Shown: positions 1-64,000 of the stretch, piece by piece | How positions within the stretch are numbered: position 1 is the stretch's first letter | How the letters are laid out: each line of letters opens with the position of its first letter | Assembly: GCF_031180885.1 (NCBI RefSeq) | Contig: NZ_JAPSLK010000015.1 | Location: forward strand, 62,001 to 126,000 | Direction of reading: 5' to 3' | DNA: 64,000 nucleotides | Origin: Saccharothrix sp. | GTDB taxonomy: Bacteria > Actinomycetota > Actinomycetes > Mycobacteriales > Pseudonocardiaceae | Translations under genes and position numbers: made by a program | Notes under the pieces: model-generated | What the model was told of the DNA's origin: nothing | Database searches by the model: none | Seen by the model: only the letters and a program-made list of their open reading frames with translations

Positions 1-1
1 C

Positions 2-574
2 GTGCTGTTCAGCGAAGAGGCCCAGAAGGCCACCCAGTTCATCCAACTGGCCAACAAGACCGACACCCCGCTGCTGTTCCTGCAGAACACCACCGGCTAC
101 ATGGTCGGCGCCCAGTACGAGCAGGGCGGCATCATCAAGCACGGCGCGATGATGATCAACGCGGTGTCCAACAGCCGGGTGCCGCACCTGACCGTCGTCA
201 TGGGCGCGTCCTACGGCGCGGGCAACTACGGGATGTGCGGCCGGGCCTACGAGCCGCGCTTCCTGTTCACCTGGCCCAACGCCAAGTCCGCCGTGATGGG
301 GCCGGTGCAGCTCGCGGGCGTGCTGTCGATCGTGGCGCGGCAGGCCGCCGCCGCGAAGGGCCAGGAGTACGACGAGGAGCACGACGCGGCCATGCGGCAG
401 GTGGTCGAGGGCCAGATCGAGCAGCAGTCCCTGGCCGCGTTCCTGTCCGGCCGGCTCTACGACGACGGCGTGATCGACCCGCGCGACACCCGCACGGTGC
501 TCGGTCTGTGCCTGTCGGCGATCCACAGTGGACAGATCAAGGGCGCCGACGGCTACGGCGTCTTCCGGATGTGA
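2..574 (+). CDS. Acyl-CoA carboxylase carboxyltransferase (beta) subunit, 3' end only
   Basis: The last 190 residues of a biotin-dependent carboxyltransferase, which moves CO2 from carboxybiotin to an acyl-CoA such as acetyl-, propionyl- or methylcrotonyl-CoA. The gene starts before the window; family members are usually 510-550 residues. The C-terminal crotonase-fold half is clear: GYMVGAQYEQGGIIKHGAMM, then GASYGAGNYGMCGRAYEPRF, then PNAKSAVMGPVQLAGVL. Glycine-rich peptides of this kind form the acyl-CoA pocket and oxyanion holes. It ends 8 nt before the biotin carboxylase gene, so the two subunits are co-transcribed. The following acyl-CoA dehydrogenase suggests a branched-chain or odd-chain catabolic role such as methylcrotonyl-CoA, but the substrate cannot be fixed from this fragment. 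Confidence 0.93.
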   Translation: MLFSEEAQKATQFIQLANKTDTPLLFLQNTTGYMVGAQYEQGGIIKHGAMMINAVSNSRVPHLTVVMGASYGAGNYGMCGRAYEPRFLFTWPNAKSAVMGPVQLAGVLSIVARQAAAAKGQEYDEEHDAAMRQVVEGQIEQQSLAAFLSGRLYDDGVIDPRDTRTVLGLCLSAIHSGQIKGADGYGVFRM

Positions 575-582
575 GGTCACCC

Positions 583-2451
583 GTGATCAGCAAGCTCCTG
601 ATCGCCAACCGGGGCGAGATCGCCCGCCGCGTGGCGCGCACCTGCCGCGAGGTGGGGGTGAGCCCGGTGGCGGTGTTCTCCGACCCGGACGCCGACGCGC
701 CGCACGTCCGGGAGGCCGACGCGGCGGTGCGCCTGCCCGGCGCCGCGCCCGCCGAGACCTACCTGCGGATCGACGCGCTGGTGGCGGCGGCGAAGGCGGC
801 CGGCGCGGACGCCGTGCACCCCGGTTACGGCTTCCTGTCCGAGAACGCCGAGTTCGCGCGGGCCGTGCGGCGGGCCGGGCTGATCTGGGTCGGTCCGGAC
901 GCGGACGTCATCGAGGCGATGGGCTCGAAGGTCGCCGCGAAGAAGCGGATGGCCGAGGCCGGCGTCCCGGTGCTGCCCGAGCTGGACCCCGAGGCCGCGA
1001 CGGAGTTCCCGTTGCTGGTCAAGGCGTCCGCAGGCGGTGGCGGCCGGGGTATGCGGGTCGTGCGGACCCGGGACGAGCTAGCCGACGCGGTGGCCGCCGC
1101 CCGCCGCGAGGCAGAGTCCGCGTTCGGCGACGGCACGGTGTTCTGCGAACCGCTGCTGGAGAACGCCCGGCACGTCGAGGTGCAGATCCTGGCCGACACG
1201 CACGGCACGGTGTGGGCGTTGGGGGAGCGGGAGTGCTCCATCCAGCGGCGGCACCAGAAGATCATCGAGGAGACCCCGAGCCCGGCGGTGGGACCCGAGG
1301 CGCGCCAACGACTCTTCGACGCCGCCACAAAAGCCGCGCGCGCCATCGGGTACGTGGGCGCGGGGACGGTGGAGTTCCTCTTCACCGACGACCAGCGGTT
1401 CCACTTCCTGGAGGTCAACACCCGCCTCCAGGTGGAGCACCCGGTCACCGAGGAGGTCTTCGGCCTGGACCTGGTGGCCTGGCAACTCGCCATCGCCGAG
1501 GGCGCGCGGCTGCCCGCCGAACCGCCCAGCCCCAACGGCCACGCGATCGAGGCCCGCCTCTACGCCGAAGACCCGGCGCACGACTGGCGGCCCGCTTCCG
1601 GCACGCTGCACCGGTTCCGGGTGCCGGACGGCGTCCGGGTGGACAGCGGCGTCGAGGACGGCAGCGTCGTCGGGGTGCATTACGACCCGATGCTGGCGAA
1701 GGTCGTGGCGTGGGGGCCGACGCGGGCAGCGGCGGTGCGCAAGCTGGCCAACGCGTTGGACCGCGCGGAGGTGCACGGCCTGGTCACCAACCGCGACCTG
1801 CTGGTGCGGACGCTGCGCCATCCGGCCTTCACCGCGGGCGATACCCATACCGGGTTCCTCGACCAGCACGGCCTGACAAAGCGGCCTGACGTGGACGTTC
1901 GCCCCGCCGCCCTGGCCGCCGCCCTCGCTCTGGCCGAGATTCGCCGGACGAACCTGCCGCTGGGCTGGCGCAATGTGCCGGCACAGCCGCGGAAAGCGGA
2001 CTTCGAATTCAACGGTGAAACGGTGTCGGTGACCTATCGGCACACCCGCGATGGAGTCATATGCAGTCCTGAACTCGAAGTGGTGCGCGCCGCTGAAGAT
2101 TTCGTGACGCTGGAAAGTGACGGCGTGCAGGTCACATACCCCGTTGCCGTATACGGGGACCGGGTGGAGGTCGGCGGGTGGTCACTGCGCGTGTTGCCCC
2201 GCTTCCCCGAACCCGCCACCAGGGTCGCCGAGGGCGCGACCGTGGCGCCCATGCCGGGCACGGTGGTGCGCGTGTCCGTCGAAGCCGGCCAGGTGGTCGA
2301 GGCGGGCGCGGAGCTGCTGGTGCTGGAGGCCATGAAGATGGAGCACCGCGTGCTCGCCGCGACCGGTGGCACGGTCACCGAAGTCCTTGTCCAACCGGGC
2401 GACCAGGTCGATGCGGGCGACGTGCTCGCGGTTGTGGAGGCGTTGTCATGA
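583..2451 (+). CDS. Acetyl/propionyl-CoA carboxylase alpha subunit (biotin carboxylase + biotin carrier)
   Basis: A 622-residue alpha subunit that carboxylates its own biotin with ATP and bicarbonate. The GTG start at 583 gives MISKLLIANRGEIARR, the standard beginning of biotin carboxylase; longer frames upstream only overlap the previous gene. The order is: biotin carboxylase N-terminal domain (about 1-115), ATP-grasp domain with the glycine-rich ATP loop KASAGGGGRGMRVV at about 147, carboxylase C-terminal domain with EVNTRLQVEHPVTEE, a poorly conserved linker (about 445-545), and a biotinyl domain with EAMKMEH, where Lys585 is the biotinylated residue. The stop overlaps the next start (ATGA). 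The single-chain layout with fused carrier is normal for actinobacteria. Confidence 0.96.
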   Translation: MISKLLIANRGEIARRVARTCREVGVSPVAVFSDPDADAPHVREADAAVRLPGAAPAETYLRIDALVAAAKAAGADAVHPGYGFLSENAEFARAVRRAGLIWVGPDADVIEAMGSKVAAKKRMAEAGVPVLPELDPEAATEFPLLVKASAGGGGRGMRVVRTRDELADAVAAARREAESAFGDGTVFCEPLLENARHVEVQILADTHGTVWALGERECSIQRRHQKIIEETPSPAVGPEARQRLFDAATKAARAIGYVGAGTVEFLFTDDQRFHFLEVNTRLQVEHPVTEEVFGLDLVAWQLAIAEGARLPAEPPSPNGHAIEARLYAEDPAHDWRPASGTLHRFRVPDGVRVDSGVEDGSVVGVHYDPMLAKVVAWGPTRAAAVRKLANALDRAEVHGLVTNRDLLVRTLRHPAFTAGDTHTGFLDQHGLTKRPDVDVRPAALAAALALAEIRRTNLPLGWRNVPAQPRKADFEFNGETVSVTYRHTRDGVICSPELEVVRAAEDFVTLESDGVQVTYPVAVYGDRVEVGGWSLRVLPRFPEPATRVAEGATVAPMPGTVVRVSVEAGQVVEAGAELLVLEAMKMEHRVLAATGGTVTEVLVQPGDQVDAGDVLAVVEALS

Positions 2452-3638
2452 CGAACTTCGTGGAGAGCGAGGAGCGGCGGGCGCTGCGCAAGGCCGTCGC
2501 GGACCTGGCCGCCAAGTACGGGCCGGAGTACTTCGTCGCCAAGGCGCGGGCCGGGGAGAAGACCGACGAGCTGTGGGCCGAGGCCGGCAAGCTCGGCTAC
2601 CTCGGGGTGGCCGTCCCGACCGAGTACGGCGGCGGTGGCGGCGGCATCGGCGACCTCGCGGCGGTGTGCGAGGAACTGGCCGCCGCGGGCTGCCCGCTGC
2701 TGCTGATGGTGGTGTCGCCGGCCATCTGCGCCACCGTCATCGCCCGCTTCGGCACCGAGGAGCAGAAGCGGCGGTGGCTGCCCGGGTTCGCCGACGGCAC
2801 CACCAAGATGGCCTTCGCCATCACCGAGCCCGACGCCGGCTCCAACTCCCACAAGCTGGCCACGGCCGTGCGCCGGGACGGCGACGACTGGGTGCTGTCC
2901 GGCGGCAAGTACTACATCTCCGGCGTCGACGAGGTGGACGCGGTGCTGGTGGTCGCCAGGCACGTAGCCCCGGGTGCGGGTGCCCCGCAGGACACCGCCA
3001 CCGGTCCTCAGTTGCTGTTGCCCTCTCTCATGATCGTGCCGACGGACGCGGAAGGGTTCACCTTCCAGCACATCCCGATGGAGATCGTGTCGCCGGAGAA
3101 GCAGTTCACCTGCTTCTTCGACGACGTCCGGCTGCCCGCCGACGCCCTCGTGGGCGCCGAGGACGCCGGGTTGGCCCAGCTGTTCGCCGGGCTCAACCCG
3201 GAACGCGTCATGGCGGCCTCCCTGGCCACCGGCATGGCCCGCCGCGCGCTCGACCAGGCGTCGGAGTACGCCCGCACCCGCACGGTCTGGGACAAGCCGA
3301 TCGGCGCGCACCAGGGCGTCGCGCACCCGTTGGCGCAGTGCGCGATCCAGGTCGAGCTGGCTCGGCTGATGACCCAGAAGGCCGCGGCTCTCTACGACGC
3401 TGGAGAAGACCGGGCTGCGGGTGAGGCGGCCAACATGGCCAAGTACGCGGCGGGGGAGGCGGTGGCGGCGGCGGTGGACCAGGCCATCCAGGTGCACGGC
3501 GGGAACGGGTTGGCCTCCGAGTACGGCCTCGGGGCCCTGCTCGCCGCGTCCAGGCTGTCCCGGATCGCGCCGGTCAGCCGTGAGATGATCCTGAACTTCG
3601 TCGCGCAGCACACCCTGCGGCTGCCGCGCTCTTACTAG
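2448..3638 (+). CDS. Acyl-CoA dehydrogenase
   Basis: A 396-residue flavoprotein that introduces an alpha-beta double bond into an acyl-CoA. The ATG overlaps the stop of the biotin carboxylase gene, so the two are translationally coupled. Visible parts are the N-terminal helical domain with LGYLGVAVPTEYGG, the middle beta domain with FAITEPDAGSNSHKLATAV contacting FAD and substrate, and the C-terminal helices with QAIQVHGGNGLASEYGLGAL. The usual C-terminal catalytic Glu context (YEGTSEIQR type) reads RIAPVSREM here. The base may therefore lie elsewhere, as in isovaleryl-CoA-type dehydrogenases; that is an inference. Operon context suggests isovaleryl-CoA or a related short acyl-CoA. Confidence 0.93.
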   Translation: MTNFVESEERRALRKAVADLAAKYGPEYFVAKARAGEKTDELWAEAGKLGYLGVAVPTEYGGGGGGIGDLAAVCEELAAAGCPLLLMVVSPAICATVIARFGTEEQKRRWLPGFADGTTKMAFAITEPDAGSNSHKLATAVRRDGDDWVLSGGKYYISGVDEVDAVLVVARHVAPGAGAPQDTATGPQLLLPSLMIVPTDAEGFTFQHIPMEIVSPEKQFTCFFDDVRLPADALVGAEDAGLAQLFAGLNPERVMAASLATGMARRALDQASEYARTRTVWDKPIGAHQGVAHPLAQCAIQVELARLMTQKAAALYDAGEDRAAGEAANMAKYAAGEAVAAAVDQAIQVHGGNGLASEYGLGALLAASRLSRIAPVSREMILNFVAQHTLRLPRSY

Positions 3639-3651
3639 ATCACGTCTCGGA

Positions 3652-4620
3652 TCACGTCCAGTCCCAGCGCAGTCCCACGACACCCGGACCGAAGTCCAGG
3701 GCCACGGCGTACGCGTAACCCCAGGTGTCCACCGGGGTTTCGCGGACGTCGGCGGGTTCGCCGCCGGACAGGTCGGTCGTGAACTGCTCGCACCGCGCAG
3801 GCCTGCACCGGGAGTCGTACCTGACCTCCAGGACGTACTCCCGGACCGGGTGGCGGAACCGGCGCGAGTAGGTGTTGTCGTGCGTGGGGTGGTGCGGAGC
3901 CATGTGGATCAGCTCGTACTCCACCGCGGTCCGCTCACCGCGGCGCAACGGTCGTTCGAACAACAACTCGGCGATCATCAGGCCGTTGCGCGGGTCGGCG
4001 GAGACCCGCCCCAGTCTGCACGAGCGCAGCGTGCCGATCACCGGCAGCGGGTCGCCCGGCAGCCGGGTGTCGTAGCCGAGTAGGACGCGGTCCACGCCCG
4101 CCCGTTCGGCCCGCAGCACCTGCCGGGAGCGCACCCGCCGGGTGCTGCCGTCCATCGCCAGCTCCACCTGGTCCCGCAGGCTGAGCCGGGTGAGGTCCTG
4201 GTCGTTGCTCGTGTCGACGTCGGCGAGCAGCTCGGCCATGGTCTGGTAGTCGCTCCGGTGGACCCACCCCTCCGGACCGCTCAGCCGCGACCGCGGCCGT
4301 GCCTTCCCGCGCGGACGCGGCGGCCCCAGCAGCGTGCTCAGGCCACCTTCGCCGACCTCGAGGATCTCCTCCAGGTGCCCGACCGCGGCCAGCGAGTCGG
4401 GCCGCTCCGGGCGGCGCCGCCCGGACTGCCAGTAGCTCAGCGCGGCGATGCTGACCGCCACGCCGCGTGACCGCAGCTTGTGCTGGATGCGCTCCAGGCT
4501 CAGCCCCTTCGCCCGGATCGCCGATCGTAGTGCGTCCGCGAAGGGGTCTGCTCCTCCGTCGATCCGTCGGGGATCGCGAACCCGCGAATCCGGCCCGACG
4601 ACTGGCGTTGGCATCTCCAC
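3652..4620 (-). CDS. Helix-turn-helix DNA-binding protein of unknown target
   Basis: A 322-residue protein with a GTG start preceded by GGGAGAA. Residues about 20-75 form an XRE-like helix-turn-helix (FADALRSAIRAKGLSLERIQ, then VSIAALSYWQSGRRRPER). The remaining roughly 230 residues match no family I recognise; they are rich in charged beta-strand-like stretches and contain several Arg clusters and Cys pairs. It converges on the acyl-CoA dehydrogenase gene, with 13 nt between the stops. It is divergent from the first S8 protease across a 334-nt gap, so it could regulate that gene. The target is a guess; the DNA-binding domain is clear. Confidence 0.75.
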   Translation of the reverse strand: MEMPTPVVGPDSRVRDPRRIDGGADPFADALRSAIRAKGLSLERIQHKLRSRGVAVSIAALSYWQSGRRRPERPDSLAAVGHLEEILEVGEGGLSTLLGPPRPRGKARPRSRLSGPEGWVHRSDYQTMAELLADVDTSNDQDLTRLSLRDQVELAMDGSTRRVRSRQVLRAERAGVDRVLLGYDTRLPGDPLPVIGTLRSCRLGRVSADPRNGLMIAELLFERPLRRGERTAVEYELIHMAPHHPTHDNTYSRRFRHPVREYVLEVRYDSRCRPARCEQFTTDLSGGEPADVRETPVDTWGYAYAVALDFGPGVVGLRWDWT

Positions 4621-4954
4621 TCCGTTCTCCCGAGGACAAGGCGAGCGACGTTATCGTGCGAAATCACTCGGCGGTACAGCCGATCGGGTTTCCCGCCGTG
4701 AATTTAACCGAATCGGCGGGCAAAATCCCCTGCGGCCGTGAATGCTTGAAATCTCATTAACAGCGGTGGTGTGAAGGCCCCTCCTCCGGGCGATCGTCGC
4801 ACCGCTACTGGGACAACTGGTCGCTTCCCGGTACGCGAACCGCCCCATAGCCTCGGGTACGTGGGGTGATGCAGCCCACACCACGCGGTTCGCGGCCCCG
4901 CTCCTGCCGCACCACGGGCGCCGCGCACCGTTCCCTGCGAAGAACGGACAAGGT
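4621..4954. promoter_or_regulatory. Divergent intergenic region between HTH regulator and first S8 protease
   Basis: A 334-nt region with no convincing gene. It is locally AT-richer than its surroundings between about 4640 and 4775. It contains a perfect 7-bp inverted repeat, CCCGCCG at 4692-4698 and CGGCGGG at 4714-4720, separated by an AT-rich 15-nt spacer, which could be an operator. The protease start at 4955 is preceded by ACAAGGT. No confident -35/-10 pair was found. Confidence 0.4.
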
Positions 4955-6124
4955 ATGCGCAAGCTCAGTTGGATCGCCACGGTCGGCGTGAGCGCCGCTG
5001 TGGCGGCCGTCACCGCGACCCCCGTCCAAGCGGCCGAAGGGACCATCCTGTCGGCGGGCAGCCCGGACGCCATCCCGAACAGCTACATCGTCACGCTGAA
5101 GGATTTCTCCACGGCGGATGCCAACTCGCTCGCCGCTCGCTTCGGCGGCCGGGTCGACCGTATTTTCTCCACAGCGTTGAATGGCTTCTCGGCCACGATG
5201 TCCGAGCGCGCGGCCCGCAGGCTGGCCGCCGACCCGGCCGTCGAGCGGGTCGAGCAGGACCAGGTGGTCCGGCTAGCGGCTACGCAGAGCAACCCCCCGT
5301 CGTGGGGCCTGGACCGCGTCGACCAGCGCAACCTGCCGCTGGACCGCAGTTACACCTACAACACCACCGGGTCGGGCGTGAACGTCTACGTCATCGACAC
5401 CGGCGTGCGGATCAGCCACTCGACCTTCGGCGGCCGGGCCCGCAACGGCTACGACGCCGTCGACAACGACAACGTCGCCCAGGACGGCAACGGCCACGGC
5501 ACCCACGTCGCCGGGACCATCGCGGGCAGCCAGTACGGCATCGCCAAGGGCGCGACGGTCTACGCGGTCCGCGTGCTGAACAACTCGGGCAGCGGCACCA
5601 CCGCCGGCGTCGTCGCGGGCATCGACTGGGTGACCCGCAACCACGTCAAGCCCGCCACGGCCAACATGAGCCTGGGCGGCGGCGCGTCCACCACGCTCGA
5701 CAGCGCCGTGCGCCGGTCCATCGCGGCCGGCGTCACCTACGGCGTGGCGGCGGGCAACAGCAACGCCAACGCGTCGAACTACTCGCCGGCCCGCGTCGGC
5801 GAGGCGCTCACGGTCGGCTCCACCACCAGCAGCGACGCCCGGTCCAGCTTCTCCAACTACGGCTCGCTGGTGGACGTGTTCGCGCCCGGCTCGTCCATCA
5901 CGTCGGCCTGGCACACCAGCGACACCGCGACCAACACCATCTCCGGCACCTCGATGGCGACCCCGCACGTGGTCGGCGTCGTGGCCCGCTACCTCCAGGC
6001 CAACCGGGCGGCCACGCCCGCGCAGGCGCACGCGGCGATCGTGAACGCGGCGACCACCGGCAAGGTCACCAACCCCGGCTCGGGCTCCCCGAACCGGCTC
6101 CTCTACTGGGCCCCCACGGCCTGA
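4955..6124 (+). CDS. Secreted S8 (subtilisin/proteinase K-like) serine protease, copy 1
   Basis: A 389-residue preproprotein. The Sec signal peptide ends near PVQAAEG. An inhibitor-I9 propeptide (SYIVTLKDFSTADAN to VERVEQDQVV) comes next, then the mature peptidase beginning about [18 protein letters not shown]. The catalytic triad is complete: Asp148 in YVIDTGV, His181 in NGHGTHVAG and Ser333 in GTSMATPHV. The oxyanion-hole Asn268 is present in [16 protein letters not shown]. The layout matches proteinase K-type enzymes, with no C-terminal extension. It is first of four related proteases between 4955 and 10317 and is closest to the fourth copy. It is followed by a perfect 12-bp hairpin. Confidence 0.96.
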   Translation: MRKLSWIATVGVSAAVAAVTATPVQAAEGTILSAGSPDAIPNSYIVTLKDFSTADANSLAARFGGRVDRIFSTALNGFSATMSERAARRLAADPAVERVEQDQVVRLAATQSNPPSWGLDRVDQRNLPLDRSYTYNTTGSGVNVYVIDTGVRISHSTFGGRARNGYDAVDNDNVAQDGNGHGTHVAGTIAGSQYGIAKGATVYAVRVLNNSGSGTTAGVVAGIDWVTRNHVKPATANMSLGGGASTTLDSAVRRSIAAGVTYGVAAGNSNANASNYSPARVGEALTVGSTTSSDARSSFSNYGSLVDVFAPGSSITSAWHTSDTATNTISGTSMATPHVVGVVARYLQANRAATPAQAHAAIVNAATTGKVTNPGSGSPNRLLYWAPTA

Positions 6125-6138
6125 TCCCCGCCACTGGC

Positions 6139-6170
6139 GGACCCCGGCGCGCGGACCCGCGCCGGGGTCC
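6139..6170 (+). terminator. Hairpin after S8 protease copy 1
   Basis: A perfect 12-bp stem (6139-6150 with 6159-6170, arm GGACCCCGGCGC) with an 8-nt loop, 14 nt after the stop codon. There is no U-run, as is common in actinobacteria. It lies before protease copy 2, so copy 1 may be a separate transcript or this may be partial attenuation. Confidence 0.7.
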
Positions 6171-6193
6171 CACCCCTGCGAAGGACGACATCC

Positions 6194-7297
6194 ATGCGCA
6201 CTCTCTTACCCGGCTTGGCCGCCGCGGTGCTCACCGCCGCCGCCGTGGCCACGCCGGCCGCCGCCGAGGGCACGGTCCTGCACGCCGGTTCCCCTTCGGC
6301 CGTGCCCGGCAGTTACATAGTCAAACTGAAGGACGGCCGGTCCCTGCCCGGCATCCAGACCGACCGCACCTTCGCCGGCGGGTTCACCACCCGGCTGAGC
6401 GCCCGTGAGGCCCGTCGACTGGCCGCGCACCCGGCGGTCGCGTACGTGGAGCAGGACCAGTACGTGCACGCCAACGCGACCCAGCTCAACGCGCCCTGGG
6501 GCCTGGACCGCATCGACCAGCGCGCCCTGCCGTTGAGCACCACCTACAGCTACACCTCCACCGGCGCGTCGACCTCGGTGTACGTGGTCGACACCGGCAT
6601 CCGGACCACCCACGAGGAGTTCGGCGGACGCGCCTTCCACGGCTACGACGCGGTGGACCGGGACAACATCGCCCAGGACGACAACGGGCACGGCACCCAC
6701 GTGGCGGCCATCATCGCCGGCAAGACATATGGAACGGGCAAGGCCGTGGACGTCTACGGCGTCCGCGTGCTCAACGGGTCGGGCAGCGGCACGATCGCCG
6801 GCGTGATCACCGGCGTCGACTGGGTGGCCGCACACGCCCGCAAGCCCGCCGTCGCGAACTTCAGCCTGGGCGGCGGGGCGTCCACCGCCCTCGACGACGC
6901 CGTCCGCCGCTTGATCGCCTCCGGTGTCACGGTCGCGGTGTCGGCGGGCAGCAGCGGCAGCGGCACCGTGAACACCTCGCCCGCCCGGGTGGCGGAGGCG
7001 ATCACGGTCGGCGCGACCACGCAGACCGACGCACGGGCCTCCTCCTCCAACTACGGCCCCGGCGTGGACCTGTTCGCGCCCGGCGTGGGCATCAAGTCCG
7101 CCTGGCACACCAGTGACACGGCGACCAACACGCTGAGCGGCACGTCGATGGCGACCGGTTTCGTCAGCGGGGTGGCCGCGCGGTACCTCCAGTTCAACCC
7201 GACCGCCACGCCCGCCCAGGCGCACGCCGAACTCGTGCGCGAGGCGACCCCGCTCCCGTGGGGCGGGAAGTTGCTCTACTGGAACCCCGCCCGCTGA
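6194..7297 (+). CDS. Secreted S8 protease-like protein, copy 2, oxyanion-hole Asn replaced by Ser
   Basis: A 367-residue preproprotein with a signal peptide ([20 protein letters not shown] to PAAAEG), a short I9 propeptide ([14 protein letters not shown]) and an S8 domain. The triad is conserved: Asp133 in YVVDTGI, His166 in NGHGTHVAA and Ser318 in GTSMATGFV. The segment that reads VAAGNSNAN in copies 1 and 4 reads VSAGSSGSG here, so the oxyanion-hole Asn is Ser253. The usual GTSMATPH becomes GTSMATGF. The C-terminus [12 protein letters not shown] is shared only with copy 3. Weak or altered catalysis is likely, since this Asn stabilises the transition state in subtilisins, but it is untested. 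Copy 3 starts only 25 nt downstream, so the two are probably one operon. Confidence 0.93.
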
Positions 7298-7322
7298 CCC
7301 CTTGCCCTGCAAAGGAAACCCC

Positions 7323-8441
7323 ATGCGCAAGCTCATCCCCGGCGCAGCGGTCGCAGCCCTGGCCGCCACCGTCCTGGCCACCCCCGCACACGCGGAGGGG
7401 GCCATCCTCCACGCCGGCTCCCCGTCAGCCGTACCCGGCAGCTACATCGTAAAACTCAAGGACAACGCCACTCTGGCCACGATGGACAGACTGACCCCGG
7501 ACCGCGTCTACAGTGGACCGTTCCGGGGTTTCTCGATCCACTTGAGCGCTTCGCAAGCCCGCAGGCTGGCCGCCGACCCAGCGGTCGAGTACGTAGAGCA
7601 GGACCAAGTGGTGCGGGCCAACGCCACCCAGTACAACCCACCGTGGGGCCTGGACCGCATCGACCAGCGCAACCTCCCGCTCGACGGCGAGTACAGCTAC
7701 ACGTCCACCGGCCTGGGCACGACGGCGTACGTGATCGACACCGGCGTCCGGGTCACGCACACGGAGTTCGGCGGTCGGGCCTGCAACGGCTGGGACGCGG
7801 TCGACAACGACGCCATCGCGCAGGACGACAACGGCCACGGCACGCACATCGCCTCGCTGATCGCCGGTCGCACCTACGGCGTGGCCAAGCAGGCACGGGT
7901 GTGCGGTGTGCGGGTGTTGAACGAATCGGGCAGCGGCACCACGGCAGGCGTCGTCGCGGGCATCGACTGGGTGGCGCGCAACGCGGTCAAGCCCGCGGTG
8001 GCGAACCTCTCGCTGGGCGGCGGGCCGTCCACGGTGCTCGACGACGCGGTGCGGCGGCTGATCGCCTCGGGCGTCAGCGCGTCGGTGACCGCGGGCGGCA
8101 GCAACGCCAACGCCGCGAACTACTCGCCGGCGCGGGTGGTGGAGGCGATCACGTCGGGTGCGTCCACCACCTCGGACACCAAGTCGACGTTCTCCAACTA
8201 CGGCACCGTGGTCGACCTCTACGCGCCCGGCGTCTCCATCATGGGCGCATGGCACACCAGTGACTCGGCGACCAACACCATCTCCGGCACGTCGATGTCC
8301 ACCGGGTACGTGACCGGTGTGGCGCTGCGGTACCTGCACTTCAACCGGACCGCGACGCCGGCGCAGGTGCAGGCCGAGCTGGTCCGCGAGGCGACCCCGC
8401 TGCCGTGGGGCAAGCTCCTGTACTGGTCACCCCTGCGGTGA
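7323..8441 (+). CDS. Secreted S8 protease-like protein, copy 3, oxyanion-hole Asn replaced by Gly
   Basis: A 372-residue preproprotein. The ATG at 7323 follows AAAGGAAA and gives a clean signal peptide ([20 protein letters not shown] to PAHAEG). The I9 propeptide and S8 domain follow. Triad residues are Asp139, His172 and Ser324. The oxyanion-hole position is Gly259 ([16 protein letters not shown]), and the serine motif is GTSMSTGYV. Two extra Cys (RACNGWDAV and ARVCGVRV) may form a disulfide not seen in the other copies. It shares the [11 protein letters not shown] ending with copy 2, so the pair arose by a duplication after, or together with, the Asn loss. The last 15 nt overlap the convergent GNAT gene. 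Confidence 0.93.
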
Positions 8442-8885
8442 GTGGTGCCGGGCGGGGGTGAGGTCGTGGCGCATCACGATCTCACCCTCGTCCACCTCGC
8501 CGGTCTCCTTGAACCCGAAGGCCGCGTAGAGTCCGTGCGCCACCGCGTTGCCCGGGACCAGGCTCAGCGAGAGCTGGGTGCGCCCCTCGCCGCGCGCGAC
8601 GTCGGCGATGGCGGCCAGCCCCTTGCGCCCGAGCCCGCGCCCTTGCGCCCTTCGGTCGATCATGAACCGGACTATGTGGAGGTCGTGGGGCTGGTCCCGG
8701 TAGAGCAGCGTGAAGCCGACCAGCTCGTCGCCGGAGTACATGGCCAGCGGCTGCATCTTCGGGCGGTAGACCCAGGCGTCGGCGATCGACTTCAGGTTCG
8801 TGGCCACGAAGCCGCGCTGCTCCTCGTGGACCTCCAGGGCGATGACCGCGCGGTAGTTGTCCTCGGTGACGGGTTCCAGGCGCAT
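8427..8885 (-). CDS. GNAT family N-acetyltransferase
   Basis: A 152-residue single-domain GNAT. The acetyl-CoA pyrophosphate-binding motif A is [16 protein letters not shown], preceded by a beta strand HIVRFMIDR. The C-terminal part has [19 protein letters not shown], the usual final helix-strand of the fold. The substrate is unknown; the general sequence look ([20 protein letters not shown] near the start) recalls polyamine-type acetyltransferases, but only weakly. It is convergent with S8 copy 3, overlapping it by 15 nt. Confidence 0.85.
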
Positions 8886-8964
8886 GAGGTGGAAGGTAGC
8901 GCCGAGGCCCCTACCAGGTCTCCCGGAATTCGGGAAAGCCCACCTCGGGGGTTTTCTTCACGGA

Positions 8965-8990
8965 GTGTGATAACTGGCAATCTTTCACAC
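8965..8990. promoter_or_regulatory. Inverted repeat upstream of S8 protease copy 4
   Basis: A perfect inverted repeat GTGTGA (8965-8970) and TCACAC (8985-8990) with a 14-nt spacer, about 140 nt upstream of the copy 4 start and about 20 nt before a TTAGCGT sequence that could be a -10. The half-sites resemble those of CRP/FNR-family regulators, but the 14-nt spacer is much wider than the usual 6 nt. It may be an operator or a weak hairpin. Confidence 0.35.
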
Positions 8991-9129
8991 TTCCGGCAGT
9001 ACGGACGTCTTGGTTAGCGTTGGTGACTGTCAGCGAGGGCAAGGTGGCCCAGCGTCACGCCCGAGCCCCTGCGTTCGTGTCCCGCTCGGGGTGACCGGCC
9101 GGCCGCCGTCAGCGAGAAGGAAGCACTTG

Positions 9130-10317
9130 ATGCGACAGTCACGACAGGTCCGGTTCCTGGCCGGTGTCGGCGCGACGGCGATCGTCGCGGCGGCGAGTTC
9201 CCTGTTGGCGTCCCCCGCCCAGGCGGCGGAGGGCGAGATCCTCGCGGCCGACGCGGCCGAGAAGGTGCACGGCAGCTTCATCGTCAAGCTCAAGGACGGC
9301 TCCGCCGCGACCGCCGACAAGCTGGCGGGCCAGTACGGCGGCAAGGTCGACCGCGTGTTCCGCAACGCGCTCAACGGCTTCACCGTCAGCCTGCCCGAGT
9401 CCGCCGCCAAGCGCCTGGCCGCCAACCCGGCGGTCGAGTATGTCGAGCAGGACCAGGTGCTCCACCTCCAGGCGACCCAGACCAACCCGCCGTCGTGGGG
9501 CCTGGACCGGATCGACCAGCGCAACCTGCCGCTCGACTCGTCCTACAGCTACACCTCGACCGGGTCGGGCGTGAACGTCTACGTCATCGACACCGGCGTG
9601 CGGATCAGCCACTCCACGTTCGGCGGCCGGGCGCGCAACGGCTACGACGCGGTGGACAACGACAGCGTGGCCCAGGACGGCAACGGCCACGGCACCCACG
9701 TGGCGGGCACCATCGCGGGCAGCCAGTACGGCGTGGCGAAGGGCGCCACGATCTACGGCGTCCGCGTGCTGAACAACTCCGGCAGCGGCACCACCGCCGG
9801 CGTCGTCGCGGGCATCGACTGGGTGACCGCGAACCACGTCAAGCCGGCCGTGGCCAACATGAGCCTCGGCGGCGGCGCGTCCACCACCCTCGACAACGCG
9901 GTCCGCCGTTCGATCGCGGCCGGCGTCACCTACGCCATCGCGGCCGGCAACAGCAACGCCAACGCGTCGAACTACTCCCCGGCCCGCGTGGGCGAAGCCA
10001 TCACGGTCGGCGCGACCACCAGCAGCGACGCCCGTGCCAGCTACTCGAACTACGGCTCGATCCTGGACATCTTCGCCCCGGGCTCGTCCATCACGTCCGC
10101 CTGGCACACCGGTGACACCGCGACCAACACCATCTCCGGCACGTCCATGGCGACCCCGCACGTGGCCGGCGCGGCGGCGCGCTACCTCCAGAACAACCGC
10201 GCGGCGACCCCGGCCCAGGTGGCTTCCTACCTGGTCGGCCAGTCGACGCCGAGCAAGGTGACCAACCCGGGCACCGGCTCCCCGAACCGCCTCCTGTACT
10301 TGGCTCCCTCTGCCTGA
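9130..10317 (+). CDS. Secreted S8 (subtilisin/proteinase K-like) serine protease, copy 4
   Basis: A 395-residue preproprotein. The ATG at 9130 follows GAGAAGG and opens a signal peptide ([20 protein letters not shown] to PAQAAEG). The I9 propeptide ([20 protein letters not shown] to [10 protein letters not shown]) and a full proteinase K-like domain follow. GTSMATPHV carries the nucleophile Ser339, and oxyanion-hole Asn274 is intact in [16 protein letters not shown]. The mature part is nearly the same as copy 1, including the C-terminal [17 protein letters not shown], so copies 1 and 4 are probably the active enzymes. It has its own promoter region and a strong terminator. Confidence 0.96.
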
Positions 10318-10331
10318 TCACGCTTCCCACT

Positions 10332-10360
10332 GGGGCCGCCTCCACTCCGGGGGCGGCCCC
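10332..10360 (+). terminator. Hairpin terminator after S8 protease copy 4
   Basis: A perfect 9-bp stem GGGGCCGCC (10332-10340) with GGCGGCCCC (10352-10360) and an 11-nt loop, 14 nt after the stop. It lies between this gene and the convergent cyclophilin gene, so it can serve both strands. Confidence 0.75.
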
Positions 10361-10439
10361 TGCCGCACGTTGAAGCCAAAACAAGACCCAACGCAACCGC
10401 CCGCGCCGGTGGTGTGAGGGCTGTGCTCGGGTGTGCGGG

Positions 10440-11111
10440 TTACTTCTCCTTGAGTGACACGAACTTGAGCGGCAGCACTGGCCGGCCGTCGGTCTCCGAG
10501 TACCCGGTGCCGGGTACGACACCGCCGGCCGCCACCTTGTCGATCACGTCCATCCCCTTGGACACCCGCCCCAGCACCGGGAAATCCGGGTCGAAGTCGC
10601 TGTCCTTGTGCACGATGAAGAACTGGCTCCCGTTGGTCCCGGCCTCCTGCCGGTTGGCCATCGCGACGATCCCCCGGTCGTACCCACCGGTCTTCGCATC
10701 CGGGTCGTCGAACTGGTACCCGGCAGTGCCGCGCCCCGTGTCCGTGGCATCTCCGCACTGCAGCACCCACAAACCATCCACCGTCAGCCGGTGGCAGGAG
10801 GTGCCCTCGAAGAACTTCTCCTTCACCAGGTGCCGGAAGTTGTGGACCGAGCAGGGCGCGCTCGCCGCGTCGAACTCGAACTCCAGCTCGCCCTGACTGG
10901 TCTCGACCTCGATCACGACCGTGCCTTCGGTCTCCGCACGGGCCGACGGCGGGTCGACGTCCTTGGCGGGGCCGTCAGCGGGCTGGTCGTAGTCGCAGGT
11001 CACGGTCGGCACCACGGGGAGTGGCCCGGCCACCGGTTTGCCCGCCACCGCCGTCGTGCAACCGGCGATCAGCACCAGGGGGACCAACGGGAGCAGCAGG
11101 CGTCTGGCCAC
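10440..11111 (-). CDS. Lipoprotein peptidyl-prolyl cis-trans isomerase (cyclophilin type)
   Basis: A 223-residue predicted lipoprotein. Signal peptide MARRLLLPLVPLVLIAGC has a lipobox LIAGC with Cys18. After a Pro-rich linker comes a cyclophilin domain (about 65-220): GELEFEFDAASAPCSVHNF, FFEGTSCHRLTVDGLWVLQC, GIVAMANRQEAGTNGSQFFI and VLGRVSKGMDVIDKVA. The catalytic Arg of the FHR motif is kept in CHRL. It would catalyse proline isomerisation during folding of exported proteins outside the membrane, which fits the adjacent secreted proteases. The start codon is GTG. It is divergent from none of its neighbours: the next gene, on the same strand, ends 10 nt upstream of this start. Confidence 0.9.
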   Translation of the reverse strand: MARRLLLPLVPLVLIAGCTTAVAGKPVAGPLPVVPTVTCDYDQPADGPAKDVDPPSARAETEGTVVIEVETSQGELEFEFDAASAPCSVHNFRHLVKEKFFEGTSCHRLTVDGLWVLQCGDATDTGRGTAGYQFDDPDAKTGGYDRGIVAMANRQEAGTNGSQFFIVHKDSDFDPDFPVLGRVSKGMDVIDKVAAGGVVPGTGYSETDGRPVLPLKFVSLKEK

Positions 11112-11121
11112 AGCCCGGATC

Positions 11122-12366
11122 CTAGGCCGACCAGTTGCCCGAGATGAACATCGCGTACAGGAACCCGAAGACGAGCGTGTGCGTGAACAGCAAGCCGTAC
11201 ACCACCGGCCGGGCCGCGCGGCGGCGGTCGAACAGCACGGTCAACCCGACGTACACCACCACCAGCGGCAGGACGTAGCGGTGGACCGAGACCAGGTTGC
11301 TGTTCAGGCTCAGCATCACCACCGCCGCCAAGCCGAACAGCGCCAACGGCACGCCCTCGCCCCTCAGCTCGACCACCACGTACACCGACACCGCCAGCAC
11401 CACGGTCAGCGCGATCAGCGGCAGGACGTGGTCCACGAGGTGCACCGCGTGTATCGGGCCGTAGCGGACCGCGCGCGTGGCGGCGGCGATCTCCCGGCCC
11501 CACGTGGCGAAGATGTTCGGGTCGAACACCTGGTACGGCCACATCCGGTGGCCGGCGAAGTTCGCGAACGGGTTGCCCGCCGTCCGCCACAGGAACAGCC
11601 AGTACCCGCCCAGGCCGGTGAACGCCGCCGGGAACCACAGCAGGTGCCACGACCACACCCGCCGCCAGTCCCGCGACCGGAGGAACTCCAGCAGGCACAG
11701 CCCGACGAACAACGCCGCGGTGATGCGGCTCGCGGTCAGCGGCATCAGCAGGAGGCCCATCGGGACCCACTGCCGGCGCAACGCGAACAGGTAGGCCCAG
11801 AAAGCGATCGCGCAGAAGAGCGCCTCGCTGTACATGACGTGCAGGAAATACGCGGACGGTGCGCTCAGCAGCAGGGCGGGCGCGAGCCAGTGGAGGGCTT
11901 TGTCGGCGACGAAATGTCGAGTGATCCTCAGCAATGCGACCACGGCCGGCCACGAGGCGAGGACGTTGACCACGAGGCCCGCGCCGAGGATGCCGAGCTG
12001 GGCGAACGTTATCTTGTGGACCACCCAGGTGGCCATCGGGAACATCGGGTAGAACGCCGCCAGCCAGGGCTTGTTCCGCAGGTCGTAGCCGTTGGCGACG
12101 ATGTCGACGTAGTACAGGCCGTCGAAGCGGTACATGTGCGACAACGGCGTGGGGTCCGGGCTGATGTCCGGCGGGTACGCGTAGTTGAGGTGTTGGGAGC
12201 CCTGGAAGAGGTAGGCGATCACGCTCAGGACGACGTGCCACGCCACGACGGCGGTGAGCGCTTTGGTCCAGTCGTTCCACGGGATCGTTCTGCGCCTCGA
12301 CCGGGTGAACGGTCTTCGTAATCGGGTGGAATAAGAGGGTTGCTCCAATATCGGGGTTTGCGACAT
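11122..12366 (-). CDS. Polytopic membrane glycosyltransferase (mannosyltransferase-like, GT-C fold)
   Basis: A 414-residue membrane protein with about nine hydrophobic segments. The ATG at 12366 ([11 protein letters not shown]) is chosen because upstream codons overlap the aspS promoter region. The GT-C pattern is visible. The first TM helix is followed by an extracytoplasmic loop with [20 protein letters not shown], which holds the RFDGxYY motif of the PIG-V/mannosyltransferase-like family. [12 protein letters not shown] follows, then [18 protein letters not shown] text ([15 protein letters not shown]). It probably uses a polyprenyl-phosphate sugar to glycosylate a surface or secreted acceptor. 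The stop lies 10 nt before the cyclophilin start, so the two may share a transcript. Confidence 0.8.
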
Positions 12367-12553
12367 GGTCAGGAGAATAGGCCGTCGCGATATTCCCGCC
12401 GAGGTGTGCGCGAGTGCATTCCCGGGTGATCGTCCGGGTGCCGGTCGGTCGGGCGGCCGGGCTGGGGAAACCTGGTGGCGTGCGGCGGGGGGCCGTTGGC
12501 TAGCCTTGACGACCAGTCGCCGTTCAGCTAGCACGAGGAGAGCAGTACCCGTG

Positions 12554-14326
12554 ATGCGCACGCACGAGGCCGGGACGCTCCGGGCCGAGCACGCCGGGCA
12601 GTCCGTCACCCTGACCGGGTGGGTCGCCCGCCGGCGCGATCACGGGGGCGTGATCTTCATCGACTTCCGCGACGCTTCCGGGGTCGCCCAGGTGGTGTTC
12701 CGCGAGGGCGAGATGGCCGAGCGTGCCCACAAACTGCGCTCGGAGTTCGTCATCAAGGTCGTCGGCGACGTCACCCGCCGCCCCGAGGGCAGCGAGAACC
12801 CCGACCTGCCCACCGGTGACATCGAGGTCTACGCCACCGAGCTGGAGGTCCTCAACGAGGCCGCCCCGCTGCCGTTCCAGCTCGACGAGCACCTGGAGGT
12901 CGGCGAGGAGGCCCGGCTCAAGCACCGCTACCTCGACCTGCGCCGCTCCGGCCCGGCCAAGGCGATGCGGCTGCGCAGCGAGGCCAACCGGATCGCCCGC
13001 GAGGTGCTGCACGCGGAGAAGTTCGTCGAGGTCGAGACGCCGACGCTGACCCGCTCCACGCCCGAGGGCGCGCGCGACTTCCTGGTGCCCGCCCGGCTGC
13101 GGCCCGGCTCCTGGTACGCGCTGCCGCAGTCGCCGCAGCTGTTCAAGCAGCTGCTGATGGTCGGCGGCCTGGAGCGGTACTACCAGATCGCCCGCTGCTA
13201 CCGCGACGAGGACTTCCGCGCCGACCGGCAGCCGGAGTTCACCCAGCTCGACATCGAGATGAGCTTCGTCGAGCAGGACGACGTCATCGAGCTGGGCGAG
13301 AAGATCATCACCGCGCTGTGGAAGGGCATCGCGGGCCAGGACATCCCGCGCCCGTTCCGCCGCATCTCCTACGCCGAGGCGATGGCCAAGTACGGCTCGG
13401 ACAAGCCGGACCTGCGCTTCGACCTCGAACTGACCGAGCTGACCGAGTACTTCAAGGACACCCCGTTCCGCGTCTTCCAGGCGCCGTACGTGGGCGCGGT
13501 CGTCATGCCCGGCGGCGCCTCCCAGCCGCGCCGGACGCTGGACGCCTGGCAGGAGTGGGCCAAGCAGCGCGGCGCGAAGGGACTGGCCTACGTGCTGGTC
13601 CAGGAGGACGGCACGCTGGGCGGCCCGGTCGCCAAGAACCTGTCCGACGCCGAGCGCGACGGGCTGGCCAAGGCGGTCGGCGCGAACCCCGGCGACTGCG
13701 TGTTCTTCGGCGCGGGCGACCCGGACGGCGCGCGGGCCCTGCTCGGCGCGGCCCGGGTGGAGATCGCGCACCGGATCGGCGCGATCGAGGAGGGCTCCTG
13801 GTCCTTCGTGTGGGTCGTGGACTTCCCGATGTTCGAGGCGACCGACAAGCTGGCCGAGGGCGACGTGGCGGTGGGCGGCGGCAAGTGGACCGCGCTGCAC
13901 CACGCGTTCACCTCGCCCACCCCGGAGTGGATCGACCGCTTCGAGGAGGACCCGGGCAACGCCAAGGCCTACGCCTACGACATCGTCTGCAACGGCAACG
14001 AGATCGGCGGCGGCTCGATCCGCATCCACCGCGCGGACGTGCAGCAGCGGGCGTTCAACGTGATGGGCATCGGGCCGGAGGAGGCGCAGGAGAAGTTCGG
14101 CTTCCTGCTCGACGCCTTCAAGTACGGCGCCCCGCCGCACGGCGGCATCGCGTTCGGCTGGGACCGCATCGCCATGCTGCTCGCGGGCGCGGACTCCATC
14201 CGCGAGGTCATCGCGTTCCCGAAGAGCGGCGGCGGCTACGACCCGCTGACCGCGGCCCCGGCGCCGATCACCGCGCAGCAGCGCAAGGAAGCCGGCGTCG
14301 ACGCGAAGCCCCAGCAGAAGCAGTAG
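12554..14326 (+). CDS. aspS: Aspartyl-tRNA synthetase
   Basis: A 590-residue class II synthetase that charges tRNA with Asp; the bacterial-type length suggests it may be non-discriminating (tRNA-Asp/Asn) if Asn is made by GatCAB. The OB-fold anticodon domain begins [20 protein letters not shown]. Class II motif 2 is FRDASG-independent: [20 protein letters not shown] with the ATP-binding Arg, and motif 3 is [16 protein letters not shown]. The bacterial GAD insertion spans about 290-420. GTG at 12551 is an alternative start and is better spaced from GAGGAG (12535-12540). A TAGCCT sequence at 12501-12506 is a possible -10. It is divergent from the GT-C gene. Confidence 0.97.
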
Positions 14327-14394
14327 CCCGGCAGGGGCAGTAGGCCCAGCAGAAGCGGAAGCAGTAGCGGAACGGATCGGGCACAGTAGTGGCC

Positions 14395-15336
14395 ATGTTG
14401 CACCTGCGTGCCGTGTGCCCGGTCGAGCACACCGACCAGGTCCTGGCCGCGCTCAAGGAACACCCCGGCGTCACGCACGTCGTGCTGTTCCGGGGCGCGG
14501 CCATCGACCCGGCCGGTGACGTCGTCGAGGCGGACGTCGCCCGGGAGGCCACCGACGAGGTGGTCGCCGCGCTGTGCGGGCTGGGCATCGACCACACCGG
14601 CGGCGTGACGCTGGAGCAGATCGACACCGCCCTGTCCGACGCGGCGGACCGGGCCGAGGAGGCCGCGCCCGGCGAGGCGGCGGACGCGGTGGTGTGGGAG
14701 GAACTGCTCTCCCGCACCGGCGAGGAGTCCCGGCTCAACGCCACCTTCCAGTCGTTCCTGACCATCGCGTGCCTGCTCGCGGCGGTCGGCGTGGTGACGA
14801 ACTCGCCGGTCACCATCGTCGGGGCGATGGTCGTCGGACCCGAGTTCGGGCCGCTCGCCGCGATCGCGGTCGGGCTGGTGCTGCGGCGCTGGGACCTGGT
14901 GCGCCGGGCGTCGGCGGCGCTGGCGATCGGCTTCCCGCTGGCGATGGTGGCGACCTTCGCGGCGGCCGTCGTCGGCTCCTACGGCGGGCTGTTCGACCGG
15001 GACATGGTGCTGGCCGCCCACCAGGTGGACTTCGTGTTCCAGGTCGGCCCGTTCTCGCTGATCGTGGCCCTGCTGGCGGGCGCGGCGGGGATGCTGTCCA
15101 TGACGTCGGCGAAGTCGGCCGCGCTGGTCGGGGTGTTCATCTCGGTGACCACCGTGCCCGCCGCCGGGTACGCGGCGATCGCCGCCGTGCTGGGCGAGTG
15201 GGCGATCTGCGGGTACTCGGTGCTGCAACTGGCGGTCAACCTGGTGGGCATCGTGGCCGCCGCGTCGGTGGTCCTGGCGTTGCGCAGGCGGCGCGACCGG
15301 ACGGTCGCCCCCGGCCGGCCGCTGTCCAACGGGTAG
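14395..15336 (+). CDS. DUF389 family membrane protein
   Basis: A 313-residue protein with an N-terminal cytoplasmic ferredoxin-like region (MLHLRAVCPVEHTDQVLAAL, two related beta-alpha-beta halves to about residue 75). A hydrophobic DUF389 domain with about six TM segments follows. The family signature is clear in SRLNATFQSFLTIACLLAAV and SPVTIVGAMVVGPEFGPLAA, where the MVVGPEFGP turn is typical. Function of the family is unknown. GTG at 14389 is an alternative start two codons upstream. It follows aspS by 68 nt and could be read through from it. Confidence 0.85.
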   Translation: MLHLRAVCPVEHTDQVLAALKEHPGVTHVVLFRGAAIDPAGDVVEADVAREATDEVVAALCGLGIDHTGGVTLEQIDTALSDAADRAEEAAPGEAADAVVWEELLSRTGEESRLNATFQSFLTIACLLAAVGVVTNSPVTIVGAMVVGPEFGPLAAIAVGLVLRRWDLVRRASAALAIGFPLAMVATFAAAVVGSYGGLFDRDMVLAAHQVDFVFQVGPFSLIVALLAGAAGMLSMTSAKSAALVGVFISVTTVPAAGYAAIAAVLGEWAICGYSVLQLAVNLVGIVAAASVVLALRRRRDRTVAPGRPLSNG

Positions 15337-15466
15337 GCGGTCGTTCCACCAGTTGGTCGGTTCCGTTATCGACAAGTGGTGGCTCAACCATGCATATGAG
15401 CACTACCGTCACGGTGCCCGGACGGGTTCTGTCAGGTCGGTGGCCACCGGGGTAGGGTCGGAGGGG

Positions 15467-16666
15467 ATGAGCGTGGAGATCACCGCCGGCCCAGCGGACA
15501 TCGACGACGCCGACCACTCCGACCTGCTCGCGGCGGTGGCCGCCGCCGAGTCCGTGCTCAGCGGGCGGTTCGGAGCGCAGGTCAGACTGGCCGACCCCGA
15601 ACGCCTCGGGGGCGCGGGCCGGTCCGTCGTCGTGCGGGTCCGGGTCGCGTCGACCCCGTTCTCCCTGCCGCGCACGCTCGTGGTCAAGCGCTACCCGTCG
15701 GCGGTGGCCGACCGGGACCCGTTCGCGCACGAGGCCGTCAGCCACAAGCTGTTGACGGCGCTGCCCGGCGAGGACCGGTTGACGCCGGAACTGGTCGCCC
15801 AGGACTCCGCCGAGCGGCTGGTGGTCCTGGAGGACCTGGGCAAGGCGCCCCGGCTGGCCGAGAAGCTGCTGGGCTCCGACGCGCGGGCGGCGGAGCGGGG
15901 CCTGCTGTCGTGGGCGCACGCGATGGGCCGCCTGCACGCCACGACGGCGGGTCGGGACGCGGACTTCGACGCCCTGATGCGGCGGCAGGGCAGCCAGTGC
16001 TGCGCCGACCCCATCGCGGTGGACGTGCACGCGGCGCTGGCCGGGTTACCGACGTTGCTCGCGGAGGCCTGGCAGGTCGACACGCCCGGCCCCGTGCTCG
16101 AGTTCGCCGAGCAGGCGGTGCGCGCATTCGTGACGTCCCGGCGGCGGGCGTTCTCGCCGTCGACGTCCTGTCCGGACAACCACCTGGTGACCAGCAAGGG
16201 CGTGCGGTTCCTCGACTTCGAGGGCGGGTGCGTCCGGGACATCGTGTTCGACGCGGCGTGCCTGCGGGTGCCGTTCCCGTCGTGCTGGTGCCCGTACGGG
16301 CTGCCGGCGGGGATGTCGGAGGCGATGGTCGCGGCGTGGCGGGCCGAGGTCAGCGGCGTGTGGCCGGACCTGGACGACGACGCGGTGTTCCTGCCGAAGC
16401 TGCTGGAAGCGCAATTGCTGTGGGTGTGGCTGGCGACGTGGCGCGGGTTGCCGCGGTTGGACCTGGCCCTGCCTTCCGGGCACCGGCCGTTGGATTCGCC
16501 GCCGCGCAGCACGGTGCTGGCTTCGCGGTGGGTGCGGTTGCGGGCGGACGCGCTGGCGGCGGGGGCGAAGCCGGTGGCGGCCCATGCCGAGGCAGTCGTC
16601 GACGCTCTCGTTTCCCGTTATGGTTCCGAGTCGGTCGAGCTTCCCCTTTATCCCGCTTTTCGGTAG
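15467..16666 (+). CDS. Aminoglycoside phosphotransferase-fold protein with missing catalytic Asp (predicted pseudokinase)
   Basis: A 399-residue cytoplasmic protein. The kinase-like N-lobe has RTLVVKRYPS (Lys in the strand that binds ATP) and a helix with FAHEAVSHKLL. The hinge is RLVVLEDLG. The catalytic loop reads FSPSTSCPDNHLV and the metal-binding segment VRFLDFEGG. In APH-like proteins the loop carries an Asp about five residues before the PDN; here that position is Thr, while the Asn and the later DFEGG are kept. Loss of phosphotransfer is therefore likely, but an alternative base cannot be excluded. A TAGGGT box at 15453-15458 and GGAGGGG precede the ATG. No substrate can be assigned. 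Confidence 0.65.
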   Translation: MSVEITAGPADIDDADHSDLLAAVAAAESVLSGRFGAQVRLADPERLGGAGRSVVVRVRVASTPFSLPRTLVVKRYPSAVADRDPFAHEAVSHKLLTALPGEDRLTPELVAQDSAERLVVLEDLGKAPRLAEKLLGSDARAAERGLLSWAHAMGRLHATTAGRDADFDALMRRQGSQCCADPIAVDVHAALAGLPTLLAEAWQVDTPGPVLEFAEQAVRAFVTSRRRAFSPSTSCPDNHLVTSKGVRFLDFEGGCVRDIVFDAACLRVPFPSCWCPYGLPAGMSEAMVAAWRAEVSGVWPDLDDDAVFLPKLLEAQLLWVWLATWRGLPRLDLALPSGHRPLDSPPRSTVLASRWVRLRADALAAGAKPVAAHAEAVVDALVSRYGSESVELPLYPAFR

Positions 16667-16786
16667 GCGTTTCGCTGAAACGCTCAAATAGCGCGGAAAG
16701 TGCGGCTCGCTGTGCGCTACCGGGGCTTCTGGAAGCGTTCTGCCCGCTGTTCCTCGGTGGACACGTCGCTGCGGGATGGTCGTCCG

Positions 16787-17596
16787 GTGGCCGATGTGGT
16801 GCGAAGCCTGGTGGTCCTGGGTGACTCGACTACCGTCGGGGTCGGCGACCCCGTTCGGGGTGGGTGGCGGGGTGTGGGTCCGCTGCTCGCGGCGTCCTTC
16901 CCGGAGGCGCGGTACCTCAACCCCTCGTTCCAGGGGGCGCGGGTGGCGTCGGTCCGGTTCGAGCAGTTGCCGCAGGCGCTCCGGGCGCGGCCGGACGCGG
17001 CGGTCGTGCTGGTCGGGATGAACGACACGCTCCGGTCGGACTTCAACCCCGTGCAGCTGCACGAGGACCTCGACGCGATCGTGGGGGAGCTGACGCGGGC
17101 CGGGGCGCGGGTGGTGACGGCCCGGTTCCACGACCACAGCCGGGTGTTCCGGCTGCCGGGGCCGTTGCGGCGGGCGTTGTCGGCGCGGGTCGCGGAGTTG
17201 AACGAGGTGATCGACGCCGTGGTGCGCCGGCACGGGGCCGGGTGCGTGGACCTGAACCTCGTGGAGGGCGCGTACTCGGTGGAGACCTGGGCGGTCGACC
17301 GGCTGCACCCCTCGGAGCTGGGGCACCGGAAGCTGGCCAGGGCGTTCGCGGAGCGGCTGGCGGAGCAGGGGTGCGAGGTGGTCCGGCCGGTGAGCCTGGT
17401 GTGCACGGGCGGGTTGAAGATCACGCCGTTGCACCACGCCGCCTGGTTGGTGTTCAAGGGGATCCCGTGGCTGTGGCGGCGGGGCAGGGACTTCCTGCCG
17501 TTCGCGGCCCAGATCGTCTACCGGTCCTGGGTGGGCACGGACCAGGCGGTGGCCGAGGCGCACCGCCCGGTCGAGGCCTACCGGCGGCCTAGCTGA
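16787..17596 (+). CDS. SGNH/GDSL-family hydrolase
   Basis: A 269-residue esterase-like protein without an obvious signal peptide. Block I is VVLGDSTTVG with nucleophile Ser14. Block III is VVLVGMNDTLRSDF (Gly and Asn for the oxyanion hole). Block V is VDRLHPSELGH with Asp171 and His174. The C-terminal 65 residues (from about CTGGLKITPLHHAAWLVFKG) are an extension with an amphipathic or hydrophobic stretch. Substrates in this family are esters or acetylated sugars; none can be fixed here. The GTG start is placed just before the first beta strand; a nearby GTG nine nt later is also possible. The 3' end overlaps the convergent YkcB-like gene by 8 nt. Confidence 0.8.
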   Translation: MADVVRSLVVLGDSTTVGVGDPVRGGWRGVGPLLAASFPEARYLNPSFQGARVASVRFEQLPQALRARPDAAVVLVGMNDTLRSDFNPVQLHEDLDAIVGELTRAGARVVTARFHDHSRVFRLPGPLRRALSARVAELNEVIDAVVRRHGAGCVDLNLVEGAYSVETWAVDRLHPSELGHRKLARAFAERLAEQGCEVVRPVSLVCTGGLKITPLHHAAWLVFKGIPWLWRRGRDFLPFAAQIVYRSWVGTDQAVAEAHRPVEAYRRPS

Positions 17597-19382
17597 GCTT
17601 GTAGACGGTGGTCCCGTCCACGGTGGTCGCCTCGAAGTTCGCCGCGACCCAGCTGGTGATCTCGTTGTCGCCGCGATCGCCCATCCCGCCGCCGGAGACG
17701 AAGTAGCCGATCCGGCCGTCCGCCACGTACTGCTTGAACTCCTCCAACGTGGGCGCCGGGTCGCCGCCGCTCCAGCCGCCGATGCCGATGACGGCCTTGC
17801 CGCTGGCCAAGGACAGGCTGGCGGCGGACTGCGCGCTCACCGTGGCCGCCGCCCACGTGCCGGTGGTGTTGCGCAACAGGTCGATGATCTGCTCGGACGT
17901 GCCCGGGCCGCCGCGCATCCCGCCGCCCATGTCGGAGGCGTACTCCGCGGGGCCGGACATCGGGATCGAGCCGCCGTGCGGGGTGGCGGCCGTGGCCACG
18001 CTGAACGCGGCCGACGACAGGAGTGCGGTGGCGGCGGTCAGGGCGGCGATCCGCTTGACGCCCATGACGATCGCGGTGGTGACGAGGATGGTCAGGACGA
18101 GCACGGTCCAGCGGATGGCGGGCTGCCACTCGCCGAACCGGGCGAGCAGGATGAACCCCCAGAAACCGGACGCGGCGACCATGACCGCGAGGGCGATCCG
18201 CACCGGCTGGTGGCTGCGGCCCCGCCACATCTCGCGGCCCGCGATGGCGACGATGGCGGCGACGCCCGGAGCGGCGGCGACCGTGTAGTACGGGTGCGTG
18301 ATGCCGCTCATGTAGCTGAACACGACTCCGTTGCCGATGACCCACAGGCCCCACATCACCAGCGCGGCCCGGGTGCGGTCGGTGAGAGGTGCCTTGCGGG
18401 TGAACCAGAGGCCGGCGATGAGGCCGACGAGCGCGGCCGGCAGGAGCCACGAGATCTCCCCGCCCATGCTCGCGCCGAACAGCCGGCCGATGCCGGTCTC
18501 GCCGCCGAAGCCGAGGTTGGCGTTGGGCGCCCCGGCGAGCATGCCGCGTCCGGGGCCGCCGAAGATGCGGCCCAGGCCGTTGTAGCCCATGGCCAACTGC
18601 CACAGCGAGTCGTTGGTCGACCCGCCGATGTAGGGGCGCGACGCCGTGGGCCACCACTCGACGAGCGCGATGAACCAGCCTGCCGATACCGCTACTGCCA
18701 CGGCCGCGCCGAGGAGGTGGAGGAAGCGCTTTCCGAGGCTGGTGGGGGCGGCGAGGAGGTAGGCGGCGGCGAAGGCGGGCAGGACAAGGAATGCCTGTCC
18801 CATCTTGGCGAGGAAAGCGAAGCCCACGGCGACGCCGGCGAGGGCGAGCCAGAGCGGGGAGGCCTTTTCCAGGGCGCGGACGGTGCAGTAGGCGCCGGCG
18901 ACCATGAGGAGCACCAGCAGGGCGTCCGGGAGGTTGAACCGGAACATCAGGACGGCGACCGGGGTGATGGCGAGCGCGGTGCCGGCGAGCAGGCCGGCGA
19001 CGGGGCCGGACGTGCGCTTGACCGTGGCGTACAGCAGCCAGACGGTGAGCACGCCTTCGATCGCCTGGGGTGCGAGGACCGTCCAGCTGGAGAACCCGAA
19101 GATCCGGGCGAAGAGCCCGCTGACCCAGAGAGACGCGGGTGGTTTGTCGACGGTGATGACGCCGCCCGCGTCGAGGCCGCCGAACAGCCACGCCGTCCAG
19201 CTCTGGCTGCCGGCCTGGGTGGCGGCGGCGTAGTACTGGTTGCCCCAGCCGGAGTCGGTGAGGTTCCACAGGTAGAGCACCGCCGTGCCGGCGAGCAGGA
19301 CGACCAGCGCCGGGGTGGTCCACTTCGCGCCGGGACGGGCCGGCGCGGGCGTGGGGGAGGGGGCGGTGAGGGTGGCGGTCAT
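17589..19382 (-). CDS. YkcB/ArnT-like membrane glycosyltransferase, copy A
   Basis: A 597-residue GT-C glycosyltransferase. N-terminal helices carry VITVDKPPASLWVSGLFARI, the family loop with a conserved Asp-Lys-Pro-Pro. About a dozen TM segments follow to residue 450. The C-terminal extracytoplasmic domain (about 480-597) contains TPHGGSIPMSGP, GTWAAATVSAQSAASLSLAS, IGIGGWSGGDPAPTLEEFKQ and ends with VDGTTVYKLS, as in YkcA/YkcB-type proteins. It would transfer a sugar from polyprenyl phosphate to a surface acceptor. The ATG overlaps the stop of the GT2-GtrA gene, and it is last in the five-gene minus-strand operon that starts with a two-component system. Confidence 0.88.
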   Translation of the reverse strand: MTATLTAPSPTPAPARPGAKWTTPALVVLLAGTAVLYLWNLTDSGWGNQYYAAATQAGSQSWTAWLFGGLDAGGVITVDKPPASLWVSGLFARIFGFSSWTVLAPQAIEGVLTVWLLYATVKRTSGPVAGLLAGTALAITPVAVLMFRFNLPDALLVLLMVAGAYCTVRALEKASPLWLALAGVAVGFAFLAKMGQAFLVLPAFAAAYLLAAPTSLGKRFLHLLGAAVAVAVSAGWFIALVEWWPTASRPYIGGSTNDSLWQLAMGYNGLGRIFGGPGRGMLAGAPNANLGFGGETGIGRLFGASMGGEISWLLPAALVGLIAGLWFTRKAPLTDRTRAALVMWGLWVIGNGVVFSYMSGITHPYYTVAAAPGVAAIVAIAGREMWRGRSHQPVRIALAVMVAASGFWGFILLARFGEWQPAIRWTVLVLTILVTTAIVMGVKRIAALTAATALLSSAAFSVATAATPHGGSIPMSGPAEYASDMGGGMRGGPGTSEQIIDLLRNTTGTWAAATVSAQSAASLSLASGKAVIGIGGWSGGDPAPTLEEFKQYVADGRIGYFVSGGGMGDRGDNEITSWVAANFEATTVDGTTVYKLS

Positions 19383-20590
19383 GAGGTGGACTCCTGGGGA
19401 CGGTTGCGGAAGACCCAGTTGCGCAGCAGCAGGAAGCGCAGGACGGTGGCGAGCAGGTTCGCGCCGACGACGGCGGCCAGCTCGGCCCCGCCGCCGGGGT
19501 CGGTGAGGTGGTGCAGGAGGGCCAGCGCGCCGCTGGTCAGGGCCAGGCACAGGCCGAAGACGATCAGTCCTTCGAACTGGTGGCGGCCCGCGCCGTGCCG
19601 GCCGCGCACGCCGAAGGTGAAGCGGCGGTTGGCGGCCGTGTTGGCGATGGCGGTGGCGAGGAGTGCCACCAGGTTCGCGCCCTGTGCGCCGAGACCGCCG
19701 CGCAGCAGCACGAAGAGCAGGAGGTACGCCAGGGTGCTGGCCACGCCGACCGCGGCGAAGCGGACCAGTTGGCGGAACAGGCCTTCGGGGACGCCCGGGG
19801 TGCTGGGTTCGAGCGGTTCGCGGCCGAGTTGGGCGCGGAGTTCGCCGATCGGGATGCGGCCGGTGAGCAGGCCACGCCCGACCCGGGCGATGCCCTTGAG
19901 GTCGGCGATGGCGGTGGAGACGATGTCGACCCGGCTGTCCGGGTCGTCCACCCAGTCCACCGGCACCTCGTGGATGCGCGCGCCGGCGCGTTCGGCCAGC
20001 ACGAGCAGTTCGGTGTCGAAGAACCAGCCGGTGTCCTCGACGTGCGGCAGCAGCCGCCGGGCCACGTCCGCCCGGATCGCCTTGAAGCCGCACTGGGCGT
20101 CGGAGAACCGGGTCGCCAGCGCGCCGCGGAGGATGAGGTTGTAGCAGCGGGAGATGAACTCGCGCTTGGGGCCGCGCACGACCCGCGCGCCGCGCGCGAG
20201 CCGGCTGCCGATCGCGATGTCGGAGTGCCCGGAGATCAGCGGCGCGACCAGCGGGGCGAGGGCGGCGAGGTCCGTCGACAGGTCGACGTCCATGTACGCC
20301 AGCACTTTCGCGTCCGACGCCGACCACACGGCGTTGAGCGCGCGGCCCCGGCCCTTCTGCTCCAGGTGGACGGCCTCGACCTGCTCGATCTCCGCGGCCA
20401 GCGCGTCGGCGACCGCGCGGGTGCCGTCGGTGCTGGCGTTGTTGGCGATGGTGATGCGGAACCGGTAGGGGAAGGTCTGGGTCAGGTCCGCGTGCAGCTT
20501 GCGCACGCACGGCGCGAGGTCGCGTTCCTCGTTGTACACGGGGACCACCACGTCGAGCACGGGGGTCGTCGTGAGCGTCGCGAGTGTCAT
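19379..20590 (-). CDS. GT2 polyprenyl-phosphate glycosyltransferase fused to a GtrA-like membrane domain
   Basis: A 403-residue fusion. Residues about 10-245 are a GT2 enzyme of the dolichol-phosphate-mannose-synthase type: VVVPVYNEERDL, ITIANNASTDGTR, LAYMDVDLSTDLAAL with the metal-binding Asp pair, and ISRCYNLILRGALATRFSDA. Residues about 270-395 form four TM helices of a GtrA-like domain (FRQLVRFAAVGVASTLAYLL, ANTAANRRFTFGV, LRNWVFR). The GT2 part makes a polyprenyl-phosphate sugar and the GtrA part probably moves it across the membrane. The two flanking YkcB-like genes are the likely users of that donor. B. subtilis ykcB-ykcC has the same pairing. Confidence 0.9.
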   Translation of the reverse strand: MTLATLTTTPVLDVVVPVYNEERDLAPCVRKLHADLTQTFPYRFRITIANNASTDGTRAVADALAAEIEQVEAVHLEQKGRGRALNAVWSASDAKVLAYMDVDLSTDLAALAPLVAPLISGHSDIAIGSRLARGARVVRGPKREFISRCYNLILRGALATRFSDAQCGFKAIRADVARRLLPHVEDTGWFFDTELLVLAERAGARIHEVPVDWVDDPDSRVDIVSTAIADLKGIARVGRGLLTGRIPIGELRAQLGREPLEPSTPGVPEGLFRQLVRFAAVGVASTLAYLLLFVLLRGGLGAQGANLVALLATAIANTAANRRFTFGVRGRHGAGRHQFEGLIVFGLCLALTSGALALLHHLTDPGGGAELAAVVGANLLATVLRFLLLRNWVFRNRPQESTS

Positions 20591-20628
20591 GGGATCACCT
20601 TCGGGCGCGGGGCTGGGTGGCCGGTGTG

Positions 20629-22401
20629 TCATCCCTGTGCCCCGGCTGTGAGGTCGTAGACGGTGACGTCGTCGACGGTGGTGGCGGGGAAGGTGTCCGC
20701 GACCCATTCGGCGATGTGCTCGGAGGCGTCGCTGCCGGTCTCGGCGGGCATTCCCGCGCCGCCGAGGAAGTAGTGGATCTGTCCACTGTGGACCAGTCGT
20801 TGGAACTCTTCGAGGGTGGGCGCGGGGTCGGTGCCGTTGAAACCGCCGACCGCCATGACCGGCACGCCGCTGCCGAGTTGGTAGCCGGCCGCGTTGTTCG
20901 ACCCGACCGCGGCGGCGGCCCACGTGTACTTGCCGCTGTTGCCGCGCAGGAGTTCGACCAGTTGCGGGCCGGGCGTGGGCGCGTGGAGCAGCCCGCCGAT
21001 CCCGCCCCCGGTGCGGGTGCCGCCGTTGAGGACGATCATCCCGCCGCTGGGGGAGATCGCCGGTCCGGCCATGGGGATCGCGCCGGAGTGCGGGGTGGCG
21101 GCGGTGGCGACCGAGTACGCGCCGGGGCCGAGCAGGGCGGCCACCACGGCGACCGGCACGACGAGGGCGGGTGGGGCGGCGGCGGAGAGGAACAGTCCCA
21201 CTGCTCCCAGGAGGCCGAGGACGAGGACGGCGGTGGCGAGGGCTGGTGACCAGCCGAGCAGCAGCAGGTAGCACTGGAGCGCCGTCACCGCGAGCGCACC
21301 CGAAAGCGCTGCCGCCGCACCGGGTTCGTGCCGTCTGCGCCAGAGCACGACCGCGCCGGTGCCGATGATCGCGCCGATCGCCGGGGCGAGGGCCACGGTG
21401 TAGTACGCGTGGATGATCCCGTTCATGAAGCTGAAGACGGCGGCCGTGATCACGAGCCAGCCGCCCCACAGCCCCAGACCCACGCGTTCTCGCCGCTTTC
21501 CGGCCCAGATGCCGGCGATCAGCAGCACCAGTGCGGTCGGCAGCAACCAGGCGATCTGGCTGCCCATCTCCGCGCCCAGCAGGCGGCTCCAGCCCGTGGA
21601 GCCCCAGCCCCGACCCCCGCCGACACTGCCGATCTCCTCGCCGGTGAGGCGGCCGAGGCCGTTGTAGCCGAGGGTGAGTTCGAGGACGCTGTTGTGCTGC
21701 GACCCGCCGATGTAGGGCCGGTTGGGGACGAGTTCGACGACCAGCACCCACCAGCCGCCGGCGACCACCATGCTTGTCAGGGCGCTCAGAAGGTGGACTG
21801 CCTTGCGTTTCCAGGTCGTGGGCGCGGCCAGCAGGTACACCGCCCCGAAGGCGGGCAGGACCAGGAACGCCTGCAACATCTTCGTCAGGAACCCGAACCC
21901 GACCGCGACCCCGGCCAACGCCAGCCACCGCCAGGACGCCACTTCGGTCGCCCGGACGGTGCAGTACGCGCCCGCGATGAGCAGTAGGACCAGCAGGGCA
22001 TCCGGGTTGTTGAACCGGAACATCAACACCGCGACCGGCGTGAGCGCCAGCACCGCTCCCGCGATCAACCCGGCCGCTTCGCCCGCTGTCCTTTTGACCG
22101 TCGCGTACAGCAGGCCGACGCTCGCGACGCCCATCAGGGCTTGTGGCACCAGGATGCTCCAGGCGTTCACACCGAAGAGCCGCGCGGACAGCCCCATGAC
22201 CCAGACCGAGGCCGGTGTCTTGTCGACCGTGATCGACCCCGCCGGATCAGTGGCCGCGAAGAACCAGGCCCGCCAACTCTCAGCGCCCGCTTGGGCGGCG
22301 GCCGAGTAGTAGGCGTTGGCCCAACCGGAGTCACCGAGTCTCCAGAGGTACAAGACGGCCGTTCCGGCCAGCAACAACAACAGGGGAGGTCGCGCTCGCA
22401 T
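20629..22401 (-). CDS. YkcB/ArnT-like membrane glycosyltransferase, copy B
   Basis: A 590-residue GT-C glycosyltransferase paralogous to the copy at 17589. It has the same loop (SITVDKTPASVWVMGLSARL), the same TVKRTAG and MFRFNNPDALLVLLLIAGAY segments, and the same C-terminal extracytoplasmic domain (TPHSGAIPMAGP, VMAVGGFNGTDPAPTLEEFQ, VDDVTVYDLTAG). The loop Pro-Pro of copy A is Thr-Pro here. The start ATG at 22401 leads directly into TM1 (ARPPLLLLLAGTAVLYLW). It lies between the histidine kinase (71-nt gap) and the GT2-GtrA gene (39-nt gap). Two such transferases sharing one donor synthase suggests two acceptors or two sugars. Confidence 0.88.
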   Translation of the reverse strand: MRARPPLLLLLAGTAVLYLWRLGDSGWANAYYSAAAQAGAESWRAWFFAATDPAGSITVDKTPASVWVMGLSARLFGVNAWSILVPQALMGVASVGLLYATVKRTAGEAAGLIAGAVLALTPVAVLMFRFNNPDALLVLLLIAGAYCTVRATEVASWRWLALAGVAVGFGFLTKMLQAFLVLPAFGAVYLLAAPTTWKRKAVHLLSALTSMVVAGGWWVLVVELVPNRPYIGGSQHNSVLELTLGYNGLGRLTGEEIGSVGGGRGWGSTGWSRLLGAEMGSQIAWLLPTALVLLIAGIWAGKRRERVGLGLWGGWLVITAAVFSFMNGIIHAYYTVALAPAIGAIIGTGAVVLWRRRHEPGAAAALSGALAVTALQCYLLLLGWSPALATAVLVLGLLGAVGLFLSAAAPPALVVPVAVVAALLGPGAYSVATAATPHSGAIPMAGPAISPSGGMIVLNGGTRTGGGIGGLLHAPTPGPQLVELLRGNSGKYTWAAAAVGSNNAAGYQLGSGVPVMAVGGFNGTDPAPTLEEFQRLVHSGQIHYFLGGAGMPAETGSDASEHIAEWVADTFPATTVDDVTVYDLTAGAQG

Positions 22402-22471
22402 GCCCCCACCCTGTCCACCAACCCTGGGCCGCCCTTGTGCCCACCCTGTGAACCCGCTGTGTGGGGCGAGG

Positions 22472-23917
22472 TCAGTCGGGGAGGGTGACGGTGAAGCGGG
22501 TTTGGCCTGGGCGGGAGTTCACCGTGACAGAGCCGGAGTGGGCGGCCACCACGGCGGCGACGATGGAGAGGCCCAGGCCGGTGCTGCCGGCGGCGCGCGA
22601 GCGGGAGGTGTCGCCGCGGGAGAAGCGTTCGAAGACTTCGGGTTGCAGTTCGCGGGGGATGCCGGGGCCGTCGTCGGTGACGGTGAGGGTGGCGCCGGTC
22701 TTGGTCGCGGCCAGGGCTGTGGTGACGGTGGTGCCGGGTGGGGTGTGGGTCCGGGCGTTGGAGAGGAGGTTGACCAGGACCTGCTGGAGCTTGTGGGGAT
22801 CGCCGGTGACGACGACCGGGGACGCGGGCAGGGTGAGGCGCCAGTCGTGGTCGGGGCCGGCGATCCGGGCGTCGCTGACGGCGTCCACCACCAGGCGGGA
22901 CAGGTCCACCTGTTCGCGGGCCAAGGGACGGCCGGCGTCCAAGCGGGCCAACAAAAGCAGGTCTTCCACCAACGACGTCATGCGGACGGCCTCGGATTCG
23001 ACGCGGCGCATGGCGTGGGCGATCTGGTCGGGGACCTCGTCCCGGGTTCGGCGGGTGAGTTCCGCATAACCCCGGATCGCGGCCAGCGGGGTGCGGAGTT
23101 CGTGGCTGGCGTCGGCGACGAACTGGCGGACCCGGGTTTCGCTCTCGTGGCGGGCTTCCAGGGCGTTGCCGACGTGGCCGAGCATCTTGTTCAACGCCAA
23201 GCCCACCTGGCCGACTTCGGTGTCCGGGTTGGCGTCCTCGGCGGGCACGCGTTCGGCCAGCGCCACTTTTCCTTCGTGCAAAGGGAGTTCGGCGACTCGG
23301 GAGGCAGTGGCGGCTACTCGTTCCAACGGGCGCAAGGTCTTGCGGATGATCAAAGCACCGGCGATGCTCACCGCCACCAGGCCGGCCAGGGCCACGCCGC
23401 CGAGGATCAGGGCCATGCGGAAGACGATGTCGTCCACTTGGGCCATGGGCAGTGCGGTCACGATCCGGGCGCCGTCGCGGGTGCGGAACGACAGGACGCG
23501 GTAGTCGCCGGACTCGCCGAGGGTGGTGGTGTGCGGCTGGGCGTCGGCGGGGACGTTGAGCAGGGTGGCCTGTTCGTCGGTCGGGACGGCGCTGGTTTCC
23601 CGGCCCTGCAACCGGTCCGCGTCCTGGACCATGTCGCCGTACGTGATCAGCACGACGGTGCCCTGCGAGAAACCCGGTCCCTCCAAAGGGTTCTTCGGCG
23701 GACCGGGCAAGGGCGCGGGGACGGGGAAGGCGTGCACGCGTTCGACGCGGCCGGCGGCGTCGCGCAGGTCGTCGTCCAGCTTGCCGATCAGGAAGTCGCG
23801 CAACGCGAAACCGGTCACCAGGCCGATGCCTGCGCACACGATGGCGATCAGCACCACCTGCTCGACGATGAGCCGGGTGCGCAGCGGCCACCGCCTAGGG
23901 TGCAGGCTTGAGGACAT
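22472..23917 (-). CDS. Two-component sensor histidine kinase
   Basis: A 481-residue membrane kinase. TM1 lies about 15-37 and TM2 about 150-175, enclosing an extracytoplasmic sensor of about 110 residues with no recognised fold. HAMP is next, then the dimerisation domain with ADASHELRTPLAAIRGYAEL (phospho-accepting His272). The ATPase domain contains VNLLSNARTHTP (N box), TVTDDGPGIP (G1) and GSTGLGLSIV (G2). The ATG at 23917 overlaps the response regulator end by 23 nt; a GTG at 23926 would add three residues. It pairs with that regulator and heads the YkcB-like operon, so it may sense envelope state. Confidence 0.94.
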   Translation of the reverse strand: MSSSLHPRRWPLRTRLIVEQVVLIAIVCAGIGLVTGFALRDFLIGKLDDDLRDAAGRVERVHAFPVPAPLPGPPKNPLEGPGFSQGTVVLITYGDMVQDADRLQGRETSAVPTDEQATLLNVPADAQPHTTTLGESGDYRVLSFRTRDGARIVTALPMAQVDDIVFRMALILGGVALAGLVAVSIAGALIIRKTLRPLERVAATASRVAELPLHEGKVALAERVPAEDANPDTEVGQVGLALNKMLGHVGNALEARHESETRVRQFVADASHELRTPLAAIRGYAELTRRTRDEVPDQIAHAMRRVESEAVRMTSLVEDLLLLARLDAGRPLAREQVDLSRLVVDAVSDARIAGPDHDWRLTLPASPVVVTGDPHKLQQVLVNLLSNARTHTPPGTTVTTALAATKTGATLTVTDDGPGIPRELQPEVFERFSRGDTSRSRAAGSTGLGLSIVAAVVAAHSGSVTVNSRPGQTRFTVTLPD

Positions 23918-24632
23918 ACCCGGCACCCCGCATCGTGTGGATCATCGGCGTGCGCCCCGCGTCGATCTTCTTGCGCAGGTACGAGATGTACAGCTCGACG
24001 ATGTTCGCCTGCCCGCCGAAGTCGTAGCTCCACACCCGGTCCAGGATCTGCGCCTTGCTCAGCACCCGCTTCGGGTTGCGCATCAGGAACCGCAGCAGCT
24101 CGAACTCGGTCGCGGTCAGCTCCACGGCCTGCCCGCCGCGCCGCACCTCGCGGGTCTCCTCGTCCAGCACCAGGTCGCCCACGACCAGTTCCGACCCGGC
24201 CGACGCCTCCGCCACCCCGGTCCGCCGCAGCAGCCCGCGCAGCCGCAGCACGACCTCCTCCAGGCTGAACGGCTTGGTCACGTAGTCGTCGCCGCCCGCG
24301 GTCAGGCCCGCGATCCGGTCCTCGACGGCGTCCTTCGCGGTCAGGAACAGCACGGGCAGCGCGGGCGCGTCGGCGCGCATCCGGCGCAGCACCTCCAGGC
24401 CGTCGAAGTCGGGCAGCATGACGTCCAGCACGACCACGTCCGGCCGGAACTCGCGCGCGGTCCGCACCGCGGTGGTCCCGTCCAGCGCGGTGCGCACCTC
24501 CCACTTCTCCATGCGCAGGGCCATCGACATCAGCTCGGCCAGCGTCGACTCGTCGTCGACCACCAGCACCCGCACCGGACTGCCGTCGGGCCGACGGATC
24601 TCGGGGGAAGTCACCGCACGCATGCTCTTCAT
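23895..24632 (-). CDS. OmpR/PhoB-family response regulator
   Basis: A 245-residue regulator. The receiver domain has VRVLVVDDEST, phospho-acceptor Asp70 in VVVLDVMLPDFDG and Lys in YVTKPFSLEE. The C-terminal winged helix is ELTATEFELLRFLMRNPKRV to YISYLRKKIDAG and MIHTMRGAGYVLKP. The start is uncertain between ATG 24632 (used) and ATG 24623; upstream codons are unlike any response regulator. It is divergent from the DUF5666 gene at 24764, so the 131-nt gap probably holds the promoters of both and is a likely binding region for this regulator. Confidence 0.95.
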   Translation of the reverse strand: MKSMRAVTSPEIRRPDGSPVRVLVVDDESTLAELMSMALRMEKWEVRTALDGTTAVRTAREFRPDVVVLDVMLPDFDGLEVLRRMRADAPALPVLFLTAKDAVEDRIAGLTAGGDDYVTKPFSLEEVVLRLRGLLRRTGVAEASAGSELVVGDLVLDEETREVRRGGQAVELTATEFELLRFLMRNPKRVLSKAQILDRVWSYDFGGQANIVELYISYLRKKIDAGRTPMIHTMRGAGYVLKPAP

Positions 24633-24763
24633 CGTCCGCCGGCTGGTTGAGCCCACCCTGTGCCGATCCTGTGTACCACCTGTGAACCCGCGCCGCACAA
24701 GCCACAGCCGCCACCCAACGCGCGCACAGCCCACGCACAGACTCCGCCGACACGGTGGTCGCC

Positions 24764-25312
24764 ATGACTACCGAAACCGAGAACCCCACCTGGGGCGAGG
24801 ACCCGCCGCCCCGGGCCGATGCTCCCGGACCGCGCTGGTCCGGCCGCAAGACCCTGGTCGCGGTCGCGATCGCGGTCGGCATCGCGGCCGTGGGCGGCGG
24901 GGTCATCTACGCGGCGAGCAACTCCGAGGCGGCCCAGATGATGGGCGGACCGCGCTACGGCGGCCCCGGCGGCGGGCTGCGGATCGCGGGTCCGGGCCCG
25001 TTCGGCGACGCCGCGCACGGCGAGTTCCAGAACGGCGAGGTCACCGCGGTCTCCGGCGACTCCGTCACGGTCAAGAGCAGCGACGGGTTCAGCCAGACCT
25101 ACAAGATCGACGACAACACCGAGGTCAACGGGGCCAAGGGCGGTGCGGGCAGCCTGGCCACCGGCGACAAGGTGATGGTGATCGCCCAGGACGACGTGGC
25201 CAAGACGGTCATCGAGGGCGACTTCCAGCGCGGCGGCGGCAAACCCGGTGACGGGCAGGGGCAACCGGGTCAGCGCCCGGGCGACGGGCAGCAGGCGCCG
25301 CCGACCCGGTAG
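24764..25312 (+). CDS. DUF5666-containing membrane-anchored protein
   Basis: A 182-residue protein with a short cytoplasmic N-terminus, one TM segment (TLVAVAIAVGIAAVGGGVIY, about 28-47) and an extracytoplasmic part. A DUF5666-like beta barrel runs about 85-145 (GEVTAVSGDSVTVKSSDGFS, then YKIDDNTEVNG and GDKVMVIAQDD). The tail is Gly/Pro/Gln-rich (GDGQGQPGQRPGDGQQ). Such domains often sit near two-component systems; the role is unknown. It is divergent from the response regulator gene and 11 nt upstream of the CopC-like gene. Confidence 0.75.
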   Translation: MTTETENPTWGEDPPPRADAPGPRWSGRKTLVAVAIAVGIAAVGGGVIYAASNSEAAQMMGGPRYGGPGGGLRIAGPGPFGDAAHGEFQNGEVTAVSGDSVTVKSSDGFSQTYKIDDNTEVNGAKGGAGSLATGDKVMVIAQDDVAKTVIEGDFQRGGGKPGDGQGQPGQRPGDGQQAPPTR

Positions 25313-25323
25313 AACTAGCGGGC

Positions 25324-25926
25324 ATGAAGCGACTGGCGCTCTCGGCACTCGTGGCACTGGGTCTGCTCGCCGCGGCACCCTCGGCCTGGGCCCACACCGA
25401 ACTGATCGGCAGCGACCCGGCCGAAGGGGCGACCCTGGCCCAGCCACCGTCCCGGCTGACGTTGACGTTCAGCCAACCGGTGCCCGCCGAGAGCGCCACC
25501 GTCACCGTGACCGCACCCGACGGCACCGGGTGGACGGTGGGGGAGCTGTCCGTGTCCGGTGCGACGCTGACCGCGCCGGTGACGCCCGGCGCGTCACCGG
25601 CCGGTCAGTACGTGGTGAGCTGGCAGGTGGAGAGCCTCGACGGCGACTTCGTCAGCGGCAAGACCACCTTCTCGCTGGCCACCGCGGCCCCGCCGGCCGT
25701 TGGCACCACCACTGCACCCTCCGTGACTTCCGAGCCGCCGGCCATCACCTCCTCGGTCACCCCGACCGAGACGATCACGCTGGTGGCCACCGCGCCGCCG
25801 ACGATCCAGTCCGGGCAGCCCGCCGAGGGGGACGGGTTCCCGGTCTGGGGGTGGGTCGTGGGCGCGCTGGTGGTGGTCGCGGCCGGGGTGGCGGTGGCGC
25901 TGCGGTTGCGCGGCCGGTCGGGGTGA
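25324..25926 (+). CDS. CopC-domain secreted, membrane-anchored protein
   Basis: A 200-residue protein. The signal peptide ends AWA, leaving His as the mature N-terminal residue (HTELIGSDPAEGA), which in CopC proteins helps form a Cu(II) site. The CopC/YobA Ig-like domain spans about 24-120 (PSRLTLTFSQPVPAESATVT, GQYVVSWQVESLDGDFVSG), with the second conserved region SLDGDFVSGKTTF. A Thr/Pro-rich linker and a C-terminal TM helix (VWGWVVGALVVVAAGVAVAL) tether it. Copper binding or delivery is inferred from the fold. Unlike YcnJ-type proteins there is no CopD fusion. Its stop overlaps the mug start (GTGA). Confidence 0.85.
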   Translation: MKRLALSALVALGLLAAAPSAWAHTELIGSDPAEGATLAQPPSRLTLTFSQPVPAESATVTVTAPDGTGWTVGELSVSGATLTAPVTPGASPAGQYVVSWQVESLDGDFVSGKTTFSLATAAPPAVGTTTAPSVTSEPPAITSSVTPTETITLVATAPPTIQSGQPAEGDGFPVWGWVVGALVVVAAGVAVALRLRGRSG

Positions 25927-26432
25927 ACCTGCCGGACCTCGTGCGGCCCGGGCTGGACGTGCTGTTCTGCGGGATCAACCCGGGCCTGCTGTCGGCGGCC
26001 ACCGGCCACCACTTCGCCCGTCCCGGCAACCGCTTCTGGCCCGCGCTGCACCTGTCCGGGTTCACGCCGCGCCGGTTGTCGCCCGCGGAGCAGGGGGAGC
26101 TGCTGGAGTTCGGGCTGGGCATCACGAACCTGTCCGACCGGGCGACGGCGAAGGCGGAGGAGTTGACCGCCGACGAGTTGCGGGCGGGTGCGGTGCGGCT
26201 GACGTCGTTGGCGGCGGAGTTCGAGCCGCGGGTGGTGGCGGTCGTCGGGATCACGGCGTACCGGACGGCGTTCGGTCGACCGCGGGCGGTGGTGGGGCCG
26301 CAGCCTTTCGCGATCGCGTCGTCGCGGTTGTGGGTGTTGCCGAACCCGTCGGGGTTGAACGCGCACTACCAGTTGGACGACTTGGTCGAGGTGTTCCGGC
26401 GGTTGCGGTCAGAGGTTGCGGAGGCCTTGTAG
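25923..26432 (+). CDS. mug: G/T(U)-mismatch-specific DNA glycosylase (Mug type)
   Basis: A 169-residue uracil-DNA-glycosylase-superfamily enzyme that removes U or T (or ethenocytosine) opposite G. The N-terminal motif VLFCGINPGLLSA carries the family GINPG with the catalytic Asn. FARPGNRFWPALHLSG follows, and the C-terminal motif is LWVLPNPSGLNAHYQL. Length matches E. coli Mug (168). The GTG start overlaps the stop of the CopC-like gene, so the two are coupled even though the functions look unrelated. The 3' end overlaps the convergent DUF742 gene by 24 nt. Confidence 0.93.
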   Translation: MNLPDLVRPGLDVLFCGINPGLLSAATGHHFARPGNRFWPALHLSGFTPRRLSPAEQGELLEFGLGITNLSDRATAKAEELTADELRAGAVRLTSLAAEFEPRVVAVVGITAYRTAFGRPRAVVGPQPFAIASSRLWVLPNPSGLNAHYQLDDLVEVFRRLRSEVAEAL

Positions 26433-27092
26433 GACGCGTTCCATCAGCCTGAGGTCGGGACCGCCGGGGGCGGCGGTGCTGATGGCGACGACGCCCATGT
26501 CGATCAGGTCGCCGAGCAGGACGCGGACGACGCCCAGGGGGAGGGCGAGCAGGGCGGACACCTCGGCCACCGAGCGGGTGTTGGCGCACAGTTCGACGAT
26601 GGCGCGTTGCTCCGGGGTGGTGTCGCGCATGGCTATGGCGATGCCGTGCTCTTCGAGGGAGACCAGGGTTTCGATGCGCAGGTCGTGCTGGGAGGCGGTG
26701 CGGCCGCGGGTCCAGGCGTAGGGGCGGACGAGGGGGCCGCTCCACTCCAGCGCCGGGTCTTCCGGCTCTTCCTTGAGGTCGGTGTCCTCGAAGTGGCCGC
26801 TGAAGGGCGCGGTGTCCTCTATGTCCGTTTCCGTGGGGGCCGGTTCCGGTTCCGCGGCGTCGAGGCTCTTGCGGAGGGCGGCCGACCCGAACCGCGCCCC
26901 GGTGGCCCCGACCTCTCCGCGCAGCGACCGGCGTTTCCTGGGTGGTTTGGGCGGTTCGGCCGGTTGCTCCTCTTCGAGGCTCTTGCGGAGGGCGGGGGAT
27001 CCGAACCGCGCTCCGGTCATGCCGACTTCGCCACGCAGGGACCGGCGGCGCTTGGGGGCCGCGTCCGGGTACTCAGAGCCGGCGGTGCTCAC
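26409..27092 (-). CDS. DUF742 protein with duplicated basic N-terminal repeat
   Basis: About 227 residues. The C-terminal 115 residues are a DUF742 winged-helix-like domain: LVRPYAWTRGRT, LRIETLVSL, ELCANTRSVAEVSALLALPL and RVLLGDLIDMGVV. In actinomycetes this family is the third member of cvn/conservon operons (histidine kinase, roadblock, DUF742, GTPase). None of those partners is next to it here. The N-terminal half contains two copies of a motif, RRSLRGEVGMTGARFGS and RRSLRGEVGATGARFGS, each followed by ALRKSL, separated by acidic/Pro-rich linkers. The start is uncertain: the GTG at 27092 is used, and a TTG at 27155 extends the frame. Confidence 0.75.
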   Translation of the reverse strand: MSTAGSEYPDAAPKRRRSLRGEVGMTGARFGSPALRKSLEEEQPAEPPKPPRKRRSLRGEVGATGARFGSAALRKSLDAAEPEPAPTETDIEDTAPFSGHFEDTDLKEEPEDPALEWSGPLVRPYAWTRGRTASQHDLRIETLVSLEEHGIAIAMRDTTPEQRAIVELCANTRSVAEVSALLALPLGVVRVLLGDLIDMGVVAISTAAPGGPDLRLMERVLQGLRNL

Positions 27093-27212
27093 ACCTCGGG
27101 AACCGTAGACCTCACGGCGGCCGGCTCGTGTCGTTCGTGTTTCAACCTTGTGCAATCCTGGTTACCGGATGCACGTGCAGCCGCTCTGCGCGGGTTGGGC
27201 GATGATGGCACG

Positions 27213-27434
27213 ATGCGCATCCGCGAGGTGGAGATCTCCGACGACATGATCAGGCTGGGCCAGTTCCTCAAGCTCGCGGGCCTGGCGGAGAACGGCGCCC
27301 ACGCGCGTGAGCTGGTGGAGGACGGCGAGGTGACCGTCAACGGGCGGGTCGAGGTGCAGCGGGGGAAGCAGCTGCGCGGCGGCGACGTGGTGGCGGTGGG
27401 GGCGGAGAAGGTCCGGCTGGTCGCGAACGCGTGA
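27213..27434 (+). CDS. Small S4-domain RNA-binding protein
   Basis: A 73-residue single-domain protein. It matches the S4 alpha-L fold: IRLGQFLKLAGLAENGAHAR, then LVEDGEVTVNGRVEVQRGKQ and GDVVAVGAEKVRLV. Stand-alone S4 proteins of this size (YbcJ/YaaA type) bind structured RNA, often rRNA. The ATG at 27213 gives MRIREVEISDDMI. It is divergent from the DUF742 gene. The stop codon runs directly into a short tandem repeat. Confidence 0.85.
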   Translation: MRIREVEISDDMIRLGQFLKLAGLAENGAHARELVEDGEVTVNGRVEVQRGKQLRGGDVVAVGAEKVRLVANA

Positions 27435-27487
27435 TCGCGGCTGTGCCGACGACGGCTGTGCATCGCGGCTGTGCATCGCGGCTGTGC
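27434..27487. repeat. 13-bp short tandem repeat after S4 gene
   Basis: Three perfect copies of ATCGCGGCTGTGC, at 27434-27446, 27462-27474 and 27475-27487. A degenerate copy (ending GACGGCTGTGC) fills 27447-27461. The first copy begins at the last base of the S4 stop codon. No gene is seen between 27435 and 27717. Confidence 0.8.
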
Positions 27488-27623
27488 CGGCGACGGTTGC
27501 GGGCGGGCCGCGGGGCGGTGGCCGCGAGCGCGCTGGGCGGCGGCTTCGGTTGCTGGTTGGCTCGGCCTTGCGTTGCGGCCGTTGGCGGCGTGACCGTGGC
27601 GGCGGCCTCCGGCCCCCGTCTCC

Positions 27624-27695
27624 ATTGTCCCACGGGGGTACGACAATCCCGGCTGAAGCGCCCCGGGGCTCATTGTCCCACCGGGGTACGACAAA
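27624..27695. repeat. Two copies of a partly palindromic motif ending in TTGTC/GACAA
   Basis: ATTGTCCCACGGGGGTACG continues to ACAAT at 27624-27647, and a second copy (CCACCGGGGTACG core) lies at 27672-27695, 48 nt on. Each has TTGTC and GACAA ends, giving an imperfect inverted repeat TTGTCCCAC / GGTACGACAA. The copies differ at only a few positions. They lie in the gap between the S4 gene and the convergent HExxH membrane protein gene. They could be regulator sites or a small interspersed repeat. Confidence 0.6.
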
Positions 27696-27717
27696 ACGGG
27701 CGATCCGAAGAGGCCGC

Positions 27718-28254
27718 TCAGGCCGGCGGGGTGCCTTGCACGCGGTAGGCCCATTCCTCGTGCCAGCAGTGGGGGTAGACGCCGCGTTGGAAGTACGCGG
27801 CCACGCTGTCGATCGGGGCGCGACGCCGGTCGTGGTACAGGAGCCAGTACGGCAGGACCGTCGCCACCACCCAGTTCGCGACCACCAGCGGCAGGTACAA
27901 CGGCCCCAGCAGCCTGGCCTGGAGGACGTGTACGGCCTCGTGGTCGTCCACGCCCAGGGCCACGCCCGCCTGAACCGGACCGACCGTCGTCGCGAAACCC
28001 TTGATGACGCCGTCCCGCAAGCCCAGGACACCGCGGTGGCGGCTGAACTCGCGGTCGACCGCGTTGCCCCGGCCCAGGGCGTAGGCCAAGAACAGCACGC
28101 CCGCCACGGTGTTCGGCAGGCTCCACGTGAAGTCGATCACGGCCACGATCAACCCGCGCGCCGACCGCGGGTACAGCCGGACGCGCCACGCCCAGCCGCC
28201 GTGCGGCGCAGCCAACGCCGCGGCGGCCACCAACGCGACCTCCACGTCCCACAT
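27718..28254 (-). CDS. Hypothetical membrane protein with HExxH motif
   Basis: A 178-residue protein I do not recognise as a named family. It has four hydrophobic segments (VALVAAAALAA, GLIVAVIDFTWSLPNTVAGV, LGPLYLPLVVANWVVATVLP and others). Between the second and third lies GVDDHEAVHVLQARLLGPLY, which includes HEAVH, a zincin-like HExxH, followed by a Gln and LGPLYLP. A metal-dependent role is possible, but an HExxH alone is weak evidence. The C-terminal part (PHCWHEEWAYR) is rich in His, Cys and Trp. The ATG at 28254 follows GGTGG. It is divergent from the polysaccharide locus. Confidence 0.55.
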   Translation of the reverse strand: MWDVEVALVAAAALAAPHGGWAWRVRLYPRSARGLIVAVIDFTWSLPNTVAGVLFLAYALGRGNAVDREFSRHRGVLGLRDGVIKGFATTVGPVQAGVALGVDDHEAVHVLQARLLGPLYLPLVVANWVVATVLPYWLLYHDRRRAPIDSVAAYFQRGVYPHCWHEEWAYRVQGTPPA

Positions 28255-28845
28255 TGTGACGCCACCGGTGAACTGCGTCACTCCCGATCGGCCGGCCGGG
28301 CGTTGAATTCCGCCTCCGGTGACGGGAAGTGGCCGGATCGTTGCGCCGAATAGCTGCTTCCGCTCTGTGAATGGGTGACCGCGCGCCGCCACCGGAGGGG
28401 TCGGGCGGGTAGGGTCTTTCGGCCCTTTTTGGACTCTCCGCCGTCCGCTTCGACCGAAGTCGAAAACGTGCTGTAACGCCGACCGCCCCCACATCGATGG
28501 ATCTGCCCGCGAGCCCGCTACCAGGCCAGATGCCGGGAGTGGTCCTGCTCGACCGGCCACAGTGGACGCATTTTCGGGAGCGCTCCGAGGGTTTCCACAA
28601 GAGACGGCGGTGACCGCACGTCACCCGGTGGACCCGGCCCGTGCCCGGTCCGGTCAGTGCCAACCGGAAACGGGCCGAAAGTCCCTCACCGTCCGTGTAA
28701 CGCGCCGCCCCGGCCGGACGAATGACGGTTTGGCGAGGCGTGGAAAGCGCCGGAGCCACATTTGCGAACACACCACACGCGGGTTCGTCGGGGATGCCCA
28801 GCGATGTTGCACGTGTCGAACCGGACCGACCGGGGAGCGAGAGCG
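28255..28845. promoter_or_regulatory. 591-nt intergenic region upstream of the polysaccharide locus
   Basis: No gene is supported on either strand. The region is somewhat less GC-rich than the flanking genes. A perfect 6-bp inverted repeat, GGTGAC (28609-28614) and GTCACC (28620-28625) with a 5-nt spacer, is a candidate operator. The priming transferase start is preceded by GGGGAGCGAGAGCG. The long distance to 28846 suggests a leader or several control sites, but no riboswitch was recognised. Confidence 0.4.
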
Positions 28846-30333
28846 ATGAGCGAGCAGGCCCGATCCACGCGCCGCAGACCGGCGGCGGGGTTGGCCGCGA
28901 GGGATCAGGCGACCAACCGCACCACCCACCCCACCGTCGGCAGCTGGGAGCCCGCCTACCGGTACGGCGTGATCGCCGCCGACACCGTCTGCACCGTCCT
29001 GGTCGTGGTGCTGGCGGGTGTGCTGCTCTCCCCCAAAGCGTTCGGACCCCTCCCGCTGGTCGCCCTGGAAGCGGTGACGGTCGCCGTCGTCCTGGGCTCG
29101 CTCTACGTCAACCGCGTCTGGAACGCGTCGGTGCTCGGCCAGGGCGCCGAGGAGTTCCGCCGGCTGGGCCGCGGCCTGTTCGCCTCGGTCGTCGCCCTGG
29201 GCCTGGGGGCGCTGGCCGCCGGGTTGCCGGGGGCGCGGCTGTGGGTGTTCGTGGTGGGGCCGGCGATCGCGCTGGTCGCCTTCCCCGCCCGCTACCTGCT
29301 GCGCCGCCCGCTGCACCGGGCCCGCGGCGAGGGCAAGTGCCTGCTGCCGGTGCTCGCCGCCGGCAACGTCGACACCGTCAAAGACCTGATCAGCCGCACC
29401 CGCCGCGCGCCGCACCTCGGGTGGCGGGTGGACGCGGTGTGCACTGTGGACGGTCGCGCGGACCTCGGCGGCGAGTTGGACGGCATCGCCGTCGTCGGCC
29501 GGTTCGCCGAGGTCGCCGAGCAGGTGCGGCGCGGGGGCTACCGGATCGTCGCGGTCACCCCGGACGCCTACTGGACCCCGCGCAGGCTCCAGCAACTGGC
29601 CTGGGACCTGGAGGGCACCGGCACCGAGATGGTCGTCGCGCCCGCCCTGATGGACTTCGCCGGACCCCGGCTGCACGTCACCGGCGTGCTGGGGATGCCG
29701 CTGCTGCGGGTCAGCGAACCGTCGTTCACCGGCATCCGCCGCGTGGTCAAGGCGACCGTGGACCGGGTCGGGTCGCTCGTCCTGATCGGGCTGTTCGCGC
29801 CGGTCCTGCTGGCCTGCGCGGTCGCCGTCATGATCGACACCCGCGGCCCGGTGCTCTACAAGCAGCGCCGCGTCGGCAAGGACGGCGCGCACTTCACGAT
29901 CATCAAGTTCCGCACCATGGTCACCAACGCCGACGCGCTGCGCGACCAGCTCCAGCAGGTCAACGAGGGCGCGGGCGTGCTGTTCAAGATGCGCCGCGAC
30001 CCGCGGGTGACCACCGTGGGCCGGTTCCTGCGCCGCTACTCCCTGGACGAACTGCCCCAGCTGTTCAACGTGCTCGCGGGCTCGATGTCGCTGGTCGGGC
30101 CGCGCCCGCCGCTGCCGGAGGAAAGCGCGAAGTACGGGCCCGCGATGCGGCGGCGCCTGCTGGTCAAGCCGGGCCTGACCGGCCTGTGGCAGGTGTCCGG
30201 CCGCAGCGACCTGAGCTGGGAGGAGTCGGTCCGGCTCGACCTGCGCTACGTCGAGGACTGGTCGCTCGCCCTCGACGCGCTGATCTTGTGGAAGACCTTC
30301 CGGGCCGTCTTCGGCGGCCACGGGGCCTACTGA
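28846..30333 (+). CDS. Polyprenyl-phosphate sugar-1-phosphate transferase (priming glycosyltransferase, WcaJ/WbaP type)
   Basis: A 495-residue integral membrane enzyme that loads the first sugar-phosphate onto undecaprenyl phosphate to begin repeat-unit synthesis. It has four N-terminal TM helices, a CoA-binding-like middle domain (about 155-280) and a fifth helix (VDRVGSLVLIGLFAPVLLAC). The catalytic bacterial sugar transferase domain has GPVLYKQRRVGKDGAHFTII, KFRTM, RRYSLDELPQLFNVLAGSMS, LVGPRPPLPEE and KPGLTGLWQVSGRSDLSWEE. The ATG at 28846 follows a good SD. It opens the sugar operon, 11 nt before the next gene. Confidence 0.94.
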   Translation: MSEQARSTRRRPAAGLAARDQATNRTTHPTVGSWEPAYRYGVIAADTVCTVLVVVLAGVLLSPKAFGPLPLVALEAVTVAVVLGSLYVNRVWNASVLGQGAEEFRRLGRGLFASVVALGLGALAAGLPGARLWVFVVGPAIALVAFPARYLLRRPLHRARGEGKCLLPVLAAGNVDTVKDLISRTRRAPHLGWRVDAVCTVDGRADLGGELDGIAVVGRFAEVAEQVRRGGYRIVAVTPDAYWTPRRLQQLAWDLEGTGTEMVVAPALMDFAGPRLHVTGVLGMPLLRVSEPSFTGIRRVVKATVDRVGSLVLIGLFAPVLLACAVAVMIDTRGPVLYKQRRVGKDGAHFTIIKFRTMVTNADALRDQLQQVNEGAGVLFKMRRDPRVTTVGRFLRRYSLDELPQLFNVLAGSMSLVGPRPPLPEESAKYGPAMRRRLLVKPGLTGLWQVSGRSDLSWEESVRLDLRYVEDWSLALDALILWKTFRAVFGGHGAY

Positions 30334-30344
30334 TGAGGAGCGAG

Positions 30345-31409
30345 ATGGACCAGCCGATCGGCATCGCCGTCATCGGCGCCGGGTACTGGGGGCCGAACCT
30401 CGTGCGCAACGCACAGGCGACCCCCGGGCTGAAGCTGCGGTACCTGTGCGACTTGGACACCGAGAAAGCCCGCCGAGTGCTCGGCGACTACTCGACGGTG
30501 CGGGTGTCCGGCTCCCTGGACGACGTGCTGTCCGACCCGGCGGTGGACGCCGTCGCGATCGCCACCCCGGCCGCCACGCACCTCCCGGTCGCGCTGGCCG
30601 CGCTGCGGGCGGGCAAGCACGTGCTGGTGGAGAAGCCCCTCGCGGCCGGGTACGCGGCCGGGCTGGAGCTGGTCGAGGAGGCCGAGGCCCGCGGCCTCAC
30701 CCTCATGCTCGACCACACCTTCGTCTACACGCCGACCGTGCAGCACCTGCGCCACCTGGTGCGCACCGGCGAGATCGGCACCGTCCAGTACCTGGACTCC
30801 GTGCGGGTCAACCTGGGCCTCGTGCAGCCGGACGTGGACGTGTTCTGGGACCTCGCCCCGCACGACCTCTCGATCTTCGACGCGATCCTGCCCGACGGGG
30901 TCGTCGTCCGCCGCGTCTCGGCGCACGGCTCCGACCCGATCGGCGCCGGCCGCGCGTGCGTCGGCCACCTCACCCTGGAGCTGTCGGACGGCGTGCTGGC
31001 CCACGTCCACGTGAACTGGCTGTCCCCGACCAAGATCCGCACCATGATCGTCGGCGGCTCGCGGCGCACGGTCGTCTGGGACGACCTGAACGTGGTGCAG
31101 CGGATCTCGGTGCACGACCGGGGCGCGGACGTCATCGACGGTGACGAGGAGCGCACCCAGGCCATCATCTCCTACCGGCGCGGCGACACCGTCGCGCCCG
31201 CCCTGCCCGAGCGGGAGGCGCTGCGCGGCGTGATGTCCGAGTTCGTCTCGGCGATCACCGAGAAGCGCGCGCCGCTCACCGACGGCTGGTCGGGCCTGCG
31301 GGTGCTGGCGATCCTGGAGGCGACGTCGGCGAGCCTGGCGGCCGGCGGCGAGTTCGTGACCGTGCGGGACGTGGGTCGTCCCGCCGAACTGGAAGAGGCG
31401 GTGGCATGA
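30345..31409 (+). CDS. Gfo/Idh/MocA-family sugar-nucleotide oxidoreductase (WbpB/WlbA-like)
   Basis: A 354-residue NAD(P)-dependent oxidoreductase. The Rossmann start is IGIAVIGAGYWGPNLVRNA. The family catalytic motif is HVLVEKPLAAGYAAG with Lys, and VFWDLAPHDLSIFDAILPDG supplies the active-site His. In WbpB/WlbA it oxidises C3 of a UDP-HexNAc uronate before transamination. The neighbouring DegT and hexapeptide acyltransferase genes fit that scheme, but the 6-dehydrogenase is not in the window. The ATG at 30345 sits after GAGGAG, so it is preferred to the ATG at 30333 that overlaps the previous stop. Confidence 0.88.
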   Translation: MDQPIGIAVIGAGYWGPNLVRNAQATPGLKLRYLCDLDTEKARRVLGDYSTVRVSGSLDDVLSDPAVDAVAIATPAATHLPVALAALRAGKHVLVEKPLAAGYAAGLELVEEAEARGLTLMLDHTFVYTPTVQHLRHLVRTGEIGTVQYLDSVRVNLGLVQPDVDVFWDLAPHDLSIFDAILPDGVVVRRVSAHGSDPIGAGRACVGHLTLELSDGVLAHVHVNWLSPTKIRTMIVGGSRRTVVWDDLNVVQRISVHDRGADVIDGDEERTQAIISYRRGDTVAPALPEREALRGVMSEFVSAITEKRAPLTDGWSGLRVLAILEATSASLAAGGEFVTVRDVGRPAELEEAVA

Positions 31410-32008
31410 CTGGGGTAGCGGCCCCGAAGCAGGGCATGGACATGACGGTGACCCCCACCGAGCTAGAGGGCGTCTTCGTCATCCAGCCCGAGTGGTTCGA
31501 GGACGAGCGGGGCTTCTTCTTCGAGTCCTACAGCAAGCGCCGCTGGGAGCAGCACGGCCTGTCGCTGGACTTCGTGCAGGACAACCACTCCCGTTCCACC
31601 AAGGGCGTGCTGCGCGGCTTCCACTTCCAGAACGCGCTCGCCCCGCAGCACCGCCTGGTCCGCTGCACGGTCGGCGCGATCTTCGACGTCGTGGTGGACC
31701 TGCGGGTCGGCTCGCCGACGTTCGGCCAGTGGTACGGCATCGAGCTGACCGCGCAGAACCGCACCCAGTTGCTCATCGGCCCGGAGTTCGCGCACGCCTT
31801 CGCGGTGCTGTCGGACGTGGCCGAGGTGCAGTACAAGACCACCGGTTTCCACAACCCGCTGGCCGAGGGCCTGCTGGCGTGGGACGACCCGGACGTGGGC
31901 GTGGCCTGGCCGGTGGACGACCCGATCCTGTCGGCCAAGGACAGCAACAACCCCTCGCTCGCCGAGTACCTGGAACACCCGGCCTTCACCATGGGAGCCC
32001 ACGCGTGA
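31406..32008 (+). CDS. dTDP-4-dehydrorhamnose 3,5-epimerase-like cupin (RmlC family)
   Basis: A 200-residue cupin. RmlC landmarks are EWFEDERGFFFESYSKRRW, DFVQDNHSRSTKGVLRGFHF with the catalytic His, AIFDVVVDLRVGSPTFGQWY, IGPEFAHAFAVLSD and YKTTGFHNPLAEG. It would epimerise a 4-keto-6-deoxy sugar nucleotide or act as a related isomerase. RmlA, RmlB and RmlD are not adjacent, so rhamnose supply from this gene alone is not shown. The start ATG overlaps the previous stop (ATGA) and follows GAAGAGG; ATG 31436 or 31442 are later alternatives. Confidence 0.88.
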   Translation: MTGVAAPKQGMDMTVTPTELEGVFVIQPEWFEDERGFFFESYSKRRWEQHGLSLDFVQDNHSRSTKGVLRGFHFQNALAPQHRLVRCTVGAIFDVVVDLRVGSPTFGQWYGIELTAQNRTQLLIGPEFAHAFAVLSDVAEVQYKTTGFHNPLAEGLLAWDDPDVGVAWPVDDPILSAKDSNNPSLAEYLEHPAFTMGAHA

Positions 32009-32979
32009 ACCTGCGTGACGCACGTGTCCTGATCACCGGCGGGGCGGGCCTGATCGGCTCGACCATCGCCGACCACCTGCTCGACGAGGGCGTCGCCGAG
32101 ATCGTCGTGCTGGACAACCTGGTGCGCGGCCGGCTGGAGAACCTCGCCGGCCCGCTGCAGGCCGGCGCGGTGAAGTTCGTGGAGGGCGACCTCCGCGACA
32201 CCGACACCGTCCGGTCCACAATGGACGGTGTCGACCTGGTGTTCCACCAAGCGGCCATCCGCATCACGCAGTGCGCTGAGGAGCCCCGGCTGGCGCACGA
32301 CGTGCTGGCCACCGGCACGTTCAACGTGCTGGAGGCGGCGGTGCAGGCGAACGTCACCAAGGTCGTCGCCGCGTCCTCGGCGTCGGTCTACGGCCTGGCG
32401 GAGCTGTTCCCCACGCGGGAGAACCACCACGCCTACGGCAACCGCACCCTCTACGGCGCGGCGAAGGTCTACAACGAGGGCCTGCTGCGCAGCTTCAACG
32501 AGATGTACGGCCTGGACTACGTGGCCCTGCGCTACTTCAACGTCTACGGGCCGCGCATGGACGTCTTCGGCGTCTACACCGAGGTCCTGGTGCGCTGGAT
32601 GGAGCGCATCGCCGCGGGCACCCCGCCGCTGATCCTCGGCGACGGCAGCCAGACCATGGACTTCGTCTACAGCACCGACATCGCGCGCGCCAACGTGCTG
32701 GCGGCCAAGAGCGACGTCTCCGACGAGGTGTTCAACGTGGCCTCCGGCGTGGAGACCAGCCTCGCCCAGCTCGCCGACGCGCTGCTGGAGGTCATGGGAC
32801 GCACCGACCTGCGCCCCGAGCACGGCCCCGAGCGCAAGGTCAACGCGGTGCCGCGCCGGCTCGCGAGCACCGAGGCCGCCCGCGAGAAGCTCGGCTTCGA
32901 GGCGAGCGTGTCCCTCCACGAAGGACTGACCAAGCTGGTGTCGTGGTGGCAGAGCGAACTCCAGGGAGCGAAGGCATGA
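32005..32979 (+). CDS. NAD-dependent sugar-nucleotide epimerase/dehydratase (extended SDR)
   Basis: A 324-residue extended short-chain dehydrogenase. The NAD site is VLITGGAGLIGSTIADHL and the adenine-ribose Asp is in VVLDNLVRG. The catalytic set is ASSASVYG with Ser, and YGAAK (Tyr-x-x-x-Lys). Sugar-nucleotide contacts include LRYFNVYGPRMD. Overall most like UDP-glucose or UDP-HexNAc 4-epimerases. GTG start and TGA overlap with both neighbours (GTGA, ATGA) show tight coupling in the operon. The exact substrate is unknown. Confidence 0.9.
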   Translation: MNLRDARVLITGGAGLIGSTIADHLLDEGVAEIVVLDNLVRGRLENLAGPLQAGAVKFVEGDLRDTDTVRSTMDGVDLVFHQAAIRITQCAEEPRLAHDVLATGTFNVLEAAVQANVTKVVAASSASVYGLAELFPTRENHHAYGNRTLYGAAKVYNEGLLRSFNEMYGLDYVALRYFNVYGPRMDVFGVYTEVLVRWMERIAAGTPPLILGDGSQTMDFVYSTDIARANVLAAKSDVSDEVFNVASGVETSLAQLADALLEVMGRTDLRPEHGPERKVNAVPRRLASTEAAREKLGFEASVSLHEGLTKLVSWWQSELQGAKA

Positions 32980-34091
32980 TCCCCATCACCCGCCTGTACG
33001 TCGGCCAGGAAGAGGCCGACGCCGCCGCGGAAGCGGTGCTGTCCGGGTGGCTGTCGGTCGGCCCGCGCGCGGCGAAGTTCGAGGAGCTGGTGGCCGAGCA
33101 GGTCGGCGCGAAGCACGCGGTGGCCGTCAACAGCGCCACGACCGGTCTGCACCTGGCGCTGGCGGCGCTGGGCATCGGGCCGGGCGACGAGGTGATCTGC
33201 CCGTCGTTCACGTTCATCGCGACGCCGAACTCCATCCGCTACACCGGCGCCACGCCGGTGTTCGCCGACATCGACGAGCGCACCTACAACATCGACCCCG
33301 CGCACGTCGAAACCCTGATCACGCCGCGGACCAGGGCGATCATGCCCGCGAGCCAGATCGGCCTGCCCGCGGACCTGCACGCGCTCAAGGAGATCGCGCG
33401 CAAGCACGGTCTCCACCTGGTCGAGGACGCCGCGCCGGCCTACGGCGCGACCATCGACGGTGTCCGCCTGGGCACCATCAGCGACATCACCGTGTTCTCC
33501 TTCGACGCCCGCAAGATCCTCACCACCGGTGAGGGCGGCGTGGTCACCACGGACGACGCCGAGGTGGCGGCGAAGCTCAAGGCGCTGCGCGCGCACGCGG
33601 CTTCGATCTCCACGCTGGCCCGGCACACGTCGACCGCGGTGATCGCGGAGAGCTACGACGAGGTCGGCTTCAACTACAAGATGACCGACATCCAGGCCGC
33701 GGTGGGCGTGGTGCAGCTGGGCAAGCTGGACCACGTGGTGAAGGTGCGCCGCGCCCTGGCGGCCCGCTACGACGAGTTGTTGGCGGGCAACGGGTCCCTG
33801 GTCCTGCCGCACGAACCGGCGGGCTTCGGGCACGTCTACCAGTCGTACCTGGTCCGGCTGAAGAACCACACCCGCATCGACGTCATGAACTCGATGGCCC
33901 AACGCGGTGTCGCGACCAGGCGCATCACCGCGTGCCACCTGGAACCCGTCTACCACGCGGGCGACGCCACGCCGTCCCTCCCGGTGACGGAAAGGGTTGC
34001 GGCGGACCACATCCTGTTGCCGCACTTCGTCGGGCTGACCGACGAGGAGCAGGACGAGGTCGTCGCCGCGCTGAACGCCGCCACCGCCTAG
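32976..34091 (+). CDS. DegT/DnrJ/EryC1/StrS-family sugar aminotransferase, first copy
   Basis: A 371-residue PLP enzyme that aminates a keto-sugar nucleotide. The cofactor region is HAVAVNSATTGLHLALAALG, VICPSFTFIATPNSI, LVEDAAPAYGA and the Schiff-base Lys180 in FSFDARKILTTGEGG. A conserved dimer loop is DEVGFNYKMTDIQAAVGVVQ. Aspartate of the PLP pyridine site lies in EDAA. It ends the first sugar block and is followed by a 14-bp terminator hairpin. It differs substantially from the second DegT gene at 39856, so they are unlikely to be recent duplicates and probably act at different steps. Confidence 0.93.
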   Translation: MIPITRLYVGQEEADAAAEAVLSGWLSVGPRAAKFEELVAEQVGAKHAVAVNSATTGLHLALAALGIGPGDEVICPSFTFIATPNSIRYTGATPVFADIDERTYNIDPAHVETLITPRTRAIMPASQIGLPADLHALKEIARKHGLHLVEDAAPAYGATIDGVRLGTISDITVFSFDARKILTTGEGGVVTTDDAEVAAKLKALRAHAASISTLARHTSTAVIAESYDEVGFNYKMTDIQAAVGVVQLGKLDHVVKVRRALAARYDELLAGNGSLVLPHEPAGFGHVYQSYLVRLKNHTRIDVMNSMAQRGVATRRITACHLEPVYHAGDATPSLPVTERVAADHILLPHFVGLTDEEQDEVVAALNAATA

Positions 34092-34114
34092 CGCGCCGGC
34101 GGTCGTTCGCGCCA

Positions 34115-34149
34115 ACCCGGCGGCCGGGGGCAGGGCCCGGCCGCCGGGT
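34115..34149 (+). terminator. Strong hairpin terminator after the first sugar operon
   Basis: A perfect 14-bp stem (34115-34128 with 34136-34149; arm ACCCGGCGGCCGGG) with a 7-nt loop, 23 nt after the aminotransferase stop. It separates the first sugar block from the giant DUF4082 gene. Confidence 0.85.
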
Positions 34150-34332
34150 CCCGCCGTGCCCGAGGCGACTACGCAGCGTTACTACGGGATCCGGCTTCGA
34201 GTTGTTTTCCAAATGAGATCTCCACCCTAGTAACGGATCTGTGGAATAGGGCGACCTTTGGAGCAACAAGGTTGCACTACGGGGAGTAGTGACTGCCGCG
34301 CTACGGAGTGCGTTCGAGGAGATGAGTGGTCG
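34150..34332 (+). promoter_or_regulatory. Leader and promoter region of the giant secreted protein gene
   Basis: A 183-nt stretch that is AT-richer than its neighbours around 34195-34250, where a promoter is likely, although no clear -35/-10 pair is assigned. A small inverted repeat GCAAC-AAG-GTTGC lies at about 34263-34275. The SD is GAGGAG at about 34317-34322. No known riboswitch was recognised. Confidence 0.4.
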
Positions 34333-37300
34333 ATGGCGTCGCCGGTGAGACGTCTTGCAAGGACCCTGTGCGCTGTGCTCATGGTGACCGGATGTGTCAC
34401 GCCCCTTGTCCTCCTCAACGCCACGGTCGCGAACGCCGCGCCCTGTGACGTGCCGGTGGTCAACAAAGTCGCGTGCGAGAACACCAAACCGGGTACGCCC
34501 GACTGGCAGGTGACCTCGCGGGACGACTCGATCCTGGGTTACACCACCGACATCAGCACCACGCCGGGTGGCCAGGTCGCGTTCAAGATGCTGACCAACG
34601 CCTCGTCGTACACCATCGACATCTTCCGGCTGGGCTGGTACGGCGGCGTCGGCGCGCGCCAGGTCGACTCGGTCTCGCGCAACACCCCGCAGAACCAGCC
34701 GCCGTGCCTGCGCGACACCCCCAGCGCGCTCATCGACTGCGGCAACTGGGCCGTGTCGGTCACCTGGAACGTCCCCGTCGACGCGGTGTCGGGCATCTAC
34801 TACGCCCGCGTCACCCGCAACGACAACCAGCTCAAGAACGAGATCGTGTTCGTCGTCCGCGACGACACCAGCACGTCCAAGATCCTGTTCCAGACCTCGG
34901 ACTCCACCTGGGTGGCCTACAACCGCTACGGCGGCAACTCGCTGTACTTCGGCGACGGCCCCGGCCAGGGCGGCCAGGCCTACAAGGTCAGCTACAACCG
35001 CCCGTACACGGGCGGCGACGGCGACGAGAACTTCATCTTCAACGCCGAGTACCCGATGCTGCGGTTCCTGGAGCGCAACGGCTACGACCTGAGCTACACC
35101 ACCGACGTCGACAGCGCGCGCCGCGGCCACCTCATCAAGAACCACAAGGTGTTCATGGCCGTCGGCCACGACGAGTACTGGTCCAACGAGCAGCGCGCCA
35201 ACGTCGAGGCGGCCCGGGACGCGGGCGTGCACCTGGCGTTCCTCACCGGCAACGAGATCTTCTGGAAGACCCGCTGGGAGAAGAGCATCGACTCCTCCCA
35301 GACCGACTGGCGCACCATCGCGTGCTACAAGGAGACCAAGGGCACCCAGAACGACGGCCTCAACGACTGGACCGGCACGTGGCGCGACCCGCGCTACAGC
35401 CCGCCGCAGGACGGCGGCCGGCCGGAGAACGCCCTGCTGGGCAACATCTTCACCGTCAACGGCCGGCGCGACGACTCGCTGCAGGTCCCGGCCGAGTACG
35501 GCCGGATGCGGCTGTGGCGGCACACCTCGCTGCAGAACATGAGCAGCGGCAGCACCTACACGTTCCAGCCCGGCACGCTGGGCTACGAGTGGAACACCGT
35601 GGAGGACAACGGCTACCAGCCGCCGGGCGTCGGCCAGTTCTCCCGCACCACGGTCGCCATGCTCGACGGCCCGTACGTGCTGCAGAACCACGGCGACTAC
35701 TACACGCCGGACACCAAGACCCACGCCATCACCTACTACAAGCACTCCTCCGGCGCGTTGGTGTTCGGCGCGGGCACGGTGCAGTGGGCGTGGGGCGTGG
35801 ACGACGAGCACGCGTTCCTCACCAACACGCCGACCTCCGACATCCGGATGCAGCAGGCGACGGTGAACTTCCTGGCCGACATGGGCGTGCAGGCCACGAC
35901 CCTGATGCCGGGCCTGGTGCAGGCCACCGCGTCCACCGACACGGCGCCGCCGGTCGTCGCCTACACCACCGTCCCGCCGACCTCCACGGTCGGCCAGCCG
36001 TACACGTTCGCCGGCACCGTCGTCGACGTCGCGGGCCAGGTGACCGGCGTCGAGGTGTCCACCGACGGCGGCGTGCGTTGGCACCCGGCGGTGTGGCAGG
36101 CCGGGCAGAGCGCCTGGACCTACACCTACACGCCGTCCGCGTCCGGCCCCGCCCAGCTGCGGGTCCGCGCGGTGGACGACTCGCTGAACCTGTCCTCGCC
36201 CGCCACGGCCTCGCCCGGCGTCAACGCCCGGACCTGCCCGTGCGGCCTGTGGACGAACAACGACACCCCGAAGACGCCCGACATCCTCGACGGCTCCGCC
36301 CTCGAACTGGGTGTGAAGTGGCGCGCCAACACCGACGGGTACGTCCGCGGCGTCCGTTTCTACAAGGGGCCGAACAACACCGGCACGCACACCGGCACCC
36401 TGTGGACCGCCGGCGGCCAGCAGCTCGCGACCGGCACGTTCACCAACGAGACCGCGTCGGGCTGGCAGACCATGCTGTTCCCGGTGCCCGTCGCGGTCAC
36501 CGGCAACACCACCTACATCGTGTCGTACCTGTCGCCGACCGGGCACTTCTCGGTCGACACGGAGTACTTCAGCCGCTCCAGCCGCTACCTGGAGCCGCTG
36601 ACCGCGCCGCAGACCGGCGTGGACGGCCCGAACGGCGTGTTCCGCTCCGGCCCGGGCTTCCCGGACCGGAGCGCGCAGGACAGCAACTACTGGGTCGACG
36701 TGGTGTGGGCGCCGGACCCCGGCCCCGACACCCGCGCGCCCGAGCTGGTCGGCACCAACCCGTTGGCCAACGCGAACAGCGTCAGCCTCAACCCGACGCT
36801 GACCGCGACGTACGACGAGGCGGTCAACCCGAGCACGCTCCAGTTCACCCTGACCGGCCCCGGCGGCGCGATCGCCGGCACGTCCTCGGTCACCGGCAAC
36901 GGCAAGACCGCCCAGTTCACCCCGGACGCGGCCCTGGCCGCCGGCACCACCTACACCGCCTCGGTGAAGGTCAAGGACGCCGCCGGCAACGAGACCGTGC
37001 AGCACAACTGGTCCTTCACCACCGGCTACAACCGCCCCGCCACGTGCCCGTGCACGGTGTGGGACGACTTCGCCACGCCCGCGATCAACAGCGCCGACGA
37101 CAGCAACCCGGTCGAGCTGGGCGTGAAGGTCCGGTTCGACGGCAAGGGCGAGGTGCTGGGCGTCCGCTTCTACAAGGGCGCGGGCAACACCGGAACCCAC
37201 AAGGGTTCCCTGTGGTCCTCCACGGGACTCCTGCTGGCCACCGGCACGTTCAGCAACGAGACTTCCTCGGGCTGGCAGACGCTCAACTTCACCACTCCGG

Positions 37301-39150
37301 TGGTCGTGCAGGCCAACACCACCTACATCGTGTCGTACTACGCGCCCAACGGCCGGTACTCCGTGACGCCCGGCTACTTCAACGGGCAAAGCGCGAGCTA
37401 CGGCGCGATGCGGGCGCTGTCCAACGGCACCGATGGCCCCAACGGCGTCTACAAGTACGGCACCGGCGGCGGGTTCCCGACCTCGTCGTACAACGCGGCC
37501 AACTACTGGGTCGACGTCATCTACAAGAACGGCCTCAACGGCGACACCACGCCTCCGACGCTCGACACCCGCACGCCGGGACCGGACGCGACCGGCGTGG
37601 GCCTGAACTCGTCGCTCACGCTCGGCTTCTCCGAGGCGATGGACCCGGCCTCGACCCAGATCTGGCTGTCCGACCCGGGCGGCGCGAAGCTCTACGGCTC
37701 GGTCGCGCTCTCGGGTGACCAGAAGACCGTGACCTGGACGCCGAACGGCGCCCTGAAGCCCAACACCCGTTACACGGCAAGCGTTCTGCTCGCCGACGTC
37801 AACGGCAACGCGATGACGTCCACGGCGGTGTGGTCGTTCACCACGTCCACCACCGCGACCTGCCCGTGCTCGCTGTTCAGCACGGCGACCGTGCCGACCA
37901 CCACGTCGGCCGACGACAGCGGGTCCTACGAGCTGGGCGTGCGGTTCAGCCCGACGCAGAGCGGCCAGATCACCGGGGTCCGCTTCTACAAGGGCGAGGG
38001 CAACACCGGCACCCACACCGGTTCCCTGTGGTCCTCCGCGGGCGTCCGGTTGGCGACCGGCACGTTCAGCGGCGAAAGCGCCTCCGGTTGGCAGACCCTG
38101 ACCTTCTCCACACCGGTCACGGTCGCGCCGGGCCTGGTCTACACGGCGTCGTACTACGCGCCGAACGGCCACTACTCGATCGACCAGGGCTACTTCCAGG
38201 CGACCGGGGTCAACGCGCCGCCGCTGACCGCGCCGCAGACCGGCGACGGCAACCCCAACGGCGTGTTCATGCCGGGCGGCGGGTTCCCGACGATGTCCTA
38301 CCAGGGCAACAACTACTGGGTCGACGTCGTCTACACGCCCAACAGCGACACCACCCCGCCCGCGCACTCCGGCCACACGCCGTTGACCGACGCGGTGGAC
38401 GTCTCCCGGACCAGCCAGGTGACCGCGTCCTTCGACGAGCCGGTCGACACGACCAACTCGCAGTTCACGGTCAGCGACCCGGGCGGCGCCAAGCTGGACG
38501 GCACGGTGACCCTTTCGGGCGACCAGCGGACGCTCCTGTGGACCCCCGCCGCGCCCATGGCGGCCGGCACCCGGTACACCGCGAGCGTCCGGGCGGCCGA
38601 CACCGGCGGCAACATCATGGCCACGCCGGTCACCTGGTCGTTCACCGTCACCACGACGCAGACGTGCCCGTGCTCGCTGTTCAGCTCGGCGACCGTGCCG
38701 ACCACCACGTCGGCCGACGACACCGGGGCCTACGAGATGGGCGTCCGGTTCACACCTTCGGTCAACGGCCAGATCACCGGCGTGAAGTTCTACAAGGGCG
38801 CCGGCAACACCGGCACCCACACCGGCACCATCTGGTCGGCGGACGGCGTGGCGCTCAAGACCGGCACGTTCACCAACGAGACCGCGACCGGTTGGCAGAC
38901 GCTGACGTTCGACACCCCGCTGGCCGTCACGGCGGGCACCACGTACGTGGCCTCCTACACCGTGCCCAACGGCCGCTACTCGGTGAACCACGGCTACTTC
39001 GCGGGCTACACCGCGACCTCGCCACCGCTGTCCGCTCCGGCCACCGCCGAGGGCGCGCCCAACGGCCTGTACCGCGTGGGCAGCGGGTTCCCGACGAACA
39101 GCTACCAGGGCAACCACTACTGGGTCGACGTCGTCTTCACGACGAGCTGA
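34333..39150 (+). CDS. Giant secreted protein: N,N-dimethylformamidase-beta-like domain plus Ig-like and four DUF4082 repeats
   Basis: A 1605-residue exported protein. A signal peptide (MASPVRRLARTLCAVLMVTG to ATVANAA) is followed by an N,N-dimethylformamidase-beta-like region to about 530: FRLGWYGGVGARQV, NRYGGNSLYF, FLERNGYDLSYTTDVDS, VGHDEYWSNEQRANVEAARD and FLTGNEIFWKTRWE. An Ig-like domain spans about 535-630. Four DUF4082 modules begin at CPC motifs at about residues 635, 905, 1177 and 1445, each with RGVRFYKG or similar, NTGTHTG, ASGWQT and a NYWVDV ending. Ig-like Big_5 domains link them, so the period is about 270 residues. A carbohydrate- or surface-binding role for DUF4082 is a guess. 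Terminators on both sides and its place between two sugar operons suggest an independently regulated surface protein. Confidence 0.9.
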   Translation: MASPVRRLARTLCAVLMVTGCVTPLVLLNATVANAAPCDVPVVNKVACENTKPGTPDWQVTSRDDSILGYTTDISTTPGGQVAFKMLTNASSYTIDIFRLGWYGGVGARQVDSVSRNTPQNQPPCLRDTPSALIDCGNWAVSVTWNVPVDAVSGIYYARVTRNDNQLKNEIVFVVRDDTSTSKILFQTSDSTWVAYNRYGGNSLYFGDGPGQGGQAYKVSYNRPYTGGDGDENFIFNAEYPMLRFLERNGYDLSYTTDVDSARRGHLIKNHKVFMAVGHDEYWSNEQRANVEAARDAGVHLAFLTGNEIFWKTRWEKSIDSSQTDWRTIACYKETKGTQNDGLNDWTGTWRDPRYSPPQDGGRPENALLGNIFTVNGRRDDSLQVPAEYGRMRLWRHTSLQNMSSGSTYTFQPGTLGYEWNTVEDNGYQPPGVGQFSRTTVAMLDGPYVLQNHGDYYTPDTKTHAITYYKHSSGALVFGAGTVQWAWGVDDEHAFLTNTPTSDIRMQQATVNFLADMGVQATTLMPGLVQATASTDTAPPVVAYTTVPPTSTVGQPYTFAGTVVDVAGQVTGVEVSTDGGVRWHPAVWQAGQSAWTYTYTPSASGPAQLRVRAVDDSLNLSSPATASPGVNARTCPCGLWTNNDTPKTPDILDGSALELGVKWRANTDGYVRGVRFYKGPNNTGTHTGTLWTAGGQQLATGTFTNETASGWQTMLFPVPVAVTGNTTYIVSYLSPTGHFSVDTEYFSRSSRYLEPLTAPQTGVDGPNGVFRSGPGFPDRSAQDSNYWVDVVWAPDPGPDTRAPELVGTNPLANANSVSLNPTLTATYDEAVNPSTLQFTLTGPGGAIAGTSSVTGNGKTAQFTPDAALAAGTTYTASVKVKDAAGNETVQHNWSFTTGYNRPATCPCTVWDDFATPAINSADDSNPVELGVKVRFDGKGEVLGVRFYKGAGNTGTHKGSLWSSTGLLLATGTFSNETSSGWQTLNFTTPVVVQANTTYIVSYYAPNGRYSVTPGYFNGQSASYGAMRALSNGTDGPNGVYKYGTGGGFPTSSYNAANYWVDVIYKNGLNGDTTPPTLDTRTPGPDATGVGLNSSLTLGFSEAMDPASTQIWLSDPGGAKLYGSVALSGDQKTVTWTPNGALKPNTRYTASVLLADVNGNAMTSTAVWSFTTSTTATCPCSLFSTATVPTTTSADDSGSYELGVRFSPTQSGQITGVRFYKGEGNTGTHTGSLWSSAGVRLATGTFSGESASGWQTLTFSTPVTVAPGLVYTASYYAPNGHYSIDQGYFQATGVNAPPLTAPQTGDGNPNGVFMPGGGFPTMSYQGNNYWVDVVYTPNSDTTPPAHSGHTPLTDAVDVSRTSQVTASFDEPVDTTNSQFTVSDPGGAKLDGTVTLSGDQRTLLWTPAAPMAAGTRYTASVRAADTGGNIMATPVTWSFTVTTTQTCPCSLFSSATVPTTTSADDTGAYEMGVRFTPSVNGQITGVKFYKGAGNTGTHTGTIWSADGVALKTGTFTNETATGWQTLTFDTPLAVTAGTTYVASYTVPNGRYSVNHGYFAGYTATSPPLSAPATAEGAPNGLYRVGSGFPTNSYQGNHYWVDVVFTTS

Positions 39151-39154
39151 GACC

Positions 39155-39185
39155 GCCGGCCGGGTCCACACCGGACCCGGCCGGC
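39155..39185 (+). terminator. Hairpin terminator after the giant DUF4082 gene
   Basis: A perfect 13-bp stem (39155-39167 with 39173-39185; arm GCCGGCCGGGTCC) with a 5-nt loop, beginning 5 nt after the stop. The next gene starts only 21 nt downstream, so that gene would rely on read-through or on a promoter inside the upstream gene. Confidence 0.82.
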
Positions 39186-39205
39186 TCTGCACCGAGGGGG
39201 ACGAG

Positions 39206-39859
39206 ATGACGCCACGGCCACTGCTACTGGTCGGCGGGGGAGGACTGGCCCGCGAGGTGCTGGCCACGGTCCGCCTCTTCCCCGACGAGTGGAAACCCGT
39301 AGGCGCACTGGACGACGACCCAACCCGCCACGGCGCCGACCTGGACGGCCTCCCCGTGCTGGGCGGGTCGGAAATCGTGCACGACGTGCCCGACGCGGCC
39401 GTCCTGGTGTGCATCGCCAGCGCCCGCCGCCCGTTGGGCCGGATGAATGTCGTCCGACGCATGGACTTGCCACAAGACCGCTACGCCACCATCGTGCACC
39501 CGGCCGCGTCCGTACCCGAGGGCGCGGCGCTCGGCCCCGGCACCGTGCTCCTAGCCGGAACAGTCGTGACGACTCCGCTGCGCTTGGGGGCGCATGTCGT
39601 CGCGATGCCGCACGTGCTGGTCACCCACGACGACGAGGTGGCGGACGGCGTGACGTTCGCCGGTCGGGCGGCCCTGGGCGGTGCCGTGCGGGTCGGTGAG
39701 AGCGCCTACCTGGGGCAGGGCTCCTGCGTGCGGGAGGGCGTGACGATCGGCGCGGGCGCGGTCGTGGGCATGGGCTCGGTGGTGCTCACGGACGTGCCCG
39801 CGGGTGAGGTCTGGGTGGGGAACCCCGCCCGGAGACTGCGAGAGGGGAACGGTTCGTGA
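39206..39859 (+). CDS. Sugar O/N-acyltransferase of the NeuD/PglD type
   Basis: A 217-residue protein. The N-terminal Rossmann-like domain is PLLLVGGGGLAREVLATVRL with DDDPTRHG. The C-terminal half is a left-handed beta helix with hexapeptide turns (VPEGAALGPGTVLLAGTVVT, ITIGAGAVVGMGSVV-like TIGAGAVVGMGSVVLTDVP, VGNPARRL). PglD/NeuD proteins acetylate a nucleotide amino sugar from acetyl-CoA. The His base expected in the beta helix may be the one in VVAMPHVLVTHDDEV. The SD is GAGGGGG. It starts the second sugar block and overlaps the following aminotransferase (GTGA). Confidence 0.87.
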   Translation: MTPRPLLLVGGGGLAREVLATVRLFPDEWKPVGALDDDPTRHGADLDGLPVLGGSEIVHDVPDAAVLVCIASARRPLGRMNVVRRMDLPQDRYATIVHPAASVPEGAALGPGTVLLAGTVVTTPLRLGAHVVAMPHVLVTHDDEVADGVTFAGRAALGGAVRVGESAYLGQGSCVREGVTIGAGAVVGMGSVVLTDVPAGEVWVGNPARRLREGNGS

Positions 39860-40950
39860 TCGACATCCCGCTGGTGGACCTGCGTGCCCAGCACGAGCAG
39901 GTCGCCGACGAGGTCGCCGAGGGCTGGGCGCGGGTGCTGAAGAACACCGCGTTCATCGGCGGTCCACAGGTCGCCGAGTTCGAGGCGGAATTCGCCGCCT
40001 ACCAGGAGGTCCCGCACTGCGTGGGCGTCGGCAACGGCACCGACGCCATCGAGCTGGCACTGCGCGCGCTGGAGATCGGCCCGGGCGACGAGGTGGTCCT
40101 ACCCGCGAACACCTTCATCGCCACCGCCGAGGCCGTAGTCCGCGCCGGCGCAACCCCCGCCCTCGTGGACTGCGTAGCCGCCACCGGCCTGATCGACCCA
40201 ACCCTGATCGCCGACGCCCTGACCCCACGCACCAAGGCGATCATCCCCGTACACCTCTACGGCCAGGCGGCGCCCGTAGAGCAACTGCACACCTTCGGCC
40301 TCCCCATCATCGAAGACGCCGCCCAGGCCCAGGGCGCACGCCGCTTCGACAAGCCCGTAGGCGGCCTCGGCGACATCGCCGCGACGAGCTTCTACCCCGG
40401 CAAGAACCTGGGCGCATACGGCGACGGCGGCGCAGTCCTGACAACCTCGGACACCCTCGCCACCACAGTCCGCCTGCTCCGCGAACACGGCTCCCCTCGC
40501 AAGTACGAACACACCGTCCTGGGCTTCAACAGCCGCTTGGACACCCTCCAGGCCGTCGTCCTGTCCGCAAAACTCCGCCACCTGGAGGCCTGGAACACCC
40601 AACGCCGCGCAGCAGCCGACCGCTACTCGAGCCTGCTGTCTGACGTACCCGGCGTCGTCCTCCCAGAGGTCCTGGAGGGCAACCTCCCGGTCTGGCACCT
40701 GTACGTCGTGCGGGTAGCCGACCGCGATCGCGTCCTGAAGTCTTTGCAGGAGGCCGGCATCGGCGCAGGCATCCACTACCCCACGCCCGTCCACCTGACC
40801 GGCGCGTTCGACTGCCTGGGCCACACCGTCGGCGACTTCCCGGTCAGCGAGGCCATCGCAGGCGAAATCCTGTCCCTCCCGCTGTTCCCCGAGATCACCC
40901 CGGCGCAACAGGAGCGGGTCGTCGAGGCGCTGGCGGAGGCGGTCCGATGA
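39856..40950 (+). CDS. DegT/DnrJ/EryC1/StrS-family sugar aminotransferase, second copy (WbpE/QdtB-like)
   Basis: A 364-residue PLP enzyme. Landmarks are LVDLRAQHEQV, VGVGNGTDAIELALRALEIG, VVLPANTFIATAEAVV, IIEDAAQAQGAR and the Schiff-base Lys183 in TSFYPGKNLGAYGDGGAV. RKYEHTVLGFNSRLDTLQAV is the dimer loop and HYPTPVHLTGAF is typical of WbpE/QdtB/FdtB enzymes that make 3-amino sugars. It overlaps the genes on either side by 4 nt. Together with the acyltransferase that follows it probably makes a 3-acylamido sugar. Confidence 0.93.
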   Translation: MIDIPLVDLRAQHEQVADEVAEGWARVLKNTAFIGGPQVAEFEAEFAAYQEVPHCVGVGNGTDAIELALRALEIGPGDEVVLPANTFIATAEAVVRAGATPALVDCVAATGLIDPTLIADALTPRTKAIIPVHLYGQAAPVEQLHTFGLPIIEDAAQAQGARRFDKPVGGLGDIAATSFYPGKNLGAYGDGGAVLTTSDTLATTVRLLREHGSPRKYEHTVLGFNSRLDTLQAVVLSAKLRHLEAWNTQRRAAADRYSSLLSDVPGVVLPEVLEGNLPVWHLYVVRVADRDRVLKSLQEAGIGAGIHYPTPVHLTGAFDCLGHTVGDFPVSEAIAGEILSLPLFPEITPAQQERVVEALAEAVR

Positions 40951-41504
40951 GCGTCTACGTCCACCCCAAGGGCTTGTGCGAGAGCGACCAGGTCGGCGAG
41001 GGCACCCGGGTGTGGGCTTTCGCGCACGTCCTCCCAGGCGCCCGAATCGGTCGTGACTGCAACATCTGCGACGGCGCTTTCGTCGAGGGCCGGGCAGTCC
41101 TGGGCGACCGCGTGACCGTCAAGAACGGGACCCTGGTCTTCGACGGCGTGATCTGCGAGGACGAGGTCTTCCTGGGCCCGAACGTCCTGTTCACCAACGA
41201 CCTCCGCCCCCGCGCCGCAATCCGCAAAACCGGCGACGAATTGCTCTCCACCGCCGTCCGTCGCGGCGCTTCCCTCGGCGCCGGCACGGTCGTCGTGTGC
41301 GGTGTGGAAATCGGCGAATACGCCTTCGCCGCCGCAGGCGCAGTAGTGACCCGAGACGTCCCCGCACACTCCTTCGTAGCCGGCAACCCCGCCACCCACA
41401 AGGGCTGGGTCTGCGCCTGCGGCCACCGCTTGGACAACTCGCTGACCTGCCCGGACTGCGGCAACCACTACACCGAGGGCGACAAGGGCCTGGTCCGAAC
41501 CTGA
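40947..41504 (+). CDS. Left-handed beta-helix sugar N-acetyltransferase with C-terminal zinc ribbon (WbpD/WlbB/QdtC-like)
   Basis: A 185-residue acyltransferase. Hexapeptide repeats run from VGEGTRVWAFAHVLPGARIG to VEIGEYAFAAAGAVVTRDVP and VAGNPATHKGWVCACG. VFTND-type text is VLFTNDLRPRAAI, a family hallmark, with the acceptor-side Asn and Asp. The last 30 residues add two CxxC pairs (CACGH and CPDCGNHY), a zinc-ribbon-like tail. WbpD/WlbB homologues commonly end with such a tail. It likely acetylates the 3-amino group produced by the preceding aminotransferase. It is followed by a repeat-rich region with no gene. Confidence 0.9.
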   Translation: MSVYVHPKGLCESDQVGEGTRVWAFAHVLPGARIGRDCNICDGAFVEGRAVLGDRVTVKNGTLVFDGVICEDEVFLGPNVLFTNDLRPRAAIRKTGDELLSTAVRRGASLGAGTVVVCGVEIGEYAFAAAGAVVTRDVPAHSFVAGNPATHKGWVCACGHRLDNSLTCPDCGNHYTEGDKGLVRT

Positions 41505-41516
41505 CCAACCCGGTCG

Positions 41517-41561
41517 CAGTCGCCGAGCGGGCAGTCGCCGAGCGGGCAGTCGCCGAGCGGG
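41517..41561. repeat. 15-bp tandem repeat, three copies
   Basis: Three perfect copies of CAGTCGCCGAGCGGG at 41517-41531, 41532-41546 and 41547-41561, with a fourth start (CAGTC) at 41562. A small stem TCCGC/GCGGA follows (about 41564-41577). It begins 12 nt after the acyltransferase stop. Confidence 0.9.
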
Positions 41562-41591
41562 CAGTCCGCCCGAGCGGACACACCTCAACTT

Positions 41592-41760
41592 GGGCTTCTT
41601 GCTTGTGTCATCCCCGTATGGCCCGCCCGAAGGGCTACCACAGATTTCCCGGGTGCAGCCGAAATTTTTTGTGAGGAGCGAGCAAAAAATTTTAGCGGCA
41701 CCCGGGAAATCTGCGGTTGGCTTTGCCGGGTCATGTGGGGATGGCACAAGCAAGAAGCCC
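41592..41760. repeat. 169-nt imperfect palindrome (long hairpin 1)
   Basis: Three perfect stem blocks can be read. GGGCTTCTTGCTTGTG (41592-41607) pairs with 41745-41760. CATCCCC (41609-41615) pairs with 41737-41743. CAGATTTCCCGGGTGC (41641-41656) pairs with 41698-41713. An inner AAATTTTTTG (41662-41671) pairs with 41683-41692 around an 11-nt loop. The AT-rich apex is unusual in this genome. The left arm contains CCGTATGGCCCGCCCGAAGG (41614-41633), shared with the palindrome at 51791. Confidence 0.92.
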
Positions 41761-41796
41761 TCGCAGTTGTAGTTGTGTCATCCTTGGCGGCTCGCC

Positions 41797-41980
41797 CGCC
41801 GGCGAGGCTCTTTTGATCTTTAAGAGTCACGCTGTCGCTCTCAAGCCCACGCTTCGCGTGTGTGGACGCAACGCGCTCCGCTTCCGCAAGCTCGAACGCG
41901 CTTCGCGCTCTTGAACGCGCTGACGCGCTCTCAAGCTCCAACGCGCTGCGCGCTCTCAAGATCAAAAGCGGCGCTCGCCG
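41797..41980. repeat. Repeat module 2 (copy 1): inverted GATC-centred arms around CTCTCAAG units
   Basis: The left arm CTTTTGATCTT (41810-41820) pairs perfectly with AAGATCAAAAG (41958-41968); flanking CGGCGAG and CTCGCCG extend it imperfectly. The interior holds repeated CGCGCTCTCAAG-like units and small hairpins such as CACGC-TTC-GCGTG. The first 24 nt (41797-41820) are identical to 51891-51914. Confidence 0.88.
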
Positions 41981-42002
41981 CGCGGCAGGCCCCCCGGGGG
42001 GT

Positions 42003-42150
42003 GGAAGGGCGTCGGTTCGTCCCCCGTACGGCCTGCCGGAGGCAACCACCCTTCGCCCTTCTTGGCAACCGGTGAAGCGTGGTTGCCAAGAAGGGCGAAG
42101 CGCGGTTGGGCTGCGCCCAGGCCGTACGGGGGACGAACCGAGGCCCTTCC
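42003..42150. repeat. 148-nt near-perfect palindrome (long hairpin 2)
   Basis: The outer stem, 42003-42035 with 42118-42150, is 33 bp with one mismatch; its inner 23 bp (42013-42035 with 42118-42140) are perfect. An inner perfect 20-bp stem, 42051-42070 with 42081-42100 (arm starts CTTCGCCCTTCTTGG), closes on a 10-nt loop. An asymmetric internal bulge lies between the stems. Core CCGTACGGCCTGCCGGAGG is related to the other palindromes. Confidence 0.94.
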
Positions 42151-42170
42151 TGTGGCTTGGCAAGCCCGGG

Positions 42171-42230
42171 CAAAAGCAGCGCCTGCGGCGCAAAAGCAGC
42201 CGCTACGGGGCAAAAGCGCGGGTCGGTGTG
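42171..42230. repeat. 20-bp-period repeat beginning CAAAAGC
   Basis: CAAAAGCAGC begins at 42171 and 42191 and CAAAAGCGCG at 42211, an exact 20-bp period with diverged second halves. It abuts the end of the convergent polymerase gene at 42243. Confidence 0.75.
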
Positions 42231-42242
42231 CGGCCGAAGCGG

Positions 42243-43586
42243 CTAGGCCGCTGGACCCGGCTCTGCCGACGACCTCTCCTCCCGGGCGATCCGCAGCATC
42301 GCTCCCGCCAACCCGATGTACGCGAACACCAGCCCGGTCGCCACCCCGAACCCCAGCAAGTCGAACGTGATCGACGCGATCCCACCCGCCAGCACGGCCG
42401 ACAGCACGCACGCCGCCAACCCCCGCAGGTGCTCGTCCTTGCTGATCATCCGCACCCGCACCACCGCGTACGCCGCCGCCAGGAACATCCCGATCAGCGC
42501 GAACAGCCCCAGGTACCCGTTCTCGATCAGCGTCAACAGGAACTGGTTGTCCAGGATCGTGTACTTCGTCGGCAGGAAGGTGCCGAAACCCCGGCCCAGC
42601 CACGGGTTCAGGTCGATCTGCTCGGCCGCCGCCGCGTAGTCCGCCGTCCTCGCTTTCACGCTCGGGTCGTCCTCGATGTTGGAGAACATGCCGCGCAGCG
42701 TGCCGAACAGGCCCGGCACCGCGACCGCCGCGCCGAGGAAGAAACCGCCGCCCACGACCGCCGCCGTGATGCGCTGCCGGCGCGGCAGGGTGATCACCAT
42801 GATGACCCCGGCGACCGTCATGCCGAGGATCGCGGTCCGGGACAGGGCGGTCATCGCGCCCAACCCCACCAAGGCCAAGCACAGCAGCCAACGCACGTAC
42901 GGCGTGCCCTCGTCCCGCGCTCGGAACACGTAATGCGCGCCCAACGGCACGGCCATCGCGCAGATCAGGCCGTACTCGATGGGGTGGTTGGTGGTGCCGG
43001 TCGGCCGGCGGAAGATCGAGCGCGACTCCATGACCGCGTAGCCGTTCTCCTGCGTCCGCAGGCCGGGGACGCTCACGTAGCTCGCCAGGTCCACGCCCAG
43101 CCCGAACTGGACCAGCCCGACGAACGCGATCAGCGCCGCGCAGCCGAGGATGAGCTTGAGCACCTTGTCCAGGCGTTCCTTGGTGCGGACGGCGTCGCAG
43201 ATGAAGACCGCGAGCGCGATGGTGGCGGTGATGCGGACGATGCTGGAGTCCGCCACGGTCAGCTCGTCGGTCGGCAACCACCGCCGCGTCGCCACGGCGT
43301 AGGTCGCCAGGTGGGCGGCCAGGTAGAGCCCGATCGCGAACCGGACGACGTTGCGGCCCTTGCCCATGCCGAGGGTGTCCACCATCTGCGCGGACAGCCA
43401 CAGCACGCCCAGCATCAGCGCCACGACGAGCGCGGGCGGCAGGGTCATCGGGACGAACGACAGGACCAGCCGGGCGGGGATGATCAGCAGGGCGAGGAGG
43501 TAGACGCAGACGAGCGTGGCCCCGTCCGCACGCTGCCGGACGTGCGCGCGCTGCGTGGTCAAGAGCCGTCGTCGTTGGTCGGCCAT
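42243..43586 (-). CDS. O-antigen ligase/polymerase-like membrane protein (Wzy type)
   Basis: A 447-residue polytopic protein with about 11-12 TM segments. A large extracytoplasmic loop near the end contains NPWLGRGFGTFLPTKYTIL followed by DNQFLLTLIENGYLGL, the typical Wzy_C/O-antigen ligase pattern. An earlier motif, FRRPTGTTNHPIEYGLICAM, carries the His and Glu also seen in these families. It probably polymerises lipid-linked repeat units outside the membrane. Its start overlaps the end of the Wzz-like gene by 28 nt, so both are co-transcribed on the minus strand, away from the first half of the locus. Confidence 0.88.
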   Translation of the reverse strand: MADQRRRLLTTQRAHVRQRADGATLVCVYLLALLIIPARLVLSFVPMTLPPALVVALMLGVLWLSAQMVDTLGMGKGRNVVRFAIGLYLAAHLATYAVATRRWLPTDELTVADSSIVRITATIALAVFICDAVRTKERLDKVLKLILGCAALIAFVGLVQFGLGVDLASYVSVPGLRTQENGYAVMESRSIFRRPTGTTNHPIEYGLICAMAVPLGAHYVFRARDEGTPYVRWLLCLALVGLGAMTALSRTAILGMTVAGVIMVITLPRRQRITAAVVGGGFFLGAAVAVPGLFGTLRGMFSNIEDDPSVKARTADYAAAAEQIDLNPWLGRGFGTFLPTKYTILDNQFLLTLIENGYLGLFALIGMFLAAAYAVVRVRMISKDEHLRGLAACVLSAVLAGGIASITFDLLGFGVATGLVFAYIGLAGAMLRIAREERSSAEPGPAA

Positions 43587-44659
43587 GCCGGTGTGGGCGG
43601 CGGCACGGCGATCTTCACCGTCTTCTCGCTGGCGGTGGGCTGCGCCTTGGGCGCTTGGACCTTCACCGTCTGCTCACTGGCCGTGGGGCGGCGCGCGGGC
43701 GGTCCCGGAGGACGGCGCTGGGCAGCGTTCGGCACGGGCTGACCGGCGGTGGGCGCGCCCTGCTGTTGCCCGTTCACAGACCGTTGCTGCCCGCCGGTCG
43801 GCGCGGGACCCGGAGCTGCCGGCCCGGTCGCCCCGGGAGCCGGGACCGGACCTGCCTGCCCGGCCGAACCAGCCGGGGCTGGTTGTGCGGGCGGGGCTGC
43901 CGGGCCTGCCGGGGCCACCGGCGCGGGCACGCCACCCGACTGGCCGCCCTTGCCGCCTGAGGAGTCGGCAGGCGGGGCGTCGTCCCCATCGTCCCCACCC
44001 GCGGCCCTGGCTGCGGCCTCACGCCGCCGGCGGAGGTGGTTCAGGACGCTGTCCGAGCCGAAGGTCGCCGCCGTGGTCAACAGCATCAGCAACACGAACG
44101 CCGCGCCGCCGTACCGGACCTTCCCGCCGATCTGCGCCTCCGCCTCGGTCGGGTTCACGATCACCTGCGAGGTGATGAACGTCGACTCCGGCGCCTTCAG
44201 CTTCCGCTGCTGGTCCTCCAGCTCCTTGGTCGCGAACTCCAACACCGTGCTGACCATCTTCTCGGCCGCCTCGGGCGTGTCGCTGTCCGCCGTGACGAAC
44301 AGGAACGGCCCGTTCTGGCCGCCTCCCGTCGCCGTGTAGTTCAGCGGCGAGCCCTTGACGATGCCGAGCTTCTCGCGGGTCTTCGGGTCGGCCAGGATCT
44401 GGGACAGGATCTGCGAGGTGGTGGCGAGGCTGCCGTCGAACGCCAGCAGCGGGTTGATCTTGACCGCTTCCTCGGGCGTGACCTTCTGCGAGAACGTGCC
44501 GCCGGCGGCCGGCGTGGTCAGCACCATCACGCCGGAGGACTGGTACCGGGTCGGGATCGAGACGAAGATGCCCGCGGCGACCGCGACCGCGACCAACGCC
44601 GACGGCACGGCGATGTACCACCGCCTCCGCAGCGTCCGCACGGCGCCCCAGAAGTCCAT
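43559..44659 (-). CDS. Chain-length determinant (Wzz/YveK-like) protein with long Pro/Ala-rich tail
   Basis: A 366-residue protein. Residues 1-205 are Wzz-like: TM1 (WYIAVPSALVAVAVAAGIFV), an extracytoplasmic domain with YQSSGVMVLTTPAAGG and TSQILSQILADPKTREKLGI, and TM2 (YGGAAFVLLMLLTTAATFG) preceded by NPTEAEAQIGGKVR. The cytoplasmic tail of about 160 residues is Pro/Ala/Gly-rich and ends with two near-identical peptides, PTASEQTVKV and PTASEKTVKI, 16 residues apart. No kinase domain is fused. It would set polymer length with the adjacent Wzy-like protein. It is divergent from the propeller gene at 44762. Confidence 0.82.
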   Translation of the reverse strand: MDFWGAVRTLRRRWYIAVPSALVAVAVAAGIFVSIPTRYQSSGVMVLTTPAAGGTFSQKVTPEEAVKINPLLAFDGSLATTSQILSQILADPKTREKLGIVKGSPLNYTATGGGQNGPFLFVTADSDTPEAAEKMVSTVLEFATKELEDQQRKLKAPESTFITSQVIVNPTEAEAQIGGKVRYGGAAFVLLMLLTTAATFGSDSVLNHLRRRREAAARAAGGDDGDDAPPADSSGGKGGQSGGVPAPVAPAGPAAPPAQPAPAGSAGQAGPVPAPGATGPAAPGPAPTGGQQRSVNGQQQGAPTAGQPVPNAAQRRPPGPPARRPTASEQTVKVQAPKAQPTASEKTVKIAVPPPTPAWPTNDDGS

Positions 44660-44761
44660 CCGCTCCCCGATCCGCGTTCACCCCGAGTCACGTGCCCGCG
44701 GGGACTTGTTACTGTGGAAATCGGCCGACTCCGGCCCAGTCGTTACAGGTGGTGATGGACT

Positions 44762-45715
44762 TTGGGCTCGCGTCGCGTGGTGCTCGCCGTCCTCGCCATC
44801 GTACTGGTCGTCGGGGCCGGGGTGGTGTACGTGACCAGGGTCGTCAAGGACCAGCCCGCAGCGCCCACGGCCTCGGTGAACGCCGACTTGATGTTCGTCG
44901 AACTGGCCGACGGCCGCAGCCGCGTGGAACAGGTCGCCCTGTCCGCTCCGGACACCCGCAACGGCACCGACATGTCCTGCCAACGCGTCTACCGGGCGGG
45001 CGGAACCACCGTCTGCCTGCGCCTGGCCGGCCCCGGACCGACCTACGCCGCCGAGATCTCCCGCGACGGTGCCGTAATCCGCACCGTGCCACTACCCGGA
45101 GCGCCCAGCCGCGCGAAGGTCTCGGCATCGGGCCGGGTCGTGTCGTGGACGTCCTTCGTGACCGGTGACTCCTACCTCGTCCCCGGCGGCTTCTCCACCC
45201 GTACCGGCTACTTCGACTTGAGGACCGGCGAGGTCGTCGAGTCGCTGGAGACCTTCAGCGCCGAGGTCGAAGGCAAGCCCCACACCGCCCAGGACGTGAA
45301 CTACTGGGGCCTGACCGTCGCCGCCGACGACCGCACTTTCTACGCCACCCTGGCCTCCGGCGGCCTCACCCACCTCGTGAAAGGTGACCTGGCGGACCGT
45401 CGCGTGACGTCACTGCGCCGTGACGCGGAGTGCCCCTCCCTCTCCCCGGACGGCACGAAGGTGGCCTACAAGAAGCGCATCGGCCGGCTCGGCCCCTGGG
45501 ACCTGGCAGTGCTGGACCTCGCGACGGGCGCGGAGCGCCGGCTCCCGGGCACAGCGGGCATCGACGACCAGGCAACCTGGCTGGACAACGGCCGCCTGGC
45601 CTTCTCGGCCGTGCCGAAGGACGAAAAGCTGGCGTCCATCCACACGGTCCCCGCAGACGGCTCAACGCCGGCAACCCTGGTCATCAAGCACGCAACCTCG
45701 CCGTCCCCCATCTAA
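44762..45715 (+). CDS. Membrane-anchored TolB/YncE-like beta-propeller protein
   Basis: A 317-residue protein with an N-terminal signal anchor (SRRVVLAVLAIVLVVGAGVV). The rest looks like a six-bladed propeller. Repeated blade motifs include AECPSLSPDGTKVAYKKRIG, WDLAVLDLATGAERRLPG and ATWLDNGRLAFSAVP, typical of TolB-like WD40 repeats. The start is TTG at 44762 after GGTGGTGATGG; the next GTG codons lie inside the anchor. It is divergent from the Wzz-like gene and convergent with the glycosyltransferase at 45731. Possible role: binding surface polymer or a partner protein; unproven. Confidence 0.65.
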   Translation: MGSRRVVLAVLAIVLVVGAGVVYVTRVVKDQPAAPTASVNADLMFVELADGRSRVEQVALSAPDTRNGTDMSCQRVYRAGGTTVCLRLAGPGPTYAAEISRDGAVIRTVPLPGAPSRAKVSASGRVVSWTSFVTGDSYLVPGGFSTRTGYFDLRTGEVVESLETFSAEVEGKPHTAQDVNYWGLTVAADDRTFYATLASGGLTHLVKGDLADRRVTSLRRDAECPSLSPDGTKVAYKKRIGRLGPWDLAVLDLATGAERRLPGTAGIDDQATWLDNGRLAFSAVPKDEKLASIHTVPADGSTPATLVIKHATSPSPI

Positions 45716-45730
45716 GTCAGCAGGCGCAAC

Positions 45731-46948
45731 CTAGGCGAGCAGTTCTCGGCGCAGGACCTTCTCCAGCTCGTGTCCAGCGGCGTCCCACGACCTGCCCGAC
45801 ACGCTCGCCGACGCCGCACGGGCCAAAGCCGCGAAGTCCGGCGTAGTGACCACATCAGACAGTGCCCTGGCCAGATCATGCGGCGTGGCCTGGGCATACC
45901 GGACATGGTCGTTCTCCAACACCACCCGGTTGTGCGCGGCCTCGTTCACCACCGGGATGCACCCCGCCGCCAGCATCTCGTGCGGCACCAACGAAACATT
46001 CGTCATCGACAACGTCAACCCGGCGTAGCACCGGTTGTAGATCGCGTTCAGCTCGTCCGGCGTGATCAGGCCGTGGTCGACGTGCCGCGGCCCCAGGGAA
46101 CCGATCTTCTCGCCATACGTGTGGATCACCACATCAGGGTGCTGCTCGGCGAACACCTCCAGCGCCAGCAAGCCGACCTCGATGGCCCGCCTCGGCGCGA
46201 GTCTCCGGGCATAGAACACCACACCGTCGCGCGCCCCGTTGTCCCGCAAGTGGTACCGGTCGGTGTCGCACCCGAAGTCGAACCAGTCCGCCGCCATCCC
46301 CACGTCGGTCCTCAGCTTCTCGGCCAGGAAACGCCCGGCGGTGAAGCCGTGGAAGCCCATCCGGTACGTGTTCTCGGCCAGCGCGGACAGGCCGCCGACC
46401 GGGAAGAACCAGGGCTCGTAGTCCTGCACCAGGTAGAAGCGCTTGCCGGCGCACGGGTCGTTGAAAGCCGGATACGCGGTCATCCAGGCCGTGGCGAAGA
46501 CGGCGTGGGCGTCGGCCATGCCCTCGGTGGCGTCGAAGATGCCGCCGCGGAAGCCGGGGTACGCCGACCGGATCACCGGCTCGTGGTCGACGGCCCGACT
46601 GCCGTACACGTCGTACAGGTACAGCCGGCACGTGTGGCCCAACGACTCCAAGTGCTGGATCAACCGGAACATCGTGGTGTGGCCACCGGACCCGGGCGCC
46701 GGAGGCGTGCTGATCCAGTTGACCGTCAGCGACCCGTCAGCCGGAATCGGCGGCACCACAACGGGTTTGTGCGCGGAGACGTCCGCCGCGCGCACGTCCT
46801 CCCACCGCACGGGGAAGACCTCGGCCTCCGCGCCCAACCGCTTGGCGGCCGTGCGCAGCGCTCGGGCGCTCAGCGAGCGGACGCCCTGTTCCCGCACGAT
46901 CCGCGACACCTGGTGCGCTCGACGTCGGAACACCTGGACGGGCTTCAC
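45731..46948 (-). CDS. Glycosyltransferase, WsaF-like (rhamnosyltransferase type)
   Basis: A 405-residue GT-B enzyme. The start of the Rossmann core reads LTVNWISTPPAPGSGGHTTM, a WsaF-type loop with GSGGH. Later blocks are GKRFYLVQDYEPWFFPVGGL, MGFHGFTAGRFLAEKLR, DFGCDTDRYHLRD and the donor-binding GLTLSMTNVSLVPHEMLAAG followed by CIPVVNEAAHN. WsaF of Geobacillus is a beta-1,2-rhamnosyltransferase. The GTG at 46948 follows AAGGGG and overlaps the flippase stop. Substrate by homology only. Confidence 0.85.
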   Translation of the reverse strand: MKPVQVFRRRAHQVSRIVREQGVRSLSARALRTAAKRLGAEAEVFPVRWEDVRAADVSAHKPVVVPPIPADGSLTVNWISTPPAPGSGGHTTMFRLIQHLESLGHTCRLYLYDVYGSRAVDHEPVIRSAYPGFRGGIFDATEGMADAHAVFATAWMTAYPAFNDPCAGKRFYLVQDYEPWFFPVGGLSALAENTYRMGFHGFTAGRFLAEKLRTDVGMAADWFDFGCDTDRYHLRDNGARDGVVFYARRLAPRRAIEVGLLALEVFAEQHPDVVIHTYGEKIGSLGPRHVDHGLITPDELNAIYNRCYAGLTLSMTNVSLVPHEMLAAGCIPVVNEAAHNRVVLENDHVRYAQATPHDLARALSDVVTTPDFAALARAASASVSGRSWDAAGHELEKVLRRELLA

Positions 46949-48372
46949 GACCCACCCCTTCGCAGCAAGCCGAGCGCCTCGTGGCGCAACGGGAAGACGA
47001 CGGCCGTGTAGGCCAACAGCGACAGCACGCCACCGATGATCAAGCGCCACAACGCATCCGCCACGAACCACTGCACGGACAGCGCCACGGCCACCATCAC
47101 GACACCGCCCAGCACGGGCCGTGCCACCGCCGTGCCCAACGCCCGCGCACGCACCCCGTAAGGCCGGAACGCGATGAGGTAAGCGGGCACGATGAACACC
47201 AGCACCACAACGCTTTGCGCCAACGCGACACCGCGAATGCCGTCCAAGTGCGCACCCAACGCCAGCAACGGCACCAAAGTGGCCAGCCACACCACATGGA
47301 TGACGAGGATCGCCCGCGACCGCCCGGCACTGGCCAGGTAGTCGTACCCCAGCTCCAACGCCACCCGCATCGCGCCCAGCAAGACCAAAGCCGCCAAAGC
47401 CGCCGCCGCGGGAGCCCACCGCTCGCCGTACACCGTGCGCACCAAAGGATCGGCCAACGAAGCCAACAGCACGCACGCCGGCACGGTGAACAACGCCAGC
47501 AACCCCAAAGCCCGCCCGAAAGCCCGCTGGAACGCCTCAGGGTCGTCCCGCAGCTTGGAGAACGCCGCCAGCGACACGCTCCGCACCGGCTGCGAGAACG
47601 CACCCACCGGCCAGTTCGCCAGGTTCGTCGCCAGCAGGTAGAACCCCAGCGGCACGGTCCCCAGCACGCTGCCCACGATGATGCTGTCGACGTTCAGCAC
47701 GCCGAAGATGAGCAGCGAAGCCCCGGCCAGCGGCAGCCCGAACCCCAGCACCTCACGTGCCCGCCGCGGGTCGAACCCCGGTCGATAGCGCTCCTTGGTG
47801 AACGCGAACATCACCACCGCGGCGGTCACGTTGGTCGCGATGCGCGACCACGCCAGGCTCCACGCCCCGAACCCGAGCACCGCCAGCACGACCACGACCG
47901 CCGTGCCGACGACGAACGCCGACGTGTCGGCCGCGAACTTGTGGTCCTGCCGCAACTCCCGTTGCAGCAACGCCCCCGGCACGGCCGAAGCGCCCGCGAT
48001 CACCAGCGCCACCGACATGAGCTGGATGACGCCCGTGGCCTGCGGCGTCCCCATCGCTGCGGCGAAGAATGGGGCGCCCACCACGCACAGCCCGCACAAC
48101 ACGCACCCGGACAGGATCGACAGCGTGGTCACGGTCGGCGCGATGTCCTCGACCGGCTCGTCCGTGCGGACCAGCGCCACGCTCACGCCCATCTCGCTGA
48201 CGCTCAGCACGATGTTGAGCACCACCAGCGCGACCGCGAACACGCCGAACTGCTCGGGCGCGATCAGCCGCGCCAGCAGGACCCCGACACCGACCTGCGA
48301 GACGCGTTGGAGCAGGCTGTTGATCGCGCTCCAGCGGATGGCCGAGGTGACCTTGCCCTCCAGGGTGGTCAC
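46945..48372 (-). CDS. Polysaccharide flippase (Wzx-like, MATE/MOP superfamily)
   Basis: A 475-residue protein with about 12-14 TM helices. The N-terminus (RWSAINSLLQRVSQVGVGVL and LARLIAPEQFGVFAVALVVL) and the middle (VDSIIVGSVLGTVPLGFYLL, FSQPVRSVSLAAFSKLRDD) match the PST/Wzx type of lipid-linked oligosaccharide flippases. It would turn the undecaprenyl-linked repeat unit to the outer face for the Wzy-like polymerase. GTG start with GTGA overlap to the GT2 gene and GTGA overlap to the WsaF-like gene. Confidence 0.93.
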   Translation of the reverse strand: MTTLEGKVTSAIRWSAINSLLQRVSQVGVGVLLARLIAPEQFGVFAVALVVLNIVLSVSEMGVSVALVRTDEPVEDIAPTVTTLSILSGCVLCGLCVVGAPFFAAAMGTPQATGVIQLMSVALVIAGASAVPGALLQRELRQDHKFAADTSAFVVGTAVVVVLAVLGFGAWSLAWSRIATNVTAAVVMFAFTKERYRPGFDPRRAREVLGFGLPLAGASLLIFGVLNVDSIIVGSVLGTVPLGFYLLATNLANWPVGAFSQPVRSVSLAAFSKLRDDPEAFQRAFGRALGLLALFTVPACVLLASLADPLVRTVYGERWAPAAAALAALVLLGAMRVALELGYDYLASAGRSRAILVIHVVWLATLVPLLALGAHLDGIRGVALAQSVVVLVFIVPAYLIAFRPYGVRARALGTAVARPVLGGVVMVAVALSVQWFVADALWRLIIGGVLSLLAYTAVVFPLRHEALGLLRRGGS

Positions 48373-49418
48373 TGCCCCCGCCACTTCCAGACCTGCTTCC
48401 CGACCAGGCCCCGCCCGCGCTTGACCAGGTGCGCGCCGACGAAGATCTGGGTTCGGCTGCACAGCTTCGCGCCCAGCGCCTTGCGCCGCCGCAACGCCCG
48501 GTACTCGGGCAGTCGCTCGGTGTGCGGGTAGACCGACCGGGCGAACTCCACCAGTTCCTCTACCGGGATCTCGTCGAGCTTGTCCCGGTCGTAGGCGCGC
48601 ACCGCCCGCCACAAGGCGTCCTTCGCGATGGACCGGTTGGCCAGGTTCTTGAGCCGCGGCGGCAGGTCGGGGTGCTCGGAGAAGAACCGGTCGAACACGG
48701 CCTGTCGCTGCTCCAGGTCGGCGAACACCGACGAGAACTGCGTGCGGAACATGCTCTGCTGGTGCACCCGGTAGTACGCCGCGGGCTTGCCCCGCACGTA
48801 CCCGATGTCCGAGACCGCGGCGATGCGCATCCACATCTCCAGGTCGCCGGCGTGCGGCAGGTCCGGCCGGTAGCCGCCGACCTGCTGCTGCACCGACGTG
48901 CGCACCACGGCCTCGGGCGAGGACAGCACGTTCTGCCCGGTGCGGCAACGGTTCTCGATCCAGTCCACACCGGACCACACCGTCGTGCCCGCCGGCGGAG
49001 TGACGATGGATGGCAAATCGTCGTGGTCGGAGTAGTAGACCACCCGCCCGTACACCATGCCGACGTTCGGGTTCGCCTCGAAGACCGCGGCGGCGCGGGC
49101 GAGCGCGCCCGGCGCCAGCAGGTCGTCAGCGGACAGCAGCACGGTGTAGTCGGCCTTGGCCCACTCCAGCAGGCCCTCGTTGTAGGTGGCGATGTGGCCC
49201 TGGTTGACCTCGTGGCGGCGGCCCTCGACGCGCGGGTCCTCCACCAGCTCCGCCATGACCTCGGGCGTCTCGTCGGTGGACGTGTCGTCGATGACCAGCA
49301 CCCGCACGTCCACGCCGGGCTGGTCGAGCACGCTGCGCACGCAGGCTCGCAGGAACCTGGCGTAGTTGTAGCAGGGGATGACGACGTCGACCGTGGGTCG
49401 TGTCGGGGCTTCAGTCAC
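48369..49418 (-). CDS. Family 2 glycosyltransferase
   Basis: A 349-residue GT-A enzyme. The nucleotide-binding start is VDVVIPCYNYARFLRACVRS, followed by VLVIDDTSTDETPEV. The acidic metal site is LLSADDLLAPGAL, with the usual DxD-like form reading ADD. The acceptor loop has GDLEMWMRIAAVSDIGYV. There are no TM helices, so it acts on the cytoplasmic face on lipid-linked intermediates. GTG start. It begins the minus-strand GT2-Wzx-WsaF operon and is divergent from the rhamnosyltransferase-like gene at 49515. Confidence 0.92.
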   Translation of the reverse strand: MTEAPTRPTVDVVIPCYNYARFLRACVRSVLDQPGVDVRVLVIDDTSTDETPEVMAELVEDPRVEGRRHEVNQGHIATYNEGLLEWAKADYTVLLSADDLLAPGALARAAAVFEANPNVGMVYGRVVYYSDHDDLPSIVTPPAGTTVWSGVDWIENRCRTGQNVLSSPEAVVRTSVQQQVGGYRPDLPHAGDLEMWMRIAAVSDIGYVRGKPAAYYRVHQQSMFRTQFSSVFADLEQRQAVFDRFFSEHPDLPPRLKNLANRSIAKDALWRAVRAYDRDKLDEIPVEELVEFARSVYPHTERLPEYRALRRRKALGAKLCSRTQIFVGAHLVKRGRGLVGKQVWKWRGQ

Positions 49419-49514
49419 GTCCTACACATCGCCCCCGGGCACGGATCGTTAACTCGGTGGCGATAACGGCGGGCCGCGGATCCCGATGTACCGGTCGACG
49501 GGAAGGGGTCTTCG

Positions 49515-50375
49515 ATGGACCACGTTGTGCTGACGCGCTTCAACCTGCCCTCGGTCGGCGCGGAGAGCGTCGTCCGGGCGCGGGAGGGGTGGTTGACCGA
49601 GCGCGTCGGGCTGTTCGAGCGGTACTGCCTGCCGTCGGTGCGCGCGCAGACGTCCGCGAACTTCCGGTGGATCATCTACTTCGACCCGCAGAGCCCCGAA
49701 TGGCTCAAGGACCGCATCCGCGAGCACGGCGAGGTCTACACGCCGGTGTTCCGGGAGCAGGTCAGCCGCGAAGACCTCCTGGAAGACATCTCGAAGCTGT
49801 TCCCGACCAGGGGTGACACCCTGCTGACCACCAACCTCGACAACGACGACGGCCTGGCCGCGGACTTCGTCGCCCGCCTCCAGGCCGTCCGCACGACCGC
49901 GCCGCGCACCGCGCTGTACCTGGCGAACGGCCTGGTCAAGAGCCCGACCGGGCTGTACGCCCACCACGACCCGGACAACGCGTTCGCTTCGATGCTGGAG
50001 TCCTGGGACGCCCCGGTCACCTGCTGGGCCGACTGGCACAACCGGTTGCACCGGCACGCCGAGGTGGTGTCGGTGGGCGGCGCGCCGGGCTGGCTCCAGG
50101 TCGTGCACGGCGGGAACGTGAGCAACCGCACCCGCGGCCGGCTCGTGTCCCCGACCCCCCACCGGCCGCTGTTCGGCGATGCGCTGGACGACGTGCCGGA
50201 GCCCGACCGCCGGGTCCTGGCCCGTGACCGGTTCGTGGGACATCCCTTGCGGGTGGCCCGGGACGGGGCCAGATACTTGGCCAAGACGACGGCCATGCGG
50301 GTGCTCGGACCGGGTGGTTTCGAAAGGGCCAAACAGGTGCTGGCCGCTCGTGGCCGCGCCACGTCGTCGAGCTGA
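49515..50375 (+). CDS. Putative rhamnosyltransferase (PF11316-like)
   Basis: A 286-residue protein starting MDHVVLTRFNLPSVGAES, followed by RFERYCLPSVRAQTSANFRW-like text (ERYCLPSVRAQTSANFRWII) and YFDPQSPEWLKDRI. TTNLDNDDGLAADFV provides the acidic DxD-type site, and WDAPVTCWADWHNRL and GGAPGWLQVVHGGNVSN are family blocks. These fit the putative rhamnosyl transferase family. With the WsaF-like enzyme it points to a rhamnose- or deoxyhexose-containing polymer. ATG follows GGAAGGGG. The next gene starts 28 nt downstream. Confidence 0.85.
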   Translation: MDHVVLTRFNLPSVGAESVVRAREGWLTERVGLFERYCLPSVRAQTSANFRWIIYFDPQSPEWLKDRIREHGEVYTPVFREQVSREDLLEDISKLFPTRGDTLLTTNLDNDDGLAADFVARLQAVRTTAPRTALYLANGLVKSPTGLYAHHDPDNAFASMLESWDAPVTCWADWHNRLHRHAEVVSVGGAPGWLQVVHGGNVSNRTRGRLVSPTPHRPLFGDALDDVPEPDRRVLARDRFVGHPLRVARDGARYLAKTTAMRVLGPGGFERAKQVLAARGRATSSS

Positions 50376-50403
50376 ACAGGCTCGCTGAACAAGGACAACC
50401 GCC

Positions 50404-51681
50404 ATGGCTCGTGCCCGACACCTCGCGCTGGCCGCCCTGCTCACCGCCGCCACCGCGTGCAAGGCCGAAGCCGAACCACCGCCGCCGCAGGGCGTCCCGC
50501 CCGCCCCCGCGCGGGACGCCCAGCCCGCCCCGGTGGTCGACTACTACAAGAAGTGGGCCAACGGCCCCAACCCGACCGGCGACCCGAACGTCTTCCCGAT
50601 CACCGTGTGGATGCAGGACCCGTCCGGCATCGAGAACGGCGTGAAGCTCGGCAAGGCGTACCCGGAGATCGGGATCGACGTCGGGCTCGGGCTGTGGGAG
50701 GACGAGTGGTGGTACCTGCGCCGCGAGGGCCTCATCGAGACCGACTGGCGGGTCTACGTCGACCCCAAGCGCCTGGACACCGTGCTCGGGGACAAGGGCC
50801 ACGAGCGCAACTACGTGGGCTACCTGGTCGCCGACGAGCCGGACATGAACAAGGTCTACGGGGACGTGTTCCACCCGGAGATGCAGCCGTCCGCGATCCT
50901 GGCCAAGTCCAACGACACCCGCGCCAAGGACCCGTCCCGGCCGACCTACATCAACTTCGGCGTGTGGATGGGCACCCCGGGCGGCAGCGTCGGCTACGGG
51001 TACGTCGAGAAGTCCTACGAAGAGGACATGAAGACCTACTGCTCGGCGGCGGACATCGCCTCGGCGGACTACTACGGCTGGACCCACCCCGATCGCGGTG
51101 ACCGGGTGGGGGCGTTCAGCTACGGCGAGGTCATCGACACCATGCGCAAGTGGTGCGGCCCGGACAAGCCGCTGTACGGGTTCGTCGAGACCGGCCACCC
51201 GCACACGCACGGCGAGACCATCACGCCGGACCAACTGGAGTCCGCCGTGTGGAACACGATCCTGCACGGCGCCACCGGCATCAACTACTTCGCGCACAGC
51301 TTCTACACCGACGGCAAGGGCGAGTACTCCAGCGTCCTGACCCGTCCGGAGATCACCGCGAAGGTCAAGGAGGTCAACGCGAAGCTCAAGGCGCTGGCGC
51401 CCGTGCTCAACGCGCCGAGCCTGCCGGGCGTGACGGCCAAGAGCGACAACGACATCCCGGTGTCCGTGCTGCACAAGGAAGCTCAGGGCGCCAAGTGGGT
51501 GCTCGCCCAGACCGATGGCAACACGAAGGTCCCGCGCAGTGGTGCCGCCCGCGTGGAGATCACCGTGCCGGTGCAGTCGGGGACGGCGACGGTGGTGGGC
51601 GAGGATCGGACTGTATCCATTGAGAACGGAAAGATCGTGGACGACTTCGGGCCGTACCAGGTGCACGTGTACCGCTTCTAG
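50404..51681 (+). CDS. Secreted glycoside-hydrolase-like lipoprotein
   Basis: A 425-residue predicted lipoprotein. The signal MARARHLALAALLTAATAC ends in a lipobox with Cys19, followed by a Pro-rich spacer. The domain at about 45-340 has a TIM-barrel look: VFPITVWMQDPSGIENG, YVGYLVADEPDMNKVYG, ADIASADYYGWTHPDRG, YGFVETGHPHT and GATGINYFAHSFYTDGKGEY. Acidic residues in VADEPDM and FVETGH are candidate catalytic Glu/Asp. A beta-sandwich follows (about 345-425). It may trim or release the polymer made by this locus. Family assignment is tentative. Confidence 0.6.
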   Translation: MARARHLALAALLTAATACKAEAEPPPPQGVPPAPARDAQPAPVVDYYKKWANGPNPTGDPNVFPITVWMQDPSGIENGVKLGKAYPEIGIDVGLGLWEDEWWYLRREGLIETDWRVYVDPKRLDTVLGDKGHERNYVGYLVADEPDMNKVYGDVFHPEMQPSAILAKSNDTRAKDPSRPTYINFGVWMGTPGGSVGYGYVEKSYEEDMKTYCSAADIASADYYGWTHPDRGDRVGAFSYGEVIDTMRKWCGPDKPLYGFVETGHPHTHGETITPDQLESAVWNTILHGATGINYFAHSFYTDGKGEYSSVLTRPEITAKVKEVNAKLKALAPVLNAPSLPGVTAKSDNDIPVSVLHKEAQGAKWVLAQTDGNTKVPRSGAARVEITVPVQSGTATVVGEDRTVSIENGKIVDDFGPYQVHVYRF

Positions 51682-51700
51682 GCGCCGTCCTGCTTTGCGC

Positions 51701-51754
51701 CGCGCAGCGGCGCTTCGCCGCGCAGCGGCGCTTCGCCGCGCAGCGGCGCTTCGC
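51701..51754. repeat. 18-bp tandem repeat, three copies
   Basis: Three perfect copies of CGCGCAGCGGCGCTTCGC at 51701-51718, 51719-51736 and 51737-51754. Each unit is itself partly palindromic (GCGC-CGC type). It begins 20 nt after the lipoprotein stop. Confidence 0.92.
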
Positions 51755-51790
51755 CGCGCTCCGCGCGGCTGGCTGGCTCCAGTCACAGGC

Positions 51791-51866
51791 GGGCCTCGGT
51801 TCCCCCACCGTATGGCCTGCCCGAAGGTTGGCTCCGCCAGGCCGTGCGGTGGGGGAACCGACGCCC
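51791..51866. repeat. 76-nt palindrome of the same family as those near 42 kb
   Basis: CGGTTCCCCCACCG (51797-51810) pairs perfectly with 51847-51860; with flanks GGGCCT/ACGCCC the stem is 20 bp with one mismatch, and GGCCTG continues inside. Its core CCGTATGGCCTGCCCGAAGG (51808-51827) differs at one base in 20 from 41614-41633. Confidence 0.9.
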
Positions 51867-51890
51867 TTCCTCCCCCACTGGTGGTCTGTC

Positions 51891-52041
51891 CGCCGGCGAG
51901 GCTCTTTTGATCTTCAGACTCGCACATCCCTACACAATCTCGGACGGGCTCCGCGCTCTCACGTTCAGACGCGCTCCGGGCTCTCAAGCTCGGACGCGCT
52001 CAACCCTCTCAAGATCAAAGCGCCTGGCCGGCCGGCCGGCC
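51891..52041. repeat. Repeat module 2 (copy 2) with GGCC run
   Basis: The first 24 nt are identical to 41797-41820, including CTTTTGATCTT. The closing arm AAGATCAAAG lies at 52011-52020. In between are degenerate CGCTC..CTCTCAAG units. Four tandem GGCC units occupy 52026-52041. No gene is seen between 51682 and 52130. Confidence 0.85.
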
Positions 52042-52130
52042 GATGACTTCCAGCACAAGCCCTGGCTAACGGACGGGGCCGCTACGGCGATTGGGGCAAT
52101 GCGGGATCCCAGTCGACTTGGAGGCCGAAA

Positions 52131-53456
52131 GTGCCCACTACCGAACGGCTCAGACCGATCCGCAAGATGCCCGCGCTGTGCGGTGTCGCAGCGCTGGGCG
52201 CTGCCCTGCTCGTGCCGTCCGCGTCGGCTGTGGCCGCACCGACCCGGGTCCTCGGCTACATCGCCAACAACGGCGGAGGCGTGTCGGTCCTGGACACCTC
52301 CACCGACACCCTGACCAGCACCCTGTCCGACGCGGGCGGCGACTCGCCCTACGGTGTCGGCGTCGCCTTCGACGGTGCGCGCGGCTATGTGACGAACGTT
52401 CGCAACAACACCCTCACCGTCATCGACACGCCCACCAACACGATCGACGCCGCGGTGCCGGTCGGCGACGGGCCGGCGGGTGTGGTCGTGTCGCCCAGCG
52501 GCGGTCACGTGTACGTGTCGAACTACCGCGCCGGCACGGTGTCCGTGGTGGACGCCGCGACCCTCACCACGACCGCGACCGTCGACGTCGGCCCCAACGC
52601 CGACGGCGTCGCGATCACCCCGGACGGCAAGAAGCTGTTCGTGGCGCACGACGTGGTCGGCGCGGGCACGGTGTCCGTCGTGGACACCTTCACCATGACC
52701 GAGGTCGAGGAGATCCCGACCGGCAACACCCCGACCGCGGTGGCGGTGACGCCCGACGGCAGCCGGCTGTTGGTGGTCAACAAGTTCTCCAACAACGTGG
52801 CCGTGGTGGACGTGGCCTCCCACGCGGTGGTCGGGACGATCCCGGTCAGCTTCATCCCGCACGGCGTGGCCATCTCGCCGGACGGGACGCGGGCGTTCGT
52901 GACCAACAGCGAGGCCGACTCGCTGTCGGTGCTGGACATCCCGGCGATGGCGCCGCTCCTGGCGGTCCCGGTCGGCGACCGGCCCATCAGCGTGGCGCTC
53001 ACCCCGGACGGCTCCCGTGCGTACGTGACGAACTTCAACAGCAACTCGGTGTCCGTTGTGGACACCGCCACCCTGTCGGTGGTCAACACGATCGCGGTGG
53101 GCGTCAACCCGGTCGGCATCGCCATCCACGGCGTGCCGCCCGCGCCCACGAAGCTCGTCGCCGAGCACGCCACGCTCCAGGTGCGGCTGCTCGGGTTCAC
53201 CGTGCGCGGCATGGACGCCACGTTGACCGAGTCGCACACCGGGCGTCCGGTGGCCGGCAAGACCATCGAGTTCCGCACGGTGAAGGGACAGGCGCTGTGC
53301 AACGCCCTCACCAACGCGTCCGGCAAGGCCTCGTGCGACGCCAACGTGCCGTTGCTGGTGGGCCTGGCGACGTTGTTGCAGGGCTACACGGCGGCGTACC
53401 CGGGTGACATCACCCACGGCCCGTCGGTCGCCCACGGTTCGATCGGCTTGTTGTGA
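52131..53456 (+). CDS. Secreted YncE-like seven-bladed beta-propeller protein
   Basis: A 441-residue exported protein. The signal peptide ends about SASAVAAP. Blades repeat a motif of the YVTN type every 40-44 residues: GYIANNGGGVSVLDTSTDTL, YVTNVRNNTLTVIDTPTNTI, YVSNYRAGTVSVVDAATLTT, FVTNSEADSLSVLDIPAMAP and YVTNFNSNSVSVVDTATLSV. The last about 100 residues are an Ig-like domain (VRLLGFTVRGMDATLTESHT, CNALTNASGKASCDANVPLL) with a probable Cys pair. The GTG start follows GGAGGCCGAAA. Such propellers bind ligands or surfaces; no enzyme motif is seen. It lies just after the second repeat region. Confidence 0.85.
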   Translation: MPTTERLRPIRKMPALCGVAALGAALLVPSASAVAAPTRVLGYIANNGGGVSVLDTSTDTLTSTLSDAGGDSPYGVGVAFDGARGYVTNVRNNTLTVIDTPTNTIDAAVPVGDGPAGVVVSPSGGHVYVSNYRAGTVSVVDAATLTTTATVDVGPNADGVAITPDGKKLFVAHDVVGAGTVSVVDTFTMTEVEEIPTGNTPTAVAVTPDGSRLLVVNKFSNNVAVVDVASHAVVGTIPVSFIPHGVAISPDGTRAFVTNSEADSLSVLDIPAMAPLLAVPVGDRPISVALTPDGSRAYVTNFNSNSVSVVDTATLSVVNTIAVGVNPVGIAIHGVPPAPTKLVAEHATLQVRLLGFTVRGMDATLTESHTGRPVAGKTIEFRTVKGQALCNALTNASGKASCDANVPLLVGLATLLQGYTAAYPGDITHGPSVAHGSIGLL

Positions 53457-53462
53457 TCCGCG

Positions 53463-53503
53463 ACCGGCTCGACCCGTGCCTCAGGTGCACGGGTCGAGCC
53501 GGT
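53463..53503. terminator. 17-bp bidirectional hairpin between convergent genes
   Basis: A perfect 17-bp stem, 53463-53479 with 53487-53503, 7-nt loop. It starts 6 nt after the propeller stop on the plus strand. Its other arm lies inside the last codons (YRLDPCT) of the convergent solute-binding protein gene. Confidence 0.85.
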
Positions 53504-54314
53504 ACGGGTCGGGTTTGTAGCCCTCGGCGTTGAGGTCGCCGAAGTTGGCGCGGAAGAACTGGTCCCACGCGCCGTTGGTGATGAACCCCTTCAGGCCGTC
53601 GGTGATCCGCTCGCACAGGGCTTTGTCGTTCTTGGGCAGGCCGACGCCGTAGCGTTCCTGCGCGCCGAAGGTCAGGTCCAGCACCTTCAGGCCCGGGGTC
53701 TGGCGGGCGAAGCCGTGCAGGATGATCTGATCGGTCGAGGCGACGTCGACCTCCTTGCGCTGGAGCCGTTCGACGCACTGCCGGGTGCCGATCTCGGTGG
53801 TCGTGGTGACCCGGTCCCTCAGCGCGCCGGCGGTGAGCTGGTCGTAGGAGGTGCTGCCGGACTGGGTGCACACCGTCAGGCCGGCCAGGTCGTCCAGGGT
53901 GCGGATCGGCCGGTCGAAGTCCGCGCGGACCAGGAAACCCTGCTTGGACAGCAGGTAGGGGCCGGCGAACCCGATCTTGCCGCGCCGTTCGTCGGTGATG
54001 GAGAAGGTGTGCACCACCATCTGCACCCGGCCCTGGGCGAGCGCGTTGACCCGCTGGGCGATGATCACGTCGACCTCGACCGGGGTGAACTGCGGGGTCG
54101 TGTTGCGGCCCAGCCACCGGTACAGGTCGACGTCGAAGCCCCGGCGTTCGTGGGTGTCCGGGTTCAGGACGGCCAGGCCGGGGATGTCCGTGCCGACGCC
54201 GACGTTCATCGGGCGGTCGGCGGCCACGGACGGCGGGGACGGCGACGCGGGCGGCAGGGAGCACGCCGTGAGGACTGCCAGGGCGCTGGAGAGCGCGGCG
54301 ACCCGTGTCCACAT
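53481..54314 (-). CDS. Solute-binding lipoprotein, family 3 (amino-acid ABC transporter type)
   Basis: A 277-residue lipoprotein: MWTRVAALSSALAVLTAC gives lipobox Cys18. The SBP_bac_3 fold follows: MNVGVGTDIPGLAVLN, RRGFDVDLYRWLGRN, GRVQMVVHTFSITDERRGKI, AGPYLLSKQGFLVR, LAGLTVCTQSGSTSYDQL and YGVGLPKNDKALCERITDG. It ligates an amino acid or similar small polar solute outside the membrane. No permease or ATPase gene is adjacent, so it may serve a remote transporter or act as a sensor partner. Same-strand neighbour upstream is the membrane protein gene ending at 54330. Confidence 0.92.
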   Translation of the reverse strand: MWTRVAALSSALAVLTACSLPPASPSPPSVAADRPMNVGVGTDIPGLAVLNPDTHERRGFDVDLYRWLGRNTTPQFTPVEVDVIIAQRVNALAQGRVQMVVHTFSITDERRGKIGFAGPYLLSKQGFLVRADFDRPIRTLDDLAGLTVCTQSGSTSYDQLTAGALRDRVTTTTEIGTRQCVERLQRKEVDVASTDQIILHGFARQTPGLKVLDLTFGAQERYGVGLPKNDKALCERITDGLKGFITNGAWDQFFRANFGDLNAEGYKPDPYRLDPCT

Positions 54315-54329
54315 GCTGGTGGACCCCTC

Positions 54330-54989
54330 TCAGTTGTAGAGCACCGCTTCGGTGACACCGAGGTCGACGCGGCAGGTCTCGTCGGGCATGGACAGCTCGA
54401 TCAGCACGCGCGCCTCGCGGGTGGTGCCGCGCAGGTCGAGCCGGACCTCGTGGCCGGACAGGCGGTCCGCGATCGGCTCGTCCTCGCGGCCGTCGCGCAC
54501 GAGGGTCACGGTCATCCGCGCCGAACCCACGCAGTCGCCGACCTTCGCGTGGTTGACCAGGGTGGGCGTGACGAACAGGTACCGCCGCTCCGGCGGGCTG
54601 CCGGGGACGCGGAAGCCGGCGTGCTCACCGTCGGCCATCTCCTCGGCGTTGGACAGCTCGACCAGGTCGGTGACCGGCACGTCCGGCTTCACCACGACCA
54701 GCCAGAACCCCAGGCCGCCCAGCACCCCGAGCACGGCCGGGACGGCGGCGAACACCCAGCGCGGCAAGGGCCTCCGGGCCGGCTTGACCGCGGTCGTGCG
54801 GGCCGCGCCGGAGTGCTGGAAGCCCAGCACGGTCACGACCAGGGACGCCGTGCCGACCAGCAGGGACACCGCGTCGGCGATCCCCTCGCCCTTGTTGCCC
54901 AGCAGCAGCAACCAAATCACGAAACACGACACGCCGACCAGCAGCGGCGCGGCCCAGAAGAGCTGGACGACCCACCACGGTCGCTTCAC
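54330..54989 (-). CDS. Hypothetical two-TM or three-TM membrane protein
   Basis: A 219-residue protein not matched to a known family. It begins VKRPWWVVQLFWAAPLLVGV with two TM segments, then a third (WVFAAVPAVLGVLGGLGFWL). The remaining 115 residues are probably extracytoplasmic, with two Cys (KVGDCVGSAR and DETCRVDLG) likely paired. The GTG at 54989 follows AGGAG at good spacing. It ends 15 nt before the solute-binding lipoprotein gene, so the two are probably co-transcribed and may form a membrane-bound complex. Confidence 0.65.
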   Translation of the reverse strand: MKRPWWVVQLFWAAPLLVGVSCFVIWLLLLGNKGEGIADAVSLLVGTASLVVTVLGFQHSGAARTTAVKPARRPLPRWVFAAVPAVLGVLGGLGFWLVVVKPDVPVTDLVELSNAEEMADGEHAGFRVPGSPPERRYLFVTPTLVNHAKVGDCVGSARMTVTLVRDGREDEPIADRLSGHEVRLDLRGTTREARVLIELSMPDETCRVDLGVTEAVLYN

Positions 54990-55055
54990 GGCGGCTCCTG
55001 CGGTTCCTCCCCGAACCAGATGAGCGACCACGATATCGGTTCAGAGGGGCGGACC

Positions 55056-56255
55056 TCAGGCGATCCGCCAAGCAACCACCAATGCGATGACGAGCGCGCC
55101 GATCGCGCTGTAGACGGCGGTGCCGAAAGCCGCGAACTGGAGCAGAAAGCCGAACGCGACGGAAGACACCAGGCGGGTGAGCGCCTGCCCCGTCTGGATG
55201 ACGGACAGGCCGGAAGCCCGCAAAGATTCGGGTACGAGGGTGCTGATGCGGGCGGAGAGGACACCGTCGGTGGCCGCGTAGAAAAGTCCGTGCAGGAGCA
55301 GGGCGATCCCCATGCCGAGGTAGCCCGAACCGGTGGTGAGCAGCAGCAGGTACACGGCGAGCAGCAGCACGTGCCCGCCGAGGAACACCCGCCACCGGCC
55401 GACCCGGTCGGCCAGCAGCCCCAGCGGGGTGGCGGCGACCAGGAAGACGAGCGCGGTGCCGAGGGGGAGCAGCGGGAGCAGGCCGGGGCGGATGTCCGTG
55501 GACTTCTGGATCAGGATGAACACGAACGCGTCGGACAGGGTTGCCAGGCCCAGGACGCCCGCGACGATCGCGACCTTGCGGTAGCCGGCGTCCTTGAGCA
55601 GCGCGAGCCCGGCTTTGATCGACGGCCGCGGGCCGGGGCGGGTTTCGCGGCGGTTCTCCCGGACGAACGCGATGAGGACGATCAGGCCGATCGCGGCGAA
55701 GCACGCGCTGACGACGAACACCGGGCCGGCGATCATGCCGATCTGGGCGAGCAGGAGGAAGGTGACCAGGGGGCCGAGCAGCGCGCCGATGGTGTCCATG
55801 GTGCGGTGCACGCCGAACGCGGCGCCGAGGCGTTCGGGCGGGGTGGCGAGGGAGATCAACGCGTCGCGCGGGGCGGTGCGGAGGCCTTTGCCGGCGCGGT
55901 CGGCGGCCATCGTCGCCCCGATGCCGAACGCGTTGGCGCCGACGAGCGGGAAGACGAGCTTGGTGGCTGCGGACAGTCCGTAACCGACCGCCGCGACGGC
56001 CTTGTGCCGGTGGGTCTTGTCGGAGACGTGCCCGCCGACGAGGCGGAGGACGGCGGTGGCGCCCGTGTACAGACCGTCGAGGATGCCGAACTGCGCGTAG
56101 CCCATCTGCAGCGTGAACAGCAGGTAGACGGGCATGAACGCGGTCACCATCTCGGCCGAGACGTCGGTCAGCAGGCTGACCGTGCCCAGGGCCACCACGG
56201 TGCCGGGGACCTTGCCCCGGGCGCGCTGGGACGGCCGGACGGATGCGACGTACAT
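55056..56255 (-). CDS. Major facilitator superfamily transporter
   Basis: A 399-residue protein with about 12 TM helices. The first helix pair is TVSLLTDVSAEMVTAFMPVY, and the loop 2-3 motif is RLVGGHVSDKTHRHKAVAAV, close to the MFS motif A. AADRAGKGLRTAPRDALISL is conserved between helices 4 and 5 in a subgroup of drug or sugar exporters. ATG start in a 210-nt divergent gap shared with the WecG/TagA gene. Substrate unknown. Confidence 0.9.
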   Translation of the reverse strand: MYVASVRPSQRARGKVPGTVVALGTVSLLTDVSAEMVTAFMPVYLLFTLQMGYAQFGILDGLYTGATAVLRLVGGHVSDKTHRHKAVAAVGYGLSAATKLVFPLVGANAFGIGATMAADRAGKGLRTAPRDALISLATPPERLGAAFGVHRTMDTIGALLGPLVTFLLLAQIGMIAGPVFVVSACFAAIGLIVLIAFVRENRRETRPGPRPSIKAGLALLKDAGYRKVAIVAGVLGLATLSDAFVFILIQKSTDIRPGLLPLLPLGTALVFLVAATPLGLLADRVGRWRVFLGGHVLLLAVYLLLLTTGSGYLGMGIALLLHGLFYAATDGVLSARISTLVPESLRASGLSVIQTGQALTRLVSSVAFGFLLQFAAFGTAVYSAIGALVIALVVAWRIA

Positions 56256-56465
56256 GCCCCCTTATCGGTCACGGTTGGTAGTCGTTACCTGGTGTGGGCT
56301 TGATCGCGGGCACCGCCTTGCTTGGACGGCTGGACAAGAAGGCTTCAACCGCCCGTTGCGAATCGCGCGATGTCTTTTCGCCCGGTGCTGTGCGTCGAAG
56401 GCAACCCGCGCCACATCCGGGTCCGGCCAGGTAACGAGGGGGGTTGTCCGCTCGATGTCGCGGGT

Positions 56466-57245
56466 ATGTCGCAGTTGCCTCACGAGCGGGTTCGGGTGGG
56501 CGTCGTCGATGTCTGGGCGGTTCGGGAGCCTGACGTCGTGGCCCACGTCGTCGAGGGTTGGCGGCACGGGGAGGGCGGGGCGATCGTGACGGCGAACGTG
56601 GACATCGTTCGGGCCGCCACCCGCGATCCCGCCCTGGGTGCGCTGGTGGCGGAGTCGGAGGTGGTGGTCGCCGACGGGATGCCGGTGGTCTGGGCCGGGC
56701 GGTTGGCCGGGGTCCCGGTGCCGGAGCGGGTCACGGGGGCCTCACTGGTGTTCACGCTGTGTGAGGCGGCTGCTCGGGAAGGGCGATCGGTGTACCTGCT
56801 CGGCGGGAACCCGGGGATTCCGGAGAAGGCCGCGGGCGTGCTGTGCGAGCGGTACCCGAAATTGCGGGTGGCGGGGACCGACTCGCCGCCGTTCGGCTTC
56901 CACGCCGATCCCGTGCTGGCGGCCGAGGCCGTGGCGAAGGTCGTTGAGGCCAAGCCCGACCTGGTGTTGGTCGGGCTGGGATTCCCCAAGCAGGAACGGG
57001 TGATCCGGATGTTGCGGGCCGAACTGCCGCAGGCCTGGTACCTGGGCTGCGGGGCCGGCATCCCGATGGCGGCGGGGGAGTTCAAGAGAGCTTCCGGCGT
57101 GGTGCAGAAGATGGGGGCCGAGTGGGTGCACCGGCTCGCCCTCGAACCGCGTCGGCTGGCCAAGCGGTACCTGCGTGACGACCTGCCCTTCGCCGTCCGC
57201 CTGCTGGCGGCTGCGGTGAAGACCCGGCTCGGCAAGGGGAAGTGA
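56466..57245 (+). CDS. WecG/TagA/CpsF-family glycosyltransferase
   Basis: A 259-residue GT26 enzyme. Family motifs are AIVTANVDIVRAATRDPALG, VVADGMPVVWAGRLAG, VYLLGGNPGIPEKAAGVL, VLVGLGFPKQERVIRML and AWYLGCGAGIPMAAGEFKRA. It adds a HexNAc-type sugar, often ManNAc or a uronic acid, to a lipid-linked acceptor. The ATG at 56466 was chosen from the domain start because no good SD is visible; longer frames upstream lack homology. Its stop overlaps the start of the GT2-GT4 gene (GTGA), so they act together. Confidence 0.9.
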   Translation: MSQLPHERVRVGVVDVWAVREPDVVAHVVEGWRHGEGGAIVTANVDIVRAATRDPALGALVAESEVVVADGMPVVWAGRLAGVPVPERVTGASLVFTLCEAAAREGRSVYLLGGNPGIPEKAAGVLCERYPKLRVAGTDSPPFGFHADPVLAAEAVAKVVEAKPDLVLVGLGFPKQERVIRMLRAELPQAWYLGCGAGIPMAAGEFKRASGVVQKMGAEWVHRLALEPRRLAKRYLRDDLPFAVRLLAAAVKTRLGKGK

Positions 57246-59293
57246 ACAGCGTGCCGCTCGCCGTGGTCATCGTGACCTATTGCAGCGCCGCCGTGATCGA
57301 GGACTGCCTCCGGTCCGTCACGGTCGCGTTGGAGTCCATTCCGGACAGTCGGATCGTGGTGGTGGACAACGCTTCCGGTGACGACACCCTCGACGTGGTC
57401 GCACGGGTCGCGCCTGACGCCCAGGTGGTGGCGAGGGACACGAACGACGGGTTCGCCGCCGGGGTGAACGCGGGATTCGCGGCCGCCCCCGACTGCGATG
57501 TGCTGGTGCTGAACCCCGACATCCGGCTCGACGCCGATGCGGTGGAGTTGTTGCTGGCGACGCTTGCCTTGCCGGGCACGGGAATCGTGTCGCCTCGGCT
57601 GGTGGGGTCGGACGGGCGCCAGCAGTTCTCCCTGCGGCGCGCGCCCACCGTGTTGCGGGCCTTGGGGGAGGCGGTGCTGGGCGGCAACCGGGCCGGGCGG
57701 GTCGACGCGCTGGGCGAAGTGGTGGTCGATCAGCGCCGGTACGACACCGCCGGGCAAGCCGACTGGGTCACCGGGGCCGCCTGGCTGATCTCGCGGGAGT
57801 GCCGGGAGGCGACCGGGTGGTTGGAGGAGCGGTACTTCCTGTACTCCGAAGAGACCGAGTACATGCTGCGGGCCGGCGATCGCGGGTTCGCGGTGCGGTA
57901 CGAGCCCCGGGCGAAGGCGGTGCACCTCGGGGGTGAGCAGTCGACGTCGCCGTGGTTGTGGTCGATGGCCACGACCAACCGGGTCCGGATGGTGCGCGAG
58001 CGACGAGGCCGGCCGGCCGCGTTCGCGATGTGGTGGGCCGTTCTGCTGAACGAAATCCTGCGAGCGCCTCGGAGCGCGAAGCACCGGCGGGCGGTTCGGG
58101 ACCTGGTGCGGTGGCGCCAGTGGCCGGCCACGAGCAGAGACGACGACGGCACGGGCTGGATCTGCTTCTCCGCCCAGGACTGGTGGTACCACAACCGGGC
58201 GCACTCGGACTTCCAGCTCATGCGGTCGGTGGCGCAGCGGCGGCGGGTGCTGGTGGTGAACAGCATCGGGATGCGGATGCCGACCCGGGGCAACAGCACG
58301 CACGTGGCCCGCCGCATCCTGCGCAAGCTCAAGAGCGTCGCCAAGTTCATCCGCAAACCGCTGCCGAACTTCTACGTGATGTCCCCGCTGCCCCTGCCGT
58401 TCTACGGCTCGCCGTTCCTGCGCCGGGTCAACGCTGTGCTCGTGCGCGCCCAAGTACGGCTCGTGGCCACGTTTCTGCGGCTGAAGACGCCCGTGATCAT
58501 GGTCACCATCCCGACCGCCTGGGACGTGGTCGCCCCGATGCGCCGCCGCGGCCTGGTGTTCAACCGGTCCGACCGGCACTCCGACTTCCCCGAAGCCGAC
58601 CGCGAGGCCATCCAGGCCCTCGAACGCCAACTGCTGACCAACGCCGACCACGTCGTCTACGTCAGCCACGTCCTGATGGACGACGAACGCACGCTGACCG
58701 GCGACCGCGCCCACTTCCTCGACCACGGCGTGGACGTCGACCACTTCACCGCGCGCCCGGAGTTCGAGTGGCCCGACGACATCCGGTCGATCGACGGCCC
58801 GCGCATCGGGTTCTTCGGCGCGCTGGACGACTTCCTGGTCGACTTCGACCTGCTGGAACGCCTCGCGGCCGAACTGCCGGACGCCTCCCTGGTGCTCATC
58901 GGCGACGCGACCCACCCGATGGAGCGCTACGACAAGTACCCGAACGTCCACTGGCTCGGCTTCCGCCCCTACGACAGCATCCCGGCCTACGGGTCGGCGT
59001 TCGACGTGGCGATCATGCCGTGGCTGGACAACGACTGGATCCGGCACTCCAACCCGATCAAGCTCAAGGAGTACCTGGCCCTGGGCCTGCCGGTGGTGAG
59101 CACGGACTTCGCCGAGCTGGACGCCTACCGCGACCGGGTCCGCGGGGTGCGCACGCACACCGAGTTCGTCGAGGCCGTCCGCCGCACCCTCACCGAGGGC
59201 GGGCTGAAACCGGCGAACGCGCTGCGCCAGTCGGTGCTGACCTACTCGTGGCACTCGCGGGCGCAGGAGTTGCTCGACCTCGCCGAACGGTGA
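57242..59293 (+). CDS. Bifunctional glycosyltransferase: GT2 domain fused to GT4-like domain
   Basis: A 683-residue fusion. Residues about 5-250 are a rhamnosyltransferase-type GT2: VVIVTYCSAAVIEDCLRSVT, VVVDNASGDDTLDVV, VLNPDIRLDADAVELL and GAAWLISRECREATGWLEER. Residues about 300-683 are a GT-B enzyme of GT4 type: WICFSAQDWWYHNRAHSDF, RVLVVNSIGMRMPTRGNSTH, ADHVVYVSHVLMDDERTLTG, RIGFFGALDDFLVDFDLLER, FDVAIMPWLDNDWIRHSNPI and KLKEYLALGLPVVSTDF. Third-base usage shifts from G-rich to C-rich near 58200, consistent with joined genes. Two successive sugar additions by one chain are likely. Confidence 0.9.
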   Translation: MNSVPLAVVIVTYCSAAVIEDCLRSVTVALESIPDSRIVVVDNASGDDTLDVVARVAPDAQVVARDTNDGFAAGVNAGFAAAPDCDVLVLNPDIRLDADAVELLLATLALPGTGIVSPRLVGSDGRQQFSLRRAPTVLRALGEAVLGGNRAGRVDALGEVVVDQRRYDTAGQADWVTGAAWLISRECREATGWLEERYFLYSEETEYMLRAGDRGFAVRYEPRAKAVHLGGEQSTSPWLWSMATTNRVRMVRERRGRPAAFAMWWAVLLNEILRAPRSAKHRRAVRDLVRWRQWPATSRDDDGTGWICFSAQDWWYHNRAHSDFQLMRSVAQRRRVLVVNSIGMRMPTRGNSTHVARRILRKLKSVAKFIRKPLPNFYVMSPLPLPFYGSPFLRRVNAVLVRAQVRLVATFLRLKTPVIMVTIPTAWDVVAPMRRRGLVFNRSDRHSDFPEADREAIQALERQLLTNADHVVYVSHVLMDDERTLTGDRAHFLDHGVDVDHFTARPEFEWPDDIRSIDGPRIGFFGALDDFLVDFDLLERLAAELPDASLVLIGDATHPMERYDKYPNVHWLGFRPYDSIPAYGSAFDVAIMPWLDNDWIRHSNPIKLKEYLALGLPVVSTDFAELDAYRDRVRGVRTHTEFVEAVRRTLTEGGLKPANALRQSVLTYSWHSRAQELLDLAER

Positions 59294-59367
59294 CGGGGAT
59301 AACGATGACGCGGTGAACCGGGCCGACTCCGACCGCCCCGGTCCCGGACTTCTCTAATGTGGGTGGT

Positions 59368-60921
59368 GTGCAGCCACTGCCCCCGGACGCCCCGCAGCGG
59401 ATCGGCGACTACACGCTGCTCGCCGCCCTGGGTCGCGGGGCGATGGGTTCCGTGTACCTCGCCCGGTCCCGCGGCGGGCGGCCGGTCGCGGTCAAGGTCG
59501 CCAAGGCCGAGCTCGCCGACAGCCCCCAGTTCCGGGAGCGGTTCCGGCGCGAGGTGGAGATGGCGCGTTCGGTGGGCGGGTTCTGGACGGCCACCGTCGT
59601 GGGCGCGGACCCGGACGCCGAGCGGCCCTGGATGGCCACCGAGTACGTGCCCGGACCGACCCTCCAGCAGGCCGTCCACGACTTCGGGCCGCTGCCCGAG
59701 CGCGCCGTCCGCAGACTGGCCGGCGGCCTGGCCGAGGCGCTGGTCGCGATCCACGGCGCGGGCCTGGTGCACCGCGACCTCAAGCCGTCCAACGTGCTGC
59801 TCGCGACCGACGGGCCGCGGGTCATCGACTTCGGCATCGCCCGCGCGCTGGAGAGCTCCGGCCTGACCGAGGCCGGGATCGTGTTCGGCACGCCCGGCTA
59901 CCTCTCGCCCGAGCAGGTCGTGGGCTCGAAGATCACCCCGCAGAGCGACGTGTTCGCGCTGGGCTCGGTGCTGGTCTACGCGGCGACCGGCGCGGGTCCG
60001 TTCGGCGAGGGCGCCACGTCGGCGCTGGTGTACCGGGTGGTGCACCAGGAGCCGGACCTGTCCCGGGTGCCGCCCGGCCTGGTGCCGCTGATCGTGCCGT
60101 GCCTGGTCCGCGACCCCGCGCACCGGCCGACGCCCGCCCGCCTGCTGGAGCTGATCGGGCCGCCGTCCAACGACCCGTCGTGGCTGCCGGCGGAGGTCCG
60201 GACGCTGGTCGAGCAGCGGCACACCCAGCTGCGGGAACTGCCCGCCAAGCCGCCCACCCGGGTCATGGGCCAGGAGGCCAAGCCGCCGACCCGGCTGCTG
60301 GTGGAGGAACCGCCGCAGCCGGTGAGCCCGCCGCAGCCGGTGGCTCCGGCGAAGGTGGTGGGGGCGGCGAAGGTGGTGGGGCCGGTCAAGCCGTACACGC
60401 CGCCGGCGAAGAAGAGCGGGGCGAAGTTCAAGACCTCGCGCGCGGTCGGCCTGGGCTGGATGTCCGCGCACGCGTTCGCCGCGCTGGTGTCGGCGGGCAT
60501 CGCCAGTGAGACCTCCGGCGCGCCGAACGGGGTGCGGGCGGCGGCGCTGGTCGCGTTCCTGGTGTTCGCGCTGGCCGCGGTGCGGCTGCTGGTGGGTGTG
60601 TTGCGCTCGCCGCTGACCATCGACATCGGGCCGGACGGGATCGTGCTGTCCAACGGCACCGAAAGTCGTCGCCTGCCCTGGTACGCGATCTCCCGCGTCC
60701 GGGTCGACGCCCACCACTCGCGGCCCTGGGTGATGGTGTGGCTGGTGGGGGCGGCCAAGGCGCCGGAGTCGTTGGGGCGCGGCAGCTTCCACACCCACAA
60801 GGGCGGCCTGCGGGTCTACCCGATCTCGCACGAGCGGTACCGCAAGCGGCGGGAGCGGGACGTGGCGGAGATCAGGTCGGCTTTGGCCTGGTACGGCTCG
60901 TCGGTCTACGACCCCCGTTAG
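59368..60921 (+). CDS. Membrane Ser/Thr protein kinase (Hanks type) with C-terminal extracytoplasmic or PH-like domain
   Basis: A 517-residue kinase. The G-loop is LGRGAMGSVYLA, the ATP-binding Lys43 is in PVAVKVAK, the catalytic loop is LVHRDLKPSNVLL (Asp137), and the metal Asp154 is in VIDFGIARAL. The activation segment has GIVFGTPGYLSPEQV. After a Pro-rich juxtamembrane region (about 290-355) come two hydrophobic helices (HAFAALVSAGIASE, AALVAFLVFALAAVRLLVGV), then a PH-like beta domain (LTIDIGPDGIVLSNGTES). GTG at 59368 is preferred because TAATGT at 59355-59360 would give a leaderless transcript. It has no PASTA repeats. Confidence 0.9.
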   Translation: MQPLPPDAPQRIGDYTLLAALGRGAMGSVYLARSRGGRPVAVKVAKAELADSPQFRERFRREVEMARSVGGFWTATVVGADPDAERPWMATEYVPGPTLQQAVHDFGPLPERAVRRLAGGLAEALVAIHGAGLVHRDLKPSNVLLATDGPRVIDFGIARALESSGLTEAGIVFGTPGYLSPEQVVGSKITPQSDVFALGSVLVYAATGAGPFGEGATSALVYRVVHQEPDLSRVPPGLVPLIVPCLVRDPAHRPTPARLLELIGPPSNDPSWLPAEVRTLVEQRHTQLRELPAKPPTRVMGQEAKPPTRLLVEEPPQPVSPPQPVAPAKVVGAAKVVGPVKPYTPPAKKSGAKFKTSRAVGLGWMSAHAFAALVSAGIASETSGAPNGVRAAALVAFLVFALAAVRLLVGVLRSPLTIDIGPDGIVLSNGTESRRLPWYAISRVRVDAHHSRPWVMVWLVGAAKAPESLGRGSFHTHKGGLRVYPISHERYRKRRERDVAEIRSALAWYGSSVYDPR

Positions 60922-60924
60922 GGT
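60919..60924 (+). promoter_or_regulatory. Leaderless-type -10 box before the SLATT-like gene
   Basis: TAGGGT at 60919-60924 lies 6 nt before the GTG start at 60931, the usual spacing of an actinobacterial -10 for a leaderless mRNA. Its first three bases are the stop codon of the kinase gene. No clear -35 was seen. Confidence 0.4.
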
Positions 60925-60930
60925 GCGGGC

Positions 60931-61401
60931 GTGGATGGGGATCAGCCGGTCAGAGCCGGCCTCACGCCGTCGGAACTCGCGCAGGACCTGCTCGGGCGCA
61001 TCACCAAGGCGACCGAGTACGGCCGGTCGCGCAAGGACCGGTTCCGCCGCCGGTCGGCCGCGCTGAAGATCTCGCTGCTGGGCCTGTCCGCCACCGCCAC
61101 CATCATCCTGGGCTGGCAGGACTTGGACTTCTGGACCGGTCTGGCGTTCTCGCTGGTCGCCCTGACCACGGTGGTCAGCGCGCTGGAGCCGTTCTTCGCG
61201 TGGCGGTCGCTGTGGGTGCTGATGGAGGAGTCCCAGTACCGCTTCTACCGGCTGCGCGACGACCTGGCGCACTACATCGCCGCCACCAAGCCCGAGGACG
61301 TCGACCGGGCCCACGTGGAGGAGATGTTCGCGCAGTACCAGGCCATCTGGGCGCAGGTCAGCGACCGGTGGCTGGAGTACCGGCGGATCAGCGACCGCTG
61401 A
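60931..61401 (+). CDS. DUF4231/SLATT-like two-TM protein
   Basis: A 156-residue protein with two adjacent TM helices (ISLLGLSATATIILGW and FWTGLAFSLVALTTVVSAL, about 48-90) flanked by long charged helices: LAQDLLGRITKATEYGRSRK before and YRFYRLRDDLAHYIAATKPE, then WAQVSDRWLEYR after. This is the layout of SLATT/DUF4231 proteins, a 2TM family proposed to form pores and often found in defence or signalling contexts. It starts 9 nt after the kinase stop. Its 3' end overlaps the convergent enoyl-CoA hydratase by 14 nt. Confidence 0.7.
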   Translation: MDGDQPVRAGLTPSELAQDLLGRITKATEYGRSRKDRFRRRSAALKISLLGLSATATIILGWQDLDFWTGLAFSLVALTTVVSALEPFFAWRSLWVLMEESQYRFYRLRDDLAHYIAATKPEDVDRAHVEEMFAQYQAIWAQVSDRWLEYRRISDR

Positions 61402-62173
61402 ACACGGCCTTGCCCGGCCCGTCGGCCAGGAACGACGCCACCCCGTTGCGCAGGTCCTCGGTGTCGAACAGGTCGGCCGCGATGGCCGTGACGTGCTCGT
61501 TCGCCTCGGCGACGCCGCCGCGTTCGTAGTAGGCCAGCACCTGCTTGGTGGCCGCGTGCGCCATGGTCGGACCGGCGGCCAGGGACGTGGCGAACGCCAG
61601 CGCGGCGTCGTCGAAGCCCTCGTGCGGCAGCACCCGGTTGACCACGTTCCACCGCTCCAGCGTGGCCGCGTCGTACCGGTCGCCGGTCATCACGAATTCC
61701 TTGGCCCGCCCCACGCCCGCCCGTGCGGCCAGCCGCTGCGTGCCGCCCATCGTCGGGGTCAGCCCGATGACCTTCTCCACCAGCCCGAACGACGCCCGTT
61801 CGGAGGCCAGCAGGATGTCGCACGCCACCGCGACCTCGAACGCCCACGTCAGGCACAGGCCGTGCGCGGCGAAGACGGTCGGGAAGGGCAGGGCGGCGAC
61901 CCGGTCGGGCAGGTCGAGCATCTGGTCGAACAGGGCCTTGGCGCGCGCCCTGGTCTCCTGCGCGGCGAACAGCCGCACGTCCACCCCGCCGCTGACCACC
62001 TTGCCCTCGAAGCGCACCAGGAGCGCCCGCGCGGGCCGGTCCTCCAGGTCGCCGACGGCGGCGTCCAGCAGGTCCTGCAGTTCGGCGGTGTAGAGGTTCA
62101 ACGGGGGAGCGTCGACGGTGAGCACGGCGACACCCGCCGCGTCCCGCTCGACGCGGACCTGTTGCGCTGCCAC
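61388..62173 (-). CDS. Enoyl-CoA hydratase/isomerase (crotonase family)
   Basis: A 261-residue crotonase-fold enzyme. Oxyanion-hole segments are FEGKVVSGGVDVRLFAA and FAAHGLCLTWAFEVAVACDI. In standard hydratases the two catalytic Glu lie near GG.CLGGG and EV.LG; here the second region reads GLVEKVIGLTPTMGGTQRLA with a Glu kept and the first GLCLTWAFEV. Activity may be isomerase or hydratase; I cannot tell. GTG start. It could act in the same acyl-CoA catabolism as the carboxylase operon but is 58 kb away. Confidence 0.88.
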   Translation of the reverse strand: MAAQQVRVERDAAGVAVLTVDAPPLNLYTAELQDLLDAAVGDLEDRPARALLVRFEGKVVSGGVDVRLFAAQETRARAKALFDQMLDLPDRVAALPFPTVFAAHGLCLTWAFEVAVACDILLASERASFGLVEKVIGLTPTMGGTQRLAARAGVGRAKEFVMTGDRYDAATLERWNVVNRVLPHEGFDDAALAFATSLAAGPTMAHAATKQVLAYYERGGVAEANEHVTAIAADLFDTEDLRNGVASFLADGPGKAVFSGR

Positions 62174-62250
62174 GGGCGAGGACTTTACACGCGTCCGGAA
62201 TGGCGAAAACCGGGTGTCCGAATGGCCCAGCCGGTGCGCAGAATAGCCGC

Positions 62251-62718
62251 GTGACGACTTGGACCGTTCAGCCCGTTGCGCCGGACAGCCCCGCTGCGGT
62301 ACGCCTGATCCGTACCTACCTGGCCGACATCATCGGCCGCTACTACGGCCGCCCGGCCACCGACACCGAGGTCGACCGGGCGATCGCGGACGACCCGACC
62401 GACGATCTTTCGATGTTCTTCGTGGCTTCCCGGGGCGGGCGGGACCTGGGTTGCGCCGGCTTCCGGATGGTCGACCCGAAAACTGCGGAACTGAAGCGGC
62501 TCTTCATCCGTTCGGACGCACGCGGGCTCGGTGGCGGGGCAGCACTCCTGGTAACCGTGGAAGCCGCCGCCGTCTCGTTTGGCGCATCCTCCATTCGCCT
62601 CGACACCCGCGCTGACCTGGTCGAAGCCCGGAAGCTGTACGCCCGGCACGGTTACGCTGAGGTGCCGGCCTTCAATGACGACCGCTATGCGGAGCACTGG
62701 TTCGAAAAGCGGCTATAG
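62251..62718 (+). CDS. GNAT family N-acetyltransferase
   Basis: A 155-residue GNAT. LGCAGFRMVDPKTAELKRLF leads to the acetyl-CoA loop IRSDARGLGGGAALLVTVEA, then IRLDTRADLVEARKLYARHG and the C-terminal YAEHWFEKRL. The substrate is unknown. The GTG at 62251 fits the fold start; an ATG at 62200 would add 17 residues of low similarity. Divergent from the enoyl-CoA hydratase gene across 77 nt. Confidence 0.85.
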   Translation: MTTWTVQPVAPDSPAAVRLIRTYLADIIGRYYGRPATDTEVDRAIADDPTDDLSMFFVASRGGRDLGCAGFRMVDPKTAELKRLFIRSDARGLGGGAALLVTVEAAAVSFGASSIRLDTRADLVEARKLYARHGYAEVPAFNDDRYAEHWFEKRL

Positions 62719-62745
62719 GTCCCATAGGGTTCCGGAATCCCCCGT

Positions 62746-62766
62746 GTGAGGTGTCTCACTTGACAC
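62746..62766 (+). promoter_or_regulatory. Overlapping inverted repeats with TTGACA before the YCII-LuxR gene
   Basis: GTGAG (62746-62750) pairs with CTCAC (62755-62759), and GTGTC (62751-62755) pairs with GACAC (62762-62766). A perfect -35 hexamer TTGACA is at 62760-62765. The overlap of operator-like arms with a -35 suggests control by a repressor, possibly autoregulation by the downstream HTH protein. Confidence 0.45.
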
Positions 62767-62831
62767 TGAATTAGGGGGACAGTTGAGTGTGTCACGAAAG
62801 TCGGCCGCGGAATGAAATGGGGATCAGTCCA

Positions 62832-63365
62832 GTGGCTTTCGCCGTTGAGTTGACATTTCGTGATGCGCGCCAGGTGCGGAGATCCATTCATCTCGCACAT
62901 CGCGAATACTGGCGACCGCTCGCCGAGCAGGGCGTCCTGGTGGGCACGGGACCGTGGGCCGACGGCTCCGGTGTCCTGCTGATCTGCCAGGTGCCCGACG
63001 AGTCCGCCGCGCGAGACCTGGTGCGCGGTGACCCGTACGTGCGCTCGCAGTCGATCGCGGAGGTGCGGATCCGCCAGTGGCACGTGCTGATGGGCGTGCC
63101 CGAGGGCGAGCGGGTCCCCGGCATGGTGCGCCCGAGAGACGGGCAGAGCGCCGAGTCCCGGACGCGCGAGCAGCTGACGCCGCACGAGCACCGGATCGCG
63201 CTGATGATGCTGGAGGGCATGACCAACCGGCAGATCGCGGAGCACTTCTCGGTGTCCACCCGCGCGGTCGAACTGCACATCACCAGGATCTACCGCAAGC
63301 TCGACATCGGACGCCGCGCGCAACTCGCCGCGGCGATGCCGTGGGGGCAGCGCTCTTACCTGTGA
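62832..63365 (+). CDS. YCII-domain/LuxR-HTH fusion regulator
   Basis: A 177-residue protein. Residues about 1-85 are a YCII-like ferredoxin fold (VELTFRDARQVRRSIHLAHR, EYWRPLAEQGVLVGTGPWAD, LICQVPDESAARDLVRGDPY), keeping the His and the Asp of the DP motif that mark the family active-site-like pocket. After a linker, residues about 110-170 are a LuxR/GerE helix-turn-helix: LTPHEHRIALMMLEGMTNRQ, IAEHFSVSTRAVELHITRIY and RKLDIGRRAQLAA. The GTG at 62832 follows GGGGA and is preferred to ATG 62817. The YCII part may bind a ligand that controls DNA binding. Confidence 0.8.
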   Translation: MAFAVELTFRDARQVRRSIHLAHREYWRPLAEQGVLVGTGPWADGSGVLLICQVPDESAARDLVRGDPYVRSQSIAEVRIRQWHVLMGVPEGERVPGMVRPRDGQSAESRTREQLTPHEHRIALMMLEGMTNRQIAEHFSVSTRAVELHITRIYRKLDIGRRAQLAAAMPWGQRSYL

Positions 63366-63390
63366 CCTGATCGGCCGACTGGACACAGCG

Positions 63391-63421
63391 GAGGGCCTGC
63401 GGCGTGGACCCGCGGGCCCTC
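63391..63421. terminator. Hairpin terminator between convergent regulators
   Basis: A 12-bp stem, GAGGGCCTGCGG (63391-63402) with CCGCGGGCCCTC (63410-63421), with one G-T pair and a 7-nt loop. It ends the YCII-LuxR transcript and probably also the convergent LuxR pseudogene. Confidence 0.75.
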
Positions 63422-63451
63422 TTCGGCTTTCTCCGGCCACCGGCTCGGCTC

Positions 63452-64000
63452 TCAGGTCGCCAGCGCGCCGCGCGAGGTGACGCCGAGCTTGCGCAGCACC
63501 CGCGCCACGTGCTGCTCGACCGTGCGCGGTGACAGGAACAGCACCTCGGCGATCTCCCGGTTGGTGCGACCCTGGGCCGGCAGCCGCGCCACGTCCCGCC
63601 CGCGCGGGGACGGCGCGTTGCCGTAGCCGCGCCGACCGCGGCGGGACGGCGTCGCCACGCCCGCACCGCGCACCAGGTGCCGGCACCGGGCCGCGTCCCG
63701 GCTCGCGCCCAGGCGTGATCGAGTTCTCCACCGACCGGACCCCGCTCTCCGCCAGGTGCCGCCCGGCCTCGTCCCAGTCGCCGCGCGCGACCGCCAAGCA
63801 GCCCAGCACCAGGGAGATCTCGCTCGCGACCGGCAGCAGCTCGCGGTACTCCTCCAGCAGCCGCCCGGCGCGCGGCACCAGCGAACCCCAGTTGCCGGAG
63901 TACCAGTCGAGGTGGATCTGGGTGGACTGCCCGGTGCTCGCGGTGAACGGCACGCCCGCGCCCACGGTGAGCCGCAGGCCCTGTCCAGGAAGTCCCGCGC
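63452..64000 (-). pseudogene. LuxR-family ATP-binding regulator, broken (internal deletion with frameshift), 5' end beyond window
   Basis: The C-terminal HTH is intact in one frame (GRDVARLPAQGRTNREIAEV, LFLSPRTVEQHVARVLRKLG, ending at 63452), and the same frame runs back through RLGASRDAARCRHLVRGAGV to about 63717. Upstream of that, protein-like sequence continues in a different frame (RLTVGAGVPFTASTGQSTQI, LEEYRELLPVASEISLVLGC, RHLAESGVRSVENSI) up to the window end. The two parts meet near 63715-63720. In intact large LuxR regulators I expect roughly 100 or more residues of TPR-like sequence between them, so both a frame change and a deletion are present. It may be a sequencing error only if several hundred bases were also lost. 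Confidence 0.7.

Follow-up and report, generated by a model that had tools for sequence, protein, structure and literature searches.

What fills a convergent gene gap with hundreds of bases of repeats and giant hairpins? In the window, by which we mean the whole 64,000-nt stretch of a Saccharothrix contig that was analyzed, a plus-strand gene ending at 41504 and a minus-strand gene ending at 42243 enclose a gap of 738 bp. An earlier note, made from the letters alone, had described about 700 nt here as gene-free and built of repeats and hairpins, and we confirmed every module that it listed: the tandem 15-bp units, the palindromes of 169 and 148 nt, a GATC-armed module, and a 20-bp array. Positions 41,516-42,217 are one copy of an interspersed non-coding family in Saccharothrix. 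Judged by sequence, one unit present in two inverted copies, together with mini-hairpin arrays, accounts for the five modules (Table 1). The explanation that we favor, with slightly better than even confidence, is that the family is a spreading non-coding element for whose propagation a folded strand would matter, and that it may be tolerated by its hosts or useful to them as a convergent terminator.

Architecture of the locus

Both cloverleaf hairpins are built from nested arms. In HA, the outer arms (41592-41625 and 41727-41760) enclose inner arms at 41630-41671 and 41683-41724, so that on the plus strand an 81-nt inner stem is flanked on either side by a mini-hairpin and the whole is enclosed by the outer stem. 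In HB, the corresponding arms are 42003-42035 and 42118-42150, which are 97% complementary, and 42043-42070 and 42081-42108. A covariance model, R1, gave HA 84.8 bits on the plus strand and 60.2 on the minus strand; HB received 147.3 bits on the minus strand and 99.8 on the plus strand, scores that are high by construction because HB is among the 33 rows on which R1 was trained. The module with inverted CTTTTGATCTT...AAGATCAAAAG ends, which spans approximately 41810-41967 and had been singled out for its GATC arms, is the pair of T-tracts and their linker, since the two tracts converge around the mini-hairpins there. Other copies of the family have GCGC-type mini-hairpin arrays in place of the 15-bp array of the left tail.

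The predicted fold of 731 nt at this locus had an energy of -460.7 kcal/mol, compared with -336.3 (sd 9.3) in 20 dinucleotide shuffles (z = -13.4). Between 41450 and 42300, there were three sites with a GC-rich hairpin and a T-run, versus 1.1 (sd 1.1) in shuffles, and two of the three are the GGCGA hairpins. The same window holds a partial second element at about 51,690-52,040. Upstream of the sugar-biosynthesis-like genes that adjoin the element, a very long open frame with internal repeats (1630 aa) occupies 34258-39150.

Table 1. Features of the two elements in the window (strand "." where none is assigned)
Feature	Position	Strand	Remarks
Left tail, 15-bp tandem array	41516-41577	.	4.0 copies, 95% matches
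Cloverleaf hairpin HA, 169 nt	41592-41760	+	127-nt class between cores
Terminator-like hairpin, GGCGA loop (41791-41806), then T-tract GCTCTTTTGA	41791-41822	+	
Linker of imperfect mini-hairpin repeats (AACGCGCT...GCGCGCTCTCAAG) between two converging T-tracts	41820-41960	.	
Second terminator-like hairpin, GCGGCGAGCGCCGC then T-tract TTTTGATCTT	41958-41981 (hairpin 41981-41968)	-	
Cloverleaf hairpin HB, 148 nt	42003-42150	-	108-nt class between cores
Right tail, 20-bp array of mini-hairpins with GCAAAAGC spacers	42170-42217	.	
Second element, tail array	51698-51759	.	18-bp period, 3.4 copies
Second element, small cloverleaf without inner stem	51794-51863	+	R1 50.1 bits on +, 36.1 on -
Second element, GGCGA-loop hairpin and T-tract	51890-51914	+	Sequence inspection

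Anatomy of the unit

Across copies, the unit reads on one strand as a cloverleaf hairpin, a spacer, a conserved GG[CT]GG[CT]CTGCC, a terminator-like hairpin whose loop is GGCGA, and finally a T-tract. The cloverleaf is of near-fixed length and consists of an outer stem, two mini-hairpins, and a hypervariable inner stem. Within its conserved core (CCCGTAYGGCC / GGCCRTACGGG), the mini-hairpins measure 11 and 13 nt and the inner stem mostly 61-62 or 81 nt; among 68 hairpins, 33 belong to a 56-62 class and 35 to a 79-81 class. The small hairpin has a variable stem of 4 bp, and its GGCGA loop, like the loops of the mini-hairpins, stays constant while the stems vary.

Where present, the conserved stretch and the small hairpin always lie on the same side of the cloverleaf. 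Specifically, of 127 cloverleaf hairpins, 94 had the GGCGA hairpin 3' of them, one had it only 5', three had it on both sides, and 29 on neither. At least four T occurred in the 12-nt tail of 92 of 95 element hairpins, versus 161 of 1152 GGCGA hairpins in all fetched DNA, elements included. The earlier argument that the region is not explained by a terminator therefore holds for the giant hairpins, which far exceed one, but not for the unit as a whole, as each of them precedes a terminator-like hairpin with a T-tract. In all 36 doublets examined (10, 7, and 19 in three sets) the units converge, and a doublet is, as its sequence reads, two units converging on a short mini-hairpin linker.

By eye, GGCAGGCC in the 3' half of the cloverleaf is complementary to the GG[CT]CTGCC before the GGCGA hairpin (in the window, for example, at 41983-41990 and 42030-42040), so this half could pair alternatively with the downstream stretch, a possible switch. 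A divergent subfamily at L177-L181, in the relatives G011 and G004, has another mini-arm (TTGCCTGAAAGGAGGCC) and the same GGCGA terminator hairpin.

Copy number and distribution

The earlier note would have been refuted by modules unique to this locus, and they are not unique. A 731-nt query returned at least 127 matches in the window's own genome (G000, 9.46 Mb; other G numbers are relatives), with 40 of 200 candidates scored, and a first survey found a DNA match, some of them weak, in 24 of 60 relatives. With R1, 18 of 25 genomes of the genus matched and seven, namely G002, G003, G007, G008, G012, G014, and G024, had no match. The richest were G016 and G006 with at least 134 matches each, followed by G010 (131), G015 (125), G000 (121), G023 (96), G009 (74), G004 (44), G011 (42), and G013 (40); eight further genomes had 1-7. 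First-order Markov sequence gave no match to the hairpin profile. Two contiguous 400-kb stretches of G016 held 23 and 17 hairpins in 17 and 11 elements, and these 28 elements in 800 kb extrapolate to roughly 330 in its 9.41 Mb.

Beyond the genus, a sample of 150 genomes of the family Pseudonocardiaceae, run with stricter filters (E 1e-6), yielded matches in 23 genomes and 8 of 46 genera. Outside Saccharothrix, 18 genomes in seven other genera contained weaker relatives of the element, with up to 20 matches per genome (22 candidates scored); in their copies the GGCGA hairpin is retained, as are the arms CCTGGGCGCAGCCCA and TGCCTCYGGCAGG. A pattern drawn from the conserved module, which captures the Saccharothrix form only, gave 15 exact matches among 84,980 named species (S. 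obliqua 8, S. tamanrassetensis 7), in a collection that may omit records near the window's own genome. For ten of the best 30 element loci in G000 (L003, L004, L012, L013, L015, L017, L018, L023, L025, and L030), the contig ends less than 130 bases away, so copies probably break assemblies.

Turnover between species

Of 12 syntenic loci between contig C6 of G000 and 400 kb of G016, we read eight, including L008, and added the window locus. Seven of these nine were occupied in one species only, and two were occupied in both with different forms. At L008, 691 bp in the window's genome stand against 44 bp with a short hairpin in G016. At the window locus, read in four relatives, G016 has a single unit of another form, G010 and G015 a short hairpin, and G023 a short gap. 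At two convergent sites (loci B and C), native short hairpins persist beside the element. Locus H (L102, G000:C6 ~52,000-52,500) lacks, at the place of the element, part of a reductase-like gene that G016 possesses, which means that this insertion was not a clean one. Empty sites were compared at species distance, where junctions are too diverged to establish a target-site duplication or exact ends. G006 has near-identical copies whose flanking sequences are unrelated, a pattern that fits recent spread. The proposal of a mobile non-autonomous element is thus supported in part, by copies that are interspersed and absent at syntenic sites in relatives.

Gene context and orientation

Using a simple gene caller, and after two elements at stretch edges were dropped, we placed 47 of 89 elements in convergent gaps, 40 in tandem gaps, two in divergent gaps, and none inside genes; many of the stretches were centered on matches. 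Contiguous stretches only (two of G016 and one of G006) gave 19 convergent, 17 tandem, and no divergent sites among 36 elements, where convergent, tandem, and divergent gaps amount to 31.7, 91.1, and 37.7 kb. In the first of the G016 stretches, 13 of 34 convergent gaps of at least 50 bp contain an element.

Single units in tandem gaps run along the upstream gene in 12 cases and opposite to it in 13 (the first 12 counted by hand, the rest by script). This mixture counts against the units being simple terminators of the upstream gene. Assuming a terminus opposite dnaA, orientation relative to the replication fork was 22 with and 37 against in G016 (p = 0.07; 59 matches listed of at least 134) and 26 with and 22 against in G006 (p = 0.67; 48 listed of at least 134). 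A replication-strand bias, being inconsistent between the two genomes, was rejected.

Stem covariation and strand asymmetry

We aligned 33 hairpins of the shorter class with MAFFT, without reference to structure. Paired cells made up 96.2%, compared with 78.9% in shuffles and 34-46% when the structure was slid, and 33 of 59 pairs had changed on both sides. Hairpins entered the set through a filter that asked for 20 or more of the 24 standard outer pairs on the strand being scanned, which inflates the pairing percentages of the outer stem. Apart from its end motif, the inner stem played no part in this selection; in the same alignment its pairing reached 97.2%, and 16 of its 26 pairs had changed on both sides.

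Furthermore, the non-Watson-Crick pairs favor one strand. When read on the strand that runs from hairpin to terminator, the outer stem contained 89 G.U and 4 A.C, the 62-nt inner-stem class 45 and 6, and all helices together 176 and 53. Because G.T on the unit strand passes the filter as a pair, the selection works against the excess reported for the other strand. When orientation was taken from the GGCGA hairpin only, G.U:A.C was 76:5 in other genera together with G011 and G004, 38:15 in G016 and G006, and 95:6 in the set of 68 filter-picked hairpins. The suggestion of a structured RNA is supported in part, by the covariation of the stems and by an excess of G.U that is specific to one strand in most helices. 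This excess does not extend to the 81-nt inner-stem class (32 G.U, 38 A.C), read in a fixed register that misaligns an internal loop mid-stem. As gene orientation is mixed and fork orientation inconsistent, the asymmetry does not come from host transcription or replication alone. RNAalifold favors a form in which the two mini-arms are partly zipped into one long stem, and the four-way junction is thus one of two possible forms.

The kinds of change differ with distance. Between the nearest copies (three or fewer differences), 38 changes were pair-breaking, 6 wobble, and 3 compensated, compared with 39, 3, and 98 between distant copies (more than eight differences). That recent differences mostly break pairs and older ones are mostly compensated suggests that folding of one strand matters during propagation. 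Late purging of slightly harmful mutations could also produce this pattern.

Candidate enzymes and known families

A partner RAYT transposase, which the earlier note had proposed to look for, did not emerge. Its profile (PF01797) had no match in the six copy-rich genomes G000, G006, G009, G010, G015, and G016, in a search that matched 4 of 30 genomes and 5 of 14 controls (G023 and G074 lay outside it). The reverse transcriptase PF00078 had four matches in G000 and one each in G016, G010, and G023, and was present in 10 of 25 genomes in all; it was absent from the copy-rich G006, G015, and G009. TnpB (PF07282) was absent from the same six genomes as PF01797 and present once in G023 and in 8 of 25 genomes overall. 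We therefore rejected RVT_1 reverse transcriptase and TnpB as movers, both being patchy and absent from several copy-rich genomes. The largest number of PF07282 matches, 19, was in G014, yet that genome has no element match.

A known RNA family was ruled out at the Rfam threshold, with no match at gathering score in the whole window. Below that score, 41450-42300 had 24 matches, mostly to microRNA precursors (best MIR6457, 45.6 bits against 140), and one G074 copy had three (best mraW, 30.3 against 50). Plasmid or phage cargo was rejected, as blastn gave no match in a plasmid or phage collection. We found no description of the family in the open-access literature (PMC), including the available portions of PMC12306157 and PMC13155455; subscription papers were outside this scope. 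Saccharothrix and Kutzneria are not named in PMC11109978 or PMC8632094.

Explanations for the family

Sequence comparison establishes the family, its architecture, covariation, strand asymmetry, 3' position, and presence or absence among relatives. The explanation that we favor would add three steps to these observations. The element would spread by a mechanism that needs one strand folded, as RNA or single-stranded DNA; resting copies would drift, with the folding constraint acting at propagation; and copies would survive in 3' gaps, where they may be harmless or may stop transcription from both sides. An alternative that deserves serious weight, even if we consider it unlikely, is that these are bidirectional terminators or protectors of mRNA 3' ends that were selected by the host and multiplied by recombination instead of transposition. 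This would account for elements that sit after gene ends and are rare in divergent gaps, for the converging terminator-like hairpins with their T-tracts, and for the short hairpins that relatives have at L008 and the window locus. It fits poorly with the mixed orientation at tandem sites, the native hairpins beside the element at two loci, the mostly pair-breaking changes between nearest copies, and the near-identical copies with unrelated flanks. Somewhat more doubtful is the strict version of mobility, in which a convergent pair of cloverleaf and terminator is a purely structured single-strand mobile element, copied through folded RNA or single-stranded DNA by an enzyme other than a Y1 transposase, RVT_1, or TnpB, and settling at terminator sites until, in one genus, it occupies over one-third of the convergent gaps along a stretch that was sampled.

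The remaining alternatives are weaker. Template switching between arms (quasi-palindrome correction) could keep the palindromes intact without selection on a folded strand, and changes do affect both arms jointly, with transversion flips among them when near-identical copies are compared. No strand preference among non-Watson-Crick pairs would be expected from such correction, whereas G.U exceeds A.C on one strand in the outer and 62-nt inner stems and in all three sets oriented by the GGCGA hairpin; together with the constancy of the mini-hairpin and GGCGA loops against variable stems, this makes it improbable as the sole cause, and it may act in addition to a constraint on the folded strand. 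That the copies are chromosome-architecture sites, as had also been suggested, or replication-linked ones would suit the hundreds of them along the chromosome, but the inconsistent fork orientation and the strong turnover between species leave this very improbable. We give still less credence to REP/REPIN-type elements moved by a RAYT (a Y1 HUH transposase). The likeness to REPINs, extragenic palindromes in inverted doublets as described in part of PMC3116915, is real, but the units are far longer than REPs and the lack of PF01797 matches in the six copy-rich genomes searched largely refutes this route for present-day activity.

If the favored explanation is true, one spreading structured element has shaped hundreds of gene ends in these antibiotic-producing actinomycetes, and mobile repeats are linked to transcription termination. 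The family also offers several hundred stem sequences, independent of one another, as nature's record of one RNA-like fold. With the usual candidates absent, it raises the question of the enzyme by which such a foldback element would be moved.

Relation to known repeats

Small intergenic mobile repeats include MITEs, RUP, ERIC, and NEMIS. Like these, the Saccharothrix element is non-coding and interspersed, with long inverted repeats and presence or absence between relatives; it differs in its asymmetric unit with a terminator-like end, and PF01797, PF00078, and PF07282 identified no partner transposase. At the species distance of the empty sites compared, no target duplication was established. 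With REP and REPIN sequences, it shares an extragenic position, palindromes, high copy number, and inverted doublets alongside singles. In contrast to the short REP palindrome, its unit is a cloverleaf of 150-170 nt with a GGCGA-loop hairpin and strand-specific covariation, in genomes of which the six copy-rich ones searched yielded no Y1 transposase.

Bidirectional intrinsic terminators also lie between convergent genes and combine a GC-rich hairpin with a T-tract, whereas the Saccharothrix element comprises two converging units of several hundred bases that are multicopy and related in sequence. Paired DNA-uptake signals act as terminators, according to the portion of PMC1852404 available, and are likewise a repeated element in inverted pairs coupled to termination (terminator-like here, from sequence). 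Uptake signals are short, whereas each half of a Saccharothrix doublet is a complete cloverleaf followed by a terminator-like hairpin of its own. The long inverted repeats in the accessible part of PMC4210621 flank genomic islands. A different giant palindrome, without a match to the hairpin profile, lies in the window's own genome at L115:9876-10078 (GGGGGTTGTCTCGCG..., with its complement about 160 bases on).
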